Shown here: one piece after another, positions 1-64,000 of the stretch
How the letters are laid out: each line of letters starts with the position of its first letter
Numbering within the stretch: the first letter of the stretch is position 1
Source: an uncultured Flavobacteriaceae bacterium
GTDB lineage: Bacteria; Bacteroidota; Bacteroidia; Flavobacteriales; Flavobacteriaceae
DNA length: 64,000 bases
NCBI GenBank assembly: GCA_947494715.1
Contig: CANLWG010000004.1
Coordinates: forward strand, 62,001-126,000
Direction: 5' to 3'
Translations under genes and position numbers: made by a program
The notes under the pieces: generated by a model
Database searches by the model: none
The model's input: the letters and a program-made list of their open reading frames with translations, nothing else
Told to the model about the DNA's origin: nothing

Positions 1-2
1 CT

Positions 3-698
3 GTTAATTATTTGATGCTCATACGCACGATTTACAATTTTGGACGTAAAGAATTTAAGGTGGATGATAAAAACTATCCATTTGGCAAGGGAAAAATTCA
101 AATTAAGTTTCCTGAAACTGAAAAAATTGGATTAAACAAGCAAGAAATTCAGCTCTTAGAAACCGCAACGGGAATAACAAAGGCACAACAACATGCCGTT
201 AATGTCTGGTTGACCAGTTTTTATTTTGCAGGCGTTAGAGTGGGGGATGTGCTAAAACTGCAATGGTCTGATTTCAAAGATGGTCGTTTATACTATCGTA
301 TGGGTAAAAATCAAAAGCTTGTTTCATTGGCTGTTCCAGACAAAGCGCAGCTTATATTAGATTCTTACGCAGGGAGAAAGAAAAAAGAGGGCTTAGTATT
401 CCCTTTTTTGAAAGGCACAAATTTAAAAAATGAAAAGCTTCTTGCTACGAGAGTTAAAACAGTAACAAGAAACCTTAATCGACGGTTAGAAATTGTCGCG
501 CAAAAACTCGGCATTGAAAAGAAGTTAAGCACTCACATTGCCCGTCATAGCTTTGGGAATATTTCAGGAGATAAAATTCCCATTCAAATGTTGCAAAAGC
601 TGTATCGCCATTCCTCAATTACAACGACAGTTAACTATCAATCGAATTTTATGCACAAGGAAACTGACGATGCTTTGGATAAGGTGATTAATTTCTAA
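3..698 (+). CDS. Tyrosine recombinase, 5' end outside the window
   Basis: Site-specific recombinase of the lambda-integrase family, of the kind found on Bacteroidetes mobile elements. The visible part is the C-terminal catalytic domain plus the end of the SAM-like core-binding domain. The catalytic set can be read in order: Arg in FAGVRVGDVL, Lys in MGKNQK, the HIARHSF box (HxxR), His in LYRHSSI, and the Tyr nucleophile in TTVNYQS. The frame is open back to base 3 without a stop, and the segment LIRTIYNFG sits where the middle of a core-binding domain normally lies, so an internal TTG or ATG near 12-15 is not the true start. The gene is followed closely by a small HTH gene, as is usual next to such integrases. 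It could drive an outer Bacteroidetes element that holds the foreign block to the right; that link is inference. Confidence 0.88.
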   Translation, partial: VNYLMLIRTIYNFGRKEFKVDDKNYPFGKGKIQIKFPETEKIGLNKQEIQLLETATGITKAQQHAVNVWLTSFYFAGVRVGDVLKLQWSDFKDGRLYYRMGKNQKLVSLAVPDKAQLILDSYAGRKKKEGLVFPFLKGTNLKNEKLLATRVKTVTRNLNRRLEIVAQKLGIEKKLSTHIARHSFGNISGDKIPIQMLQKLYRHSSITTTVNYQSNFMHKETDDALDKVINF

Positions 699-718
699 AA
701 TTTTCCGACCTTAGCTAT

Positions 719-991
719 ATGCAAGTTGTTTGTTTACAAGAAGAAGCGTTTTATAAACTTTTTGATAAGGTGGTTGAACACCTAAAGCAGAATCAAAAAG
801 AAGAAACACCGTTTAAATGGATTGACGGTGACGAAGCCATGAAGTTATTAAGCATCACTTCTAAAACCACTTTGCAGAAATTACGGGATGAAGGGAAAAT
901 TCGTTTTTCGCAACCACAAAGGCGCATTATTCTTTATGACCGTAATTCGATTGATGAATATTTGGAATTACACGCACGCGAAACCTTTTAA
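719..991 (+). CDS. Small helix-turn-helix (HTH_17/excisionase-like) protein
   Basis: A 90-residue protein with a MerR/excisionase-type winged helix. Residues about 32-85 carry WIDGDEAMKLLSITSKTTLQ, KLRDEGKIRF, then an arginine-rich wing and a DRNSIDEYL recognition end. This layout is typical of HTH_17 proteins encoded beside Bacteroidetes tyrosine recombinases, where they act as excisionase or transcription factor. It starts 20 bases after the recombinase stop and shows no Shine-Dalgarno site, in keeping with Bacteroidetes genes. Its stop is 3 bases before the next start, so it is probably cotranscribed with its neighbour. Whether it directs excision or only regulates cannot be told from sequence. 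Confidence 0.8.
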   Translation: MQVVCLQEEAFYKLFDKVVEHLKQNQKEETPFKWIDGDEAMKLLSITSKTTLQKLRDEGKIRFSQPQRRIILYDRNSIDEYLELHARETF

Positions 992-994
992 ACT

Positions 995-1291
995 ATGGAA
1001 GAAGAAACCAAAGTGTCAAAAAAATATAAGGAAGGTTATAATTGGGGATATTTAGTATCAAGTGAGCTTGGATTAAAACCCAATGCTATTGAGGGAATTA
1101 GTGCGGGCGGCGATTATATGCAAGGCATGAAAGATGGGATGATTCAACACGGTAAAGAGCTTATTGAAAAACAAAAGGAAACGAAGAAAGACATTATCCC
1201 GCCCTTAGATTTAGATAACATCGAAAATAGACATATTGATTTGGAGATTCCTGAAAAAGATAAGGATAGAGGAATGGATATGGATTCATAA
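995..1291 (+). CDS. Hypothetical 98-residue protein
   Basis: I do not recognise a family. The N-terminal half has a KKYKEGYNWGYLVSSELG segment that looks like a short glycine-rich helical motif, followed by GGDYMQGMKDGMIQHGKELI. The C-terminal third is charged (ENRHIDLEIPEKDKDRG) and probably disordered. No signal peptide or membrane segment is seen. The start lies 3 bases after the upstream HTH gene, which makes an operon likely and supports a real gene despite the lack of a known domain. It belongs to the accessory region rather than the core genome. Confidence 0.6.
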   Translation: MEEETKVSKKYKEGYNWGYLVSSELGLKPNAIEGISAGGDYMQGMKDGMIQHGKELIEKQKETKKDIIPPLDLDNIENRHIDLEIPEKDKDRGMDMDS

Positions 1292-1299
1292 TCTTTTAA

Positions 1300-1311
1300 T
1301 ATCTGTCAGTA
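1300..1311 (+). promoter_or_regulatory. Copy of the TATCTGYCAGTA motif upstream of the RadC-like gene
   Basis: TATCTGTCAGTA ends 33 bases before the RadC-like start codon. The same 12-base motif (C or T at the seventh base) occurs at 9134-9145 on the minus strand and at 9215-9226 and 20694-20705 on the plus strand, upstream of element genes. The second half of the module seen at the other sites is poorly matched here. An inverted repeat, TGTCATG with 7 bases then CATGACA (1330-1350), overlaps the start codon. Confidence 0.4.
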
Positions 1312-1344
1312 CGCCTTATAGATTAGTTCTGTCATGTTCTTGGC

Positions 1345-1818
1345 ATGACAAAGCAAATACCGAATCAGATTAGTGAAATCAAACTGACCTATACCCGAAA
1401 GGTCAAGGCGAGTGACCGTCCGAAAGTGTCAAGCTCTCAGGAAGCGTATACGCTATTTCGTGAAAACTGGGATGATTTGACCATTAATCTATATGAGGAA
1501 TTTAAAATACTTCTTCTGGATAGAAACAATGCCTGTATGGGAATAGTGCCAATTTCAAAGGGTGGTGTTTCGGGGACAATAGCAGATGGTAAACTGATAT
1601 TTGGCTCTGCGCTAAAAGCACGGGCTTGTTCAATCATTTTAGGACACAATCACCCCTCTGGAAACCTCAAAGCCAGTGAACCCGATAAATGTTTGACGGA
1701 TAAATTTGTAAAGGGTGGTTTGTTCATCGGTATCCCTGTACTAGACCATATTATTTTAGCCGATGAGGATTACCTATCATTTGCGGATGAGAACCTTATG
1801 AAATATCCTAGTCCTTGA
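1345..1818 (+). CDS. RadC-like JAB-domain protein
   Basis: A 157-residue protein with the JAB/MPN-type metal-binding core of the RadC family. The signature HNHPSGNLKASEPD at about residues 105-118 gives the two His and the Asp that bind zinc in this fold. LLLDRNN, ISKGGVSGT and ADEDYLSF match the usual RadC strand order. Small RadC proteins of this size are common on Bacteroidetes integrative elements and islands; their role is not settled, and DNA repair activity should not be assumed. It has no visible Shine-Dalgarno site. A 7+7 base inverted repeat covers the start codon and might control translation. The N-terminal 40 residues are not part of the core domain. Confidence 0.85.
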   Translation: MTKQIPNQISEIKLTYTRKVKASDRPKVSSSQEAYTLFRENWDDLTINLYEEFKILLLDRNNACMGIVPISKGGVSGTIADGKLIFGSALKARACSIILGHNHPSGNLKASEPDKCLTDKFVKGGLFIGIPVLDHIILADEDYLSFADENLMKYPSP

Positions 1819-2277
1819 ACATTTCACATTAAGCAATTCATCGAAAATTCATGCTCTTTAAATAAAAAAACGAAAAACATTTGGCAAGGTTTTTGGAATC
1901 TCTATCTTAGATTCAACAAAACATCATTAACCTGTAAAGCGTTTACAAACAAAGATATTTATAGAAAAATAAAATAACATAAGTATTAGCTAACGAATTC
2001 CATTGGTATCGAAAACTGGTAATTTTTAATAAACCCAAATGGAAGGCACGTTACTAATGCCCACGGTAAGGCGTGGGCTTAGTTGCTGTCTTTGGGTTTA
2101 GGTATACCAGTACCTCGATATCGGGACGCACTAAGTTTCACGCTATTTTTTTTGCCGTATGAGTACTGACACTTTCCACATCCGAGACCCTTGAGGGGGT
2201 ATCCATTTTCCTCAATCTCTTCCAAGTTTTATCTACTAAGAAGCAAAATTCAATGTTTAATTATACACATATATAAA
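1819..2277. other. Intergenic region with nested inverted repeats
   Basis: No gene is supported here. The stretch holds a 10+10 base perfect inverted repeat, TAAACCCAAA at 2030-2039 and TTTGGGTTTA at 2091-2100. Inside it is a GC-rich hairpin, GCCCACG (2059-2065) with a 6-base loop and CGTGGGC (2072-2078). Further right, TTGAGG and CCTCAA (about 2190-2214) pair around 13 bases. There is no U-run after the outer repeat, so a simple terminator does not explain it. It could be a structured RNA or a recombination site. Confidence 0.55.
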
Positions 2278-2946
2278 ATGAAAAAAATACCATTATTCCT
2301 TTCCCTTTTTTTAGCCTTGATGCTTATTCCATCCGTTTCAGCTCAAAAGGAAAAAAAGAAAAAGAAAAACATTTTTAAAGAGTTGTTCGGTGTTAGCGTA
2401 GACGAAAAATCCAACAAGTTTGATGGCACTAAAACGTATCAAATGAGAGGCAACAAAGTTTTTTCTAAACTCTCTGGAAACAATGCACTGGGCAATGTGG
2501 TTTTTGGCATTAACACGCCAACCTATGACACCTTTTTAAACTTGGAAAAGCACATTCCTAGAGAGGGGAAATATGAATTAGCTATCCTTTTAAAGGTAGA
2601 AGCAAAAAATGAAGTAACCGTTGATATAAATGAGGGTGAGTCCTTAATTCTTCTATTGGATGATGAACGAATAAACTTGAATACCGAAGGGGCTTTTAAT
2701 AGTGATTTTGATGTTTCCAATTCTACATCTGTGGTTAACGCTAGATATACGATAAGCAAGGAACAACTTGAAAAAATCAATGGTTCAAACACCATCGAAT
2801 TCAGAATAATACTGGATTCTTTTCGGTCAGGTACTGCCAAAGAAAGGGATAAGGAACAGCTATATCTTGATGGCGAATTTAAAAAGAAGAACAAAAAAGC
2901 GTGGATAGAATTCTATAATGACTATTTAAAAAACAAAACAAAATGA
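2278..2946 (+). CDS. Secreted protein of unknown function
   Basis: A 222-residue protein with a clear signal peptide: MKKIPLFLSLFLALMLIPSV then SAQ before a lysine-rich stretch (KEKKKKKN). The open frame extends upstream to 2191, but the ATG at 2278 was chosen because it begins the signal peptide. The mature part reads as beta-rich (FGINTPTYDTFLNLEKH, YELAILLKVEAKNEVTVDIN) and has no motif I recognise. The stop overlaps the next start by 4 bases, so the two proteins are probably made together. The next gene encodes a lipoprotein, which suggests a cell-envelope pair. No Shine-Dalgarno site is visible, which fits Bacteroidetes translation. Confidence 0.7.
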   Translation: MKKIPLFLSLFLALMLIPSVSAQKEKKKKKNIFKELFGVSVDEKSNKFDGTKTYQMRGNKVFSKLSGNNALGNVVFGINTPTYDTFLNLEKHIPREGKYELAILLKVEAKNEVTVDINEGESLILLLDDERINLNTEGAFNSDFDVSNSTSVVNARYTISKEQLEKINGSNTIEFRIILDSFRSGTAKERDKEQLYLDGEFKKKNKKAWIEFYNDYLKNKTK

Positions 2947-3881
2947 AAGCATTTATATTTAGTTTCAATTTTTTATTGACCATTTTTCTAACCCTACCCT
3001 TGGCATTATGTTCAAGCGATGATGAGGGTGATAACCCTATTGAGGACGAAACATCTGCTCAATTGGTAGAGTTAAAGACAATTCGTTCAATGTCTCCTCA
3101 TAACCCTTGTAAGGGGTATCAATGGAATGATGAGACATATCCCAATGTTAATCTTGCCCTTGGAATATCGGGTGATTCACAAATGTTTGGAGAGTTAGGG
3201 GCTAGTGATGCCGATGCTGAAATACAAATTTTAAGGATGGAGATTGCACGTAAAAAAACAATAGATGAAAATTTAAAAAAATATTCCTCCATGAATATGA
3301 TTAGGGGAGGGCAATATGATGTCTTAGATGCCGTAATGGTCAATACTGATTATAAAATCATAAAAAAAGAAGGGGGTACTTTGTTTATTTCCCAAGACAA
3401 AAAATACAAAATAGAAAGTTACCCCTTCGGTAATAGGTATATTTCAGGCTTTGCATTTTCATCAGCGGCTTTATTTCGGGTTGGTGATAATGGATTTGAC
3501 CAATATTCATCTTTAAACGGTAATATTTACTATACCGAGGATGATGTTTTCTCTTATGATGAGGCAACCAATATTCCAATGTATCAATTTGTTGATTATC
3601 GAATGCTTTTACAATTAAGATTTTTAGTCAGAAACGGAGCAAGGAATGTCACCTTAAACGGAGTCAAAGAAGATGGCAGTAAAGTTCCTTTTACATTAAG
3701 TCATGATTCTGACCTAATAGCTCTTTCAGAAGAATTTGAATCTAATGGCATAGAGACCATATTTTTTAATGCTGATGCAGATCTTCGGATAGATTATTTT
3801 AAAGGGTTAATATATTCTAGCGAAGTGGCAGATGGCATCCATAGAATACTATATAAATTCGGAGAACCTGTTTTTGATTGA
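2943..3881 (+). CDS. Lipoprotein of unknown function
   Basis: A 312-residue protein with a lipoprotein signal: a hydrophobic stretch (FNFLLTIFLTLPLALC) ending in a LALC lipobox, followed by an acidic SSDDEGDN linker. The acidic residues after the lipidated Cys resemble the export tag that sends Bacteroidetes lipoproteins to the cell surface; that reading is inference. The rest contains no motif I know. Its start overlaps the stop of the upstream secreted-protein gene (ATGA type), which points to translational coupling. A bidirectional terminator follows directly at 3892-3916. This is the last gene before the block with foreign expression signals. Confidence 0.7.
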   Translation: MKAFIFSFNFLLTIFLTLPLALCSSDDEGDNPIEDETSAQLVELKTIRSMSPHNPCKGYQWNDETYPNVNLALGISGDSQMFGELGASDADAEIQILRMEIARKKTIDENLKKYSSMNMIRGGQYDVLDAVMVNTDYKIIKKEGGTLFISQDKKYKIESYPFGNRYISGFAFSSAALFRVGDNGFDQYSSLNGNIYYTEDDVFSYDEATNIPMYQFVDYRMLLQLRFLVRNGARNVTLNGVKEDGSKVPFTLSHDSDLIALSEEFESNGIETIFFNADADLRIDYFKGLIYSSEVADGIHRILYKFGEPVFD

Positions 3882-3890
3882 GCAATGGTA

Positions 3891-3918
3891 AAAACCCATC
3901 TTTTTAAGATGGGTTTCT
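3891..3918. terminator. Bidirectional rho-independent terminator
   Basis: AAACCCATCTT (3892-3902), a three-T loop, then AAGATGGGTTT (3906-3916). A-runs and T-runs flank both arms, so it can stop the lipoprotein transcript and the converging transcript from the right. It marks the approximate left limit of the foreign block. Confidence 0.85.
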
Positions 3919-4590
3919 TTATTCAAAATCATCGGCTGGCGAGGGTTTTTTATCCGTTTCTAAATCTTTTACGTTATCCTTAAAGTCATCTATCGTTGTT
4001 TGCCTGTCAAAGAGTTTTGCACTTTCTTCTTCATCCATTTGTATAGATTGTTCAATATCTTGGTTATGATGAATTTCTTTTTCCTCTAAAGAATCTATCT
4101 CCTGTTCGATTTCAAGGTCGCCAAAGATTTCTTTGGATTTATCTTCATCCATTTTGAGGTCTTCTAAGGTAATGTCTTGAATCTGGTCTTTGGTTTTTTC
4201 TCCTCGGTTCTCTAAAACCTTGTCGTAGCCTTCTTCCATAAAGGTAACAAGTTCCTCGCTGTCCATTTCCTTAGCCCATTGGGACATTTGTTTTAAATCG
4301 GCTTTTTCAAAATTATCATGGAAAGCAGTTTCAATTTCTTTGCTGCTTTCTTCTAATTTATCATCAAATTGTCTTCTCCTTGCTGTTTTCGCATTGTCCT
4401 TTTCTTTATGGATTTTAGAATGATGTATGTCCCCCTTTGGTTTCGGATGAGGAGTTAGCTTAGTGTGCGTTGGTGAGTTTTTGGCATCTTGCTTAATCTG
4501 TGCCCGTTCAATCATAAGCCTTTTTACTTCAGGAAAATTCAATGCAATTTCCCTTACGTGTTCAGGTTTAAACCCGTTTTCACTTGTCAT
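3919..4590 (-). CDS. Hypothetical acidic, probably disordered protein
   Basis: A 223-residue, highly charged protein with no recognised domain. It begins with a short ordered-looking segment (EHVREIALNFPEVKRLMIERAQIK), then a basic His/Lys-rich linker (HTKLTPHPKPKGDIHHSKIH), then a long acidic part rich in Glu and Asp with likely coiled-coil helices. No signal peptide or membrane segment is present. It is transcribed away from the SD-bearing gene at 4636, with a 45-base shared upstream region. The position at the edge of the mobilization block and the acidic composition would suit an accessory DNA-transfer protein, but nothing in the sequence proves that. Confidence 0.55.
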   Translation of the reverse strand: MTSENGFKPEHVREIALNFPEVKRLMIERAQIKQDAKNSPTHTKLTPHPKPKGDIHHSKIHKEKDNAKTARRRQFDDKLEESSKEIETAFHDNFEKADLKQMSQWAKEMDSEELVTFMEEGYDKVLENRGEKTKDQIQDITLEDLKMDEDKSKEIFGDLEIEQEIDSLEEKEIHHNQDIEQSIQMDEEESAKLFDRQTTIDDFKDNVKDLETDKKPSPADDFE

Positions 4591-4635
4591 ATTCTAAAAT
4601 TTATGATATTATTTTTCCATGATTAGGAGGTAAAA

Positions 4636-4914
4636 ATGTTAAAATTTGAAGATAGTATTCTTAACATGGAATCACTTGCGCTTTATGAATCTGAAAATGC
4701 CGAGTTTAAAGATGAGGCTAAAAAACTCATGGTTGAGTATCTAGGGTTTGAACCTGAGCTTGGCGCTTCATGGAAAGAAGAATTGTGGATTCGACAAACC
4801 TTAAAGCGCATTAAAGAAGGGAAAGCCACTCCCGAACAATTGGCTTTGAAAGTTGAAGCGGTTGGCGGATTGACAAAAGCCAAATTGGAAGATTTAAAAA
4901 ATAGTCGTTCCTGA
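4636..4914 (+). CDS. Hypothetical 92-residue protein with strong Shine-Dalgarno site
   Basis: The start ATG at 4636 follows AGGAGGT at 4626-4632, an almost perfect Shine-Dalgarno site that Bacteroidetes genes normally lack. The protein is small, soluble and helical (SMLKF-type start, FKDEAKKLMVEYLGFEPEL, then ELWIRQTLKRIKEGKATPEQLALKVEAVGGLTKAKLEDLKN). I do not recognise a family. Its stop abuts the stop of the converging membrane-protein gene with no gap. The ribosome site is one of the clearest signs that this block evolved in a host with proteobacterium-like translation. Confidence 0.65.
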   Translation: MLKFEDSILNMESLALYESENAEFKDEAKKLMVEYLGFEPELGASWKEELWIRQTLKRIKEGKATPEQLALKVEAVGGLTKAKLEDLKNSRS

Positions 4915-5838
4915 TTACCCATTACCCGCACCGTTGCCGCTATCGGACACGCCATGTCCTTCCTGACCTTCACCACCTTCATCCAAAAAATCATTGACCC
5001 AGATTTCATCGGCTGTTGTGAATGAATCCTCAACAATATTATAAAGTGCCTTACGTGTTTCTTCGTTTTCAGGTAGCTCAATTGGCAAGTAAACACCTTT
5101 GGTGTCCTTCTTTGGCTTACGCCCAATAAAGACATCATATTTCATCTCATTGGATATTTTCTTATCGATATTGTCCAATACCCAATTTCGTCCCTGCTGG
5201 GCTTTATTGAAATTTTTAGCCATAAACATTAGACCGCAAATTATCAGAAGAATCCCCGTTAACTTAGTAAAGGGTATCAAAGTCAATATTAAGCCTATTA
5301 AAATTGGAACGAGTGGTTCTAAAAGGACATTTACCAAATAGCTGGATATTTTTATAAATCCAATTTTCTTACCAATAATTTTATACCAAAATGGGGCAAG
5401 TTCACCATCGGAGAGGCTAAATCTTTTAAAATCATAAGCTGTACCGTAACGTTTAATTTCCAATCGGTGATAGATAGATAAGCCTAAAAAAATAAGCATG
5501 AATATGCTAAGAAAGAGCGCTGAATTTCTTAATTGCGAAAGTTTGATACCACGAATACCATTACCTGTTAACTCTAAAAATGAGGCATACAAATAAATTA
5601 TTACTGGGTAAAATAAAAGTACCCCAAAGAAAATACCTATGGATTGTGCCAAGGTAATATAACGTTCGCCAAACCGCTTTCTCATAAAGACTTCAACAAT
5701 AGCCGAACCATGTGATGCGAAAAGCATAAATAGCCCAACGATAAAATCTCGTACAAGATTTGTGCGTCCTTGGTGGATTTCAATAAAAATGTTTCGTTTT
5801 TCTGGATTGTAGGTGTAATACTGGCTTTCTGTGCTCAT
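4915..5838 (-). CDS. Multi-span membrane protein, likely partner of the coupling ATPase
   Basis: A 307-residue protein with about five hydrophobic segments: around residues 30-45 (FIVGLFMLFASHGSAIV), 65-85 (IGIFFGVLLFYPVIIYLYA), 107-122 (ALFLSIFMLIFLGLSI) and a long double stretch near 165-205 (YLVNVLLEPLVPILIGLILTLI, TGILLIICGLMFMAK). A soluble domain follows, ending in a Gly-rich acidic tail. It begins 4 bases inside the end of the coupling-ATPase gene (ATGA overlap), so the two are translationally coupled. The ATPase lacks the N-terminal membrane anchor usual in TraD/TrwB/VirD4 proteins. I infer that this protein supplies it. No specific family name can be given. Confidence 0.7.
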   Translation of the reverse strand: MSTESQYYTYNPEKRNIFIEIHQGRTNLVRDFIVGLFMLFASHGSAIVEVFMRKRFGERYITLAQSIGIFFGVLLFYPVIIYLYASFLELTGNGIRGIKLSQLRNSALFLSIFMLIFLGLSIYHRLEIKRYGTAYDFKRFSLSDGELAPFWYKIIGKKIGFIKISSYLVNVLLEPLVPILIGLILTLIPFTKLTGILLIICGLMFMAKNFNKAQQGRNWVLDNIDKKISNEMKYDVFIGRKPKKDTKGVYLPIELPENEETRKALYNIVEDSFTTADEIWVNDFLDEGGEGQEGHGVSDSGNGAGNG

Positions 5839-7256
5839 ATCTGCTGTTGGTTTATAGTGAATAATGCATAATTCTTTCCTGTGCTTTCAAATGGGATGCC
5901 TTGTCGGTGGACAACAACCTCTATCCAAAAATTATTTATTGGACCGCCTGTCTTTTGTTGGGCAAACTTAGAGGGTTCAATCGTATAAAGCATATTTTGC
6001 GAACTACCTTCGCTAAAACTGGAATTTTCCCCCATTGATTGCCCCTCACTACCAACCCATTTTAACTCCTTACCAATAAGATTGGCGGCATATTCATTTG
6101 TCTCAACATCGGAATTGGCATGAAAAAACTTTGTACCCAAATTTCCAGCCAAAGCTTTAAAATGATATGCCCCACGTTCTCCCCCGCCAGCATGCAAGCT
6201 GTAATTGGGTAAATTCTGAGTGAGATAGACCGTACAGGCTCGATAACTCCTTGCGGTTGATTGATGGTCTATATCATGGTCATGGAGAAAATAATGTGCC
6301 TCATCGACCCAAAGAAAGGTTGGGCGACTATTATCCCTTATTTGCCGTCTTTGCATGGCACGTTGCCAAACATACTTAAAAAGGATTTGCCCATCCCGCC
6401 CGATATTCTCATAAATGAGATAGGGCAGATTGAAAACAATGATTTTGCCCTTTATTGTGTCTTCTGGTGTTATCGATGTTCCTGTATTGAAAAGGGTATA
6501 GAGAGGGTCGCGCATAAAACGGTCGCCAAAACCAAAAAACATCTGTTCAACAATACTTCGGGTTTTCTCTGATAGATATAACCAATTGCCATAGAAAAAA
6601 TCTTCAATGATATACAACCGCCTGGCAAGGCTATCAGCTTTTTTGGACTTCGAGACTTGGCTAATTTTTTTAGCGGCGTGTTCCATCAATCTAAAGCATT
6701 GTGAACTCTTACGCCATTCAGCGCTATTTAACTCGCTTTTGCTCTTAGGCGCGGATTGAATAATCTTATAGATATGCTCAAACTTAATTTTCTTTTGCGT
6801 GAGTAAGCAAAGGTCAACGGCATTGACGAGAAGTTGTTGCAAAGATGCATCCCAAAAAGCTTTATCGGATTCCTGACCATCATTTGCCCCTGCCTTAATA
6901 ACGGTCTTTAGTGTGTCAGCAATGTTGTGGGTTATACCCGTTCCCTTATCTGGACGGCTACTTTCATAGTCCAAGAAATTAAAACATTGGTCAGAATCTT
7001 GACCGATGATAACAAGGTCATCTTCACGGTCATATTTTTTGCAGTAAGATTTCCAGAGATCTAACTCATCTTCTTTAGCTGTCAGAACCAAGCCACCAAA
7101 ACCCTTATTTAGAAATTTCTTGGCAATAAGTGACCCAGAACCAGAGGTTTTTCCTGACCCTAATCCACCCATTATCAATGTTCCTTCGCAAGCATCACGG
7201 ATTGTGAAGGGATAACCGAGTTGCCACTCGATAAGTGGGGTATCAAGAATACTCAA
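5835..7256 (-). CDS. Type IV coupling-protein-like ATPase lacking a membrane anchor
   Basis: A 473-residue ATPase of the TraD/TrwB/VirD4 type that would dock the relaxosome onto a secretion channel. Walker A is GGLGSGKT at residues 30-37, preceded by the segment TIRDACEGTLIM that places bound DNA-transfer substrates in this family. Walker B with the acidic catalytic residues is FLWVDEAHYF at about 315-324, and TVYLTQNLPNYS follows as the family's sensor motif. Usual coupling proteins carry two N-terminal transmembrane helices; here the protein begins only about 30 residues before Walker A and has none. The adjacent overlapping gene encodes a multi-span membrane protein. With the MobF relaxase it forms the mobilization machinery of the element. 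Confidence 0.85.
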   Translation of the reverse strand: MSILDTPLIEWQLGYPFTIRDACEGTLIMGGLGSGKTSGSGSLIAKKFLNKGFGGLVLTAKEDELDLWKSYCKKYDREDDLVIIGQDSDQCFNFLDYESSRPDKGTGITHNIADTLKTVIKAGANDGQESDKAFWDASLQQLLVNAVDLCLLTQKKIKFEHIYKIIQSAPKSKSELNSAEWRKSSQCFRLMEHAAKKISQVSKSKKADSLARRLYIIEDFFYGNWLYLSEKTRSIVEQMFFGFGDRFMRDPLYTLFNTGTSITPEDTIKGKIIVFNLPYLIYENIGRDGQILFKYVWQRAMQRRQIRDNSRPTFLWVDEAHYFLHDHDIDHQSTARSYRACTVYLTQNLPNYSLHAGGGERGAYHFKALAGNLGTKFFHANSDVETNEYAANLIGKELKWVGSEGQSMGENSSFSEGSSQNMLYTIEPSKFAQQKTGGPINNFWIEVVVHRQGIPFESTGKNYALFTINQQQI

Positions 7257-7837
7257 ATTTTGGTTGGTTTGGATTTAACAAAAACGCTATGTCAATATAA
7301 GAAAAATATCACAACTTTTGAAAGGGCTGTTTTTCTGAAAAACTATATTAGATTTTTATTAGGATAAAGTTTCAAAAAAACCTAAAGCACTGCTTAGGGG
7401 AGATGTCTGATACAAATTAGCACTGTTAGATTAGAAGTGAAAGCAGTGTAGGTGTGCAGAATTTTCCCTTAATATAGGGTATCAAGTAATGGCATATTAT
7501 ACAAAGCTAAGTATTTGAAATGGGATTGGGATGTTATGTGTCAGGAATTTAAGAGCAGTGTTTAATTAATGCTTATAGCATTGTTGTATTATTTTATTGA
7601 ATAGAGCCTAACCCTTTAATCATTCAATCTAATTTTCTTAGGAATGGAATTTATTTGGCTTAGGATTGGAATTATTTTTACTTCTCCCTAAGTACTTTTG
7701 AACTGAAAAAAGCCATCAGGTAAAACACAAAAACCATAATCCCACATCCCAAGCCAAAAGCCCCAAAGCCTTACCGAGCTAATACTATGAAATGCCCTTG
7801 GTAGAATTTGAAGCGATGGGATTTATTAGCTTATGAA
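7257..7837. other. Long non-coding region with tandem 22-base repeat
   Basis: No supported gene in 581 bases. It holds two adjacent 22-base repeats, 7637-7658 and 7659-7680, both beginning CTTAGGAWTGGAATT. A near-palindrome, CCTAAAGCACTGCTTAGG, lies at 7381-7398. The 22-base period equals about two helical turns, which suits protein binding on one face. It lies between the coupling-protein gene and another leftward gene, so it should contain the coupling-protein promoter. An origin of transfer or iteron-like site is possible but unproven. Confidence 0.5.
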
Positions 7838-8515
7838 TTATCCTATATATGGTTCTGTTGCTTTAACAAAACTTGTAAGTTTGTTATACGGAATGTTAAA
7901 TACATTGACATCTTGAGCATCATTATCCATGTGAGCAAGGATGAGTTTGTTGCATAAAAAGTCGTCATAGCCTGCGCGTACTTTTTTGTCGCATTCAACA
8001 GCGTGACGAAGATTGATTTTAATTTGCTCAAGGTTTCCAATTGCCCTCCTGTCAGCCACAGCCTCACGCGCTAAGAATTGATATTCAATTTCAATTCTAT
8101 AGCTGTCGATTTCATCCTCTTTGATGTCGCGTAGCCTTTTGATTTCAAGAGGCTCAATTAACGGCTTTAAAAAGCCTGCCTTTTCAATCCTATCCTTCAA
8201 CCCTCGATATTGGGGTTGGTCAAACCTTTCACGATATATCTTTAAGCGTTTGCCTAATGCTATATAAGACTGTTTTAAAAGTGGGTCGGCTTTAAATCTT
8301 AGTTCCCATTCTAAAAGCTCATTTTTCAAGTCTTCGATATGGTCGTCAACATCAATATTATGTTGTTCAATTTTGCTTAAAAATATATCTGCATCTCCTT
8401 CCGATTTGGAGCATTGACCAACATATCTAGTAAGGTCTTCTGGATATTGAAAAAGTGTGTCGATTTTTTCTAGTGTCTCAAATAATTTTTGCAATTTTTG
8501 TTGGCTCTGTGTCAT
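7838..8515 (-). CDS. Hypothetical helical protein of the mobilization region
   Basis: A 225-residue soluble protein with strong helical and coiled-coil character (QKLQKLFETLEKIDTLF, DVDDHIEDLKNELLEWELRF, KRLKIYRERF). No known motif is seen. The start was placed at the ATG at 8515 rather than an in-frame TTG six codons upstream, because GGAAGA lies at a plausible distance before it. It stands in a leftward gene pair with the smaller gene at 8572-8955, which ends 56 bases upstream. The position beside the relaxase promoter region suggests a role in DNA processing or its control; this is inference. Confidence 0.6.
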   Translation of the reverse strand: MTQSQQKLQKLFETLEKIDTLFQYPEDLTRYVGQCSKSEGDADIFLSKIEQHNIDVDDHIEDLKNELLEWELRFKADPLLKQSYIALGKRLKIYRERFDQPQYRGLKDRIEKAGFLKPLIEPLEIKRLRDIKEDEIDSYRIEIEYQFLAREAVADRRAIGNLEQIKINLRHAVECDKKVRAGYDDFLCNKLILAHMDNDAQDVNVFNIPYNKLTSFVKATEPYIG

Positions 8516-8571
8516 AAAAGGCTTTTCTTCCAAAGTTAAAAAGAATAAGGGGGCGTTAGCCCCCTTATCGG

Positions 8572-8955
8572 TTATGGGCGTGGTTGCCCGTTGGTAACAA
8601 CTTTCTTAGGTTGTTCGGCTTCACGGGGTTTATTCTCAAAAATCACTAAATCGCCAAGATTGACCTCAAAGCAGTTTTCTTCTTCCTCTGGTTTGATTTC
8701 ACCAAACTTGATAGAGGCATCTTTGCCATAGAGTTTAGTTTTCAGGAAAAGCATTGCAGGCGGTTCACCGTTTTTGGCATTAGGGTTCAAACGAATTTGA
8801 AGCTTTTCAGGGCTTAAGCTCATATGTCCTGTTTTTGGATGGTTCCAAATCCCCGAAAGTCGGAAGGGAATTTCATTGCCAAAATCGTGACTTTTTACAA
8901 AAAGTCCATGAGTAGGGCGTTCGCCTTTTTTTTGAGTTTGTTTTTTATCAGTCAT
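8572..8955 (-). CDS. Hypothetical 127-residue protein, mobilization region
   Basis: A soluble protein with a Lys-rich start (MTDKKQTQKKGERPTHG), a probable beta-rich core (FVKSHDFGNEIPFRLSGIW, KLQIRLNPNAKNGEPPAML) and an acidic-then-basic tail. No family is recognised. A Shine-Dalgarno site (AAAGGAGAAA on the minus strand) precedes the ATG by about 6 bases. Upstream lies the long inverted repeat at 8981-9102, which would form a structured leader if transcription starts at the minus-strand promoter motif near 9134. Small proteins next to MobF relaxase genes often assist nicking or repress the operon, but this one shows no DNA-binding motif I can name. Confidence 0.6.
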   Translation of the reverse strand: MTDKKQTQKKGERPTHGLFVKSHDFGNEIPFRLSGIWNHPKTGHMSLSPEKLQIRLNPNAKNGEPPAMLFLKTKLYGKDASIKFGEIKPEEEENCFEVNLGDLVIFENKPREAEQPKKVVTNGQPRP

Positions 8956-8980
8956 CGTTATTTCTCCTTTGTTTTAAAAA

Positions 8981-9102
8981 TCAGATGATGAAGCGTCCTT
9001 AACAGCAGGGCAGAGGATATTTGCCCAGAACCACTCGGGTACTGGTGCGGGCAAGTGGCGGGCAAATATCCGCGTTGCTGTTATAGCTTTTCCGTCATCT
9101 GA
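8981..9102 (-). repeat. Nested long inverted repeat, structured leader or oriT candidate
   Basis: Four pairs of arms are nested: TCAGATGA (8981-8988) with TCATCTGA (9095-9102); TAACAGCA (9000-9007) with TGCTGTTA (9076-9083); GGATATTTGCCC (9015-9026) with GGGCAAATATCC (9060-9071); CCACT (9031-9035) with AGTGG (9054-9058). All arms are perfect and collinear, so one long interrupted hairpin forms on either strand. The 8956-9284 intergenic stretch otherwise holds only promoter motifs. A 63-codon frame runs through it on the minus strand but is better explained by the repeat. Confidence 0.75.
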
Positions 9103-9133
9103 TGCATCAATACGGCAAAGGAGGTTTGAAGTG

Positions 9134-9145
9134 TACTGACAGATA
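9134..9145 (-). promoter_or_regulatory. Minus-strand copy of the TATCTGYCAGTA module
   Basis: Read on the minus strand, TATCTGTCAGTA is followed after exactly 21 bases by TATTGATGCAT, which resembles the second half (TATGGAYATAT) of the modules at 9215 and 20694. TTGACA lies upstream on the same strand. It would drive leftward transcription through the inverted repeat towards the genes at 8955 and 8515, divergent from the relaxase gene. Confidence 0.5.
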
Positions 9146-9214
9146 GAAAACCTAAGAAATGTCAATAATCTACGTTTAAATTTTTGTACTTTGAAAGCGG
9201 ATATAAACTCGCAA

Positions 9215-9260
9215 TATCTGCCAGTAGGATGAATCTAAAAAGACATATATGGACATATGC
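9215..9260 (+). promoter_or_regulatory. Bipartite promoter/operator module of the relaxase gene
   Basis: TATCTGCCAGTA (9215-9226), 21 bases, then TATGGACATATGC (9248-9260), with CACTTA after it. The module upstream of the XRE gene at 20765 has the same two blocks with the same 21-base gap. The first block ends 58 bases before the relaxase ATG at 9285 (59 bases in the XRE case). A hairpin, GCGGATAT with ATATCTGC, overlaps the first block. Confidence 0.6.
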
Positions 9261-9284
9261 TCATCACTTAAAAAGGGATAGTCT

Positions 9285-11987
9285 ATGATACGTATGTTTC
9301 AAAGTTCAACGTCTGCTCAGGCGAAGGACTATTTTAAAGACGCACTGGCAAAGGCTGATTACTATTTAGAAGACCAAGAGGTCAACGGGCAATTCAATGG
9401 AAAGATTGCCAAGCGGTTGGGATTAGAAGGTTACGCTGTTGATAGAGAAACATTTGAAAAGCTCTGCGACAATATCAACCCTAAAGATGGGGGGTCGCTA
9501 ACACCTCGAACGGTAAGTAATAGGCGCGTTGGCTATGACATAAGCTTTCATTGTCCAAAATCGGTTTCCATTCTTCATGGGCTTGATGGTGATAAACGAG
9601 TGTTACTCGCCTTTGAGCAAAGCGTTAATGAAACAATGCTTGAGATGCAGGAAGATATGCAAGTGCGGGTACGCACACAGGGACAAAATGATGACCGAGA
9701 GACAAAGGAACTCCTATGGACAAACTTTGTCCACCAGACGGCGCGACCTGTTGACGGACAGCCTCCAGATCCACATTTACACGCCCATTGCTTTACTTTC
9801 AATGTAACCTATGATGAAAAGGAAAATAAATACAAGGCTGGACAATTCCACAATATCAAACGGGATATGCCGTACTATCAAGCCCGTTTTCAAAAACGCT
9901 TTGCCGATAAACTCTCAAATATGGGGTATGGGATACGAAAAACCAAAAATGGTTTTGAAGTGGCCATGATACCCCAAAAAGCGATTGACCATTTTTCCAA
10001 ACGGACAAATTTAATCGGTCAGGTTGCCAAAGAGAAAGGGATTACCAATCGCAAGGAATTAGACCAACTTGGGGCAAAGACCCGTGCCAAGAAGCAAAAA
10101 AATCTAACCATGCCCGAATTGCAAAATAAATGGCGTAAACAATTGCATGATGCTGGCATTGATGAAAAAACACCTGAAGAAATTAAAACCACGGATAAAA
10201 GCCATTCGCCAACAAAGTCAATTGACCATGCTATAGTACACGTTTTTACCCGCAATTCTGTTAAGCGAGATAGGCAGATTTTAACTGAGGGCTATAAACA
10301 TGCCATCGACAATAAGGATATTACCCTTGACCAGATAGATAGAGCTTTAGAGAAAAACGATACGGTTTTTAAAATTCAGGTCGGCAGTCAACGGCTTTGC
10401 ACCACGCAACTCGTTCACAGCGAAGAAAGACGGATGATAGAGCTTGCCCGTGATGGGATAGGCAAACGCCGTCCGTTAAAGGCTGGGTTTAAAGCTTCCC
10501 AATTTGAGCATTTGAATGATGAACAACGGCTGGTCATGCATCATGTAATGACAAGTCAAGATATGACGGTGATGATACGTGGTGCGGCTGGTACGGGCAA
10601 AACCACCCTATTGAAGGAAGTCGTACCGCAGATTGAAAAAACGGGGAAACAAGTCTTTCTATTTGCACCCACGGCAGAAGCTTCCCGTGATGTTCTCAAA
10701 AAAGAAGGGTTTGAAAAGGCAGATACGGTTGCCCGTCTCTTAATGGATAAGGAATTACAACGTCAAACCAAAGGTCAAGTGATATGGGTTGATGAGGCTG
10801 GCATGTTGGGGTCACAGGATATGGCAAGGGTTTTAGAGATTGGTAAAGAGAACAAAGCACGGGTAGTGCTTTCTGGTGACCCAAGACAACATACGGCGGT
10901 GATGCGCGGGGATGCCATGCGATTAATGCAAGAGGTCGGTAAAATCCAAACGGTTTCAATGGAAACGATTTATCGACAAAAGGAAGCCACTTATAAAGCG
11001 GCAGTTAAAGAAATCAGTCATGGCAACATCAAAGAGGGTTTTGCCATGCTTAAAGCCCGTGGCTCAATTCGGACATGTGAACCAACACGGCTCAAAGAAC
11101 AATTGGTTGAGGATTATTTGACCATACGAAAATCAAAAAAATCTGCGCTTGTCATTACACCGACCAATGAACAAGCCAAAGAGATTAATAAAAATGTGCG
11201 TGAGGGTTTAAGAGAAGCAAAATTGCTCGGCAAACGCGAAAAGCGTTTTACGGTTTTTGACAATCATTATTTAAGTGTCGCTCAAAAAGAAGATATGCGT
11301 TCTTATCGTGAGGGTCAGATTATCCAAACCCATCAAAACCTGCCAAGCATTAAAAAGGGGTCAGTTTTAACAGTTGCCAGCGTTGAGGGTAGCAAGGTCA
11401 ATATTCGAGACAATCAAGGAACACATCATATCCTGCCAATCCATAGGGCAAAGGATTATGATGTGTATTCAGCAAGAGAAATAACGCTAAGCAAAGGTGA
11501 TGAAATCCGCATCAACAAAAACGGATTTGATAAATACAGCAAGCGATTGAACAATAGCACGATTTTGACCGTTAACGGTTTTACCAAAGATGGCGACATT
11601 AGCACCGTCAAAAAATCAGCTACACGGAATACTCAATTTATTTTGAGTAAATATCACTGCAATTATGATTATGCCTATGCGATAACCTCATACAGCTCAC
11701 AAGGTAAGACAGTCGATAAGGTGATTATATCACAACCTGCATCGACTTTCTTGGCATCGAACCAAAAACAATTTTATGTTTCTACCTCGCGTGGTCGTGA
11801 GGATGTATCAATTTATACCGATGATGCCGATGAACTTTTAAGTCATATTGAAAAGCGTGGAGATAGACAAGGCGCAACAGAATTAAAGAAAGTCAATTTT
11901 GAGAAAACGATTGGTATAGAGAAAACAACAAGCAAGGAAATCAAACCACCAAAAACTATTGATATAGATTATGAGCCAGAATTATAA
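9285..11987 (+). CDS. MobF-family conjugative relaxase-helicase (TrwC/TraI-like)
   Basis: A 900-residue protein that nicks one strand at the origin of transfer and unwinds it. The N-terminal TrwC relaxase domain shows adjacent catalytic tyrosines (ADYYLED, residues 26-27) and the metal-binding HLHAH triad near 164-168. The C-terminal half is a RecD/TraI-type helicase: Walker A GAAGTGKTT at about 433-441, Walker B VIWVDEAGML, LSGDPRQH, and the late motif AITSYSSQGKTVDKV followed by VSTSRGRE. The length matches TrwC (about 970) rather than the much longer F TraI. The start follows AAGGGA. The next gene overlaps its end by 17 bases. No secretion-channel genes accompany it, so the element is probably mobilizable rather than self-transmissible. 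Confidence 0.95.
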   Translation: MIRMFQSSTSAQAKDYFKDALAKADYYLEDQEVNGQFNGKIAKRLGLEGYAVDRETFEKLCDNINPKDGGSLTPRTVSNRRVGYDISFHCPKSVSILHGLDGDKRVLLAFEQSVNETMLEMQEDMQVRVRTQGQNDDRETKELLWTNFVHQTARPVDGQPPDPHLHAHCFTFNVTYDEKENKYKAGQFHNIKRDMPYYQARFQKRFADKLSNMGYGIRKTKNGFEVAMIPQKAIDHFSKRTNLIGQVAKEKGITNRKELDQLGAKTRAKKQKNLTMPELQNKWRKQLHDAGIDEKTPEEIKTTDKSHSPTKSIDHAIVHVFTRNSVKRDRQILTEGYKHAIDNKDITLDQIDRALEKNDTVFKIQVGSQRLCTTQLVHSEERRMIELARDGIGKRRPLKAGFKASQFEHLNDEQRLVMHHVMTSQDMTVMIRGAAGTGKTTLLKEVVPQIEKTGKQVFLFAPTAEASRDVLKKEGFEKADTVARLLMDKELQRQTKGQVIWVDEAGMLGSQDMARVLEIGKENKARVVLSGDPRQHTAVMRGDAMRLMQEVGKIQTVSMETIYRQKEATYKAAVKEISHGNIKEGFAMLKARGSIRTCEPTRLKEQLVEDYLTIRKSKKSALVITPTNEQAKEINKNVREGLREAKLLGKREKRFTVFDNHYLSVAQKEDMRSYREGQIIQTHQNLPSIKKGSVLTVASVEGSKVNIRDNQGTHHILPIHRAKDYDVYSAREITLSKGDEIRINKNGFDKYSKRLNNSTILTVNGFTKDGDISTVKKSATRNTQFILSKYHCNYDYAYAITSYSSQGKTVDKVIISQPASTFLASNQKQFYVSTSRGREDVSIYTDDADELLSHIEKRGDRQGATELKKVNFEKTIGIEKTTSKEIKPPKTIDIDYEPEL

Positions 11988-12363
11988 GTTTAAGAGTTTA
12001 CAAATCGCGGAGAGTGACCATAAAAAGGCAGAAGACCCAAACAAATTGACGGTTTTTGAGGTAGGTGAGACAAGAACCATTGATTTTACTTTGCTCGATG
12101 GTACACGGCAAAACTTTGCTTATATCCATTACTTGACGGCTTGGCTTGGTAAAGACGGTGACGATAGGGTTATAAAGATATTCTTTGCCACACATCTTGT
12201 TACTATCAAAGGATATTGCTTGGATGATTTATATGATGAGTTGATAAAACTATCGGTAAAATATATCAAAGCCCATGATGAACGCTACGCCGATATGATT
12301 GAAGAAGACAAAGCGTTTGTGACGGACATTAAAATCACTTGGAAAAAGGAAGGGGAAGATTAG
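11971..12363 (+). CDS. Hypothetical 130-residue protein downstream of the relaxase
   Basis: Its start lies 17 bases inside the relaxase gene, so it is almost certainly in the same transcript. The protein is soluble, with a mixed alpha/beta pattern (LTVFEVGETRTIDFTLLDG, NFAYIHYLTAWLGKDGDDRVIKIFFATHLVTIKG, then helices ending in charged residues). I do not recognise a family. The pattern of a compact beta sandwich with one aromatic helix could suit a small DNA- or protein-binding accessory factor, but this is only an impression. It converges with the cyclodipeptide-synthase-like gene, and the two stops overlap by 4 bases. Confidence 0.65.
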   Translation: MSQNYKFKSLQIAESDHKKAEDPNKLTVFEVGETRTIDFTLLDGTRQNFAYIHYLTAWLGKDGDDRVIKIFFATHLVTIKGYCLDDLYDELIKLSVKYIKAHDERYADMIEEDKAFVTDIKITWKKEGED

Positions 12364-13004
12364 CGTTCAGTCAATTTAACGTAGTGCTGGCGGTGCAATC
12401 CGATTGGTGCGTTAATTTCACCTGAAAGTATAAGTTTTGAAGATTGATTTTGTTTGCCTGGATAAAGTTTGATGTGTTCAAATCGTCTTCCCATGCAGGT
12501 GTTTACAGCAATTTTCTCTAAGATACAATCTGTAGCTTTCTTGTAGGCTTCTTTACGGGTAGCAAATACTTTACCCTTGCTTATTTGTCTTTCAACATAA
12601 TCTTTAACATCTTCGGAAACAGCCTTTTTAAAATCATGGTTGATTTGGTAGAGCTGGCGCAATTGGGCGTTTATATATTTAGTTTCATCGCCCTCTAGCC
12701 ATTGATTCCAGCGCATGAATTTTACGGGAACACCGACCTTATCAAAGATTTTTTTGTTTCGTTTAATCCAGCGATTACCCTTAATTTTAGCTATAAGCGG
12801 GCTTGCATTATCATTTACTCCCATATAGGCAAAATTATGACGACAGGCTGTATCGCAAACGTTGATATAACATTCTTCAAATGTTCCATCATCTAGGCGT
12901 TTTTTCATCCAATGGGCGATAGCTTCTATCTTTTTTCCTTCAAAATATGAAGCACCTACGCTTACTGCTAAAACGCAAACTTTTACCGTGCCTTTTTCAG
13001 GCAT
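12360..13004 (-). CDS. Probable tRNA-dependent cyclodipeptide synthase, XYP type
   Basis: Cyclodipeptide synthases use two aminoacyl-tRNAs to make a diketopiperazine. This 214-residue protein has the family pattern: LAVSVGASYF at 12-21 puts a Ser (15) where AlbC has its catalytic Ser37, and Ala18 where AlbC has Asn40. Glu163 and LYP (180-182) fall where AlbC has Glu182 and Tyr202-His203; the spacings 15 to 163 and 15 to 181 match AlbC's 37 to 182 and 37 to 202 within three residues. A non-Asn residue, Tyr and Pro at these places define the XYP subfamily, known from Legionella- and Rickettsiella-type bacteria. The Tyr178 position reads as Asp159, so that alignment is uncertain. The start at 13004 follows AGAGGT; an earlier ATG at 13031 would overlap the upstream regulator gene. 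The product cannot be predicted. Confidence 0.72.
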   Translation of the reverse strand: MPEKGTVKVCVLAVSVGASYFEGKKIEAIAHWMKKRLDDGTFEECYINVCDTACRHNFAYMGVNDNASPLIAKIKGNRWIKRNKKIFDKVGVPVKFMRWNQWLEGDETKYINAQLRQLYQINHDFKKAVSEDVKDYVERQISKGKVFATRKEAYKKATDCILEKIAVNTCMGRRFEHIKLYPGKQNQSSKLILSGEINAPIGLHRQHYVKLTER

Positions 13005-13023
13005 ATTTCGACCTCTGACCCTT

Positions 13024-13659
13024 TTATACATATGTGGTCTCCGTTGGTTTATTGCCATTTGACCACATATATTCAAACTGGCTTCTATTAATTTGCGAAA
13101 GCCCAATATCATCATAAAGGCTGACATCCTTATTGTTTTCAGTCAGAATGGCAAAATAGTTCCCAAAGACAACATAAGGTAAAGGATAGAAAAATTCTTC
13201 GGGGATATAGCGATATTCACTAACGGGGTATCTTAGATGAGTATCATTTTGCTTAACAAGAAAACGGAATCTTACATTAAGATTATCTCTCATTCGTATT
13301 TGACTTTGGATAATTTCTTCACTGGACGCTTTGTTATTCGCAAAACCAAATAGCACCTCTTTAATATCCTCCTCTTTAAGAATGTGATATGCAATATCCA
13401 TGAGTTTAGAAAAAGCATCAGGACTTTTTATTATTGTCAAAGTGTTTTGTTTTTTAACTGCCCCATCTTCCTTAAATTCAACCCCGTTTCGGTCAAAAGC
13501 ATTTATAATTTCATTCATAGTCGTTTTATGAGGGTTATCTGTACCACCATTTTCAATAGCCAATAGGGTTTGACGATGCACACCTGATTGCTTGGCAAGG
13601 TCATCTCTTGACCAATCGAGTAATGCACGGGCGGCTTTTATTTGATTCGGCTTAATCAT
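13024..13659 (-). CDS. XRE-family regulator with an additional C-terminal domain
   Basis: A 211-residue protein. Residues 5-60 form an HTH_3 DNA-binding domain (IKAARALLDWSRDDLAKQSG, VHRQTLLAIENGG). The remainder, about 140 residues, has no family I can name; it contains FGFANNKASSEE, NVRFRFLVKQND and a run of aromatic residues (EEFFYPLPYVVFGNYF) that could make a ligand-binding or dimer domain. The ATG at 13659 was chosen over an upstream TTG because the -10 box lies only 6 bases before the ATG. The cyclodipeptide-synthase-like gene follows 19 bases downstream, so this is probably its cotranscribed regulator. Confidence 0.8.
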   Translation of the reverse strand: MIKPNQIKAARALLDWSRDDLAKQSGVHRQTLLAIENGGTDNPHKTTMNEIINAFDRNGVEFKEDGAVKKQNTLTIIKSPDAFSKLMDIAYHILKEEDIKEVLFGFANNKASSEEIIQSQIRMRDNLNVRFRFLVKQNDTHLRYPVSEYRYIPEEFFYPLPYVVFGNYFAILTENNKDVSLYDDIGLSQINRSQFEYMWSNGNKPTETTYV

Positions 13660-13665
13660 GGTTTT

Positions 13666-13693
13666 TTTATACCACAACTTGGCAAAAAGTCAA
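13666..13693 (-). promoter_or_regulatory. Sigma70-like promoter of the regulator gene, leaderless
   Basis: On the minus strand TTGACT (13693-13688), a 16-base spacer and TATAAA (13671-13666). The gene's ATG begins 6 bases after the -10 box, so the predicted transcript starts at or next to the ATG and has no room for a ribosome site. Confidence 0.65.
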
Positions 13694-13754
13694 ATAAATT
13701 ATATTTCAAGAATCTTGCTATCTAATATTATTATACTTTTTATATAGTTTTTTC

Positions 13755-13783
13755 TTGACATATGTAAAGCGAATCGGTATTGT
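13755..13783 (+). promoter_or_regulatory. Sigma70-like promoter for the rightward cargo genes
   Basis: TTGACA (13755-13760), a 17-base spacer and TATTGT (13778-13783). It lies about 70 bases upstream of the first small gene and points away from the regulator gene. This consensus is typical of proteobacteria, not of Bacteroidetes. Confidence 0.65.
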
Positions 13784-13853
13784 CGAAATTGTGAGGTAAC
13801 CCGAATTGAAGTTTTCGGGTTTGTGTAAAGACTACTTTTGTGAGGAAAGAACT

Positions 13854-14009
13854 ATGACACCCCAACAAACATTGGCTCTCAAAGCCAACGAAAATGACGA
13901 TTTTAATCTGTTCTATGCAATCGAGCGTATTAAGGATAATGACCCTTTTAAGGCTCTTGAAACATTGGAACGATTTCAGCGTCGGGCTTGTCGTCAAAAA
14001 TCCGCATAA
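13854..14009 (+). CDS. Small 51-residue protein of unknown function
   Basis: The ATG at 13854 follows GAGGAAAG, a good Shine-Dalgarno site; the open frame begins at 13806 but that part has no start signal. The peptide is helical and charged (TLALKANENDDFNLFYAIER, then FKALETLERFQRRACRQ), with one cysteine near the end. It is the first gene after the TTGACA promoter. It lacks a hydrophobic or Gly-Gly leader, so I do not read it as a bacteriocin precursor, though a regulatory or antitoxin-like role is possible. Confidence 0.55.
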   Translation: MTPQQTLALKANENDDFNLFYAIERIKDNDPFKALETLERFQRRACRQKSA

Positions 14010-14043
14010 TTTAAGTTTTTCACTTTCTAAATTTTCAAAGATG

Positions 14044-14147
14044 GCGTTATCAAGTTTCCTCTTAATAACGAAGGATAACGCTTGTTTTGAAAATGAGATG
14101 TGAGGTATATGCTGGTTTTTAATGGCTTAATCATTCAGCTATACCTC
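14044..14147 (+). repeat. Two consecutive hairpins between small genes
   Basis: GCGTTATC (14044-14051) pairs with GATAACGC (14074-14081) and is followed by TTGTTTTG, a weak U-run. A second hairpin pairs GAGGTATA (14102-14109) with TATACCTC (14140-14147), extended by CTG/CAG with a small bulge. They separate the two small genes and may attenuate or process the transcript. Confidence 0.5.
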
Positions 14148-14189
14148 CGTCTCCCTTCTAAATTTTAATTAATAGAAAGAGAGAAGATA

Positions 14190-14396
14190 ATGACAGACGA
14201 CAGCGATTTTGAGAATAACCATACACCTTTTGAGACACCTTTAGAGGCTGCGCTTAAAGCTCTTAAAAAGATGAAAGATGACCCAAATAGTGGCGACCAA
14301 GTGGAACGGATATCGAGAGCCGTAAATATTCTTACGCTAGGTATTCGGGAAATCAAACACGCAACTCAAAATTTACGAAATAAAGAAATTCGCTAA
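14190..14396 (+). CDS. Small 68-residue acidic protein of unknown function
   Basis: The start ATG follows AGAGAGAAG at normal distance. The protein has an acidic N-terminus (MTDDSDFENNHTPFETP) and a helical remainder (LEAALKALKKMKDD, then VERISRAVNILTLGIREIKH). No signal peptide or cysteine is present. I do not recognise the family. It lies on the same strand as the RiPP-like genes and could be part of their transcript, or an unrelated element gene. Confidence 0.5.
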   Translation: MTDDSDFENNHTPFETPLEAALKALKKMKDDPNSGDQVERISRAVNILTLGIREIKHATQNLRNKEIR

Positions 14397-14505
14397 ACGG
14401 TGTCGAGTGAATAATTGTGAGGAAAGACACCATAATCCTTAAGATGAATAGAGTTTTAATCGTTTGTTGACCAAAGATGATGCAAAATTCAACCATAAAT
14501 ATGAG

Positions 14506-14512
14506 AGGAGGT
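14506..14512 (+). promoter_or_regulatory. Near-perfect ribosome binding site of the short peptide gene
   Basis: AGGAGGT (followed by GA) is complementary to the 16S rRNA tail over nine bases. It is the strongest such site in the window. Spacing is 3 bases to the first ATG (14516) and 6 bases to the second (14519), so the second is favoured. Confidence 0.75.
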
Positions 14513-14518
14513 GAAATG

Positions 14519-14572
14519 ATGAAAAATCATGATTTATTTAATAATAAAACGGACTTACTCTGCACTTCATAA
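14519..14572 (+). CDS. Candidate 17-residue RiPP precursor peptide
   Basis: The open frame encodes MKNHDLFNNKTDLLCTS and ends in TAA; an in-frame ATG one codon earlier could add a Met. It was found by eye because it has an exceptional ribosome site. Its C-terminus, Cys15-Thr16-Ser17, plus Thr11, are exactly the residues that azoline-forming YcaO enzymes cyclize. A strong hairpin follows, then the E1-like and YcaO genes 72 bases on. In precursor operons a terminator placed after the precursor raises its level relative to the enzymes. If real, it would be among the shortest gene-encoded substrates for a YcaO enzyme; alternatively it could be a leader peptide controlling the operon. No experimental or homology evidence is available to me. 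Confidence 0.55.
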   Translation: MKNHDLFNNKTDLLCTS

Positions 14573-14594
14573 AGTCTATTGATTTTAATTTAAA

Positions 14595-14626
14595 AGCAAA
14601 AAGGTCAGTCAATTGACCTTTTTGCT
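14595..14626 (+). terminator. Strong hairpin between peptide gene and E1-like gene
   Basis: AGCAAAAAGGTCA (14595-14607), a 6-base loop and TGACCTTTTTGCT (14614-14626) pair without mismatch over 13 bases. The U-run lies inside the stem's 3' arm, so it may act as a partial terminator or processing site between precursor and enzyme genes. Confidence 0.7.
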
Positions 14627-14643
14627 ATCTCGGAGGAAATATT

Positions 14644-14982
14644 GTGAAACTTATTTCAATGAATGAATTTATCTTAAATAAAATACCTGTTGAACAACCG
14701 TATTTTGTTTTAGGGATGCTGGAAGAGGACATAGTTTGTATTCCTGTTAACAAAAATACATGTGTGCCATGTATTCAAAAAAGGACAAAATCCAGTGTGT
14801 GGGTAGATTCACATGCTTATAAAAAAGTTGATGAATTATCTACTGAAAAAGTAGTGCAAAATCATTTTTTATTGGAAAAATATTTCGGGTGTTTCGTTGA
14901 TATAACTATTACCGATGAAGCATTCTGCATTAAGAACGCATATGCTCCACTATGTTTGGAAAACTGTAATGACAGACAATAA
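14644..14982 (+). CDS. Minimal E1-like cyclodehydratase partner with tetra-cysteine site
   Basis: A 112-residue protein starting with GTG at 14644 after GGAGGAAA. The segment IVCIPVNKNTCVPCIQKR resembles the strand-turn and CxxC motif of E1/ThiF-like partners of azoline YcaO enzymes (the pattern G-P-L-V-x-P-G-x-x-x-C-L-x-C). A second pair, CLENC near residues 104-108, would complete a zinc site: Cys40, Cys43, Cys104, Cys108. Full E1-like partners are about 300 residues or more and carry an N-terminal precursor-recognition domain; here only the C-terminal zinc-bearing part is present. Its end overlaps the YcaO start by 14 bases. The assignment rests on the cysteine pattern and on gene position. 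Confidence 0.6.
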   Translation: MKLISMNEFILNKIPVEQPYFVLGMLEEDIVCIPVNKNTCVPCIQKRTKSSVWVDSHAYKKVDELSTEKVVQNHFLLEKYFGCFVDITITDEAFCIKNAYAPLCLENCNDRQ

Positions 14983-16264
14983 GATTTATTCATCATATCA
15001 AGGTTTCATAGAGCAATATCCTAAAGAGATGGATATTGAAGGTTTATCCCTGATTTTTAATAGTAAAGCTGGGATTATTAATGGTGTGATGGAACGGTTT
15101 GAACTTGAAGAATATGGTTTGAGCATGTTTCAGTGTGTATCAGCTAAAACCTCTGTCCTTTTCGACCTCAAACGAGAGGTATCAAGCGGTGGGCTTGGCG
15201 TTAATTTTGTTGATGGCAATGCTTTTAAAGCTTGTATTGGTGAGGCAATAGAGCGTTATTGCATGAGCTATACAAAAGAAAGTAATATATACCTTAAATC
15301 ATGTTCAGTTCTTCCGAGTGAAGCTATTTCATACACCAACGACCAATATGATAAATCAAATGGTGAATTTACAAACCCATTTAAAGAAGAAATATATTGC
15401 ACAAAGATTAAAGGAGTTGATGGAAATGATAGGTCTATCTGGTATCCATCCTGTTTAATTTATTTACCCTTTGAAAATCAAAAACCTATTTGCGAAACAA
15501 CATCAACAGGGGTTGCCGCGCATATCAATTATAACGAAGCTATTTTTTCAGGTCTTTTGGAAGTAATCGAACGAGATGCTGTTATGATTAACTTCTTCCA
15601 AAAATTACCCAAAATATCAATATCCATAAATTCAATACTTTCTAATGCAGGAAATCAACTTTGTGATTTTCTCAAAAAAATTGAAAAACACTATAGCGTT
15701 CTTGTGTTTAAGCAGTACAGCGATATTAATATTCCTATTTTTCTGTGTTATATATGGGATAAAAACGCAAACAAAGATACCCTTCATTTTGGTATAGGGG
15801 CTTGTGCATCCTTGGATTCAGACGAAGGTATTACAAAGGCTCTCAAAGAGTGCTTGTTTACCTATTTTTATTCTAAAAATATGATGCATTTGAAAAAGGA
15901 TAAAAAAGAAGAAATCAATGCATTATACGAGCATTTTTTATACTATCAGAAATCAGAAAAGTTCTTTGAACTAACCAAAGTTGATGATGATAAAGCCTAT
16001 TCAAAGGAAAGCTTTAAAGAAGAACATCTTTTCCAAAGTATCAGGGAAAATAACCTGAACTGTTTTTATGAAGACCTAACGACAAAAGATATTTCAGATA
16101 ATACATCCTATGTGGTCGTCAAATCTATAATCCCTGAAATGATTGACTTGAATAAGAGCTATAAAATGAGAAGATTAGGATTGAAGCGTCTTTTAGAAGT
16201 GCCTAAGAAACTTGGCTTGCCTGTTCAGAAAACTCTTAATACTGAACCACACCCATTTCCATAG
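14969..16264 (+). CDS. YcaO-family cyclodehydratase, azoline-forming type
   Basis: YcaO enzymes use ATP to activate peptide amides; azoline-forming members cyclize Cys, Ser or Thr side chains. This 431-residue protein shows the two nucleotide/metal signatures: SSGGLGVNF at 72-80 with ACIGEAIERY at 88-97, and TSTGVAAHINYNEA followed by EVIERDAVM near 178-206. It ends in PHPFP (427-431), the C-terminal PxPxP motif that distinguishes azoline-forming YcaO proteins from thioamidating or ribosomal ones. The start at 14969 (MTDNK) was chosen over the 14915 frame start because the earlier part lies in the coding sequence of the partner gene. The overlap with that gene and the 7-base gap to the kinase gene make one operon. 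Confidence 0.88.
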   Translation: MTDNKIYSSYQGFIEQYPKEMDIEGLSLIFNSKAGIINGVMERFELEEYGLSMFQCVSAKTSVLFDLKREVSSGGLGVNFVDGNAFKACIGEAIERYCMSYTKESNIYLKSCSVLPSEAISYTNDQYDKSNGEFTNPFKEEIYCTKIKGVDGNDRSIWYPSCLIYLPFENQKPICETTSTGVAAHINYNEAIFSGLLEVIERDAVMINFFQKLPKISISINSILSNAGNQLCDFLKKIEKHYSVLVFKQYSDINIPIFLCYIWDKNANKDTLHFGIGACASLDSDEGITKALKECLFTYFYSKNMMHLKKDKKEEINALYEHFLYYQKSEKFFELTKVDDDKAYSKESFKEEHLFQSIRENNLNCFYEDLTTKDISDNTSYVVVKSIIPEMIDLNKSYKMRRLGLKRLLEVPKKLGLPVQKTLNTEPHPFP

Positions 16265-16271
16265 GTTTGAA

Positions 16272-17081
16272 ATGATAGAATTTTTACAAAATAAAATGGA
16301 CGCTCTGGGCTATCATGCTGATTTATGCCAAATAGACAATGGCAATATTCATTATGTGTATTCGATAAAGGGTAAGGACTTAATCTTGAAGGTTAGGTCA
16401 AACCATGCCAGTAAATATCCTGATGTTGGAATAAATGCCCAAGACATACAAAAAGAAATAGACATTCTAAAAATAACAAATGATATTTCGATTGATAATA
16501 TTAAAATTCCTCAATTGGTAGAATATGAGGTCAATGACGAAAATCTACCTTCTTGGATGATTATTGAATCCCTAGGAAACCCCTATGATTTCTATAACTG
16601 TGATATTAATCGGGGATTAAGCAATGATGATTTTTTCAGATTAGGAAAGAACTTTTCCAATCTTCATAGCGCCATTCAAAGGTCAGAACTGTTCGATATG
16701 CTTAATGATGCCAATGGGAAAGATTATTTTGAAAGATATTTTGAACACAAAGTTGGAAAAGTTACAGAACATCAAGATTTATTTTCAGAATTGAAGTTGA
16801 ATACTTCTTATTTGGTTCATGGCGATTTAATCCCTAAGAATTTAATTTTCAGGGAAAACAATTTATCGGTTATTGATTGGGAGTACACCCATTTTGGAAG
16901 TCTTGAATTGGAGCTTGCACTGTTTTTATCAGAGATGGAGAAAGGCACTAAGAAAAAAATCCCCAAAGATGCTCAAAAGGCTTTGATTACGGGTTATTCA
17001 TCAACTGACGGACAGAATATAAAAATAAATGAACGCCTACTTTATAAAGTGAATGATGCTTTTAGTTTAAAAGTGAGGTAG
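16272..17081 (+). CDS. APH/choline-kinase-like phosphotransferase
   Basis: A 269-residue member of the aminoglycoside phosphotransferase fold. The catalytic loop is YLVHGDLIPKNLIF (HGDxxxxN, near residue 180), followed by the metal-binding LSVIDWEYTHFGSLELELA. The N-lobe contains LILKVRSNH, with the ATP-binding Lys. Such enzymes phosphorylate small molecules, and in biosynthetic or resistance loci they often modify or inactivate the product. The start at 16272 follows the YcaO stop by 7 bases, so it is in that operon. The substrate may be the modified peptide, the cyclodipeptide or a competitor's antibiotic; nothing in the sequence decides this. Confidence 0.85.
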   Translation: MIEFLQNKMDALGYHADLCQIDNGNIHYVYSIKGKDLILKVRSNHASKYPDVGINAQDIQKEIDILKITNDISIDNIKIPQLVEYEVNDENLPSWMIIESLGNPYDFYNCDINRGLSNDDFFRLGKNFSNLHSAIQRSELFDMLNDANGKDYFERYFEHKVGKVTEHQDLFSELKLNTSYLVHGDLIPKNLIFRENNLSVIDWEYTHFGSLELELALFLSEMEKGTKKKIPKDAQKALITGYSSTDGQNIKINERLLYKVNDAFSLKVR

Positions 17082-17670
17082 CATGGTTTGTTTGGGTAAA
17101 AACACCTGCCTCATCATCGAAATAGATATTGTAAGCTGTACAATGCTGAACGGGATTAAGGTTGACCCCAAGCTGATATTGAAAAAAATTCCAGATAACA
17201 CCCGAATGGGTGGCTATTACGGCACATTCAAAAGTATTTTTTGTTGCAATTAAATGAAAAATCTCTGAAATTCTTTGAAAAAATTCCCCTTTGCTTTCCC
17301 CATTTGGAAGTCTTAAATCGGTAGAAACACTTATATCTTTTTTCATCCAGTTTTCAAAAATATCTGCATATTTTTCAAATGCATCACTTTTATGCATTCC
17401 ACTAGCATCGCCATAATCAATCTCTGTGAGGTCATCAATAATATTGATATGGTGATTATGGTATTCATTAACGATTTCGGCTGTTTTTTTAGCCCTTGAT
17501 AATGGGCTAGAAAAGAACAGGTCTATTTTTTCACCTTCTAGCCTTTTGGCTAAGTCTTCGGCTTGGGCAATGCCTGTTTTATTAAGGGAAATATCATGTT
17601 TTGAACCTAGGCATATTTTATTCAGATTCCAATCTGTTTCACCATGCCTGAAAATGATTAGTTTTTTCAT
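17062..17670 (-). CDS. Histidine phosphatase (phosphoglycerate-mutase-like)
   Basis: A 202-residue enzyme of the histidine phosphatase superfamily. The RHG motif with the phospho-accepting His is IIFRHGETDWN at about residues 5-15; SSPLSRAKKTAEIV and the second catalytic His in VIATHSGVI near 153 complete the site. Members remove phosphate from sugars, nucleotides, lipids or small metabolites. The gene converges on the kinase gene and their ends overlap by 20 bases, so it has its own promoter. Its neighbour adds phosphate and it may remove phosphate, which would suit a self-protection cycle, but the pairing is inference. Confidence 0.88.
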   Translation of the reverse strand: MKKLIIFRHGETDWNLNKICLGSKHDISLNKTGIAQAEDLAKRLEGEKIDLFFSSPLSRAKKTAEIVNEYHNHHINIIDDLTEIDYGDASGMHKSDAFEKYADIFENWMKKDISVSTDLRLPNGESKGEFFQRISEIFHLIATKNTFECAVIATHSGVIWNFFQYQLGVNLNPVQHCTAYNIYFDDEAGVFTQTNHATSLLN

Positions 17671-17789
17671 TTTACCCCTCTAAGACATGACACTAAGGCA
17701 AAATGAAGGTTTTGACAATTGTATGCTAAAATTTTAACTGCAAAACCAACCGATAGGCATTTGCTTAAAAAGAAAGCCAAGCAAGGGTA

Positions 17790-18086
17790 TTACTTCTCTC
17801 TCATGGCATTTCTCTTTCTCCAATAATTAAGAGCATATCTGCGCCCTATAACTAGATAATTGGATAGGATGGTTTCTAGGGTTGCTCTTGCCTTGTTATC
17901 ACCCCTAGGCACTGTTATGGCTTCTTCAACTCTGTTTCTAACCACCGCAAGCATTTGTGTGGCAGCTTTAAAGGCTTCGATTTCATTAGATATAAAGAAA
18001 GGGTCGGATGCTTTCTTTCTAAAACTCTGATACTCCTCTCGAAGTATTTTTTGGCACGTCAATTCTATGTGTTTCTGCTTATCCAT
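17790..18086 (-). CDS. Hypothetical 98-residue helical protein
   Basis: A small basic, helical protein (MDKQKHIELTCQKILREEYQ, AFKAATQMLAVVRNRVEEAI, then LETILSNYLVIGRRYALNYWRKR). No signal peptide or membrane segment is clear, and no family is recognised. No Shine-Dalgarno site is visible, unlike most of its neighbours. It is a leftward gene between the phosphatase and another small gene. Conserved reading-frame length and amphipathic helices favour a real product, but evidence is limited. Confidence 0.5.
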   Translation of the reverse strand: MDKQKHIELTCQKILREEYQSFRKKASDPFFISNEIEAFKAATQMLAVVRNRVEEAITVPRGDNKARATLETILSNYLVIGRRYALNYWRKRNAMREK

Positions 18087-18132
18087 TGATAAGATTAAAA
18101 TTAATCAACAGCATTCTAATTGAGTTTAAAAT

Positions 18133-18486
18133 TTAGGCATAAATATTCTGTTGTACGGCTAGTTGATAAGCAGTTTCTTCAAAAGCAAACCATGCAAGGG
18201 TATTTTTAAGGTCGCCAGTGATTTTAATTGGTTTACCAAGACTATCTTCGGTTTCTTGACGTAATTGCTCAATTTCATCATAGAAATCATCAAAGAATTG
18301 GTGTGTATCTGTGTAATATATGAGAGGGCTAATCATTCCACTAATACAACCATATTGCTGTAAATCAGAAAAGAAATCCTCAATATCGTGATATTCCAAT
18401 GCCTCATCAGCCACAAATGCTTTAATAGAGTGTGGTTCATTCTCAATGATGGTTTGTAGTTGTTTTCTAAAATTATCTGGTTTCAT
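18133..18486 (-). CDS. Hypothetical 117-residue acidic protein
   Basis: The ATG at 18486 follows AAGGAGC at 6 bases; the frame extends upstream to 18543 without a start signal. The protein is acidic and helical (HSIKAFVADEALEYHDIEDFFSDLQQ, then YYTDTHQFFDDFYDEIEQLRQ) and ends with TLAWFAFEETAYQLAVQQN. This kind of small acidic protein is seen on integrative elements of proteobacteria, sometimes as an antirestriction or accessory factor; I cannot assign a family. The strong ribosome site ties it to the foreign block. Confidence 0.6.
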   Translation of the reverse strand: MKPDNFRKQLQTIIENEPHSIKAFVADEALEYHDIEDFFSDLQQYGCISGMISPLIYYTDTHQFFDDFYDEIEQLRQETEDSLGKPIKITGDLKNTLAWFAFEETAYQLAVQQNIYA

Positions 18487-18644
18487 AGCAAAGCTCCTTA
18501 TAAAGTTTTGCCAGCTACCATCGGAGAGCATTAAAAAAAGCAAGGAGGAATCTGCAAGAGCATTCCTTGTCTTTTTTTAAAGGCTTGGAGATAGCTTAGA
18601 AAAAACGATATGAGAGCGTATGAAACTCTAAGAATAGAAAACGA

Positions 18645-18673
18645 TTCACATTCTTAGCAAGGGATGCTATAAT
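18645..18673 (+). promoter_or_regulatory. Sigma70-like promoter of the tRNA-Arg gene
   Basis: TTCACA (18645-18650), a 17-base spacer and a consensus TATAAT (18668-18673), about 72 bases upstream of the tRNA 5' end. This gives the tRNA its own promoter of a type not used by Bacteroidetes housekeeping sigma factors. Confidence 0.6.
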
Positions 18674-18745
18674 ACAGACCAATATACTGACCAAATAGAT
18701 TTTAAAGGATTTGTTGTTTACTAAAACCCTTTTGTTTGTTGAGAT

Positions 18746-18822
18746 GTGCCCTTAGCTCAACCGGATAGAGCAATTGCCTTCTAAGCAATAGGTTGCAGGT
18801 TCGAGTCCTGCTGGGCGCGCCA
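18746..18822 (+). tRNA. tRNA-Arg (anticodon TCT), CCA encoded
   Basis: A 77-base cloverleaf: acceptor GTGCCCT with TGGGCGC, D arm GCTC/GAGC, anticodon loop CTTCTAA giving TCT, and T arm GCAGG/CCTGC around TTCGAGT. The acceptor has one U-G pair and a U-U mismatch at its base. The discriminator is G and CCA is encoded. The host tRNA-Met at 22.8 kb has no encoded CCA, so this tRNA is probably foreign. The P4-type integrase starts 100 bases downstream, the usual tRNA-integrase arrangement of genomic islands. Confidence 0.92.
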
Positions 18823-18922
18823 TTTCATAGGTAATCATAAGGTTTCAAAACGGACTTTAAGTGCGTAATACTAAACAATAATTTCCTTTATAAAATCATA
18901 GAATTTTAAAAAAGGAGTTATT

Positions 18923-20383
18923 ATGAACATTCACAAGAAATCACAAAGAAGTATTAAAATTGCTGACCAGATTGCTGACCAAAATACCAATACTATAAAA
19001 TTCACCCATTTGACGATTAAGCATTTAAAACCTCAAGCGAAACGTAAAATTTTCTGGTGTGACGGAATGATGGGGTTTGGTCTTCGCGTTACTCCGAAAG
19101 GAATAAAAACTTGGATTTTCCAGTTTCGCATTGATGGTAAAGAGCGAAGGATGACTTTAGGTAAATTTCCTCGAACTTCCCTTAGTAATGCCATATCTCT
19201 TTACTCGGATGCCTTATCAAAGGTTGAAATTGGCATAGACCCATTATCAGAAAGAAATAAAAAAATAAAAATGGAAGAGGAAGAATTAACACTTTACGAG
19301 TTAATTGACATATATATGGGGTATTGTAAAGAATCAGGCAAGATAACTTATAAAAGTGAGGAAAGAGCTTTTGAAAAAGACCTACCTGCCTCGATTAAAA
19401 GAAAAAAAATCTCTGAAATACAATCCAAAGAAATAGCTACAATAGTTCAAAAAATAATAGCTAAAGGAACACCGGGTACAGCAGAACACATTTTTAAATA
19501 TACAAGACGATTGTTCAATTTTGCGGCGGATATTGGATTATTAAAAAGAAGGGATAATCCTTGCTTAGATATTAAACTTAATTTACCAAAAAAGAAACGT
19601 GAAAGACATTTAAATAGTAAAGAAATATACTTGTACTGGAACAATATTAATGATGTTCCAATGGCTTGTGTAACTCGTTTAGCTTTAAAATTTCTTCTAT
19701 GTACTGTAGCTAGGTCAATTGAAGTTAGGACTATGAAATGGTCAGATGTTGATTTACATGAGAGGATATGGACACAACCAACGTCAAAAAATGGACGGAT
19801 GCACCGTGTCCATTTAGGTGACTTGGCTTTAAGTATTTTGGAGGAAGTTAGTTTATACACGGGTGCTAGTGATTTGGTTTTTGGCTCTACACGGCATTTT
19901 AGAACCTGCGGAAAGAAAAAGACGGAAGATTTAGAAATTATGAAATCTTGGTCTTTATCACAACCTTTCCGAAGACATTTTCCAAAACTTGGGATTGAAG
20001 AAAAATTTTACCCCCATGATTTGAGAAGAACGGGGGCAACACTAATTGCGGGGTTATTTGGAAGACGAGATTTGGCGACAATGGCGTTAAATCATACAAC
20101 ATCAGATGTAACGGGAATATATGATTTGTATGCTTATGATAGAGAAAAGAAAATGGCATTGGTTGCTCTCAACAAAGCTATCGAACTGATTGTCAATAGT
20201 TCTAATGTTGAGAGCATTCCAACTTTCGATGAATTAAGAGCTAAAGTTAGTCAACCCGTTCAGCTACCGAATCCTTATGAAGGGCAGGGGGTTGATAATC
20301 AACAGGGCTTTCAAGCCAGTTTTTCAAGTCCTGTATCTTATACGCTTTCCGTCTGCCATGATGGGTCAAAGAATGTAGCTTAG
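18923..20383 (+). CDS. P4-type tyrosine integrase (DUF4102 N-terminus)
   Basis: A 486-residue integrase. The N-terminal arm-binding DUF4102-like domain reads FTHLTIKHLKPQAKRKIFWC, then GFGLRVTPKGIKTWIFQFR and RRMTLGKFP. A core-binding domain follows. The catalytic set is Arg in CTVARSIEVRTMKWSD, HDLRRTGAT (HxxR), His in LNHTTSD and Tyr near IYDLYAYDREK. Such enzymes integrate islands at the 3' ends of tRNA genes, and the tRNA-Arg gene ends 100 bases upstream. The start follows AAAGGAGT. The last 137 bases overlap the opposing excisionase-like gene. DUF4102 integrases are common in proteobacteria and uncommon in Bacteroidetes. Confidence 0.93.
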   Translation: MNIHKKSQRSIKIADQIADQNTNTIKFTHLTIKHLKPQAKRKIFWCDGMMGFGLRVTPKGIKTWIFQFRIDGKERRMTLGKFPRTSLSNAISLYSDALSKVEIGIDPLSERNKKIKMEEEELTLYELIDIYMGYCKESGKITYKSEERAFEKDLPASIKRKKISEIQSKEIATIVQKIIAKGTPGTAEHIFKYTRRLFNFAADIGLLKRRDNPCLDIKLNLPKKKRERHLNSKEIYLYWNNINDVPMACVTRLALKFLLCTVARSIEVRTMKWSDVDLHERIWTQPTSKNGRMHRVHLGDLALSILEEVSLYTGASDLVFGSTRHFRTCGKKKTEDLEIMKSWSLSQPFRRHFPKLGIEEKFYPHDLRRTGATLIAGLFGRRDLATMALNHTTSDVTGIYDLYAYDREKKMALVALNKAIELIVNSSNVESIPTFDELRAKVSQPVQLPNPYEGQGVDNQQGFQASFSSPVSYTLSVCHDGSKNVA

Positions 20384-20555
20384 GAAAACGCCCTTCCTTA
20401 CGTTCCCTATACTGTGTGACCTTATCCAATGTTGTTAGGATTTCGGCTGTTTTAATAGAAACAAATGCGTTTGTTTCTAATAACAATCCAATAACAATTT
20501 CTTTTTCTTGGTCAGGGTCAATGAGAATGACACCGTTATTTTCAATGGTTTTCAT
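20247..20555 (-). CDS. AlpA/excisionase-like protein overlapping the integrase gene
   Basis: A 102-residue protein. Its middle has an AlpA-like winged-helix pattern: SIKTAEILTTLDKVTQYRER, then GRFPKLHSLTHHGRRKAY and IQDLKNWLE. AlpA-type proteins act as excisionases or activators of P4-family integrases. AAAGGAAAA precedes the ATG on the minus strand. The 3' 137 bases run antisense to the integrase gene, so expression of each may interfere with the other. The overlap and the ribosome site both favour a real gene. The possibility that it is only a regulator remains. Confidence 0.7.
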   Translation of the reverse strand: MKTIENNGVILIDPDQEKEIVIGLLLETNAFVSIKTAEILTTLDKVTQYRERKEGRFPKLHSLTHHGRRKAYKIQDLKNWLESPVDYQPPALHKDSVAERVD

Positions 20556-20693
20556 AGTAAGTTTTCCTTTTCTGATTTGCAGTGAAAAGGGGTATAGATG
20601 GAATTTGATAAAACCTGTACTGGCTTATTTTTTATGCTTTGGGCGCATGAGTATTTATTTAAGCATGAAAACCATTTTAATATGGAAATATTA

Positions 20694-20739
20694 TATCTGC
20701 CAGTATAGCTTTCGCGTCTTACGAATTATGGATATATGC
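20694..20739 (+). promoter_or_regulatory. Bipartite promoter/operator module of the XRE gene
   Basis: TATCTGCCAGTA (20694-20705), 21 bases, then TATGGATATATGC (20727-20739), followed by CAACAACTTA. The order, the gap length and the distance to the start codon equal those upstream of the relaxase gene, and 18 of 23 bases match in the second block region. The XRE protein encoded just downstream is the natural candidate to bind it. Confidence 0.6.
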
Positions 20740-20764
20740 CAACAACTTAATGAAAGGAAAAAAA

Positions 20765-21139
20765 ATGCATATAAAATTCAACTACCCCCATAAAGTAAGA
20801 CGGGACTTTCTACACGATATGGTTAAACAACTGGTTAGGCAACGTCATAGGCTTGGTATCACACAAGATGACTTGAACCATACATTAGGCGTTGCTGACC
20901 GATTGGTGAGCCATTGGGAATGTGGGGTTAGAAGCCCAACGGCATTTCATTTATATTGTTGGGCTGATGCTTTGAAAGGACGGCTTGTGTTTATTCCTGA
21001 TGGGGTAGAAGCAAAAGCTATTATAAGCAACCTTAAACAAAAAGCTACTAATGACAATTTCGCAGAACGTCATAACGTAGCCAATGATAATATTCTCGAG
21101 TTAGCCGAGAGCATTGAGAAAATTTCTAAGGTTGGCTAA
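20765..21139 (+). CDS. XRE-family transcriptional regulator
   Basis: A 124-residue protein with an HTH_3 domain at about 18-60: KQLVRQRHRLGITQDDLNHT, LGVADRLVSHWECG. RSPTAFHLYCWADALKGRLVF follows as in phage-type repressors. The C-terminal 45 residues are polar. The ATG at 20765 was preferred to the one at 20750 because AAAGGA lies 6 bases before it. A module identical in layout to that of the relaxase gene lies upstream, so it may repress itself and the transfer genes. It is the last gene before the terminator that closes the foreign block. Confidence 0.85.
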   Translation: MHIKFNYPHKVRRDFLHDMVKQLVRQRHRLGITQDDLNHTLGVADRLVSHWECGVRSPTAFHLYCWADALKGRLVFIPDGVEAKAIISNLKQKATNDNFAERHNVANDNILELAESIEKISKVG

Positions 21140-21160
21140 CATAAATAAATCTACTAAATG

Positions 21161-21211
21161 AGAAAAGGGGAAGCGGACACTCAAAAGTCCAAGCGACCTC
21201 TTTTCTTTTTT
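21161..21211 (+). terminator. Rho-independent terminator after the XRE gene
   Basis: AGAAAAGGGG (21161-21170) pairs with CCTCTTTTCT (21197-21206), with one G-U pair, and a T-run follows. GGAC and GTCC pair within the loop. It marks the approximate right limit of the genes with strong ribosome sites. Confidence 0.75.
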
Positions 21212-21270
21212 GATTAATTTTATAGATTCCTCTTATAAAAAGTCTTGAATTTTTTTAATAAAATACGTCG

Positions 21271-22140
21271 ATGACCCACTCTCTTGATAATCTAAAACAT
21301 TATCATGATGAGGCAATGAAATTTTTTGCCTCTGAATTAATGATTTTAAAGGAAGTCATACCCAAGATTAATGATACAAAACTCGCAAAAATTGCTACCC
21401 TTTTGATAAGTTGTGGGCAAACTGGTTCTGCAATTCTTCAATTGGCAACACAAGTTGATACGTTCACTGGTGAAACTGCTATGCTTTCCCGGGCATTTAT
21501 GGAGAAAATAACAAATTTTTGTTATGTAAGTATTGCAGATGAAAAGGAGTATAGAGCTTTTGTTTTACATCCAATATATAAATATTATCATGGGATAGAA
21601 TCTTTTAAAATGGAAGATGATTTAAGTTTTGTTCAGGAGGAAAACATTAAAAAGCGAAAAGAAAAACAGAAAAAACTTAAGGATTTACCCATAGTACAAG
21701 AAGCTTTATTCATTTTTTCAGAAACAAATTATCGATTGAATTGGACTAAGAAGACATTGAATCAGAGGATCAAGGCGATTGAAGAATGGGGTAAGTTAAT
21801 GGATGTTTTCTTTCGACTTAACAAAATACATTACTATTCGGATACATCAGAGGCTCTTCATGGTTCATTATATGGATGCACATACAATTTAGGGGTATTT
21901 GATCCAGAGTTTGACCATGAAAAAGAAGATGAATTAGAGAAAAAACTCTACAAAGAAAATACTTGCGCTTTATTGCATCTAGGAATGCTTATACATGAAT
22001 CATTGACACTTATATCTTATTCAAGCGACATCAATGAGATTTGGGAACACTCCTACAATAACAGGAATAGGGCATTAAGTCTTTTATTTCATGTGCTGGA
22101 AAGAAAAGAAAACAGTTTAGGAAATATTAAAAATAAATGA
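21271..22140 (+). CDS. Hypothetical protein, DUF5677-like
   Basis: A 289-residue, mostly helical soluble protein. The pattern of a long helix with TGSAILQLATQVDTFTGETA, then LSRAFMEKITNFCYVSI, and later LHGSLYGCTYNLGVF recalls the DUF5677 group, whose members have conserved helices with His and Arg/Glu residues and unknown function. The stop overlaps the next start by 4 bases, so the two proteins form a pair. No Shine-Dalgarno site is present, in contrast to the block on the left, so this pair follows Bacteroidetes rules. Such pairs in accessory islands sometimes belong to defence systems, but no catalytic motif supports that here. Confidence 0.6.
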   Translation: MTHSLDNLKHYHDEAMKFFASELMILKEVIPKINDTKLAKIATLLISCGQTGSAILQLATQVDTFTGETAMLSRAFMEKITNFCYVSIADEKEYRAFVLHPIYKYYHGIESFKMEDDLSFVQEENIKKRKEKQKKLKDLPIVQEALFIFSETNYRLNWTKKTLNQRIKAIEEWGKLMDVFFRLNKIHYYSDTSEALHGSLYGCTYNLGVFDPEFDHEKEDELEKKLYKENTCALLHLGMLIHESLTLISYSSDINEIWEHSYNNRNRALSLLFHVLERKENSLGNIKNK

Positions 22141-22703
22141 TAGAAATAAAGCAGTTTTGTGAAATACTAAGAAAAAGGTCGGAAGAAAATAACAAGTCGT
22201 TCAGCACGTTATATGAAAGTCACTTATATGGAAATTGTTTTTCTGTTTTAAGACAAGAGTTAGATTCTATGGTTAGAGTGATTTACCTATTAAACATCCC
22301 CGAAATTGATGAGCGTAAACGCTTAATACAACAAACTTTAAATGGTGAACAATGGAGTTTTATTAATCATAATAATAAAGTCCAAAAAGTGACCGATAGG
22401 GATATGGTAGGTATTGCAAGTCAACTATGGGGTTGGACACAAAACGTTTATAAATTTGGATGTGCATTTATCCACCTTTCAAAGTTTCACAATTATTTAA
22501 ACGAAGACCCATTCAAGTCTTTATCAGAAACGGACAAGGACAATATAATAAATCAGTTAAATGATTATCATAATGCTAATTTGAACAGAAGCTCTAGCTT
22601 AGAAGATATTATTCCTTATCTCCCCAATGTGATGGATAAAATAACTTCAAATTTTGAATATGACATAAGAAAGCTTGAAAACAACCAAGACAATAATATT
22701 TGA
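22137..22703 (+). CDS. Hypothetical partner of the DUF5677-like protein
   Basis: A 188-residue soluble helical protein. It begins inside the stop of the upstream gene (ATGA overlap). Motif-like segments are SHLYGNCFSVLRQELDSMVRVIYLL and WGWTQNVYKFGCAFIHLSKFHNYL, which pair an Arg/Asp-containing helix with a later His-rich helix, as in the upstream protein. It may be a shortened relative of that protein. No known family is recognised. A terminator and tRNA-Met follow on the other strand. Confidence 0.6.
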   Translation: MIEIKQFCEILRKRSEENNKSFSTLYESHLYGNCFSVLRQELDSMVRVIYLLNIPEIDERKRLIQQTLNGEQWSFINHNNKVQKVTDRDMVGIASQLWGWTQNVYKFGCAFIHLSKFHNYLNEDPFKSLSETDKDNIINQLNDYHNANLNRSSSLEDIIPYLPNVMDKITSNFEYDIRKLENNQDNNI

Positions 22704-22754
22704 AAAACTACAGTTAGAATAAAACCATTTGTTGTACATATGTTGTACAGAAGC

Positions 22755-22785
22755 AAAAAACCCAAGAAAACATCTTGGGTTTTTT
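22755..22785. terminator. Terminator downstream of tRNA-Met
   Basis: AAAAAACCCAAGA and TCTTGGGTTTTTT pair around a short loop, with T-runs on both strands. It can end the leftward tRNA-Met transcript and the rightward gene pair. Confidence 0.8.
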
Positions 22786-22798
22786 AGTGATTGAAAAG

Positions 22799-22872
22799 TA
22801 GCGAGAGGGGGACTTGAACCCCCGACCTCTGGGTTATGAATCCAACGCTCTAACCACCTGAGCTACCTCGCC
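22799..22872 (-). tRNA. tRNA-Met (anticodon CAT)
   Basis: Read leftward: GGCGAGG acceptor, TA, GCTC D arm, TTCATAA anticodon loop with CAT, T arm GGGGG/CCCCC around TTCAAGT, then TCTCGCT and A. No CCA is encoded, which is usual in Bacteroidetes. The acceptor closes with two G-U pairs, and the last pair of the anticodon stem is A-C. A truncated copy of its 5' half lies just upstream. The 3' end faces the accessory region, as in integration sites. Confidence 0.9.
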
Positions 22873-22883
22873 ATTTTGTTTTT

Positions 22884-22933
22884 CGGACTCCGAGTTATGA
22901 ATCCTGCGCTCTAACCACCTGAGCTACCTCGCC
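22884..22933 (-). pseudogene. Truncated tRNA-Met copy (5' half)
   Basis: The first 40 or so bases of tRNA-Met are repeated almost exactly, from GGCGAGG through the CAT anticodon loop. The sequence then diverges and no T arm or 3' acceptor strand follows before the intact gene begins. It reads as the remnant of a tandem tRNA pair or of an integration/excision event. Confidence 0.85.
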
Positions 22934-23065
22934 ATTTGGATTAAAACGGCTGCAAATATAAAGTTTAATTTCTTGCCTATCAACTCCCATACTTTAAATT
23001 ATTCTATCGGTTTTATTTTTTTATCATTTGGAAATCTATATATTGCCCGAAGAAAAATCATCGTA

Positions 23066-23449
23066 ATGAGCGATAAAATAAAATTTGAACTTGAATTTGT
23101 AATACAGTCCTCCCCGCAATTGTTGTATCAATATCTGTCCACACCTTCCGGACTTTCGGAATGGTTTGCGGATAATGTAAACTCGCGTGGGGAAATGTTC
23201 AGTTTTATTTGGGACGGTTCTGAGGAAGAGGCTAGATTGTTAAAACGCAAGAGTGATGAATTTGTGAAGTTTGCCTGGGAGGAAAATGATGATGACTCTT
23301 ATTTTGAAATGAAAATTATCGTAGATGAGATAACCAAGGATGTCTCACTTTTTATTACGGATTTCGCTGAGGAGGACGAAGTGGACGAGGCAAAAATGCT
23401 TTGGGAAAATCAAGTGTCCGATTTAAAGCACGTTTTGGGTTCCAAATAA
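23066..23449 (+). CDS. START-like domain protein
   Basis: A 127-residue protein of the SRPBCC/START-like fold seen in flavobacteria. It begins MSDKIKFELEFVIQSSPQLL and continues with YQYLSTPSGLSEWFADNV, the helix-grip pattern of AHSA1-type proteins, then VKFAWEENDDDSYFEMKI. The ATG at 23066 was chosen because the domain begins there; the longer frame from 22973 adds non-homologous sequence. It probably binds a hydrophobic ligand in the cytoplasm. The aminotransferase gene starts 53 bases downstream on the same strand. This is the first host-type gene after the accessory region. Confidence 0.85.
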   Translation: MSDKIKFELEFVIQSSPQLLYQYLSTPSGLSEWFADNVNSRGEMFSFIWDGSEEEARLLKRKSDEFVKFAWEENDDDSYFEMKIIVDEITKDVSLFITDFAEEDEVDEAKMLWENQVSDLKHVLGSK

Positions 23450-23502
23450 CTACTTCTTTATATTTAATTCTATATTTGACCTTGATTTTTCAAGGTTTTT
23501 TT

Positions 23503-24360
23503 ATGGTCAATTTCAACGGTACACTTCTTCCCAAAAGTGCGGTCTTTTTAAATCATGAGAATAGGGGGCTCCGGTATGGCGACTCCCTTTTTGAAGCCAT
23601 CCGTGCCGTTGACGGGAAACCATTGCTTTGGGAAGACCATTACCTTCGGCTTATGGCTTCTATGCGGATCTTGCGCATGGAAATACCCATGGAGTTTACC
23701 ATGGAATTCCTCGAAGCCGAAATAGTTAAAACGATCAATGCCAATACATCCGTAAAAAAATCCCCGGCGAGAATCCGTTTAACCGTATATAGGAATGATG
23801 GCGGCCTGTATTTGCCAAACAGCAACGAAATTTCCTATGTTGTAGAAAGTAAGGAGTTGGCCAACCCCTTTTACGTTCTGGAGGAAAAGCCGATGGAGGT
23901 TGAACTTTTTAAGGATTTTTATGTGAATACCGGCCTGCTTTCCACCTTAAAAACCAACAATAGGCTTATAAATGTGGTGGGAAGCATTTATGCCAAAGAG
24001 AACGGCTATGACAATTGCCTGTTGCTCAACCAGAACAAAATGGTAGCCGAGGCCCTGAACGGGAATATTTTTCTGGTACAGGGTACTACCATTAAAACGC
24101 CAGCATTAAATGATGGATGTCTTAACGGGATTATCCGGAAGAAGCTTTTAGAGATTATTGGCAACTTAAATAACTATATATTGGAAGAGGTATCCATATC
24201 TCCTTTTGAGCTTCAAAAGGCCGATGAGCTGTTTATTACCAATTCTATTTCGGGGATACTATCCGTTACCAAATACAGAAAAAAGGAGTACGGTACACAA
24301 GTAGCGAAGGACTTGGTTGGAAAACTGAACGCTTCCGTTCGGTTGGGAACAATCGGTTAA
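23503..24360 (+). CDS. Class IV aminotransferase
   Basis: A 285-residue PLP-dependent enzyme of the fold-type IV group (branched-chain or D-amino-acid aminotransferases and aminodeoxychorismate lyases). The start at 23503 gives the usual N-terminus: MVNFNGTLLPK, then NRGLRYGDSLFEAIRAVDG. The PLP-binding Lys lies in LLSTLKTNNRL, and VAEALNGNIFLVQG matches the phosphate-binding E-x-x-x-x-N-x-F segment. The substrate cannot be fixed from sequence. It converges on the YqgE gene with a single base between stops. Confidence 0.88.
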   Translation: MVNFNGTLLPKSAVFLNHENRGLRYGDSLFEAIRAVDGKPLLWEDHYLRLMASMRILRMEIPMEFTMEFLEAEIVKTINANTSVKKSPARIRLTVYRNDGGLYLPNSNEISYVVESKELANPFYVLEEKPMEVELFKDFYVNTGLLSTLKTNNRLINVVGSIYAKENGYDNCLLLNQNKMVAEALNGNIFLVQGTTIKTPALNDGCLNGIIRKKLLEIIGNLNNYILEEVSISPFELQKADELFITNSISGILSVTKYRKKEYGTQVAKDLVGKLNASVRLGTIG

Positions 24361-24361
24361 T

Positions 24362-24922
24362 CTAGTTAAGACTGGGATTTTCAGGAGCATTGGACCAAAG
24401 CAGATAATTACCGCCCAATTCGATCATTTTCTCTTTCCAAAAGGCCACCGAGGATTTTTGGATGATGGCACTCTCATATTTATTCTTGACAACGATCCAA
24501 GATTTTGAAGAAAGTTCCTGATCCAACTGAAGGGACGACCAACCGGAATAACCCAAAAAGAATCGAATATCATTTTCCGAGATAATCTTTTGGTTTATAA
24601 GGCTTATGGTCTTCTCAAAATCCCCGCCCCAATAAATACCGTCCGAGATTTCTATACTATTATCGATCAAATGGGGTACCTTATGAATGAAGTAAAGGTT
24701 GTCCTGCTCTACAGGGCCACCATTATACACCTGGAAAGGGATACTGATTTCCGTGACCAAATCGTTGATATGGTATTCCAAAGGTTTATTCAGAATGAAC
24801 CCTACCGAACCTTCCTCATTATGTTCGGCTAGGAGCACAACGGAACGATTGAACGAAACATCTCCTGTTAATGAGGGTTCCGCAATAAGAAGCTTACCTT
24901 TTTTAGGTTTTAGACCTATCAT
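24362..24922 (-). CDS. YqgE/AlgH family protein
   Basis: A 186-residue member of the UPF0301 family. GKLLIAEPSLTGDVSFNRSV followed by VLLAEHNEEGSVGFILNKPL is the family signature, and GYSGWSSLQLDQEL matches its C-terminal conserved block. The ATG at 24922 was chosen because family members begin within a few residues of KPKKGKLLIA. The function is not established; in some bacteria the family affects transcription. It lies downstream of the HU gene's terminator on the same strand. Confidence 0.93.
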   Translation of the reverse strand: MIGLKPKKGKLLIAEPSLTGDVSFNRSVVLLAEHNEEGSVGFILNKPLEYHINDLVTEISIPFQVYNGGPVEQDNLYFIHKVPHLIDNSIEISDGIYWGGDFEKTISLINQKIISENDIRFFLGYSGWSSLQLDQELSSKSWIVVKNKYESAIIQKSSVAFWKEKMIELGGNYLLWSNAPENPSLN

Positions 24923-24988
24923 AGTATTATAGACTTGTTTATCTAAAATAAGATAATTCCCATAAATACCAAAAGCTCGGATACAAAA

Positions 24989-25020
24989 AGGCATCCTTGA
25001 CCAAGAAGTTCAGGATGCCT
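24989..25020 (-). terminator. Terminator of the HU gene
   Basis: AGGCATCCT (24989-24997) and AGGATGCCT (25012-25020) pair around a 14-base loop. On the minus strand the stem is followed by a T-rich run. It lies 25 bases after the HU stop. Confidence 0.85.
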
Positions 25021-25044
25021 TATTATATTATAAAATCGTATAAA

Positions 25045-25317
25045 CTAGTTCACCGCGTTGCCCAAATCGGCACCTGCCTTAAACTTAACAACATTTTTAG
25101 CTGCAATTTGGATAGTTTTACCAGTTGAAGGATTTCTACCTTCCCTTGCATTTCTTCTAGATACGGACCAAGACCCAAAACCTACCAAAGAAACCCTGTT
25201 TCCATTTTTAAGAGATCCTTCTACATTTCCCAAGAAAGATTCCAATGCCTTTTTTGCCGCTGCTTTTGTGATGCCAGCATCCGCTGCCATAGCGTCGATT
25301 AATTCTGTTTTGTTCAT
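25045..25317 (-). CDS. hup: HU-family DNA-binding protein
   Basis: A 90-residue histone-like protein, the normal HU length. MNKTELIDAMAADAGITKAA and KKALESFLGNVEGSL form the dimer helices; VSLVGFGSWSVSRRNAREGRNPSTGKTI gives the beta arm with its RNPxTG tip that inserts into the DNA minor groove. A terminator follows at 24989-25020. The gene stands alone, with about 180 non-coding bases upstream. No feature points to a specialised IHF role. Confidence 0.97.
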   Translation of the reverse strand: MNKTELIDAMAADAGITKAAAKKALESFLGNVEGSLKNGNRVSLVGFGSWSVSRRNAREGRNPSTGKTIQIAAKNVVKFKAGADLGNAVN

Positions 25318-25495
25318 AATGTAATTAAATTAATTGTTGTTAAAATAATTTTAAAACCTAATAACAAATTTATATGGATTTGCCATGAACACAAGTAAAA
25401 TCGAGGGAAATCCCCATTTTTGTTGATAACTCGGGACGTTTGTTGATAAAGTAGGGCAATTTTTACGTTTCTCGCAGCCCAATAACGGCGGGGCT

Positions 25496-26443
25496 TTAGG
25501 CCATATGGGCAGTTTTGGACAATTTAAGGCCGTTTAGGATTTCTTGGGATTTCATTTTTCGTTTCCCTGATAATTGCATTTCCAGAAGTTGAATAAAGCC
25601 ATCTGGAACAGCAACTCGAATTTCCTTTTTGTCAAATAGGATCTGCCCATTTTTAAGGGAGTGGTCTTTCCTCTCCATGGCAACGGTATAAATTTTCACC
25701 AGTATGGTCTCCGTATCATTGGTCAAGGTGCTCCATGCCGCTGGGTAAGGACTTAACCCACGGATATGGTTATAGATTTCCTGAATAGGGCTATTCCAAT
25801 TGATTCGACATGTTTCCTTATGTATTTTAGGGGCCTTTTTTAGATTTTGGGAGCTACTCTGTTTCTGTCTTTTTACGGAATGACCTTCAATCTGTTGGAC
25901 GGTCTTCAATACCAAATCCGCACCTAAAAGCATCAATTTGTCGTGGAGTGTTCCCGCCGTGTCCGTTTCTTTGATGGCTACTTTCTCTTGAAGTATTATT
26001 TCACCTGTATCTATTTTTTCGTCCAAAAAAAATGTGGAGACCCCGGTTTCCGTCTCCCCATTGATAATAGCCCAATTAATAGGTGCCGCACCTCTATATT
26101 GGGGCAGTAGGGAAGCGTGAAGGTTAAAGGTTCCATATTCGGCCATGTTCCATACTTCTTTGGGAAGCATCCTAAAGGCAACCACTACCTGTAGATTGGC
26201 ATTCAAAGACCTTAATTCAGTCAAAAAGGACTGGCTTTTTAGATTGGTAGGTTGTAAAATTCTGATGTTGTGCTGTTTTGCATACTTTTTTACTGCCGAT
26301 TCCTGAAGTTTTCGACCTCGGCCGGCCGGCCTATCTGGAGCGGTGATCACACCCACTATAGTATAATTCCTTTCCACCAATTTAGATAGCGAAGCCACTG
26401 CAAAATCAGGAGTTCCCATAAAGACGATTCGTAATTTCCCCAT
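25496..26443 (-). CDS. fmt: Methionyl-tRNA formyltransferase
   Basis: A 315-residue enzyme that formylates the initiator Met-tRNA using 10-formyltetrahydrofolate. The N-terminal Rossmann part reads IVFMGTPDFAVASLSKLVE. The catalytic block is NLHASLLPQYRGAAPINWAI with DEKIDTGEIIL, giving the expected Asn, His and Asp. The basic loop TAPDRPAGRGRK that grips the tRNA acceptor is present, and a C-terminal OB-fold domain follows. The length matches E. coli Fmt (315). It lies one base after the RecQ gene's stop, so the two are cotranscribed. Confidence 0.97.
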   Translation of the reverse strand: MGKLRIVFMGTPDFAVASLSKLVERNYTIVGVITAPDRPAGRGRKLQESAVKKYAKQHNIRILQPTNLKSQSFLTELRSLNANLQVVVAFRMLPKEVWNMAEYGTFNLHASLLPQYRGAAPINWAIINGETETGVSTFFLDEKIDTGEIILQEKVAIKETDTAGTLHDKLMLLGADLVLKTVQQIEGHSVKRQKQSSSQNLKKAPKIHKETCRINWNSPIQEIYNHIRGLSPYPAAWSTLTNDTETILVKIYTVAMERKDHSLKNGQILFDKKEIRVAVPDGFIQLLEMQLSGKRKMKSQEILNGLKLSKTAHMA

Positions 26444-26444
26444 G

Positions 26445-28343
26445 TTACATCAATTCGTATTCGTTTTTGGTATTTATTCGTATTTCTCCATCTTCCAAAA
26501 GATACCCGATGACTTTTAAGATCCTCTCCTCTTCATATGCCAATGCTTCGATCAATTGTCTTGATGTTCTTTTCTTTTCCCTTAATAAGGTCAATATTTT
26601 TTTGGGAAGCGATTCCAAACCTTCGGCACTTTTGGAAGCACTTTCCAGACAAACATCACATATGCCACAATCTTTTTTGCGTTTCTCGCCAAAATATGCC
26701 AAAAGCTGCCTGTTTCTACATCTTGAATCCGTATTAATATAGCGCAGCATATGATCCACATTTTCTTGCTTAATTCGGTTTTGTTCCTTTACATTTTTGG
26801 CAAATACATTTATGGTGCTATCATCCTCCCTCGGTACTAGAAATAGTATGTTTAGGTCCTGATTGACGGCATTGTATGCTATGATGCCATCTTTTTGCAA
26901 TTGATGCAATATTTGGATAACCTTCTCTTCACTTTGTCCTGTTTTTTTGGATACAAGGTCAGTATTTATTTTTGTATCAAAATCGAAAACTCCCCCATAT
27001 GTCCTTAAAAGTGTCTGGACAACATCTGCCAAGACACGATTTTTCTCCAGATATTCAAAAGTCTGTTGTTTGTTTGCCAAAAAACGTATTGTACTTGTCC
27101 TGAAAAAGGATTCGGAGAGGGATATCACAGAATTTAAATCCAAGATACGCATAGCGTTGTAGGTCAATATGGTATTCAGTTGATACGTATTGCAAAATGT
27201 ATTGAAGTTCAATGGATAGGCCTCATTGCTTCCACCGCCATAAGGTATTTGAAAGTAATTGTTAAGTTTGTTATATACTTTTTTCAAGAAGGAAATATCC
27301 GGTAATACGCTTAAAAACTGATTCCTTACCTGTTTTTCATCTGCTTTATTGGTAATGAGAATGGCTTTTGCAGCCTTACCATCCCTACCTGCCCTACCAG
27401 CTTCTTGAAAATAATTCTCCAAACAATCCGGAATTTGGTAATGCAAGACCAGTTCTACATCAGGTTTGTCTATTCCCATCCCAAAGGCATTGGTGGCAAC
27501 GATTGTTTTCACTTTGTTGCCGAGCCATAAATTCAGCTTCTTCTCCTTTTCCGTATTGGAAATCCCGCCATGAAAAAAGGTGGTACTAATAGTATTCTCG
27601 TTCAAATAATTGGACAATTCCTCTGTTAGGCGCCGGGTGCGGACATAGACTATAGTACTTTTTTGAGCCTTGGCACAAAGTTGTTTGAGCCTGTAACGCT
27701 TATCCTCTTCCCAAATTACGGTAAAGGCAATATTATCCCTGGCAAAAGAGTCCTTGAATATTGAATGCTTTTTGAACTCCAAATTTTCAATGATATCTTG
27801 GGCTACCTTTTCTGTTGCGGTGGCGGTAAGGGCTAAAAAAGGAACATCAGGATGTAGCTCCCTTAATTTTGAACACTCCAGATAGGCCGGTCTAAAATCG
27901 TGCCCCCATTGCGAGATGCAATGGGCCTCGTCTATGGCTACTAGGTTTACATTCATCCGGTGTATCCTTTCCAGTACCATTTCCTGTTTCAAGCGCTCCG
28001 GGGAAAGATAAAGGAATTTGTAATTCCCGTAGATGCAGTTGTCCAGTAGATCGCTTACCTCCTCAAATCGGATTCCACCAGTAAGTGCTATAGCCTTGAT
28101 GCCCCTTTGTTTAAGACTGTCAACTTGATTTTTCATCAACGCTATCAGCGGAGAAATTACAATACAGATGCCTTCCCTGGCCAAGGCCGGTACTTGAAAA
28201 CATATAGATTTCCCACCTCCTGTAGGTAGGAGAGCGAGTATATCCTCACCATTTAGGACACCTTCTATGATATCTTCCTGGGAACCCTTGAATTCTGAAA
28301 ACCCCCAATAACGTTGTAAAAGTTCACCTGGACGTTTTTCCAT
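26445..28343 (-). CDS. recQ: RecQ-family ATP-dependent DNA helicase
   Basis: A 632-residue 3'-5' helicase for recombination and repair. Walker A is LLPTGGGKSICFQVPA, the DEAH box VAIDEAHCISQWGHDFRPAY, motif III LALTATATEKV and motif VI QEAGRAGRDGK. The RQC zinc site is visible as CRNRQLLAYFG and CGICDVC. The C-terminal 60 residues look like a winged helix with an RTSRQLIEAL segment rather than a clear HRDC domain. The start overlaps the stop of the upstream ATPase gene by one base. Flavobacteria often carry more than one RecQ, so this may be a paralogue. Confidence 0.95.
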   Translation of the reverse strand: MEKRPGELLQRYWGFSEFKGSQEDIIEGVLNGEDILALLPTGGGKSICFQVPALAREGICIVISPLIALMKNQVDSLKQRGIKAIALTGGIRFEEVSDLLDNCIYGNYKFLYLSPERLKQEMVLERIHRMNVNLVAIDEAHCISQWGHDFRPAYLECSKLRELHPDVPFLALTATATEKVAQDIIENLEFKKHSIFKDSFARDNIAFTVIWEEDKRYRLKQLCAKAQKSTIVYVRTRRLTEELSNYLNENTISTTFFHGGISNTEKEKKLNLWLGNKVKTIVATNAFGMGIDKPDVELVLHYQIPDCLENYFQEAGRAGRDGKAAKAILITNKADEKQVRNQFLSVLPDISFLKKVYNKLNNYFQIPYGGGSNEAYPLNFNTFCNTYQLNTILTYNAMRILDLNSVISLSESFFRTSTIRFLANKQQTFEYLEKNRVLADVVQTLLRTYGGVFDFDTKINTDLVSKKTGQSEEKVIQILHQLQKDGIIAYNAVNQDLNILFLVPREDDSTINVFAKNVKEQNRIKQENVDHMLRYINTDSRCRNRQLLAYFGEKRKKDCGICDVCLESASKSAEGLESLPKKILTLLREKKRTSRQLIEALAYEEERILKVIGYLLEDGEIRINTKNEYELM

Positions 28344-28906
28344 TATCCCAGATTTAGCAGATTCAATATGTGGTCCTTTCTTTCCTCCACCGGACCCTTG
28401 GGAACAATATGCAGATCGTACCCAAAATGTTCATAGGTGTTTTTTAAGCAGTCATGCACACGTAGGGATTCCTCATAGCTCTCAAAACGTGCATTGTCCA
28501 CAATATGGATTTCGGGCCAAGGGGGCATTATCAATACCAAATCATAACGGAACTTCTTGCATGCCTTTGTGAATGTTTCGTCATATTTCTGGCCAAAACA
28601 GTCCATATAGGCCAGTACGTCCGGAATACCCCTGTCAAAAAAAAAGATATCCTGACCCGTCCCCTTAACCGATTGATGCTGGGCAATCCGCTGTTGTAGT
28701 AATTGTGTGTTAAATTGGATAGGGTCTTGCACGGAGATAATAGGATTTATGGCAAAGGATTCCAGTCCGGCTTGTTCCTTTTCCTCTAGGGTCATACTTC
28801 TGATTACTTCGTGAAGACAAGTGAACCCCATTTTTTCTAAGCGTTCGATTACCGAGGTCTTTCCGGTACTTGGCCCACCGGTAATTACAATTTTTTTAGG
28901 ATTCAA
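28343..28906 (-). CDS. AAA_28-type ATPase
   Basis: A 187-residue P-loop protein of the AAA_28 group, related to the kinase-like part of NadR. Walker A is ITGGPSTGKTSVIE at residues 8-21. FFFDRGIPDVLAYMDCFG gives a second conserved block, and LVLIMPPWPEIHIVDNARFE a lid-like region with Arg. It probably phosphorylates a nucleotide-like or other small substrate in the cytoplasm; no substrate is evident. It is the first gene of the leftward recQ-fmt run. Confidence 0.85.
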   Translation of the reverse strand: MNPKKIVITGGPSTGKTSVIERLEKMGFTCLHEVIRSMTLEEKEQAGLESFAINPIISVQDPIQFNTQLLQQRIAQHQSVKGTGQDIFFFDRGIPDVLAYMDCFGQKYDETFTKACKKFRYDLVLIMPPWPEIHIVDNARFESYEESLRVHDCLKNTYEHFGYDLHIVPKGPVEERKDHILNLLNLG

Positions 28907-28996
28907 TAGTTATGTATATGATAGGTACAAAAGTAATCAATACCCATTAGGTTAAGAAATCTGTAGACGAAGCATTATCTTTGCAAAAATATCTTT

Positions 28997-29284
28997 ATGA
29001 ATACTGAGAAATCAGATGAGTTTTATAGTCGTCTAAAGGAACAGCTTCAAGAAAGCACTAGCTGGCCTTCCAACTACTTGTACAAATTCATCGTTCCTAC
29101 TGATACCGAGAAGATAAATATCATACATGGCATTTTTGACAATACCGGGGCGGTTATTGAATCCAAGAAATCAAAAAAAGGAAAATACACCAGTATATCC
29201 ATAACCGTAAACAGAAAAAATCCGGATGAGGTCATCCAAAAATATAAGGAAGTAGGTGCGGTTGAGGGGGTAATTTCCCTATAA
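28997..29284 (+). CDS. DUF493 family protein
   Basis: A 95-residue protein of the YbeD/DUF493 family. The ferredoxin-like pattern is clear: FYSRLKEQLQESTSWPSNYL, KFIVPTDTEKI, then ESKKSKKGKYTSISITVNRK and EVIQKYKEVGAVEGVISL. The fold resembles the regulatory ACT domain. Its role is not known. It precedes a DUF4290 gene and murA on the same strand, a gene order seen in flavobacteria. Confidence 0.92.
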   Translation: MNTEKSDEFYSRLKEQLQESTSWPSNYLYKFIVPTDTEKINIIHGIFDNTGAVIESKKSKKGKYTSISITVNRKNPDEVIQKYKEVGAVEGVISL

Positions 29285-29369
29285 GCTGGATATTTGGGTA
29301 TATTTTTGTTACTTTGCAAACATACCCGAAGAACTACTCCATACTAATTTTTAAGCTAAAACTTTTAAT

Positions 29370-30014
29370 TTGAATCCAGTAGAGAATTTAGAATACAATA
29401 CGGAACGTCCCAAGTTGATTATACCCGAATATGGTCGTCATTTCCAAAAGATGGTGGACCATGCGGTTTCCATTGCCGACGATTCCGAAAGAAACCAAGT
29501 GGCCAAGGCCATCATTAGTGTTATGGGGAATTTACAGCCTCATTTAAGGGATGTCCCGGATTTTCAGCATAAACTCTGGGATCAGCTGTTTATCATGTCC
29601 GACTTTAAACTCGATGTCCAGTCACCTTTTCCCATTACCTCCAAAGAGGTACTGCAACAAAGTCCGGAACCATTGGAGTATCCTCAAAATCATCCAAAAT
29701 ACCGTTTTTATGGCAATAATATCAAAAGGATGATCGATGTGGCCGTAAAATGGGAAAAAGGCGATATGCGGGACGGTCTTGAATATGCGATTGCCAACCA
29801 CATGAAAAAGTGCTATTTAAATTGGAACAAGGATACGGTAGACGATAAAGTAATCTTTAAACACTTGTACGAGCTGAGCGATGGTCAGATAAATTTGGTA
29901 GACGAGAACCTCACGGAAAGCGGGCAATTTCTTAAAAACAGGATATCCAAAACAGGTCGCAGCAGTTCCAATAAGAAAAACCAAAGAAACAATCGCGGTA
30001 AGAAGCGATACTAA
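29370..30014 (+). CDS. DUF4290 domain-containing protein
   Basis: A 214-residue protein of a Bacteroidetes-specific family. NLEYNTERPKLIIPEYGRHF and QKMVDHAVSIADDSERNQVA form the conserved start; MGNLQPHLRDVPDFQHKLWD follows, then FKLDVQSPFP and a basic, probably disordered tail (KNQRNNRGKKRY). Function is unknown. Its presence just before murA, 15 bases upstream, supports a Bacteroidetes origin for this part of the window. Confidence 0.93.
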   Translation: MNPVENLEYNTERPKLIIPEYGRHFQKMVDHAVSIADDSERNQVAKAIISVMGNLQPHLRDVPDFQHKLWDQLFIMSDFKLDVQSPFPITSKEVLQQSPEPLEYPQNHPKYRFYGNNIKRMIDVAVKWEKGDMRDGLEYAIANHMKKCYLNWNKDTVDDKVIFKHLYELSDGQINLVDENLTESGQFLKNRISKTGRSSSNKKNQRNNRGKKRY

Positions 30015-30029
30015 TATTCCTAATCCTAC

Positions 30030-31337
30030 ATGGGAACATTTAAAATTGAAGGCGGCCACCGACTCTCCGGTGAAATAACGCCCCAAGGAGCCAAGAACGA
30101 GGCCCTTCAAATTCTGTGCGCCGTTCTTTTGACCCCTGAAAAAGTTACCATCCACAATATTCCGGATATCGTGGATGTAAACAAATTAATATTGTTGTTG
30201 GAGGATCTGGGCGTAAAGATCCAGAAGAAAGGAAAAGGTTCGTATACCTTTAAGGCGGACGATGTTAATTTGGATTATCTGCAGTCGGATGATTTCAAAA
30301 AAGATGGTAGGGGACTTAGGGGTTCCATAATGCTCGTGGGGCCATTATTGTCTCGTTTTGGAAAGGGGTATATTCCCAAACCTGGAGGCGATAAGATAGG
30401 TAGAAGAAGACTGGACACCCATTTTGAAGGCTTCATTAACCTAGGGGCAAAATTTCGTTATAATAAGGAAGAACATTTTTACGGTGTAGAGGCCAAAAGG
30501 CTAAAGGGAACCTATATGCTTTTGGACGAGGCTTCCGTAACAGGAACGGCCAACATTGTAATGGCCGCCGTTCTAGCGGAGGGAGAGACTACCATATACA
30601 ATGCCGCATGCGAACCTTATCTACAACAACTTTGTAAAATGTTGAATCGGATGGGGGCCAAGATTTCCGGTATTGGATCTAATATGTTGACCGTCCAAGG
30701 GGTAGATCAACTGGCGGGTACCGAACACACCATGCTTCCGGATATGATTGAAATCGGCAGTTGGATTGGTCTTGCGGCGATGACCAAAAGTGAATTGACC
30801 ATAAAGAATGTCAGTTGGAAGGATCTAGGTCTTATTCCCTCTGTTTTTGGAAAATTGGGCATCCAAATTGAACGCAGGGAGGATGACATTTTTATTCCCC
30901 AACATAAGGATGGATATAAAATACAGAATTTCATCGACGGCTCTATCCTGACTATTGCCGATGCTCCTTGGCCAGGACTCACCCCTGATTTATTGAGCAT
31001 CATTCTCGTGGTTTCGACCCAGGCCAGGGGAGAAGTGCTTGTACATCAAAAAATGTTTGAAAGCCGTTTGTTCTTTGTGGACAAACTAATAGATATGGGA
31101 GCAAAAATTATTCTTTGTGATCCCCACAGGGCTACCGTCATAGGCCATGATTTTAAATCTACCTTAAAGTCCACTACCATGGTTTCCCCCGATATCAGGG
31201 CGGGTGTTTCGCTATTAATTGCCGCATTATCGGCAAAAGGTACCTCTACCATTCATAATATTGAACAAATCGATAGGGGGTACGAGGATATTGACACAAG
31301 ACTGCGGGCTATAGGAGCTAGAATCGTACGGGTTTAG
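30030..31337 (+). CDS. murA: UDP-N-acetylglucosamine 1-carboxyvinyltransferase
   Basis: MurA adds enolpyruvate to UDP-GlcNAc in the first committed step of peptidoglycan synthesis. This 435-residue protein begins FKIEGGHRLSGEITPQGAKN, with the Lys and Asn of the active site. The catalytic loop reads YIPKPGGDKIGRRRLDTHF: the Cys of E. coli MurA (Cys115) is replaced by Asp at residue 121. That change gives natural fosfomycin insensitivity in other bacteria. The rest (EASVTGTANIVMAAVLAEG, AGVSLLIAALSAKG) matches the family. It is cotranscribed with the DUF4290 gene. Confidence 0.97.
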   Translation: MGTFKIEGGHRLSGEITPQGAKNEALQILCAVLLTPEKVTIHNIPDIVDVNKLILLLEDLGVKIQKKGKGSYTFKADDVNLDYLQSDDFKKDGRGLRGSIMLVGPLLSRFGKGYIPKPGGDKIGRRRLDTHFEGFINLGAKFRYNKEEHFYGVEAKRLKGTYMLLDEASVTGTANIVMAAVLAEGETTIYNAACEPYLQQLCKMLNRMGAKISGIGSNMLTVQGVDQLAGTEHTMLPDMIEIGSWIGLAAMTKSELTIKNVSWKDLGLIPSVFGKLGIQIERREDDIFIPQHKDGYKIQNFIDGSILTIADAPWPGLTPDLLSIILVVSTQARGEVLVHQKMFESRLFFVDKLIDMGAKIILCDPHRATVIGHDFKSTLKSTTMVSPDIRAGVSLLIAALSAKGTSTIHNIEQIDRGYEDIDTRLRAIGARIVRV

Positions 31338-31377
31338 TTATTGCATATTGCACCTAATCAATAACTTGACGATTTAA

Positions 31378-32376
31378 TTATTTTTCCACTAAAGATCCAT
31401 CGGGATATTGGGCAAATCTTCCTTTTTCCCTAGGATGTACATTGTCCGGATAGGGCCATGGCCAACCCCCGAATTGGGTGATACGATATTCCTGCATCGT
31501 TTTTTGAATTTCTTCTTCGGTATTCATTACGAAAGGTCCATATTGTACTACGGGCTCGCTTAATGGTTTGCCCTGTAACATCAGTAACGATGCGTCTTTT
31601 TCCCCATTTTGGATAAGCGTTTCATGGGAAGCGTCCAATTCTATTCCAAAATTTTGCTGGATTGTATTATCCCTAATCTGGAGTTCCGAGCCTTCATAAA
31701 AATATAAGGTCCTGTTCACTGAGGCATCCGTTTTTGGAATGCTATAAGAGGCATTGGCGTTTAAATGAATATTTAAGATAGCGACCTCGTTTTCGGCATT
31801 CGCCGCCCATGAATCCGGAGCAGGTTTTGGTGCTGTGGCATCCTCATAAGAGCCAGCAACTATTTTTAAGGTACCCCCTTCAAATTCGATGTACGGAATA
31901 TTTTCATGCCATAACATTTTAAAATGGGGGTCTACAAATTTGCTTGCTTTGGGCAGGTTTAGCCAAATCTGAAAAAGCTCCAAGGGATTTTCCTTTTCCG
32001 TATGCAACAAAGGAAACATTTCCGAGTGTTGTACACCTCTACCAGCGGTCATCCATTGTACATCTCCTTGACCAAAACGACCGGCAGCACCCAGTGAATC
32101 GGAATGATCACAATATCCTTTGTTCACTATGGTAATGGTTTCAAAACCCCTATGGGGGTGGGATGGAAACCCCGGAATGGTTTGCCCATGGTACATGCGC
32201 CAACCATCTTTTATGGTGAAGTCGTTTCCTAAATTCCTACCCTCAAGAGAAGCGGCCGGGGACATATCTTCCTTTCCCTTGGGATAATGGTCCAAATGAT
32301 ACACACAGAACAAAAATGGATCTTGGGTCTGCCAGGGAAAACCCAAGGGGAAACTATTTTTTATGGGACTTTTCAT
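31378..32376 (-). CDS. Pirin family protein
   Basis: A 332-residue bicupin. The pirin metal site is seen in [21 protein letters not shown], with His residues spaced HPHRG, and SEMFPL with the preceding VQHSE giving the remaining ligands. The C-terminal cupin domain holds [19 protein letters not shown], where pirins are most conserved. Members include quercetin dioxygenases and transcription cofactors; no specific role can be claimed. The converging murA gene ends 40 bases away. Confidence 0.93.
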
Positions 32377-32472
32377 GAATCACAGTTTTTGAAATTTGGG
32401 GTTTGGAGTTTAATTTGTTCGTGTTTTACGGTATTGCTTTCGGAAAATTGGAATGTTATCTCCATGCGGCAT

Positions 32473-33384
32473 TCATTTTTTTATTTCCTCATAGGAAACA
32501 AATGCGAATCGCTTATTATCCGGTGCCCATGAGGGTACATTAATGGTGCCTTGGCCTCCGGTAAATTCGCATAAGGTTCTTATGTCGCCACTGTCCAAAT
32601 CATAAAGGCGCAAGGCTACCTTTTTCATGGGTGGATGCCGATTACCTTGGTCTTCCAGATATGAAATAAAAACAAAATATCTTCCATTGGGGGAAGGATG
32701 GGCGAACCAGTTGGAATAGGAATCATCCGTAAGTTGTTGGGGGATGCTACCATCGGCTTTCATCCGCCATATCTCCATTTTTCCGGATTGCATGGAGTTG
32801 TAATAAATAAATTGACCGTTTGGGGAATATTCAGGGCCATCATCCAATCCCGGTGAATCCGTCAGTCTTTTTTCTTCTCCTCCTTTTGAAGGAATGCTAA
32901 AAATGTCGAAGTTGTCGTTTCGCTTTGCCGTATAGACCAAGGTCTTACCATCCGGGGACCAGCCATGCCAGTACGAAGGATAGTTCGGAGTGACCAATTT
33001 TGGAGTACCTCCTGAAATGGGTATGGTATAAATGCGTGAAGTACCCGATGTAGCCCCTTCAATTTTATCATTGTTGCTAATGGCCAGTAATTTCCCATCA
33101 AAAGAAATACCGTGGTCGTTGTTGCAGTTTTTAAGATTTCCGGTAGGTAGCAATTCCTTCTTATTACCATCAACCGTCACTTTGTACAACAAGCCATTTT
33201 GGTTGATAATAAAATAACTTCCGTCCAAACTCCAATTGGGGGCTTCAAAATGCGCTTGCTCCTGAAGTACTATTTTTCTTTCGTTTGTTTCAATATCAAA
33301 TATCTCAAGCGTCGATTGGATTTGTTCTGATTGGGAATACATAAACAAAGGGAACAAGATTAATGGAAAATTGAAAAGTTTCAT
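32473..33384 (-). CDS. Secreted TolB-like beta-propeller protein
   Basis: A 303-residue protein with a signal peptide ([15 protein letters not shown]). It contains successive PD40/TolB-type blades: [69 protein letters not shown] and [16 protein letters not shown]. Such propellers bind partner proteins or substrates in the periplasm. No catalytic domain is attached. It is encoded alone on the minus strand between pirin and an acetyltransferase. Confidence 0.88.
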
Positions 33385-33439
33385 CGTGATTGAATATACC
33401 GGTTTAATAGTATTCTAAAGATAATGGAAAATAACGGGT

Positions 33440-34015
33440 TTACAGTTCTCGAATGACTTTACAAGGATTGCCGAAGGCAAGTACATTTTCCGGTATGTTT
33501 TTGGTGACAACGGAGCCCGCTCCAATGGTGGTGTTATCTCCAATGGACACCCCGGGCATGAGCACCGAATTTCCACCGATCCAAACATTGTTCCCGATAG
33601 CAACGGGAAGTGTAGCCGTTAAATAGGACGTTCCTTTTTCTTTATTTTCAACAATCCTTTCCGAAGCCTTTAGTGGATGGAGGGCCGTATAAATTTGCAC
33701 ATAGGGTCCAATAAGACCATTTTTACCAATGATAATCGTATTGTTGTCCAGAAAAAAGCAGTTGGCATTGATGAAGGTATTTTCACCAATGGATATGTGC
33801 TCCCCATAATCACAAAAAAAGGGAGCTTCTATCCAAACACCATCCCCTTTATAACAAAAAAGCTCACTGAGCAATTCATTTCGCCGAGCGATTTCTGTAG
33901 ATTCCAACCGATTATATTCTTGAAAAAGTTTCCTCGCCCTATGATATTGATTAATTAATTCAGGATCTCTGGAATCGTAGTTTTGCCCGAAGAGCATTTT
34001 TTCTTTTTCGGTCAT
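33440..34015 (-). CDS. Sugar O-acetyltransferase (maltose/galactoside type)
   Basis: A 191-residue left-handed beta-helix acetyltransferase. The N-terminal Mac domain reads MTEKEKMLFGQNYDSRDPEL. Hexapeptide repeats follow: ISIGENTFINANCFFLDNNT, IIIGKNGLIGPYV, then HPLKASERI with the catalytic His, IGNNVWIGGNSVLMPGVSIG and AGSVVTKNIPENVLAFGNPC. It transfers acetyl from acetyl-CoA to a sugar. The substrate is not fixed by sequence. A small Lacal_2735-type gene lies 7 bases upstream on the same strand. Confidence 0.93.
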   Translation of the reverse strand: MTEKEKMLFGQNYDSRDPELINQYHRARKLFQEYNRLESTEIARRNELLSELFCYKGDGVWIEAPFFCDYGEHISIGENTFINANCFFLDNNTIIIGKNGLIGPYVQIYTALHPLKASERIVENKEKGTSYLTATLPVAIGNNVWIGGNSVLMPGVSIGDNTTIGAGSVVTKNIPENVLAFGNPCKVIREL

Positions 34016-34022
34016 ATCTGGT

Positions 34023-34196
34023 TTAGGAGGAAGCGGTCAAGGCTTCTATTTTCTTTTGTACTTCATCCGCTTCTGCATATTTAGTATCACTTGCAGAGCG
34101 ATTACTTTTGGAAAGATCAAAAGCTTCTTTCATCAATCTTTGATATTTTTCCTGTAGTTTTTCTACTTCCGATTTCTTCTTAAATAGTCCGAACAT
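34023..34196 (-). CDS. Lacal_2735 family small protein
   Basis: A 57-residue protein read directly from the minus strand: it begins MFGLFKKKSEVEKLQEKYQR and continues LMKEAFDLSKSNRSASDTKY to a Ser-Ser end. This is the pattern of the Lacal_2735 family, a small helical, flavobacterium-restricted protein of unknown function with a MFGLFKKK start and an SxRxxSDxKxAEA block. It sits between the acetyltransferase and the CDGSH protein genes with gaps of 5-7 bases, so it is in that operon. Confidence 0.88.
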   Translation of the reverse strand: MFGLFKKKSEVEKLQEKYQRLMKEAFDLSKSNRSASDTKYAEADEVQKKIEALTASS

Positions 34197-34201
34197 ATAT
34201 T

Positions 34202-34636
34202 TTAATCCTTAAAATCAATTTTTGAATGTGTGCCATCGCAATACGGTTTGTTGGCAGATTGCCCGCACCTACAAAATGCCGTTGTACGCTTTTTTTCTTC
34301 AATACTCCCATCGGCTAAAGTGACTGATAGGTTCCCTTGAATCAATAAAGGGCCATTAGGGGAAACCTGTATTTGCATCTGGGATTTCGTCTCTTGGTCT
34401 TCCTGGACCTCTCCTCGATCCATTTCATAGCTTAAAGCCCCTGAAGGACATTTGGAAATCTGTGCTTTTAATTCCGCTGTCCCGGCATTTTCGGCTTTGA
34501 TCCAAGGTTTTTCATTGGGATTGTACACGTTGGGAAGCATGTTTACGCAAATTGCCGAATGTATGCATAGTTTGGGTTTCCAAACCACGGTTAACTCTCC
34601 ATTGGAATACTTCTTTATAATTTCTCGCTCAGCCAT
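34202..34636 (-). CDS. Iron-sulfur protein with mono-cluster and CDGSH domains
   Basis: A 144-residue protein with two iron-sulfur parts. The N-terminal part (KPKLCIHSAICVNMLPNVYN, later ISKCPSGALSYEM) is a divergent single-cluster 4Fe-4S domain. The C-terminal CDGSH-type domain reads TAFCRCGQSANKPYCDGTHS, with three Cys and one His to bind a 2Fe-2S cluster. Such proteins may handle electrons or clusters; their exact role is unknown. It is encoded between a GNAT-like gene and the Lacal_2735 gene. Confidence 0.92.
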   Translation of the reverse strand: MAEREIIKKYSNGELTVVWKPKLCIHSAICVNMLPNVYNPNEKPWIKAENAGTAELKAQISKCPSGALSYEMDRGEVQEDQETKSQMQIQVSPNGPLLIQGNLSVTLADGSIEEKKRTTAFCRCGQSANKPYCDGTHSKIDFKD

Positions 34637-34638
34637 GA

Positions 34639-34935
34639 TTATGCAATATTAATTCCTTTTAAAACCAATTTTTTCCATTCAGGATGACGTTTAATATACA
34701 TGGCCACAAAAGGGCACATGGGAACCAAGATCAAGTCCTTTTTTTGGATATCCTCCAAAACCGCTTTGACCAAGGAAGTGCCAATTCCCTTGCCCTCCAG
34801 ACCTCGCGGAACTTCAGTATGCGTCAGATAAATTTTGTCCTTGGCCCTAATGTATTCTATCCTAGGTACAAGCCCATCAATATGAACTTCATATTGCTTA
34901 GCTTCCGAATTGTCAATTAATTGTAAACTGTCCAT
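34639..34935 (-). CDS. GNAT-like acetyltransferase, YjdJ type
   Basis: A 98-residue short GNAT-fold protein. IYLTHTEVPRGLEGKGIGTS is the acetyl-CoA-binding motif A (xxxGxGIG), and VPMCPFVAMYIKRHPEWKKL matches the end typical of the YjdJ/GCN5-related small family (PFVxxYIxxHPEW). The protein acceptor is unknown. The stop lies 2 bases before the start of the CDGSH gene, so they are probably translated together. Confidence 0.92.
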   Translation of the reverse strand: MDSLQLIDNSEAKQYEVHIDGLVPRIEYIRAKDKIYLTHTEVPRGLEGKGIGTSLVKAVLEDIQKKDLILVPMCPFVAMYIKRHPEWKKLVLKGINIA

Positions 34936-34954
34936 GATTTTTTGTCTTTCAAAA

Positions 34955-36385
34955 TTAGTCCGTTTCTATGGGAGGTGGCCCCTCAGGCACCATAGGTTTG
35001 TAGACTTCACTGCCTTTACGTTGTTTGAACTCGGCTTTCACTTTTTCTACCAGTTTTGGATTTTCAAAAAGGTCCAAAGCGGTCATGCCCAGTGCTTTGG
35101 TCGCGTGCACCATTCCTTTATGCCCTATGCTCATGCCTCCACAGGCTACTACGGCCCACGAATGCCATGGTGTGTCCTTTGGGGCCACGGTTACCTTTAA
35201 ATTGATATTTGGTACATTCCAGCTTACATCGCCAACATCCGTTGAACCTCCCCCGGGATGCTCTTTGGTCTCTGCAAAAGGCTTTAGGGCACTATCCATG
35301 CCCACCTGAGGCTTCCCTGTGGCTTCCTGTATTTTTTTGCCAAAAGCGATTTCATCTTCTGTATAGGTCAAGGGATCTAAGAGTTCTAGGTTGTTTCGCA
35401 TAATCTCGCCTCCGGCCCGATTGACCAAAACTTCATAAATACCGGAAATAAGCGAAATTTTATAATCTACATTGGCCATGATGGCCGCACCCTCAGCCAT
35501 TTTCTGTACTTGTTCATATACCGGCAGCATTCCCTTACGCTTGGTATCGCGAACCCGAACCCAAAGTTTGGCATAATCCGGGACAACGTTTACCACTTGG
35601 CCACCATCTTGGATATGGTAGTGGATACGTACCGTAGGCTTTATATGTTCACGGTAGTAATTTATTCCCGTTGTGTAGAGTTCAAGGGCATCGGACGCAC
35701 TACGCCCATTCCATGGGTCACTAGAGGCATGGGCAGCCTGACCAAAAAATTCAACCTTAAAATCGACCAGGGCCAGGGAACTTTGAACATCGGCCTCTGT
35801 TACCGCCGATGGATGCCAACTTAAATTTACATCCACACCATCCCATAATCCTTCCCTGACCATCCATATTTTACCGAAGAACTTCTCCTCGGAGGGTGTT
35901 CCAAAAAATTTGATCGTACCCTTGATTTTTCCTTGCTCCATAAGTTCCTTGACCGCAATGGCGGAACCAAGGCTTGCGGCTCCAAACAGATTATGCCCGC
36001 ACCCATGCCCCGCGGCTCCTTCATGTAGAGGTTCCTTGGTCGGTTGGGCTTTTTGGGAGATTCCCGGTAAGGCATCAAACTCACCCAAAATACTTATTAT
36101 AGGATTTCCGGAGCCATAGGTGGCCAGAAAGGCGGTTGGCATGCCTGCGACCCCTCTTTCCACCTTAAAACCATTTTTCTCCGCATAATCTGCTAAAATA
36201 CGTGAGGAATCATCTTCCTCAAATGCGGTCTCGGCCAAGGCCCAAATGGAATCACTTATCTTTATCAATTCCGCCTTATGCTTTTCAACGGATGCAATTA
36301 TGGCCCTTTTGTTGGAGGTTAATTTCTGTCCATTGGCGGCAACCCCATGGAAAAGAAGAATTAAAATTAATGTTCGGATTTTCAT
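34955..36385 (-). CDS. M20-family amidohydrolase (AbgB-like), secreted
   Basis: A 476-residue metallopeptidase-like hydrolase with a signal peptide (IRTLILILLFHGVAANGQ). Metal-binding blocks are ILGEFDALPG with EGAAGHGCGHNLFGAAS, then GTPSEEKFFGK with the catalytic Glu, and the dimer-domain VEFFGQAAHASSDPWNGRSA. GGGSTDVGDVSWNVPNI and HSWAVVACGGMSIGHKGM match aminobenzoyl-glutamate utilisation protein B. It would cleave an amide-linked amino acid or peptide in the periplasm. Exact substrate unknown. Confidence 0.93.
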   Translation of the reverse strand: MKIRTLILILLFHGVAANGQKLTSNKRAIIASVEKHKAELIKISDSIWALAETAFEEDDSSRILADYAEKNGFKVERGVAGMPTAFLATYGSGNPIISILGEFDALPGISQKAQPTKEPLHEGAAGHGCGHNLFGAASLGSAIAVKELMEQGKIKGTIKFFGTPSEEKFFGKIWMVREGLWDGVDVNLSWHPSAVTEADVQSSLALVDFKVEFFGQAAHASSDPWNGRSASDALELYTTGINYYREHIKPTVRIHYHIQDGGQVVNVVPDYAKLWVRVRDTKRKGMLPVYEQVQKMAEGAAIMANVDYKISLISGIYEVLVNRAGGEIMRNNLELLDPLTYTEDEIAFGKKIQEATGKPQVGMDSALKPFAETKEHPGGGSTDVGDVSWNVPNINLKVTVAPKDTPWHSWAVVACGGMSIGHKGMVHATKALGMTALDLFENPKLVEKVKAEFKQRKGSEVYKPMVPEGPPPIETD

Positions 36386-36394
36386 AGGATTGAA

Positions 36395-36814
36395 TTAGCT
36401 ATTGTATTTCTTTTTATCATGTTCATATGTTGAGTGAATCAATGCTTCAAGGGTCTCCATGTCCACGTCCGAAAGTCTTTTGATATAAAGACATGACTTA
36501 CCCATAGTATGTTTGCCTAACTTGGCCAAAAAGCCTTGGTTGCGTTTAGCACCTGCACCTACATAAAGCGAAAAGTTTTGCTTGCGCGGAGAAAAACCGA
36601 TAAGGGGCATATCACCTTCCCTTCCGGAATTGTACTTATAGTGGTAACTTCCAAAACCAATGATACTGGGTCCCCACATAACGGGATGTTCACCTGAGAT
36701 TTTTTCCATTAAATTCAAGAGTACGTAACTATCGTTTCTTTTGTCCCCGTTTTCTATTCGATCCAAAAATTCCTGTACGGAGGCATTGGTGGGTATGGTC
36801 TTGTTATTGGACAT
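36395..36814 (-). CDS. DUF1801 domain-containing protein
   Basis: A 139-residue protein of the DUF1801/YdhG-like fold. MEKISGEHPVMWGPSIIGFG with SYHYKYNSGREGDMPLIGFS is the family signature, and KHTMGKSCLYIKRLSDVDME closes the domain. The fold is related to frataxin-like proteins; function is not established. It is encoded downstream of the photolyase operon on the same strand. Confidence 0.92.
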   Translation of the reverse strand: MSNNKTIPTNASVQEFLDRIENGDKRNDSYVLLNLMEKISGEHPVMWGPSIIGFGSYHYKYNSGREGDMPLIGFSPRKQNFSLYVGAGAKRNQGFLAKLGKHTMGKSCLYIKRLSDVDMETLEALIHSTYEHDKKKYNS

Positions 36815-36859
36815 TCTTTGGGTTTTTGGTCGAATTCTAAATATACTAAAAAAGGTAGA

Positions 36860-38170
36860 TCATCCTACCGCTTCTTTATAGACTTTAAGGCAACGTTCGC
36901 GAGCTTCCTTGTGATCCACCATCTTAGGGAGATACGTACTCTCATTGTGCTCCGGAACCCATTTTGAAATATATTTTTCGTCCGCGTCAAATTTGGTTAA
37001 TTGGGTCATAGGATTAAAAATGCGAAAATAAGGCGCGGCGTCTACGCCACTGCCAGCGGCCCATTGCCAGTTTCCTACATTGCTACTCATCTCATAATCC
37101 AACAATTTTTCGGCAAAATAGGCTTCACCCCAACGCCAATCGATTAATAAGTGCTTGCATAAAAAACTCGCGACCAGCATACGTACACGGTTATGCATAT
37201 ATCCGGTTTCATTGAGCTCTCGCATTCCGGCGTCCACTAATTTGTAACCGGTTTCCCCTTTCTTCCATTTTTCGAATTCCTCTTCCTTGTTACGCCAAGC
37301 AATACGATCGTATTTTGCCTTAAAGGCTTCTGTAACCGTTCTCGGATAATGCCAGAGGATTTGCATAAAGAACTCCCGCCAAATAAGTTCGTTCCAAAAC
37401 ACTTCATTTTTTTCCGCAATCGCTTTTTTCATCATTTTTCTAACGGAAACGGTACCAAAACGTAGATGTGGACCTAGATGGGAGGTTCCATTTTCCTTGG
37501 CGGGATAATCACGGGTATCCTCATAGTGCCGGATTAAATTGGAGGTAGCATTGTAATCAGGGATTTCTGTTAATGATGCCTTAAAACCAATGTCCGAAAG
37601 TGTGAGATTGGGCAGTTTGGATTGTTTTATCAAATTTTGGAAATGGGGAACGGTGTCATGAACTTTTATATGCTGGTTGGCCTTAAATCTTTCTTTCCAT
37701 TTCTTCATATAGGGGGTATACACCAGATAGGGATTTCCATCATCTTTGACAACTTCGTTCTTTTCAAAAATGACCTGATCTTTGGATGTCTTAAATTCAA
37801 TGTCATACTTTGCCAGCAGTTTTTGGATACATTCGTCCCGCTCCTTTGCATAGGGTTCGTAATCATGGTTTGCATATACACCCTGAATATCATATTCCTT
37901 TAGCAAACCTTCGTAGATGATCTCAGGCTTTCCATGGTATAACGCCAGAGAACTTCCCGATTTATTTTGAAGAGTACCTCGCATTTGCTGAAGTCTTTTG
38001 TGTATAAACGTTACCCGTACATCATCTTTAGGTAGTTTGTCCAGGATTTCGATATCGAAGATAAAGATGGGAAGTACGGGGAAATTATCATTCAATGCTT
38101 CCCAAAAGCCAACGTTATCATCCAAACGTAAATCCCTTCGAAACCAAAAAACAGAAACTTTAGCCTTCAT
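36860..38170 (-). CDS. phr: Deoxyribodipyrimidine photolyase
   Basis: A 436-residue flavoprotein of the photolyase/cryptochrome family that repairs UV-induced pyrimidine dimers with blue light. The antenna domain begins VFWFRRDLRLDDNVGFWEAL. The FAD-binding domain shows WNELIWREFFMQILWHYP, TGYKLVDAGMRELNETGYMH, NRVRMLVASFLCKHLLIDWR and YEMSSNVGNWQWAAGSGVDA, all photolyase class I signatures including the electron-transfer tryptophans. It is transcribed with the SDR and SRPBCC genes upstream (1-base gaps), a flavobacterial light-response operon. Confidence 0.96.
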   Translation of the reverse strand: MKAKVSVFWFRRDLRLDDNVGFWEALNDNFPVLPIFIFDIEILDKLPKDDVRVTFIHKRLQQMRGTLQNKSGSSLALYHGKPEIIYEGLLKEYDIQGVYANHDYEPYAKERDECIQKLLAKYDIEFKTSKDQVIFEKNEVVKDDGNPYLVYTPYMKKWKERFKANQHIKVHDTVPHFQNLIKQSKLPNLTLSDIGFKASLTEIPDYNATSNLIRHYEDTRDYPAKENGTSHLGPHLRFGTVSVRKMMKKAIAEKNEVFWNELIWREFFMQILWHYPRTVTEAFKAKYDRIAWRNKEEEFEKWKKGETGYKLVDAGMRELNETGYMHNRVRMLVASFLCKHLLIDWRWGEAYFAEKLLDYEMSSNVGNWQWAAGSGVDAAPYFRIFNPMTQLTKFDADEKYISKWVPEHNESTYLPKMVDHKEARERCLKVYKEAVG

Positions 38171-38171
38171 T

Positions 38172-38864
38172 TTAATTGATATTCAAAGTAGACATTCCAC
38201 CATCGACTCCTACTACCTGACCTGTCATCCAACTGCTTTTATCACTTAAGAGGAAAACCGTCATATTCGCAATATCTTCTGCATGACCCACTCGTTTTAG
38301 CGGATGTCGCCCGGCCATATTCTCCATTTTCCGCTCATTATTGAGAAGTTTTGAGGCCAAGGATGTATCTACCAAAGATGGTGCTATCACGTTCACTCTA
38401 AGTTTGGGAGCATACTCGGCGGCCAAGGATTTTGCGAAACCCTCAATCGCTCCTTTGGCCGCCCCAACGCTGGTATGGAATGGCATTCCCTTTCCTACGG
38501 CTACTGTACTGAAGAACACCATGCTGGCACTTTGGACCATTTTTGGCATAATTTCCTTGACTACTTTGACCAGCCCAAGAAAATTTACCCGCATATCTTC
38601 TTCAAAGATTTCCAGGTTCATCATCTTAAAGGGTTTAAGGTTTATACTCCCCGGGCAATATACAAAACCATGCAATGTATCCGGTAGGGTTGTTAGATTC
38701 AAATTATCCTTGGTAGTATCGAACGGAATGTATTGACAATGAATATCTTCTAAACCCTCTTGAGATCGGGATGCTATAAAAATGTTATGGGTATTATGAA
38801 GTTGCTTTGCAATGGACTTTCCGATACCACGTGAACCTCCTATCAGCAAAATGTTTTTCTGCAT
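38172..38864 (-). CDS. Short-chain dehydrogenase/reductase
   Basis: A 230-residue SDR oxidoreductase. The cofactor motif is ILLIGGSRGIGKSIAKQL; catalytic Ser lies in FFSTVAVGKGMPFHTSVGAA. The canonical YxxxK is modified here: the expected Tyr position reads His in FHTSVGAAKGAIEG, with the Lys kept. Such photolyase-linked SDRs are common in flavobacteria and may not be ordinary reductases. The start lies one base before the upstream gene's stop region and one base gap leads into the photolyase gene. Confidence 0.9.
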   Translation of the reverse strand: MQKNILLIGGSRGIGKSIAKQLHNTHNIFIASRSQEGLEDIHCQYIPFDTTKDNLNLTTLPDTLHGFVYCPGSINLKPFKMMNLEIFEEDMRVNFLGLVKVVKEIMPKMVQSASMVFFSTVAVGKGMPFHTSVGAAKGAIEGFAKSLAAEYAPKLRVNVIAPSLVDTSLASKLLNNERKMENMAGRHPLKRVGHAEDIANMTVFLLSDKSSWMTGQVVGVDGGMSTLNIN

Positions 38865-38865
38865 T

Positions 38866-39363
38866 CTAAAATGATTTTAGAGACATTTCATTGGGAATAC
38901 CTTTCATTCTCCCAAAAAGTTCGGTAAGCTTTTGTTCTCGATATTTGAAAATCTTTATCAACTGTTTTCGTACCAATAATGGATGTGCCCATTGGCCTAG
39001 AATACCAAACGGAACTTTATAGTCAATTATGTCCTCCATCTCTACGCCGCCATCGATTGTTTTCAAAAAATGTTTGTGGTGCCAAAGCTTGTAAGGACCA
39101 AAACGTTGTTCATCCACAAAAAACTCCCCTTCAAGAACATGGGTAATCTCCGTTACCCATTTAGTGTTATATCTCGGAAAAGGGGACACCTTATATTGTA
39201 TGATTTGGCCTGGGAACATAGGTCGATCAGCTCCAGCGAGTATGTTGAAACCCATGTGATCCGGAGTAATTACTTTAAGATTGGCGGGGCTTGATAAGAA
39301 ATCCCAAGCTTCTTTTTTTGTAATTGGCAGAGCCTGTTTGGAATGTAGCTGGTAGAGTTTCAT
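38866..39363 (-). CDS. SRPBCC family protein of the photolyase operon
   Basis: A 165-residue START-like protein. It begins KLYQLHSKQALPITKKEAWD, then FLSSPANLKVITPDHMGFNI, the usual start of the polyketide-cyclase/SRPBCC family that flavobacteria place upstream of an SDR and a photolyase. VTEITHVLEGEFFVDEQRFG and LWHHKHFLKTIDGG follow. It probably binds a hydrophobic ligand. It is the first gene of the operon, so the promoter at 39377-39405 belongs to it. Confidence 0.9.
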   Translation of the reverse strand: MKLYQLHSKQALPITKKEAWDFLSSPANLKVITPDHMGFNILAGADRPMFPGQIIQYKVSPFPRYNTKWVTEITHVLEGEFFVDEQRFGPYKLWHHKHFLKTIDGGVEMEDIIDYKVPFGILGQWAHPLLVRKQLIKIFKYREQKLTELFGRMKGIPNEMSLKSF

Positions 39364-39376
39364 AAAGGAGTTTATA

Positions 39377-39405
39377 CAAATATAGAATCAAAAATGTTTA
39401 ACAAA
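39377..39405 (-). promoter_or_regulatory. Bacteroidetes-type promoter of the photolyase operon
   Basis: On the minus strand the -7 box TATATTTG (39384-39377) matches TAnnTTTG. TTTG at 39405-39402 stands 17 bases upstream as the -33 element. TGTTTAACA-like and TTAAACA-like repeats lie over and upstream of it (about 39395-39425), suitable for a regulator such as the light-responsive MerR type often linked to these operons; no such gene is in the window. Confidence 0.6.
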
Positions 39406-39524
39406 AAAATAAAAAGGTTAAACAAATAATAAAACTATTCATTCTATAACCTAAATCCTTGAATATCATCTAGTTTAATTAAACAATTCTGCACTTTTTT
39501 GTACATTGAAACCAAAATATTCTT

Positions 39525-40691
39525 GTGAAGAATATGGTATCATATTATTTTCTCCTTTTTATACCCGGCCTTCTTATGGCACAGGGTAGCATACGAGCAA
39601 TTGGGGAACTTCCCGGGACAGTTTCGGAAACATCCGGACTTATTTTTTACAACGACAGATTGATTACACACAATGACTCCGGAAATGAGGCGAAACTATT
39701 TGAGATGGATACAACTTCCTTACAAGTTGTCCGGGAGGTAGTTGTTTCCAATGCCCAAAATGTGGATTGGGAAGATATGGCTCAGGACGAACTTTATATT
39801 TACATCGGGGATATTGGAAACAATTTGGGCACACGAAGAGATTTGACGATTTACCGTATTTTAAAGGAGGAATATAATACCTCCGATTTGGTTAATGCAG
39901 AGGCTATTTCTTTTGAATATGAAGACCAGGAGGATTTTTCCAATGACGGAAATAGCGATTGGGACGCCGAGGCCTTATTTGTCTTAGGTGATGAACTTGT
40001 AGTACTCACCAAACAATGGTTGGCCTACGGGACAACGGCCTATAGTATTCCCAAGACTCCTGGAATCCAAATTGCCAAGAAATTGGACCAATACCCAATT
40101 GATGGTCTGGTCACGGGTGCTACATTAAATCCAAATACCGATGTGCTGTATTTAACGGGCTACTCTTTTACCTTAAATCCTTTTTTAGTTCGAATTCAAG
40201 GAGTAACCCAAACTACAATTTTCAATGGAAGTATGGAACGTATAAATTTGAATACAGGTCCGGCACAGATAGAGGGTATTACCCATGTGGATGCCAATAC
40301 CTATTTCCTTTCTTCGGAAATGTTCTCAAGGACCAACCCTTCGTTTACTTTGGAACCTATTCTTTTCTCCTTCAATGCCGAAGATATGGAGGTCGATGAA
40401 GAAACCCCAATGGACGAACCAATAGATTCTGAAGATAATCCGGAAGAACTAGTAGAAGAGCTTCTTCTTTTTAAGAGGTTCGGTTCGGATTTGCTTGAAT
40501 ATAGACTAGCCACCACAGAATCCGTTTACGGGTATGCTATTTTTGACACCTCTGGTAGGCGTATTCAACATAAAATCCGTCCTGGAATCCCAGAATCTAC
40601 AATTGATGTATCCACTTTGAAATCTGCTGTCTACTATCTTACCTTTTATTTTGGCAACAAATCCTCTACTAGACCATTTATTTGTAACTAG
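39525..40691 (+). CDS. Secreted propeller-like protein with type IX sorting-like C-terminus
   Basis: A 388-residue protein with a signal peptide (YYFLLFIPGLLMAQ). The body has beta-propeller-like repeats (VDWEDMAQDELYIYIGDIGN, DWDAEALFVLGDELVVLTKQ, VTGATLNPNTDVLYLTGY). After an acidic Glu/Asp/Pro linker near residues 285-310 comes a domain ending YGYAIFDTSGRRIQHKIRPG and LKSAVYYLTFYFG, which resembles the type A sorting domain of the type IX secretion system. It would be exported and anchored at the surface. The ligand is unknown. Confidence 0.82.
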   Translation: MKNMVSYYFLLFIPGLLMAQGSIRAIGELPGTVSETSGLIFYNDRLITHNDSGNEAKLFEMDTTSLQVVREVVVSNAQNVDWEDMAQDELYIYIGDIGNNLGTRRDLTIYRILKEEYNTSDLVNAEAISFEYEDQEDFSNDGNSDWDAEALFVLGDELVVLTKQWLAYGTTAYSIPKTPGIQIAKKLDQYPIDGLVTGATLNPNTDVLYLTGYSFTLNPFLVRIQGVTQTTIFNGSMERINLNTGPAQIEGITHVDANTYFLSSEMFSRTNPSFTLEPILFSFNAEDMEVDEETPMDEPIDSEDNPEELVEELLLFKRFGSDLLEYRLATTESVYGYAIFDTSGRRIQHKIRPGIPESTIDVSTLKSAVYYLTFYFGNKSSTRPFICN

Positions 40692-40781
40692 GATTGTTAC
40701 ACCTTTTATTTAAGACTTCCTTAACAAACGTGGCTCCGGTTTATCTTTAGTTTTGTGGATAACTCAAAAACTTTAGTACAG

Positions 40782-41627
40782 ATGAAAAAAATAGTGATTA
40801 TCCTTTTTATTGCGGCTCTTTCCTTTCCTTTGGAGGCCCAAGTCAACACACCCGCACCGAGTCCTTTTTCCAGATTGGAACAAAAAGTAGGATTAACCGA
40901 TGTTGCCGTAGAATATTCCAGACCTTCCATGCGTGGGCGTAAAATTTTCGGAGGTTTGGAAGCTTATGATGAACTATGGCGTACAGGTGCCAATGCGTAC
41001 ACCTTAATTTCTTTTAGCGATGACGTTAAAATTGCTGGGAAAGAGGTAAAGGCTGGAACCTATTCTATCTTTACAAAACCAGGTAGGGAATCCTGGGAGG
41101 TATTTTTTTATACGGATACACAAGGTGGCGGTACCCCAAGAAATTGGGATGACAGCAAAGTTGCAGCTAAGGCAACTGTTCCCGTCATTCAGATACCCAT
41201 GTCGGTGGAAACCTTTACCATTACCATTGATGATTTAAAAACAAATTCCGCCAATTTGGGAATGCTTTGGGAAAAGACCTATGTTGCCGTACCTATTGAG
41301 GTACCCACGGATGCTGCTGTATCCAAAAGTATAGAACGTGCATTGAACGGCCCATCCGCAGGAGATTATTATGCCTCCGCGGTCTACTATCTTTCGGAAG
41401 GCAAGGATATCAATAAAGCCAAAGAGTGGATGGATAAGGCCATGTCCATGACCGAGGAGCCCGCATTCTGGCAATTGCGTCAACAATCATTGATATTGGC
41501 GAAAGCTGGAGATAAAAAAGGAGCCATTGCAACGGCAAAGAAATCCTTGGAAAAAGCTGAAGAAGCGAATAATGCGGATTATGTAAAAATGAACAAAGCG
41601 TCCCTAAAAGAGTGGGGAGCCCTTTAA
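40782..41627 (+). CDS. DUF2911 domain-containing secreted protein
   Basis: A 281-residue protein with a signal peptide (IVIILFIAALSFPLEAQ). The DUF2911 domain reads SPFSRLEQKVGLTDVAVEYS, RPSMRGRKIFGGLEAYDELW, RTGANAYTLISFSDDVKIAG and AGTYSIFTKPG. A short TPR-like region follows (ASAVYYLSEGKDINKAKEWM, then LAKAGDKKGAIATAKKSLEK). The ATG at 40782 begins the signal peptide; the earlier in-frame ATG is less likely. It is followed by a strong terminator. Function is unknown; the family is common in Bacteroidetes. Confidence 0.93.
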   Translation: MKKIVIILFIAALSFPLEAQVNTPAPSPFSRLEQKVGLTDVAVEYSRPSMRGRKIFGGLEAYDELWRTGANAYTLISFSDDVKIAGKEVKAGTYSIFTKPGRESWEVFFYTDTQGGGTPRNWDDSKVAAKATVPVIQIPMSVETFTITIDDLKTNSANLGMLWEKTYVAVPIEVPTDAAVSKSIERALNGPSAGDYYASAVYYLSEGKDINKAKEWMDKAMSMTEEPAFWQLRQQSLILAKAGDKKGAIATAKKSLEKAEEANNADYVKMNKASLKEWGAL

Positions 41628-41650
41628 AAGAAAATTGATGGTAATTTTAA

Positions 41651-41675
41651 GCCCGCATTTACTGCGGGCTTTTTT
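41651..41675 (+). terminator. Terminator after the DUF2911 gene
   Basis: GCCCGCA (41651-41657), a 5-base loop, TGCGGGC (41663-41669) and a run of six T. It separates this gene from the beta-galactosidase gene. Confidence 0.9.
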
Positions 41676-41695
41676 GTGCATTGTACTATCTTTAA

Positions 41696-44923
<3,228 letters not shown>

Positions 44924-44940
44924 AAATAACATAGATTTGT

Positions 44941-47900
44941 TTATGGAGCTGCATGCTGTGCAGACCATTGTGCCAGTTCCCAAACATCCATTGGAATTTT
45001 GGCCCCGTTTTTGGCGGTATTTGGATTTTGTTCAAGCTCCAAAGCCAATTGACCCATACTATGGTTTTCGCCAATAAGGCCTCTCAAATGCCCTTTGATT
45101 TGCGTATAGCTGCCGTCATTGAGTTTTTTTGCCGCCATCAGTCCGTATAGATGATTGATCGTATTTTTTTGTTCCGAGCTTTTGGTATAGGATACGATAT
45201 TTTCTAAAAAGGATTTACTTTCTTGGGATTTGCCCATTTTTTCGAGGGTTAAGGCCAAAAGAAAATCCTGCTCGCGCTCATCAGGGCCATATGGTCTACC
45301 TACCCCTATATTTTCAGGCCATTCCTTAGATTTTTCCAAAACCTCTTTGGCCTTGGCAAATCGATTTTTCTTGTACTGTTCCAAGGCTACGGCCATATGC
45401 GCTCTTTCATAAATACTCCGACTTTCCGTGGCATGTTCATAGGGTAGTATTTGAATTTTGCCCAATACTTTAAGCACTTCAGAATGACGACCTGTATTCA
45501 CCAGTGCCTTGGCATAAGACAATCCAATGCTGTAGTTACCCGGAAATTTTCTGTAGGCCTTTTTGGATAGGGCATAAGCATCCTCATATTTCTTATGCTG
45601 TAAATAGAATTGAATATGTTCCTCCCATACCTTCCAATTTGAAGGATTTAAGCTCAACGCTTTTTTCAAATCATTTAATCGCTGGGGATATGGATTTTCT
45701 TCCATAAACTCCGCTCGGAAACGATAGAAAATATCGCTATCCGGTTGTTGCCCTAAGGAATTCAATAGTTCCTTTCCTTGTTGTTCAAGACCTACGGCCA
45801 AATAATTCTGGACCAAATAGTAGTTCAATTTCCAATGGTTGTTTTGTACAACCGCCCATTTCAGAACAGGCAGGGTTTCACTTCGGTATGGAAATACAAA
45901 ATCTATGGGTTCTTGCGTCAGTTCATTCAGTAAAGCGTTGCTTTTTGAATTGTCGGTATTTTGCAATAGATAAGCCATCCAGAGTTTGTTCTTGGGGGTT
46001 TCGCTACGACCTAGTACTGCAAGGGTTTCATTCATTAAACCATAGTTGTAATATTGTAAGGCCAATTCCAATAAAGTTTCTTCTGGAAATTCATTGTGGA
46101 TTTCTATATTGATTTCATTGGAAGAATCCATAAACATTTTTTCCACCAGTGTAAAATGGTTCAAGGGATCAATTTCCAGGATGGTTTTGATATAGTTGTT
46201 AAATTCATTGGTCTTCTTTTCTTTTCTGGAAACAAGGGCAAGAATATATTGAGCGTTCAGGTTATACCGATTAAAATCCAAAGCTTTCTGAGCGTACATC
46301 TTCGCCCGAGTATAATTTTTGGATGCCAAATAGATTTCCGCCATTTTGTAAAAAGCAGCGTTACGATATTTTATATCGCGAGCCGCCCAGCCCAACGATT
46401 CAAGAGCATTGATGGTGTCATCCAAGGCACGGTAGGCAAGACCTGCAAAATAATTGGCACCGGGGTTATAGGTATCCAATTGCAACACGGTGTTGGCGTA
46501 GTCTAGTGCCTTTTCATAATTGGTCCTTCGAAACTCCAACTCCGCCAGTTTCACCAACGCATCTTGGTGGAAAGGGTCAAGCTCCAAAAGTTTTGAAAAA
46601 AGTTTATGCGCTTTTGCATAATCCCTATATTTCATAGCTTCCCAACCATCCGTATAGAATTGTTCGGTTTCTGAAAGTTTGGCGTTTGCATTCGGATCAA
46701 AAGGTCTTTTGATTCGATTCCTTTCTGCATCATTAATAAAATGAAGTTCACTTCCCTGGATTTTGACCTCTATTTTGTCGGAAGATTTTGCTGTTAGCGT
46801 TTGGGAAAAAATTTCCATCGGTTTCAAATTCAACCTTTCCGAATACACTTCCATGTCGTTGACGAGGACTTGAATTGTTTTATTCAAATCCTGTAATGCG
46901 TTAACTCCAACATAGAGTTCATTGTCCTTCAGTTTTACATTTAGGACCCCATCTTCGGAGGCATCTACCATTCCCCCGATTTCCTTAAAAGGAAACCATA
47001 TCTCGCGCCAGCGATCCATCACATATGGGTCAAAATTCGCCTGAGTAATAGGATTTACTACATTGGAAGGAGAAAATTGATTGAACAATCGGCCTGCCTG
47101 GAATTCCATATATTGTCCATCAGTATCCGTTAGTAAATCCTCCCAAATACCACCGTTTCGGGACAAGGCCCACAACCATAGTTTCTGACCTGGCATCTCT
47201 TCATAGGGCGCCCAATGTCCAAAACCGAATTTTTTATCATGGTAATATCCACCGAAAAAATCTTCGTATTCCCCAACCACGTGCTTGGATTTTGCGCCAC
47301 CATACCTATTGTTTTTATAAAAAGCGGTATTTCTCCCTTCGCTATCAAAAGGCCATGGCCGGGCGGTTCCGTTATGCTCCAAATATTGGTTACCGGGGTA
47401 AATAAATTCGAGATCATCGGCTACAACTGCGGCTGCAGTCATCCAATTATAATACGATTGATTCACCGAAGTTCCATTATACCAATAGGCTTTGGTCTCT
47501 ACATAGGCCTTGTCCGCTTCCAGTCGGATTTCAACGCCCCAATTGGTTCGGGAGGTTAAATCCATGGCTCCAACAATACAGCTTACGCTACCGTCCGCAT
47601 TTTCTTTAGTAACGTAGTCAACCGGGGTTGCCGTATCCGGACTATGCCCGATCAACCCAAAATTGAATTCGATACCTCCCGATGTCCAGGGCCCTCGCAT
47701 AGCAATGTTCCGAAACTTCATTACCTCATTTTTGTAGAGGAATTCTTCTCCGGTGCCCTTGTCAATGGCCCCCCATATCTTACCCCCAATCTCGGGTAAT
47801 ACAAAGACTTGGATATAATCATTTTCCAAGGTGACCACTTTCCACGGTTTTTTTTCGGAAACCTGATCATAGCCATAGAACTTGAAATAGGGAAAAATCT

Positions 47901-48069
47901 TGGGATTATCAGCCAAAATAGGGACTGGATTGGGATCTTGGAATCCATAGGTGTCCAACAAGAGGGTTTCTTCCTTTATGCTTACGGATTGGGCATGTAT
48001 TGTTAAGAGGTTGGTAACTAGTAATACAATTAGGGGTATACAACATTTGAAGTGTTTCACGTTTTTCAT
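44941..48069 (-). CDS. DUF5107 and TPR-repeat protein, glycan locus
   Basis: A 1042-residue secreted protein (signal peptide CIPLIVLLVTNLLTIHAQ). The N-terminal DUF5107 domain, residues about 30-330, contains VFVLPEIGGKIWGAIDKGTG, YKNEVMKFRNIAMRGPWTSG and GIEFNFGLIGHSPDTATPVD, a galactose-mutarotase-like beta sandwich. The rest is a long run of TPR units (HQDALVKLAELEFRRTNYEK, YNPGANYFAGLAYRALDD). It probably binds carbohydrate and partner proteins in the periplasm. The start overlaps the stop of the FG-GAP gene by 4 bases, so both are made together. Confidence 0.92.
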   Translation of the reverse strand: MKNVKHFKCCIPLIVLLVTNLLTIHAQSVSIKEETLLLDTYGFQDPNPVPILADNPKIFPYFKFYGYDQVSEKKPWKVVTLENDYIQVFVLPEIGGKIWGAIDKGTGEEFLYKNEVMKFRNIAMRGPWTSGGIEFNFGLIGHSPDTATPVDYVTKENADGSVSCIVGAMDLTSRTNWGVEIRLEADKAYVETKAYWYNGTSVNQSYYNWMTAAAVVADDLEFIYPGNQYLEHNGTARPWPFDSEGRNTAFYKNNRYGGAKSKHVVGEYEDFFGGYYHDKKFGFGHWAPYEEMPGQKLWLWALSRNGGIWEDLLTDTDGQYMEFQAGRLFNQFSPSNVVNPITQANFDPYVMDRWREIWFPFKEIGGMVDASEDGVLNVKLKDNELYVGVNALQDLNKTIQVLVNDMEVYSERLNLKPMEIFSQTLTAKSSDKIEVKIQGSELHFINDAERNRIKRPFDPNANAKLSETEQFYTDGWEAMKYRDYAKAHKLFSKLLELDPFHQDALVKLAELEFRRTNYEKALDYANTVLQLDTYNPGANYFAGLAYRALDDTINALESLGWAARDIKYRNAAFYKMAEIYLASKNYTRAKMYAQKALDFNRYNLNAQYILALVSRKEKKTNEFNNYIKTILEIDPLNHFTLVEKMFMDSSNEINIEIHNEFPEETLLELALQYYNYGLMNETLAVLGRSETPKNKLWMAYLLQNTDNSKSNALLNELTQEPIDFVFPYRSETLPVLKWAVVQNNHWKLNYYLVQNYLAVGLEQQGKELLNSLGQQPDSDIFYRFRAEFMEENPYPQRLNDLKKALSLNPSNWKVWEEHIQFYLQHKKYEDAYALSKKAYRKFPGNYSIGLSYAKALVNTGRHSEVLKVLGKIQILPYEHATESRSIYERAHMAVALEQYKKNRFAKAKEVLEKSKEWPENIGVGRPYGPDEREQDFLLALTLEKMGKSQESKSFLENIVSYTKSSEQKNTINHLYGLMAAKKLNDGSYTQIKGHLRGLIGENHSMGQLALELEQNPNTAKNGAKIPMDVWELAQWSAQHAAP

Positions 48070-51000
48070 TTTTTAGAATCAATTTTGTAAGTAAGTAGTG
48101 TATCGTTGTTTCTTGCCAACAAAAGAAGCCGTTCATTTTTGGGAAGCTGCACACTTATGATGTCCCGTACTTCCCCAGTAATGTTAAGTCCACTTTTGGA
48201 ATTGGGTACAGGATTAAAACTTCCTTTTCCGTTTCCTAAAAGAAGCACGCCTCTATTGGCATCATATCTTCCATATTTTACACGTGTTCCAAAGAAATTA
48301 CCGGTTAATAGCAGATCTAGGTTTTCGTCTTGATCAAAATCATGGACCAATATTCCATAAACTGGTGCAAATTGGGCCGGATAGGGAAGGGGCATTAACC
48401 TAAAACTTCCATTACCCAAATTTTCCATATAGCAGGTAGCAAAGTTCTTGGACTTGAGAATTTGTGCATCTGCCAATTCTTCCGGTGTAAAAATGTCGGT
48501 GATTTTCTGACCGGCATAATCCGAGTAATTGACGTATCTATTTTTTAGCCCGTTCAATTGCCCTACCAAATCGTCCTTGGAGAAAACGGGATAACTTTCA
48601 CCCATCACATATGAACATAGTATGGGGTCCAAGGAACCATTGTTATCAAAGTCTTTCACATAGAGCTCCGCGGGTTCTTGGACAGAGGCTTTTAATTGGG
48701 AATTTAAACCAAAATTGCCCAAAACGTAATCCATATCCCCATCGGCATCAAAATCTGCCTGTTCAATGTTATTCCACCAGCCCTCGGAATCTTTAAGACC
48801 GGGATTGTCCGTGACTTCCTCTAGCTTGCCGTTCAAATTTTCGAAAAGACGGATTCCCATAAACTCCCCTACAACTATCAAATCTACCTTGCCATCTCCA
48901 TTGAAATCGGTCCAAAGGGCATCGGTTACCATACCGAGGTTTAGAAGATCGGGGCTTAAATCTTGGGTAACATCGGTAAAGTTTCCTTTTCCATCGTTCT
49001 GTAAAATATAACTTCGGGGGGCAGTGGGATACTTTCCAGGAGTTAATCTGCCACCTACGAACAAATCTACATCTCCGTCAGCGTCATAATCACCCGCCAC
49101 TACAGAAGAGCCACTTGTATACATCTGGGGCAAGGTATTTTTGCTCTTTTTGAAAACACCGTTTCCGGAGTTAAAATAGATACGGTCTTGTAGCTCAGGG
49201 GCATTTATATCAAAGTCGTTTCCACCACTGACCACGTACAAATCCATGTCGTTATCGTTATCCGCGTCAAAGAATAGCACGCCAAGATCTTCAGAATTTC
49301 CATCCCCTTCAAAAACTTTGGAACTGGACTCCTGGAAACCTCCGGTTTTGGATTGCAAGAAAAGTTTGCTTGGACTACCCTTCGCCCCACCGATGAAAAC
49401 ATCTTCAAGTCCATCGCCGTTGATGTCGGCTTTTGCCATCTTTGGCCCTTGCGTGGAAAGCTTGTGCGGCAGCAATTGTTCTCGCTTAAAATCAATGAAA
49501 TTATTCTCACGATGTACAAAGGGTATTATACTGTCTGTGGTGACATCCAAGAAATAGGTAGGCTTTAAATTGCTGGATTCCTCGAGCTGTATTTGGGCAT
49601 CTTTTTGATTAAGGGTCAGTACTTGATCAGGAACTATGTTTTGTAAGGTCTGCATACGGTCATCGGGCCAAAAGACCGTTAGACTATCTATGGCGGCGGC
49701 TTCCCCCAGTCCAAAAGTTAGGTTATGTCCCATGGAGGATTGATACCCACGAGTCGGTATCATTTCCTGTACCAACTTTCTATCTGCGACGTGTACTGTA
49801 ACTTTAGCACCAATACCGAAAGTGTTTTTGCCTTCTCCCTTCAAATGGATTTTTAGATAGTTATGTGCAGTTTGGGTTTCACTGTTATTTCTATATATGA
49901 AAGCTTCGGCATCAATATTGTTGACCACCAAATCCAGGTCGCCATCATTGTCCAAATCTGCATAGGCAGCACCGTTGGAAAGTGATTTTTGATCCAATCC
50001 CCAAGAAGAATTGACCTTTTCAAAAGTTAGATCGCCTTTATTTCGATAGGTATAGTTTTCCTCCACTGTAGAAGGAATTTTTTCTATCAGATCCATAATT
50101 GCCGTTTGCTGCCCTGTTTTGTTTTCTTTTAATTTTTCTTGAACGGCGTAGTTTATAAAATCCATATTGGTGTAATCCCTTTTATAGCCATTGGTTATAA
50201 AAAGATCTTTGTATCCGTCCAGGTCTAAATCAGCAAAAAGTGAAGCCCAGCTCCAATCCGTATTGGAAATACCTGAAAACTGCCCAATTTCAGAAAACGA
50301 TGTCCCTTGATTGTTTAGCTGCAGCATGTTGCGCATGGTCTGATTGTAAAACCCTGAGTTGACCAAAAGTTGATATTTGTCGTAATTATCGGGCCCCGAC
50401 ACCATTTTTTGGCGATAGTTGCCCTCTGGTAACATGTCCAGGCTCATGATATCCATATACCCATCGTTATTGATGTCCGCGATATCCGAACCCATGGAAA
50501 ACATAGACGTATGGCCTATGAATTTTTCTAAGCTTTCGGAAAAAGTCCCGTTTTGATTATTAATGTAGAGATAGTCCTGCTCATTATAATCATTGGACAC
50601 ATAGATATCCAGCCAACCATCATTATTGATATCCGAAACGGCCACGCCCAATCCAAAACCAAGTACATTGGAAATCAAACCGGCCTCATCACTCACATTG
50701 TTGAACTTGCCGTTATCATTTCGGTATAACTTGTCAGAAAAGGCAGGATTTTTTCGATTTTTTAAAGAAGACGTTATCTGGCCAAATCCGGCATATTGTT
50801 GTGCGGAGTGATTCAAAACAAAGAGATCTAGATCACCATCTTTGTCGTAATCAAAAAAGGAGGCTTGTGTAGAATAACCGGAATCGTCCACACCATATTC
50901 AGCCCCTTTCTCCGTGAAGGTTACTTGTCCTGAACCCGCCTGACCATCGGGCAGGTCTTTGGAAGGGCCGTTATTGATAAAAAGTAAATTTCTTCGCTGG

Positions 51001-51419
51001 TCTGCGGAAGGTGTAGCCGAACGGCAAATATAGATATCCAAAAGGCCATCCCCATTCACATCGGCCATGGTAGTTCCGGTATTCCATAACCCTTCGGCAA
51101 AAACACCTGCCTCTTTAGCAATTTCCTTAAATTTGAAATTACCTTGGTTGATATATAAATGACTACCGACCATATTTCCCGTAAAATAAATGTCTGAAAG
51201 ACCATCATTATTTATATCGCCAATAGCTACTCCACCACCATTGTATAAATAGCTATATTCCAGTACGTTAAACTCCTGTGTTTCCTGTAAAAGGTTCTTG
51301 AATGTAATACCCGTATCGTTCGGCGACAATAGCGTAAACATTTTACTGTTATCCTCTTGGTTACAAGAAATGAACAGGAAAACTATTGCAATTGAAAGGA
51401 ATCGTATGGAAGTATGCAT
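48066..51419 (-). CDS. FG-GAP/ASPIC-UnbV lipoprotein
   Basis: A 1117-residue surface lipoprotein. The start at 51419 gives a signal with lipobox (IAIVFLFISC). Repeated calcium-binding FG-GAP/VCBS units follow: GDINNDGLSDIYFTGN, ADVNGDGLLDIYICRS, SDINNDGWLDIYVSNDYNEQ. A central ASPIC/UnbV domain reads GKNTFGIGAKVTVHVADRK with SMGHNLTFGLGEA. Such proteins are common in glycan-use loci beside SusCD pairs and may bind substrate. A short in-frame insertion, DLPDGQAG, near residue 160 coincides with a palindromic repeat at 50934-50956. The downstream DUF5107 gene overlaps by 4 bases. Confidence 0.92.
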   Translation of the reverse strand: MHTSIRFLSIAIVFLFISCNQEDNSKMFTLLSPNDTGITFKNLLQETQEFNVLEYSYLYNGGGVAIGDINNDGLSDIYFTGNMVGSHLYINQGNFKFKEIAKEAGVFAEGLWNTGTTMADVNGDGLLDIYICRSATPSADQRRNLLFINNGPSKDLPDGQAGSGQVTFTEKGAEYGVDDSGYSTQASFFDYDKDGDLDLFVLNHSAQQYAGFGQITSSLKNRKNPAFSDKLYRNDNGKFNNVSDEAGLISNVLGFGLGVAVSDINNDGWLDIYVSNDYNEQDYLYINNQNGTFSESLEKFIGHTSMFSMGSDIADINNDGYMDIMSLDMLPEGNYRQKMVSGPDNYDKYQLLVNSGFYNQTMRNMLQLNNQGTSFSEIGQFSGISNTDWSWASLFADLDLDGYKDLFITNGYKRDYTNMDFINYAVQEKLKENKTGQQTAIMDLIEKIPSTVEENYTYRNKGDLTFEKVNSSWGLDQKSLSNGAAYADLDNDGDLDLVVNNIDAEAFIYRNNSETQTAHNYLKIHLKGEGKNTFGIGAKVTVHVADRKLVQEMIPTRGYQSSMGHNLTFGLGEAAAIDSLTVFWPDDRMQTLQNIVPDQVLTLNQKDAQIQLEESSNLKPTYFLDVTTDSIIPFVHRENNFIDFKREQLLPHKLSTQGPKMAKADINGDGLEDVFIGGAKGSPSKLFLQSKTGGFQESSSKVFEGDGNSEDLGVLFFDADNDNDMDLYVVSGGNDFDINAPELQDRIYFNSGNGVFKKSKNTLPQMYTSGSSVVAGDYDADGDVDLFVGGRLTPGKYPTAPRSYILQNDGKGNFTDVTQDLSPDLLNLGMVTDALWTDFNGDGKVDLIVVGEFMGIRLFENLNGKLEEVTDNPGLKDSEGWWNNIEQADFDADGDMDYVLGNFGLNSQLKASVQEPAELYVKDFDNNGSLDPILCSYVMGESYPVFSKDDLVGQLNGLKNRYVNYSDYAGQKITDIFTPEELADAQILKSKNFATCYMENLGNGSFRLMPLPYPAQFAPVYGILVHDFDQDENLDLLLTGNFFGTRVKYGRYDANRGVLLLGNGKGSFNPVPNSKSGLNITGEVRDIISVQLPKNERLLLLARNNDTLLTYKIDSKK
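50934..50956 (-). repeat. Palindromic repeat inserted in frame (LPDGQAG type)
   Basis: On the coding strand ACCTGCCCG, a 5-base loop and CAGGCGGGT pair with one mismatch and one G-U. It encodes LPDGQAG within an otherwise ordinary FG-GAP repeat. Palindromes coding for such LPDxQAG peptides recur in many bacterial genomes; I recall the peptide but could not search for it. Confidence 0.5.
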
Positions 51420-51482
51420 GGCCAAGTGCTGTATATAAATCAACAAGGTACTGAATTAAGGTTTCGTTTTTGAGATAGTACA

Positions 51483-51512
51483 AAAAAGACCGCAATACTA
51501 TTGCGGTCTTTT
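51483..51512 (-). terminator. Terminator after the susD gene
   Basis: AAAAAGACCGCAA and TTGCGGTCTTTT pair around a short loop between the SusD stop (51534) and the FG-GAP start (51419). On the minus strand the stem ends in a T-run. It separates susCD from the downstream genes. Confidence 0.85.
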
Positions 51513-51533
51513 CTTAGAAATATGTAAACTATA

Positions 51534-53132
51534 TTAATTTTTAACGTCCCACCACAATCTGGTAGTACCTAAATCCGGACCGCCCAATAATGTGCTTACA
51601 GCAGCTTCGGTTTGAGCAGTGTTATCCGCATACTCAGTAGCTGTATACGTCATTCTTCTTGGAATTTCGTCTACGGCAATATCTGGATTTAATGAATTTA
51701 AACGATTATAAAGGGTGGGGTATCCAGTTCTTCTTCGTTCAGCATAAGCCTCTTCACTATCTGGCCAGAGTGCTATCCACTTTTGGGTAATAATTTGCTC
51801 CAACTGTTCTTCCTGTGTGCCTCCTGGGTTATAGGCTATTGGCATGGTTGATGCCGGTGGGGTAGTACCCCCATCAAAGGAAGCAGGTGTTAATGCACTG
51901 GTCACGTAATCGTCTCCGGATAAATTGGTGCCATCATAACCTAGTTGTGTATGATTGGCCACAATACCTTGATTGTACAAGTCCTCTGAAGTTCCACCCA
52001 TTGCCCAGCCTACTAAGGCGCCTTCAGCTCTAAGAAAGAAAGCTTCCGATGCAGCCATAACTGTCCATGAAGGGCCAGGATCACCACCCAACGTATAGGG
52101 ATCGGCCATATTGGAGGCTTGATCATTAAAATTAATGGTAGCCTTGGACTCGGCAGTCTGTCCATTACGCATCCCTTCATAGGGAAATTCTATGCCAGCA
52201 GGGTCATCATCTGGATCTGGAGTAGTTGCTGGTGCGAAATACGTCTGGATACGGGGGTCTTCATATCCCTTTAGGATACTTTCGATATCCGCGCTCATCC
52301 GAAATTCCCCCCATTGTGTAATGGTGGTATAACTATTGGTGAAATTCAAATCCGTGTCGATAACCGCATTGTCATCATTGGATAACATCACTCCATCAGC
52401 CACTGCGGCCTCTGCATTACTTTGAGCGAGGGCAGCATCTACGTATCTAACACGCATGGCCAAGCGTAAGCGTAAGGTATTGGCGAACTTTAACCAAGAA
52501 TCAACATTACCTTGGAATATCACATCGCTGTCCGTTAAGAAAGACGTTCCCCCAGCATTCGCTTTAAGAACTGTGACCGCTTCAGCCAAAGTGGTAAAAA
52601 AATCATTGTAAATGAACTCTTGAGAATCATAAGGAACCTCACTTTCCTGATTCCCGAAATTGGAGTAGGGAATTGGCCCCCAGTAATCCGTAACCCTATG
52701 ATAGGCATAGACCCGCCATACTTTCATCATGGCATTTTCCAAAGTAAAATCCAATTCTGCGGCTGTATCCTCTGCGAATTTAATATTGGTAGCAGCCCGT
52801 TGATAAAAATAACGATAGGCACCATTTAACCAACCGCCCACCAAATCAAATTGGTCGCTATCAAAGTTAGGTGCCGTGGTAGCAAAGTAATTGGCGTACA
52901 CATCCGAAAAGAGGGAATGACTTAATTGAAAGGGTCCCCTAGCTTGATCAAAAGGCAAAAAATTAGGGGTATACAAAGCCCTCTTTACGAATAAAGGGTA
53001 TTCCGAAGAGGTAACCGCATCTTCGGTAAAATTCTTGGGATCGGTGTTTATTTCCGTAAAATCATCAGTGCAACTGACCACAAACCCAATCAGAAGGGCA
53101 CCTAAACAAAATCTTGTTATTCTTTTTTTCAT
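51534..53132 (-). CDS. SusD/RagB-family surface glycan-binding lipoprotein
   Basis: A 532-residue lipoprotein. The ATG at 53132 starts a signal ending GFVVSC, followed by TDDFTEINTDPKNF, the usual SusD-like start. LPFDQARGPFQLSHSLFSDV and YQRAATNIKFAEDTAAELDF belong to the TPR-like core. WIALWPDSEEAYAERRRTGY with PTLYNRL is the conserved C-terminal block of the SusD_2 type. It binds glycan over the SusC channel encoded 28 bases upstream and works as its lid. The extra 13 codons to 53171 are not needed. Confidence 0.95.
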   Translation of the reverse strand: MKKRITRFCLGALLIGFVVSCTDDFTEINTDPKNFTEDAVTSSEYPLFVKRALYTPNFLPFDQARGPFQLSHSLFSDVYANYFATTAPNFDSDQFDLVGGWLNGAYRYFYQRAATNIKFAEDTAAELDFTLENAMMKVWRVYAYHRVTDYWGPIPYSNFGNQESEVPYDSQEFIYNDFFTTLAEAVTVLKANAGGTSFLTDSDVIFQGNVDSWLKFANTLRLRLAMRVRYVDAALAQSNAEAAVADGVMLSNDDNAVIDTDLNFTNSYTTITQWGEFRMSADIESILKGYEDPRIQTYFAPATTPDPDDDPAGIEFPYEGMRNGQTAESKATINFNDQASNMADPYTLGGDPGPSWTVMAASEAFFLRAEGALVGWAMGGTSEDLYNQGIVANHTQLGYDGTNLSGDDYVTSALTPASFDGGTTPPASTMPIAYNPGGTQEEQLEQIITQKWIALWPDSEEAYAERRRTGYPTLYNRLNSLNPDIAVDEIPRRMTYTATEYADNTAQTEAAVSTLLGGPDLGTTRLWWDVKN

Positions 53133-53160
53133 GTTTTTTTCTTTAAAATTACAATTTTTT

Positions 53161-56100
53161 TTAGAATCCAAAGTTTAGAGAGACCCCCATAGTTCTCTGA
53201 GTGGGAGGAGCGAAAGCTTCCCTACCTTCATTCGAAATTTCGCCATTATCGGCCGAATTCGGATCGTTAGTAACACCTGTAATGGATTCTGGGTCAAAAT
53301 TTTCCGCTTTATTGGTGATAAAGAACAGGTTTCTTCCTACCAAGGAAATATTGGCCGAGGTCAAAAAGGTTTTGGACAAGATACTCTGGGGTACGGTGTA
53401 TCCTATGACCAATTCCCGCAAGCGAATATTGGAAGCATCACGTACAAAAGCCTCACCTACCGGGGTATTTCTACCTCCTACCCGGTTCCAAAAGTCTTCC
53501 GCCCGCACTGCCAAGGTGTTCGGAGAACCATCCTGCCGTACTGCAGTTTCACCTCCGAAGAAGTTATCCCCGAAAACCAATCCACCATCACGACCTTCTG
53601 TCGTATAATCCAGCACACCGTCCCGAGCCAAAATAGCCTCGGTAAAACTGGTTACTGTACCACCTTGTCGGATATCGATCAACGCACTGAAATTGAAATT
53701 CTTGTAGTTCAAAGAATTTCGAATACCGCCCGTCCAATCTGGATTAAAGTTGGCCACCTTTACGTCGTTACGTCCAGGAGTAATCAAAGGAAGACCCAAA
53801 TCATCGACAATGACCCTACCTTGATCATCACGTTGGTAACCTCGGGAGTATGTATCACCAAATTCCTCACCGACTTTCAAAGCATATTCACGGATAAAAT
53901 CCCTGCTTATGGTCAAGAGATCAAAGCCTTCGGCAATTGCCAATACTTCGCTTTTGTAGGCGGCAAAATTTAGATCTAAATCCCAAGAGAAATCCGGATT
54001 ATCTATAATAGTTGCGCCTAATACGATTTCAACCCCACGGTTTTGGATATCCCCACCATTTTGAAAAATATCCGAGATACCAGAACCTACTGGAGTAGGC
54101 GTTCTGAAAATTTGATCAATGGTATTGGTTTTATAATAGGTAAAATCCAAACGTAATCTATTATCCAAGAAGCGAGCATCAAAACCAAGCTCCAAGGATT
54201 GGGTAGTTTCCGGTCTTAAATCCGGATTAGGTTGTGTTGGGTTGATGTCCAAGGAACCGAAACGAATATCCGCTCTTCGGGACAATTGGAAAGACTGGGT
54301 ATCATTACCCACCTCGGCCCAGTTGGCACGTAGCTTTAAGAAGCTGAGTGGTCCACTTCCAAAGTCGACCAAATCACTTACCACAGCTGTAAGACCTACA
54401 GAAGGATAAAAGTAAGAGCGGTTATCCTCCGGTAAGGTGGAGCTCCAATCATTCCTAGCGGTCAAGTTGAGGAAAATGGCATTTTTGTATGAAAACTCGG
54501 CCAGACCATATACCGATTGTACCTCAAATTTATCAAATTGCTCCGTGGCCAATGGATTCTGGGTATTGCTCAAGGCAAAGAAATTTTCTATAGTGAAGTT
54601 AGTTCCGTTACCTCTTAACCAGTTTCTTTCGAAAACCCTTTGGTTGGCCCCAACGTTCAAGTCTATCTTAAAATCATCCGTTATATTCTTGTTGTAATTA
54701 ATCAGCACATCCGTATTCCAATCGTACTGATTGCTAGCCGTTTTCTGATAACGGCCAAATTGCGCTACGGTATAGGTGTCATTGTTCCATAGTTGATCCT
54801 CCGATCTGCTGGTACGATCTATAGCCGAACGGGCCAGAATGGAAAGATCATCCGTAATATCGTATTTCAGGGACAACAATCCCAATACCCGTTCATCCAG
54901 TCGTGGATGCCTTACATTGTTGTTAACCCAATAGGGGTTACCACCTCCGTTGAATTGCGGCAAGAAATAGTGTTGTCTCAACTTCCCCTCATCATTGATA
55001 AATTGAAAATTTTCAAAATCCCGGGTCCGAATATTCCTTGGCGTTTTATATAAATAACGTACCGGGTTGTCATAGTTTTCCCCGGTAGTAAGCCAATTGC
55101 TAAAGTCATCACGGATATAATTGATTTTGGCATCTACCTGCAATTTTTCGGTGATGTTGGAAGTGATACGGGTGTTAATACTATGCCTATTCAAATCGTT
55201 CCCTGGAATTATACCACCAGCATTGGTATAGGTATAGCCTAGAAAGACGTTGGATTTTTCACTGTTTATGTTTACTCCTACATTGGTAGCGAGTTCATGC
55301 CCTAATCTGAAAAAATCCTTGACGTTATCCGGTTGGGCTTCATAAGCATAGGTGCCACCGAAGTCCGGATAATTGGGGTTGTTGGACCAATGAGCTTGTT
55401 GACTACCGTCAAAACGAGGGCCATAAGAAGTCGTTGCCATTTCGGAGTAGGTACCTCCGGCACCCTGACCATATTCATTTTGAAACTCCAATAGGTGAAT
55501 GGGACTTGCTAAAGTAGATGTAAAGCCTACCGTGGCGGAAACCCCTTCCTTAGCACCTTTCCCGGATTTCGTTGTAATAATGATGGCCCCGTTCTGTGCT
55601 CTACTTCCATAAAGTGCTGCGGCATTTGCACCTTTAAGTATGGAAATTTCCTGAATATCGTCCGGGCTAATATTATTGATATCCCCATTTAATAGGATAC
55701 CATCCACAACATAGAGTGGCTGGCTACTACCATTAATGGAACGATTACCCCTTAGGAGTACCTTGGTGGGTGCGCCCACACCAGAAGAACCGCGGGTTAC
55801 CGTAAGACCGGCTACCTTTCCACTTAGACCTTCGGTTACGTTTACGGCACGGGCTTTGGTCAATTCATCCGTTTCTACCTGTTGGTTGGCATACGAAAGG
55901 GACTTTGACTGTCGTTCCAGACCCAAAGCGGTGACTACAACTTCATCTAGTTGGTTTTCGTCTACAACCATTTGGACATCAACAGTATTTGAGGAGCCAA
56001 CAGTAATACTCTGTGCTCTCATCCCGATGTAGGAAAAAACCAAAACATTTCCTTCGGCAACCTCTATGGTATAGTTACCGTCAAAATCAGTTTGCGTCCC

Positions 56101-56250
56101 ATTCGTGGTTCCCTGAACCAGAACGTTTACCCCGGGTAAAGGCGACCCGTCCGAGGCATCGGTTACCGTTCCTGTAACGGTCTTGTTTTGTGCCAGCAAA
56201 GGGTACGCCCCTAATACCAACACAAGAAATACAATAAATTTTCTAGTCAT
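53161..56250 (-). CDS. SusC/RagA-family TonB-dependent outer-membrane transporter
   Basis: A 1029-residue transporter. A signal peptide (FIVFLVLVLGAYPLLAQ) is followed by a carboxypeptidase-like beta-sandwich (VTGTVTDASDGSPLPGVNVL, FDGNYTIEVAEGNVLVFSY). The TonB plug domain shows LLRGNRSINGSSQPLYVVDG and ISILKGANAAALYGSRAQNG, then IIITTKSGKG. The remainder forms the 22-stranded barrel and ends in the usual aromatic residue (SLNFGF). With SusD it imports oligosaccharides using TonB energy. It is first in the leftward locus. Confidence 0.97.
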   Translation of the reverse strand: MTRKFIVFLVLVLGAYPLLAQNKTVTGTVTDASDGSPLPGVNVLVQGTTNGTQTDFDGNYTIEVAEGNVLVFSYIGMRAQSITVGSSNTVDVQMVVDENQLDEVVVTALGLERQSKSLSYANQQVETDELTKARAVNVTEGLSGKVAGLTVTRGSSGVGAPTKVLLRGNRSINGSSQPLYVVDGILLNGDINNISPDDIQEISILKGANAAALYGSRAQNGAIIITTKSGKGAKEGVSATVGFTSTLASPIHLLEFQNEYGQGAGGTYSEMATTSYGPRFDGSQQAHWSNNPNYPDFGGTYAYEAQPDNVKDFFRLGHELATNVGVNINSEKSNVFLGYTYTNAGGIIPGNDLNRHSINTRITSNITEKLQVDAKINYIRDDFSNWLTTGENYDNPVRYLYKTPRNIRTRDFENFQFINDEGKLRQHYFLPQFNGGGNPYWVNNNVRHPRLDERVLGLLSLKYDITDDLSILARSAIDRTSRSEDQLWNNDTYTVAQFGRYQKTASNQYDWNTDVLINYNKNITDDFKIDLNVGANQRVFERNWLRGNGTNFTIENFFALSNTQNPLATEQFDKFEVQSVYGLAEFSYKNAIFLNLTARNDWSSTLPEDNRSYFYPSVGLTAVVSDLVDFGSGPLSFLKLRANWAEVGNDTQSFQLSRRADIRFGSLDINPTQPNPDLRPETTQSLELGFDARFLDNRLRLDFTYYKTNTIDQIFRTPTPVGSGISDIFQNGGDIQNRGVEIVLGATIIDNPDFSWDLDLNFAAYKSEVLAIAEGFDLLTISRDFIREYALKVGEEFGDTYSRGYQRDDQGRVIVDDLGLPLITPGRNDVKVANFNPDWTGGIRNSLNYKNFNFSALIDIRQGGTVTSFTEAILARDGVLDYTTEGRDGGLVFGDNFFGGETAVRQDGSPNTLAVRAEDFWNRVGGRNTPVGEAFVRDASNIRLRELVIGYTVPQSILSKTFLTSANISLVGRNLFFITNKAENFDPESITGVTNDPNSADNGEISNEGREAFAPPTQRTMGVSLNFGF

Positions 56251-56485
56251 AATGTTAGTTTTTTGATAATGTAGTTAGTTTAACATTTTATTATAATATG
56301 TGAATTTAAACTATTTTTTCTAGAAAACAAGTTGTCCTAGAAAAAATGTGCTCGAACACACCGGCGAAAATTCTCGTTAAACCGGTGATGGAACCAGAGT
56401 ATATAAGTAAAACAATTTGGAATGGAATTATTCGTTAATTCTATTTTTTGAAATGCCAAGAAGGAATAGTTGTCATCCATACCTA

Positions 56486-57526
56486 TTAATTTATATAGTA
56501 TTTCACATTCTCAGCGGTCACAATATCTATAGGCAACAATTCCTGGGAAGGCATTTCTTTTTCAAATAGAAAATATTCTGCCAAATAGCCTATCCCCAAA
56601 TATGCTTGTCTTTTGGGTTTTTGATGGATAAGAAAATCTATTTTCCCTTTACGTAAATGCTTAAGGTTTTCCTCTAAAAGGTCATATCCGACCATTGTAA
56701 AATTTCTCCCATCTGTTTGAAGAAATTCTATAAGTAAATGGGCCTTGGAATTGGTAACAAAAAAACCGGTTATCCAAGGGTGGCTTTCCAGAAATAGGGT
56801 AAATTCGGTTTTGAAGTGATCCGGATTATCCGTTTTAAGATTATAGGTAATTATTTTTTTTGTATTTCTCTTTTTCTCCTTGAAGTAATCCCTAAAGCCA
56901 ATTTCCTTTTGCCGCATATGTAACTCCTCGTCAATATGTATAATTGCAATATGTGTGCCTTCGGCCGTAACCTTGTCAATGAGATTCGCAGCAACCCTGC
57001 CACTTTGTACCAAATCCTGGCCAATAAAATTTTCTATACTCAAGGAATCTATGTGATTATTGAAGGATGCCAGAAATATTCCTTTTTGCCTACAGTTTTG
57101 AAAGACCTTGAGCGACTCTTTGTGAAAAATCGGAACCATTAATAGGGCATCAGGGTCAGAGTCAATAGCGACATTGGATTGCTCTACAAAATGAACCGTC
57201 TTGTTCGGGTGATATGGATATTCCTCAACGACCACTCCGAAAGGTCCGAATTCCTTGGCGGCTATGCGTACACCTTCTATGGCCGGAAGCCAATATGAGT
57301 CTATTTCAAAGTCAGGTATGAGGACGCAAATTTTATAGGTTTTGTTAATCTTAAGGTTTCTTGCGATCGGGTTTGGCCGGTAATCAATTTTTTTTAGTAC
57401 CCTATCCACCTTTTGATAGGCATCCTTGGAAACCCTACCGCGTTTGTGAAGTACCCGGTCAACGGTACCTTTGGAGACTCCCGCGAATTGGGCTATATCT
57501 TTAATGGTGTATTTTTTTTTATTCAT
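56486..57526 (-). CDS. LacI-family transcriptional regulator
   Basis: A 346-residue regulator. The HTH is YTIKDIAQFAGVSKGTVDRV, followed by LHKRGRVSKDAYQKVDRVLK and the hinge RPNPIARNLK. The remainder is a periplasmic-binding-protein-like sensor domain (ICVLIPDFEIDSYWLPAIEG, ending in TVGYDLLEEN-like and FLIHQKPKRQAYLGIGYLAE segments). The ATG at 57526 begins the HTH; the frame to 57658 is a non-coding extension. It lies upstream of susC on the same strand, so it probably controls the locus in response to a sugar. Confidence 0.94.
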   Translation of the reverse strand: MNKKKYTIKDIAQFAGVSKGTVDRVLHKRGRVSKDAYQKVDRVLKKIDYRPNPIARNLKINKTYKICVLIPDFEIDSYWLPAIEGVRIAAKEFGPFGVVVEEYPYHPNKTVHFVEQSNVAIDSDPDALLMVPIFHKESLKVFQNCRQKGIFLASFNNHIDSLSIENFIGQDLVQSGRVAANLIDKVTAEGTHIAIIHIDEELHMRQKEIGFRDYFKEKKRNTKKIITYNLKTDNPDHFKTEFTLFLESHPWITGFFVTNSKAHLLIEFLQTDGRNFTMVGYDLLEENLKHLRKGKIDFLIHQKPKRQAYLGIGYLAEYFLFEKEMPSQELLPIDIVTAENVKYYIN

Positions 57527-58037
57527 GTGATAACGGATAGAATCCAATTTTACAGCTATAAATATAATGCATATTTGAAACGAGCTCATAAAACGATCAA
57601 ACACAGTATTTCTGAACAATGAAAATACAGGGAGGGTAAGGGTAGGATAAAAACTCATGGTGTTGGCGGTATAATAGAAAAGCCATTGGGAAGAATAAGG
57701 TAAACCTTTCTTAATAGATAACTAACTCAAAATTAACTAGATCGACCCAATGGCACAACAAGATTTTCTAACAACTGTGGATAAAAATAAAGGGAATAGG
57801 GCAAATTGAGTGGTAGGAATAATTTCAATCTTGATATGATTTAGTAAGATCAGTGGATGTACGTTCTACATCATAAGCATAGAAAACATAGGAAGACCTG
57901 AGTACTAAACACCGTTAAAAATTACTAGGTGAAATGGTTGAAGCAAACCAAAAAAAGAAATAATTAACATAAATGAAGTATTCATAATGTAATTTTTTTC
58001 CTACCTTGTAGGGAGTATTAATCTTTAATAACTTATC
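57527..58037. other. Intergenic region with the first lanthipeptide promoter
   Basis: No gene is seen in these 511 bases. A -7-like box, TACCTTG (58002-58008), lies 30 bases before the first precursor gene. It falls in a CCTAC/GTAGG hairpin (about 58000-58012). The rest is AT-rich with no clear repeat. Confidence 0.5.
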
Positions 58038-58232
58038 ATGAAAAAAGCAAAGTTTTCAGGGAAACTTTCCCTTAGCAAGAAAAGGATTTCTAATTTGACC
58101 GCCCAATCCATTATGGGAGGAACTAGCGGTGGTGGATCTAGCTACGCAACAAGCTGTTCTATAGGTTGCCCAACCGATACCACCAATAATAATTGTACTT
58201 CTGGAACTTCGGTTGTTGTTTCTTGTTGCTAG
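58038..58232 (+). CDS. Class I lanthipeptide precursor 1
   Basis: A 64-residue precursor. The leader, residues 1-28, carries the Bacteroidetes class I lanthipeptide pattern LSLSKKRISNL and ends in Gly-Gly (SIMGG). The core has 36 residues: many Ser/Thr and five Cys (core positions 12, 16, 25, 35, 36), with SIGCPTDTTNNNCTSG and a VVVSCC end. Dehydration of Ser/Thr and addition of Cys would give lanthionine rings. The Gly-Gly suggests cleavage by a C39-type peptidase, none of which is encoded nearby. The gene has its own terminator and a near-identical sister 172 bases downstream. Confidence 0.9.
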   Translation: MKKAKFSGKLSLSKKRISNLTAQSIMGGTSGGGSSYATSCSIGCPTDTTNNNCTSGTSVVVSCC

Positions 58233-58258
58233 AACTTATTTCCGTTGATGTTTTTTGA

Positions 58259-58291
58259 CCATTAGTTGTATACTCTAACTAATGGTTTTTT
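58259..58291 (+). terminator. Terminator after precursor 1
   Basis: CCATTAGTT (58259-58267) pairs with AACTAATGG (58277-58285), followed by six T. Each precursor is thus transcribed as its own short unit. Confidence 0.88.
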
Positions 58292-58403
58292 GTTGAAATT
58301 AGCTAGAACTTCATACAACTACTTTTACTTTTTAACAAGTTAAAAGTTCTTTTATATAAATATTTTCTTACATTTATAAAGTATTAACCTTTAAATAATT
58401 ATC

Positions 58404-58592
58404 ATGAAAAAAGCAAAGTTTTCAGGGAAACTTTCCCTAAGCAAGAAGAAGATTTCCAATTTAACTTCTAAAGCGATAACAGGCGGAGCTAGGGCTACGA
58501 TGTATGACCTCACTTGTTCCTTGGGTTGTCCAACCGATACCACAAATGCCAATTGTACTTCTGGCGCTTCGATAGTGATTTCTTGTTGTTAA
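58404..58592 (+). CDS. Class I lanthipeptide precursor 2
   Basis: A 62-residue paralogue of precursor 1. The first 35 bases of the two genes are identical, and both leaders carry LSLSKKKISNL or its variant and end in Gly-Gly (AITGG). The core has 34 residues with five Cys (core positions 10, 14, 23, 33, 34): LTCSLGCPTDTTNANCTSG and IVISCC. The N-terminal core differs (ARATMYDL against TSGGGSSYAT), whereas the GCPTDTTN-x-NCTSG block is conserved and likely forms the same rings. A TACATTTA box (58369-58376) lies upstream, so it has its own promoter. Confidence 0.9.
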   Translation: MKKAKFSGKLSLSKKKISNLTSKAITGGARATMYDLTCSLGCPTDTTNANCTSGASIVISCC

Positions 58593-58623
58593 TTTTTATT
58601 AAAAATTAATGTATTTGATAGGG

Positions 58624-58654
58624 CCATCAGTGGTAAATCTTGCTGATGGTTTTT
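58624..58654 (+). terminator. Terminator after precursor 2
   Basis: CCATCAG (58624-58630) pairs with CTGATGG (58643-58649), followed by five T. It separates the precursor from the LanC gene. Confidence 0.85.
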
Positions 58655-58805
58655 CTATTGGGTATTTATGTTCACTTTGAGACAAATTTGCCTTCTTGGA
58701 CGCATAGGACCCTTTTGAAAATCTGAACTAAGATATCATTTCGGTAAATGTGGAAATCATTTGTGTACAAGGTCTGGATTTTTAATTGGGACAAAGAATG
58801 GTGCT

Positions 58806-60011
58806 ATGGACAAAAAAAAACTAGAAGAAAATCTAAAGGAAATCGATAACAGTATTAAACGGCATTTTCAGCAGGAAGAAAATACTGGAGTTCTTGTTGG
58901 GTTGTCCGGAGTTTCACTATTTCAGTTCTATTATTCCAAATATTTGGATGTTAATTCCAATGCCAATTTTGGTGTAGAAATACTATCTAATGTCATAGAA
59001 AAAATTGATCAGGGTTATGGCTACCCTACATTTTGCGATGGAATTTCCGGTGCAGGATGGGTTTTGGACCATTTGGAACAGGTAGGCCTTATGGAAGTCG
59101 AAACGGACGACCTCTTATCGCAATTGGACGAGTATCTCCATACGGCTATGGTCTCTGATATGAAGGTAGGAAATTATGATTTTTTACATGGAGCTATTGG
59201 TTATGCCCTTTATTTTCTGAATCGATATAAGAGCACAAAATCGGAAAAGCTGAAAAACAGATATAGAACCTATCTTTTGGAATTTATTTCTTTCCTCGAA
59301 GAATTATCGGAAAAGGATAAGGGTACTAATCTGAAATGGATTTCCGTACATCCGCGCAGCCAAGAAAAAAGTTATAATCTAGGGTTATCCCATGGAATTA
59401 CGGGTATCATTGGAATCTTGGTCAAGTTTTCCGAATATGAAGATTTTAAATCGATTACTGAAACCATACTTAAAGGAGCAGTTGGTTATGTCATCGGTTT
59501 TAAAAAGGAAGACAATTCGCTCTCTCTTTTTCCAAATCGTGTATTGGTTAGTGGTGAGACCAGTGGTAATAGTAGGTTGGGATGGTGCTACGGAGAATTG
59601 GGTATTGGATTGCAATTGTATTACGCTTCAAAAGTTTTGGAAGATGAAAAACTGCAAAACCAATCGCTCTCTATTCTCAAACATGCGGCAAAGCGCACAA
59701 CACCTGACACAAGTTTGGTCAAAGATGCCATAGTATGTCATGGATCATATGGGATTGCCCAAATTTTTTCCAGAATTTATAAAGAGACCAAAATTCCAGT
59801 ATTCAGGGATGCCATGGAATTCTGGATTCAAGACGGTATAAACAAGGCGATACATGAAGATGGGTATGCGGGCTATAAGCAATGGAGAGATGTAAACGAA
59901 TGGGTGGTAGGGGTTTCCTTATTGGAGGGAATTTCAGGAATGGGATTGGTCATCATAGATTATTTAGCAGATTTTGAAACTACCTGGGACGAATGTTTAA
60001 TGATAAGCTAA
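58806..60011 (+). CDS. LanC-like lanthionine cyclase
   Basis: A 401-residue zinc enzyme that adds Cys thiols to dehydrated Ser/Thr. The alpha-toroid repeats show FLHGAIGYALYFLNRY, YNLGLSHGITGIIGIL and LEGISGMGLVIIDYL. Zinc ligands are the Cys in GWCYGELGIG and Cys-His in IVCHGSYGIAQ. The length and the repeats fit standalone LanC proteins of class I systems. The ATG at 58806 was chosen; the frame to 58761 begins with TTG and adds no domain sequence. The dehydratase gene follows after 7 bases. Confidence 0.94.
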   Translation: MDKKKLEENLKEIDNSIKRHFQQEENTGVLVGLSGVSLFQFYYSKYLDVNSNANFGVEILSNVIEKIDQGYGYPTFCDGISGAGWVLDHLEQVGLMEVETDDLLSQLDEYLHTAMVSDMKVGNYDFLHGAIGYALYFLNRYKSTKSEKLKNRYRTYLLEFISFLEELSEKDKGTNLKWISVHPRSQEKSYNLGLSHGITGIIGILVKFSEYEDFKSITETILKGAVGYVIGFKKEDNSLSLFPNRVLVSGETSGNSRLGWCYGELGIGLQLYYASKVLEDEKLQNQSLSILKHAAKRTTPDTSLVKDAIVCHGSYGIAQIFSRIYKETKIPVFRDAMEFWIQDGINKAIHEDGYAGYKQWRDVNEWVVGVSLLEGISGMGLVIIDYLADFETTWDECLMIS

Positions 60012-60018
60012 CCTAAAA

Positions 60019-62274
60019 ATGGGCGGAAGTAACCCTTATAAAAGTTTTCAAAAATATGTACTGAGAACTCCTTTATTGTCCCTAGGTTGGTATAAGGCCT
60101 TTACCTCAAAAAAAAACATTCCCGATGAAGATTTTAAAAAGGCTTATAATAATCCCATAATCAAAGAGGCCCTATTCTTGGCATCACCCTCCTTATCCAC
60201 AGAAATTACCAGATGGGTGGATGGGGAACTAAAAGACCAAAAAAAAATAGAAAAGCTCAAGTTTTCCATTTTCAAGTACCTAACAAGAATGTCATCAAGG
60301 TGCACACCATTTGGTTTATTTGCCGGATGTTCCGTAGGGAGGTTTGGTAATGAAACGAACATTGCCTTAAAAGGAGTGGACAAAAACTGTCGGCATACAA
60401 GATTGGACATGAATTATCTGGTAGCACTTTCACAAGATTTGGTGAAAAAGCCCCAAATCAAGAATCAACTTCTTTTTTTCCCCAATACCAGCATTTACAA
60501 AGCTGGAAATCAGCTACGGTATGTTGAATATGAATATATCAATAGCAAAAGACACCATAACATTGTCGCAGTTGATGATACAGAATATCTTGATATTGTG
60601 CTAGCCACAGCAGACAAAGGCGCATTACTTCAGGATTTGGCAAATGTTCTGGTGAGCGACGAGATTACAATGGACGAAGCTTCTTCTTATATAGACGAGC
60701 TTGTGGACAGTCAATTGCTTATCAGTGAGTTGGAACCTTCCGTTTCCGGACCCGAATTTTTAACACAGATTTGCTCTGTACTCAAAAAATTAGATAATAC
60801 GAAGGATGTATTGTACACATTGGAAGAAGCCGAAAAAAAAATGCACCTCATAGATTCGACTATGGGTAATAGCCCGGATGAATATTTTAACCTAACGGAA
60901 TCCTTAAAGGAATTGGAAACGGAATTTGATCTGAAGTTTATGTTTCAAACCGATGTAGCATTAGGCATCAAGACCAATACCCTAAATGAAAGTATAATTA
61001 ATGATATAAAAAGAGGGCTTACCCTTTTGAATAAGATTTCAATACCACCACAAGAGACCTTCCTTTCCAAATTCAAGGAAGCTTTTTATGAAAGGTATGA
61101 AGAACGTGAGGTTCCCCTGGCAACCGCCCTTGACGTAGAAGTAGGCCTAGGATATATTCAGAACCAAGGCTCAGGGGATATAAATCCTTTGGTAGATAGC
61201 ATAGTTCTTCCAGAGAGGGATTCCAGACAATCTATTATGGATGTTAAATGGACTACGATCAACTCCATATTTCAAAAAAAACTCAACAAGGCTTTTAGGG
61301 AAAACGCATATACAATTACGCTAAGTGATAATGATTTCCAAGAGTATGAAGCCATATGGGATGATCTGCCGGATACAATATCATGTATGTTGGAGATTAT
61401 TCTTGAAAATGGGGAGCAAAAAATAAAGTTCAGTGGAGGTGGAGGTTCCAGTGCAGCCAATCTTTTAGGTCGATTCTGTCATGGGGATCAAGAGCTTTAT
61501 AACTACACTATGGAAATCGTTGAAACAGAAACTAAAATAAATGAGGATAAAATTTTAGCGGAAATCGTACACCTTCCTGAATCGAGGGTAGGAAACATTT
61601 TAATGCGTCCCGATTTCCGCGAATATGAAATCCCATATTTGGCCAAGTCTATCAAATCAAAGCCATTTCAGTTAACGCTTGACGATTTGATGATCTCCGT
61701 AAAAAACGATAAAATAATGCTCAGGTCAAAAAGATACAACAAGGAAGTAATTCCACATTTGACCAATGCCCATAATTATTCTCGCGATTCACTTCCTATT
61801 TATCATTTTCTAGCTGATATGCAAACCCAGGGAGTTAGGAGTGGAGTGGGAATAAACCTAAGTCCATTTGCCGAGAATTACGAATTTCTCCCCCGAATAG
61901 AATACCATAACCTGATCTTACAGGACGCTACTTGGCATTTAAGGAAAAATCATATTACAAGTCTACTAAAACTAAAAGAAAGCGATATTCAATTATCCGA
62001 AGAAATAATTTCTTTTAGGGAAAAGTTGAAGATTCCACAATTTGCCATGCTAGCTGATGGGGATAACGAATTATTGTTAAATTTTGAGAACCTGACCTCT
62101 GTAAGAATGTTTTTGGATACCGTAGAGAAAAGAACGGATTTTACACTTACGGAATTTCTGTTTTCTGAAGATGGAATCACGAAACATGAAAAGGAGTATT
62201 ACACCAATCAAGTAATCGTATCATTTTTTAACGAAGAAAAACTGACCCATGACATCGATAGCGGCAAAGCATAA
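60019..62274 (+). CDS. LanB-type dehydratase, N-terminal (glutamylation) part
   Basis: A 751-residue protein corresponding to the Lant_dehydr_N part of class I dehydratases, which glutamylates Ser/Thr using glutamyl-tRNA. RTPLLSLGWYKAF starts the domain; TRMSSRCTPFGLFAGCSVGR is its best-known signature, and SGGGGSSAANLLGRFCHGDQ with LPESRVGNILMRPDFREYEI follow in the usual order. The elimination domain is missing and is encoded by the next gene, which overlaps by 26 bases. Split LanB enzymes are known from Bacteroidetes pinensin-type clusters. Confidence 0.93.
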   Translation: MGGSNPYKSFQKYVLRTPLLSLGWYKAFTSKKNIPDEDFKKAYNNPIIKEALFLASPSLSTEITRWVDGELKDQKKIEKLKFSIFKYLTRMSSRCTPFGLFAGCSVGRFGNETNIALKGVDKNCRHTRLDMNYLVALSQDLVKKPQIKNQLLFFPNTSIYKAGNQLRYVEYEYINSKRHHNIVAVDDTEYLDIVLATADKGALLQDLANVLVSDEITMDEASSYIDELVDSQLLISELEPSVSGPEFLTQICSVLKKLDNTKDVLYTLEEAEKKMHLIDSTMGNSPDEYFNLTESLKELETEFDLKFMFQTDVALGIKTNTLNESIINDIKRGLTLLNKISIPPQETFLSKFKEAFYERYEEREVPLATALDVEVGLGYIQNQGSGDINPLVDSIVLPERDSRQSIMDVKWTTINSIFQKKLNKAFRENAYTITLSDNDFQEYEAIWDDLPDTISCMLEIILENGEQKIKFSGGGGSSAANLLGRFCHGDQELYNYTMEIVETETKINEDKILAEIVHLPESRVGNILMRPDFREYEIPYLAKSIKSKPFQLTLDDLMISVKNDKIMLRSKRYNKEVIPHLTNAHNYSRDSLPIYHFLADMQTQGVRSGVGINLSPFAENYEFLPRIEYHNLILQDATWHLRKNHITSLLKLKESDIQLSEEIISFREKLKIPQFAMLADGDNELLLNFENLTSVRMFLDTVEKRTDFTLTEFLFSEDGITKHEKEYYTNQVIVSFFNEEKLTHDIDSGKA

Positions 62275-63163
62275 AAAAGCACAGAGAAATTACATTTTGG
62301 GCGACAGTTGGCTGTACTATAAAATTTATACGGGTCACAAAACGGCGGATGTAGTTCTTACCGAAATAGTTAAACCGATCGTTGAAAAATTAATGGAAGA
62401 AGGTGTCATTGACAAGTGGTTTTTTATAAGATATGCGGACACAAGACACCATATTAGAGTACGCTTTCATTATTCAAATACAGAAAGGGTGGGGGAGATC
62501 ATAAATGGACTTCATCCGCATTTAAAGCAATTTATGGATCAAGACCTTGTATGGAAAATCCAACTCGATACCTATCAAAGGGAGATTGAACGCTATGGTG
62601 AGCATACCATGGAATTATCGGAAGATTTTTTCTATTATGACAGCAAGATGATAGTTGACTTTTTGGATATGATAGAAGGTGAGGAGGGAGAGATGCTTCG
62701 TTGGTTATTTTCACTTCGCGCCATCGACTCACACCTCAAAAATTTTGGATATTCTGACGATGACAAACTAAGACTCCTAGATCGGCTAAAAACCGGATTT
62801 GGATTTGAATTTGGAATGTCACGACCTTTAAAGAAACAGCTCGACGCAAAATATAGGGAAGAGCGAAAAAAAATTGAGGAATTCATGATTTTTGAAGTTG
62901 CCGATAAACCGGACTATGCCCCGATTTTAGATCGTATCGATATCAAAGAAAAAGAGGTCAACCCCATCGCCTCACAAATTCTAAATTACTTCAAAAAGGG
63001 AACTATGGAAATAGGGCTTGATGATTTAATGGCAAGCTATCTCCATATGCACATGAATCGCCTGTTTAAGTCCAAAAATCGTTTACATGAATTGGTTTGC
63101 TATGATTTTTTACATCGTTATTACAAGTCCATGATTGCGCGTAAAAAATATCAAAAAAGCTAA
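62249..63163 (+). CDS. Thiopeptide-type/LanB elimination-domain protein
   Basis: A 304-residue protein of the SpaB_C (thiopeptide-type bacteriocin biosynthesis) family. It supplies the glutamate-elimination step that completes dehydration. WLYYKIYTGHKTADVVLTEI at the start and KWFFIRYADTRHHIRVRFHY give the family's signature, including the Arg/His pair of the elimination site. The start lies 26 bases inside the preceding gene, so the two halves are translationally coupled. No transporter or protease gene follows before the next gene on the other strand. Confidence 0.92.
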   Translation: MTSIAAKHKKAQRNYILGDSWLYYKIYTGHKTADVVLTEIVKPIVEKLMEEGVIDKWFFIRYADTRHHIRVRFHYSNTERVGEIINGLHPHLKQFMDQDLVWKIQLDTYQREIERYGEHTMELSEDFFYYDSKMIVDFLDMIEGEEGEMLRWLFSLRAIDSHLKNFGYSDDDKLRLLDRLKTGFGFEFGMSRPLKKQLDAKYREERKKIEEFMIFEVADKPDYAPILDRIDIKEKEVNPIASQILNYFKKGTMEIGLDDLMASYLHMHMNRLFKSKNRLHELVCYDFLHRYYKSMIARKKYQKS

Positions 63164-63261
63164 TTTATCGTTTATCGAAAGTTTTTCCAAGCCGATAAAA
63201 AATACGTTTCAGGGCAATTGGATCTTCGGTTGTAATTTTTTTGCTCTTCAACATTTATTGT

Positions 63262-64000
63262 TCAAGATTCATACATTTTTTTTAATTGATTTACGGCGGA
63301 TTCTGCCAATTTTTCTCCTGCACCTATATCATAGGATGTGGTACCGGGTGTGGTTTCATACCCTGTAATCATGGGTGTAAACCCTTCAGGACCTTGGCTA
63401 AAGGAAATTTCCGTTGGAAAATAGTTGTAGTCTCCATTGGCCAGATTGACCACCAGGGTATTTTTATAGGGAGAATTCTTTTTGATGTATATTCCAAACT
63501 CATTGAACATTTCACCCGGTAGTCCAACTATGGCTATATCGCCAATTTGCATCACCATAACCTCAAGATTATCAATTTCGTCTTGCTCATCATACATATC
63601 GATCCACCATTTGGCATATAGTTCCTCTGGAATACCATCCGGTTGTAATTCTGGCATGCCCTCCTTTTCTACACGTTTCATGACTTTTTGTGCCCAGTTA
63701 TACTGTTCTTCCGTGATAGTCATTTTTTTTAGGGGTACCTCTTCCCGAGAAATCTTTATTACACCATCGCCAGAGGCAGGTTCAGGATTTTTCATAGCTT
63801 CCATTGCGGCCACACCTAAAAGGTATCCAATACGTTGGCATTCCTGGTAGGTATCCAAAAACCCCACCTTATAATCTACCTGGGTAACATTACCGTTCGG
63901 GGCATTTAAAAAAAGTACGCCAAAGTCCTTGCCCATTACTTTTTGTATGGATTCTGTTAGATATCCCGGATAATCGGCGGAGTAGAGCCAATTGTTTCCG
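63262..64000 (-). CDS. Neutral ceramidase-like hydrolase, N-terminal part outside the window
   Basis: The frame is open to the right edge, so only the C-terminal 245 residues are seen. NNWLYSADYPGYLTESIQKV, then FGVLFLNAPNGNVTQVDYKV and IGDIAIVGLPGEMFNEFGIY and NGDYNYFPTEISFSQGPEGF match the neutral/alkaline ceramidase N-terminal-domain family, which in bacteria also includes other secreted amidases. The catalytic part lies outside the window. The gene converges on the lanthipeptide genes and ends 98 bases from the SpaB_C-type gene. Confidence 0.82.
   Translation of the reverse strand, partial: GNNWLYSADYPGYLTESIQKVMGKDFGVLFLNAPNGNVTQVDYKVGFLDTYQECQRIGYLLGVAAMEAMKNPEPASGDGVIKISREEVPLKKMTITEEQYNWAQKVMKRVEKEGMPELQPDGIPEELYAKWWIDMYDEQDEIDNLEVMVMQIGDIAIVGLPGEMFNEFGIYIKKNSPYKNTLVVNLANGDYNYFPTEISFSQGPEGFTPMITGYETTPGTTSYDIGAGEKLAESAVNQLKKMYES

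Follow-up and report, generated by a model that had tools for sequence, protein, structure and literature searches.

A candidate 17-codon precursor gene ahead of a reduced YcaO operon on a mobilizable element of an uncultured Flavobacteriaceae bacterium

Does the 17-codon open reading frame (ORF) that stands ahead of a YcaO operon in an uncultured Flavobacteriaceae bacterium encode the peptide on which the enzymes of that operon act? The question was raised by a preliminary description of a window of 64,000 nucleotides (the whole stretch of DNA analysed, G000:C4:62001-126000 of a 5.97-Mb genome), which proposed a very short azoline precursor and, as an alternative, a leader peptide controlling the operon. 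The gene order in the window was short ORF, strong hairpin, E1-like piece, YcaO and kinase (Table 1). We consider it possible, with a rough probability of 0.4, that the substrate of a pared-down azoline peptide operon, sited on a mobilizable element, is encoded by the short ORF.

Table 1 Features of the YcaO operon and of the element that carries it (window coordinates)
Feature	Position	Strand	Basis or remark
TTGTGAGGAAAGA, candidate operator or promoter element	14415-14427	+	Identical to 13838-13850; 13787-13799 is a near-copy
Same frame as the short ORF from its first ATG, 31 codons, MMQNSTINMRGGEMMKNHDLFNNKTDLLCTS	14477-14572	+	
Extended Shine-Dalgarno-like sequence GAGAGGAGGTG	14503-14513	+	11 pairs with host 16S tail
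MKNHDLFNNKTDLLCTS, 17-codon ORF for a putative precursor or leader peptide	14519-14572	+	
Perfect 13-bp hairpin (arms 14595-14607/14614-14626), T run in 3′ arm	14595-14626	+	Repeat search and fold
E1-like partner, C-terminal cysteine part, 112 aa	14644-14982	+	GTG start with GGAGG
YcaO, 431 aa, ends TEPHPFP	14969-16264	+	PF02624, E 3.6e-36
APH-type kinase (PF01636)	16272-17081	+	HGD....N and IDWE motifs in sequence
Histidine phosphatase (PF00300)	17062-17670	-	Convergent with kinase gene
Right end of mobile element, 3′ part of tRNA-Met	22798-22841	-	

The 3′ part of tRNA-Met at 22798-22841 had a 44-bp copy (93%) at G000:C4:61274-61317, ~0.7 kb to the left of the window start, and the two sites bound an integrated element of 23,568 bp (~23.6 kb). 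Genes for a MobF relaxase, an integrase and a coupling-protein-like product were among those it carried. The element is mobilizable and has the YcaO operon as cargo. Three of 27 element proteins matched a Flavobacteriales contig, namely the relaxase, the coupling protein and a 130-aa protein (weak, E 0.003), and the first two also matched a Runella plasmid. Among 20 element proteins scanned, no transporter or peptidase Pfam family was detected, RadC-like JAB aside, and a scan of nine proteins with defence-system models returned no match.

The YcaO protein carried the PHPFP terminus ascribed to it in the preliminary description, and a C-terminal PxPxP of YcaO marks azoline formation. E92/E95/R96 and E198/E201/R202 (ExxER), which we take to be ATP-site residues, were invariant in 20 aligned sequences (the alignment drew on 19 of 27 loci, omitting L024, L029, L032 and L041-L045). 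Among the features of an azoline-forming YcaO of the SagD type, the ExxER domain and the C-terminal PxPxP were thus present, while the score against TIGR03604 (179.5 bits, E 9.2e-53) fell under the curated cut-off of 219.25, for which reason the protein is called SagD-like and is not filed under that family. The nearest fold to its predicted structure (mean pLDDT 74) was LynD (E 1.3e-19, 18% identity).

The partner was E1-like, as had been described, but proved to be a C-terminal piece only. It aligned solely with the last third of E1-like proteins, and its cysteines C40, C43, C104 and C108 matched invariant ones (alignment of the 17 of 20 loci with an E1 match; L024, L029 and L032 were omitted and L002 and L003 not used). 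About 190 N-terminal residues were absent, the leader-binding part included, in agreement with the earlier statement that the partner has no precursor-recognition domain. The predicted structure of the piece was unusable (mean pLDDT 44). A SagD-like YcaO with an E1-derived partner devoid of the recognition part is supported. The third gene encodes an APH-type kinase, with motifs of such kinases; this protein had no PDB relative with E < 0.1, no plasmid match and one weak match in 59 other relatives. The histidine phosphatase gene possibly lies outside the operon. A tblastn search for SagB (E 0.1) returned no match in the window, nor in L004-L007, which together span the 62 kb that precede it on the contig.

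Across the sampled genomes, contigs, plasmids and phages, the search for close relatives of the YcaO came up empty, full-length identity being ≤35% throughout. In genome_contigs and in viral_contigs, scans with the single protein turned up no close relative, and the alignment scan gave none in viral_contigs and 27 loci in genome_contigs with ≤31% identity, save L045 (50% over a 49-residue piece); the contig scan worked by patterns, and relatives varying in both patterns may be missed. Twenty-eight plasmid records held YcaO relatives with up to ~31% identity, phages held none, and a DNA search of plasmids returned none. With the host's own genome excluded, relatives were present in two of 59 sampled relatives (G047, 35%; G035, 30%), in two of 294 sampled genomes of the class and, at E ≤ 1e-20, in one of 394 of the phylum; the G035 match and locus L028 had equal scores and were taken as the same contig. 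YcaO relatives also occurred in Parcubacteria-type (CPR) genomes (L039, L041 and L042), whose stretches also contained a SagB-like ORF.

These distant SagD-like operons, mostly from Bacteroidota, are laid out as precursor (MKIxxL...AAAGCCCxCCC), hairpin, E1-like gene, YcaO and SagB. Clustered Cys-rich precursor ORFs preceded E1 in 17 of 26 loci (22 ORFs with gaps of 27-472 nt; 25 of L020-L046, with L044 and L045 left out, plus L002), or in 16 of 26 under a stricter precursor pattern, and none was found in the two nearest relatives, L002 and L020. A SagB-like ORF was present in 25 of the 27 loci L020-L046. The Cys-rich precursor gene was present four times in one Aureivirga locus, L028 (2583-3541), and three times in another, L032 (2445-3517).

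Hairpins and repeats were counted in the 17 loci with clustered precursors only, a strong hairpin being defined as at least 10 pairs with dG ≤ -9 within the first 70 nt past the stop. Such a hairpin followed the precursor stop in 14/17 loci, compared with 1/17 after YcaO, 2/17 after SagB, 3/17 upstream and 155/510 random stretches (30%), a frequency past precursors only ~2.7-fold above the random one; moreover, the loci are partly near-relatives, some of them G+C-rich, and are not independent. A looser threshold gave 15/17, 1/17, 4/17, 7/17 and 200/510, respectively. Perfect repeats of 11-15 bp, like that of the window, were seen in 7/17 precursor-E1 gaps. The 13-bp hairpin reported in the preliminary description was confirmed as a perfect inverted repeat, and with 13 pairs, a position 22 nt past the stop and -19.4 over 70 nt it resembled those of the 17 loci (median -20.2). 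Of the new evidence, this repetition of the layout of distant loci by ORF and hairpin speaks most strongly for placing the ORF in the position of a precursor.

The window operon shares with the SagD-like operons the gene order, the hairpin after the first small ORF, the PHPFP ending of YcaO and the E1 cysteines. It differs in that the ORF has no Cys-rich core or recognisable leader, E1 is reduced to its last 112 residues, and SagB is absent, with an APH kinase instead. The ORF has a single Cys. It starts MK...L like the distant precursors, in which M1, K2 and L6 were invariant when aligned, and so do five of 406 island ORFs, the short ORF counted. On a leader profile, its N-terminus scored -3.8 (9th of 406; 2% of shuffled versions scored as high), compared with 13.2-23.7 for the precursors, from which the profile itself was built. 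Judged by layout, then, the short ORF sits in the place of a precursor but without likeness to those precursors, and the proposal that it is one has position and hairpin in its favour, and the missing Cys-rich core and a score far outside the leader profile against it.

The ORF lay where it had been described and ended in Cys-Thr-Ser, but its length was less certain than stated. Its frame is open back to an ATG at 14477, with further in-frame ATGs at 14480, 14501 and 14516, and 17 residues is one of five possible lengths with an ATG start; the length therefore depends on trusting the Shine-Dalgarno (SD) sequence, the letters of which become codons for Arg-Gly-Gly-Glu in the 31-aa reading. Among random ORFs of 10-40 aa, 0.49% ended in three C/S/T residues and 0.22% did so with a Cys. 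The short ORF was alone in having such an end among 536 small element ORFs, where ~2.6 were expected by chance.

The ribosome site had been called a nine-base match to the 16S tail and the strongest in the window. Against a generic tail, AGGAGGTGA at 14506-14514 was indeed the longest start-linked match, whereas the tail of the host, GGAACACCTCCTTTCT, gave a Watson-Crick match of 8 bases (AGGAGGTG), or 11 consecutive pairs with one G-U. The SD stack sum was -21.7, compared with -20.7 for host rpsU and -11.2 for the best of 90 nearby genes (stacking energies were hand-coded and G-U terms approximate); the three best SDs among those 90 genes all lay in the element, and mock windows, set for the same genes at non-functional upstream distances, reached -15.3 and -13.1. 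Markov shuffles contained a mean of 0.68 nine-base sites before a start codon per 64 kb, so that a nine-base match is not rare window-wide, and a mean of 0.06 sites of -21.7 or better (6/100 shuffles). Genome-wide, AGGAGGTG followed at 2-8 nt by ATG occurred 25 times, compared with 14 for the reversed control pattern. In the modelled free leader, the SD had an unpaired probability of 0.26, i.e. was mostly paired.

What such a site means depends on the host. According to PMC9976891, ribosomes of Bacteroidia reportedly fail to recognise SD sites, with rpsU as the one usual exception in Flavobacteriales; the same source states that the wild type still expressed a strong-SD reporter and that F. 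johnsoniae ribosomes lacking bS21 prefer mRNAs with a strong SD, rpsU being autoregulated through such ribosomes. The 11 consecutive pairs liken the short ORF to rpsU, which, unlike a short ORF before a biosynthetic operon, is a ribosomal protein gene. The strong SD, though rare, is no ordinary proof of translation in this host, and it may reflect either an SD-using donor or ribosomes without bS21. The argument built on the ribosome site is accordingly weaker than was claimed, while its 11 pairs and rpsU-like strength stand.

A leader peptide is in our view unlikely. Its translation via the strong SD would control hairpin read-through or E1-piece translation and thereby tie the operon to the state of the ribosome, in a flavobacterium perhaps to the absence of bS21. 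Only 17 nt separate the hairpin from the GTG at 14644 and no promoter-like site is listed between the short ORF and that GTG, so the operon mRNA probably runs through ORF and hairpin, as a leader peptide would need. The rpsU-grade SD and the preference of bS21-free F. johnsoniae ribosomes in PMC9976891 point the same way, as does a figure legend on mccA in PMC6495379, in which ribosome binding induces termination. One modelled state also agreed: once a ribosome occupied an early position on the ORF, the E1-piece SD was unpaired with a probability of 0.19 rather than 0.52 (one sequence, in silico). Yet no upstream stretch paired with the hairpin arms better than shuffles did (21-41% were as good), no antiterminator was found, and the hairpin formed in all three modelled states that allowed it. 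Nor was a run of regulatory codons seen in the ORF, and the SD and the ORF's 3′ part paired unremarkably, with 28% and 58% of shuffles equalling them. An RNA constraint on the Cys-Thr-Ser codons was rejected on the same shuffles and on their rank, 18th of 48 synonymous choices for SD pairing.

That the short ORF has no function, having arisen by chance in the 5′ region of an operon that is mobile and may be decaying, likewise seems improbable. Chance supplies SD-like 9-mers before starts, mock sites of up to -15.3 and three-C/S/T ends at the frequencies given above, and the truncated E1 and missing SagB would suit decay; against this, an SD of -21.7 seldom arises by chance and occupies the position of a precursor, all four cysteines remain in the E1 piece, which has its own GTG with GGAGG, and the YcaO and kinase motifs are conserved. 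It is more improbable still that the true substrate is encoded elsewhere, as another element ORF (13854-14009 or 14190-14396), a distant peptide or a cellular protein. The 51-aa ORF 13854-14009 lies just past a copy of the 13-bp repeat and likewise has a strong hairpin downstream (-27.7 over 100 nt), and 14 of the 536 small element ORFs had at least three Cys within ten residues; however, none of these 14 lay in the 12-19 kb part of the window, near the operon, neither of the two named ORFs is Cys-rich, and a genome search for canonical precursors, run without a positive control, detected none (best E 0.2).

The reading of the short ORF as substrate gene is favoured by its position and hairpin, by its C/S/T end, unique among the small element ORFs, and by the fit between loss of the E1 recognition part and loss of a leader; the single Cys, the leader-profile score of -3.8, the 30% of random stretches with such a hairpin, the strong hairpin past ORF 13854-14009, the lack of a Cys-rich precursor in L002 and L020 and the want of transporter or peptidase matches among the 20 proteins scanned count against it. 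Were it correct, the hairpin would act as a leaky terminator, giving much precursor mRNA and little enzyme mRNA, and the E1 piece would dock on YcaO and activate it. YcaO, with no recognition domain, would meet the peptide directly, and azolines would be closed at the C-terminal Cys-Thr-Ser and stay unoxidised for lack of a dehydrogenase, while the kinase would either modify Ser/Thr or protect the producer. We regard as somewhat doubtful the full form of such a leaderless azoline system, in which a 17-residue precursor without leader, translated via an rpsU-grade SD in a group reported not to recognise SDs, would be cyclised at its C-terminal Cys-Thr-Ser by YcaO with a cysteine-rich activator in place of a recognition-competent partner.

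Set beside known systems, the operon shows partial likenesses. MccB of microcin C adenylates the peptide, whereas the window operon encodes a YcaO and lacks that adenylating part. The operon given in PMC6495379 (mccA, terminator, mccB, with a 7-residue precursor before the hairpin) nevertheless resembles ours in having a very short (here candidate) precursor gene with an SD, then a terminator hairpin and a biosynthetic gene. Thioamitide operons combine YcaO with an APH-type kinase (TsaC; PMC8153245), as the window operon does with its PF01636 kinase, but no TfuA or HopA1 family match was found among the window proteins scanned. The definition of linear azol(in)e clusters in PMC7136475 includes an E1- or ThiF-like partner for leader recognition. 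Of such a partner only the C-terminal cysteine part was found here, and no SagB-type dehydrogenase for azoles occurred in the window or in L004-L007; with two defining features thus missing, the operon is not filed as such a cluster. The precursor feature fits in position and hairpin and not in profile, and the possible core is Cys-Thr-Ser only. By analogy, the operon may operate in the manner of linear azol(in)e peptide clusters without being filed among them.

If the ORF is the substrate, the locus would be a natural test of the minimum that YcaO needs, with no recognition domain, leader or dehydrogenase; it would represent a very small azoline-forming toolkit and bear on the gain or loss of YcaO peptide partners. 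A leader role would instead make it a rare example, besides rpsU, of a gene with a strong SD in Flavobacteriales.

Some further features of the element were recorded. The 13-bp repeat upstream of the ORF (0.14 matches expected at ≤1 mismatch) is a possible operator of the element. A cyclodipeptide synthase gene (12360-13127, minus strand) lay in the same element beside an HTH gene (13024-13677, minus strand); it matched PDB 5ocd with E 2.8e-18 and Pfam CDPS only with E 0.0014, and had no relatives in viral contigs and four distant ones (22.5%) on plasmids. A tRNA-Arg (TCT) gene (18746-18822) adjoined the integrase inside the element, and a second partial tRNA-Met copy (92%, 22888-22937) just beyond the right end is perhaps the trace of an earlier integration.
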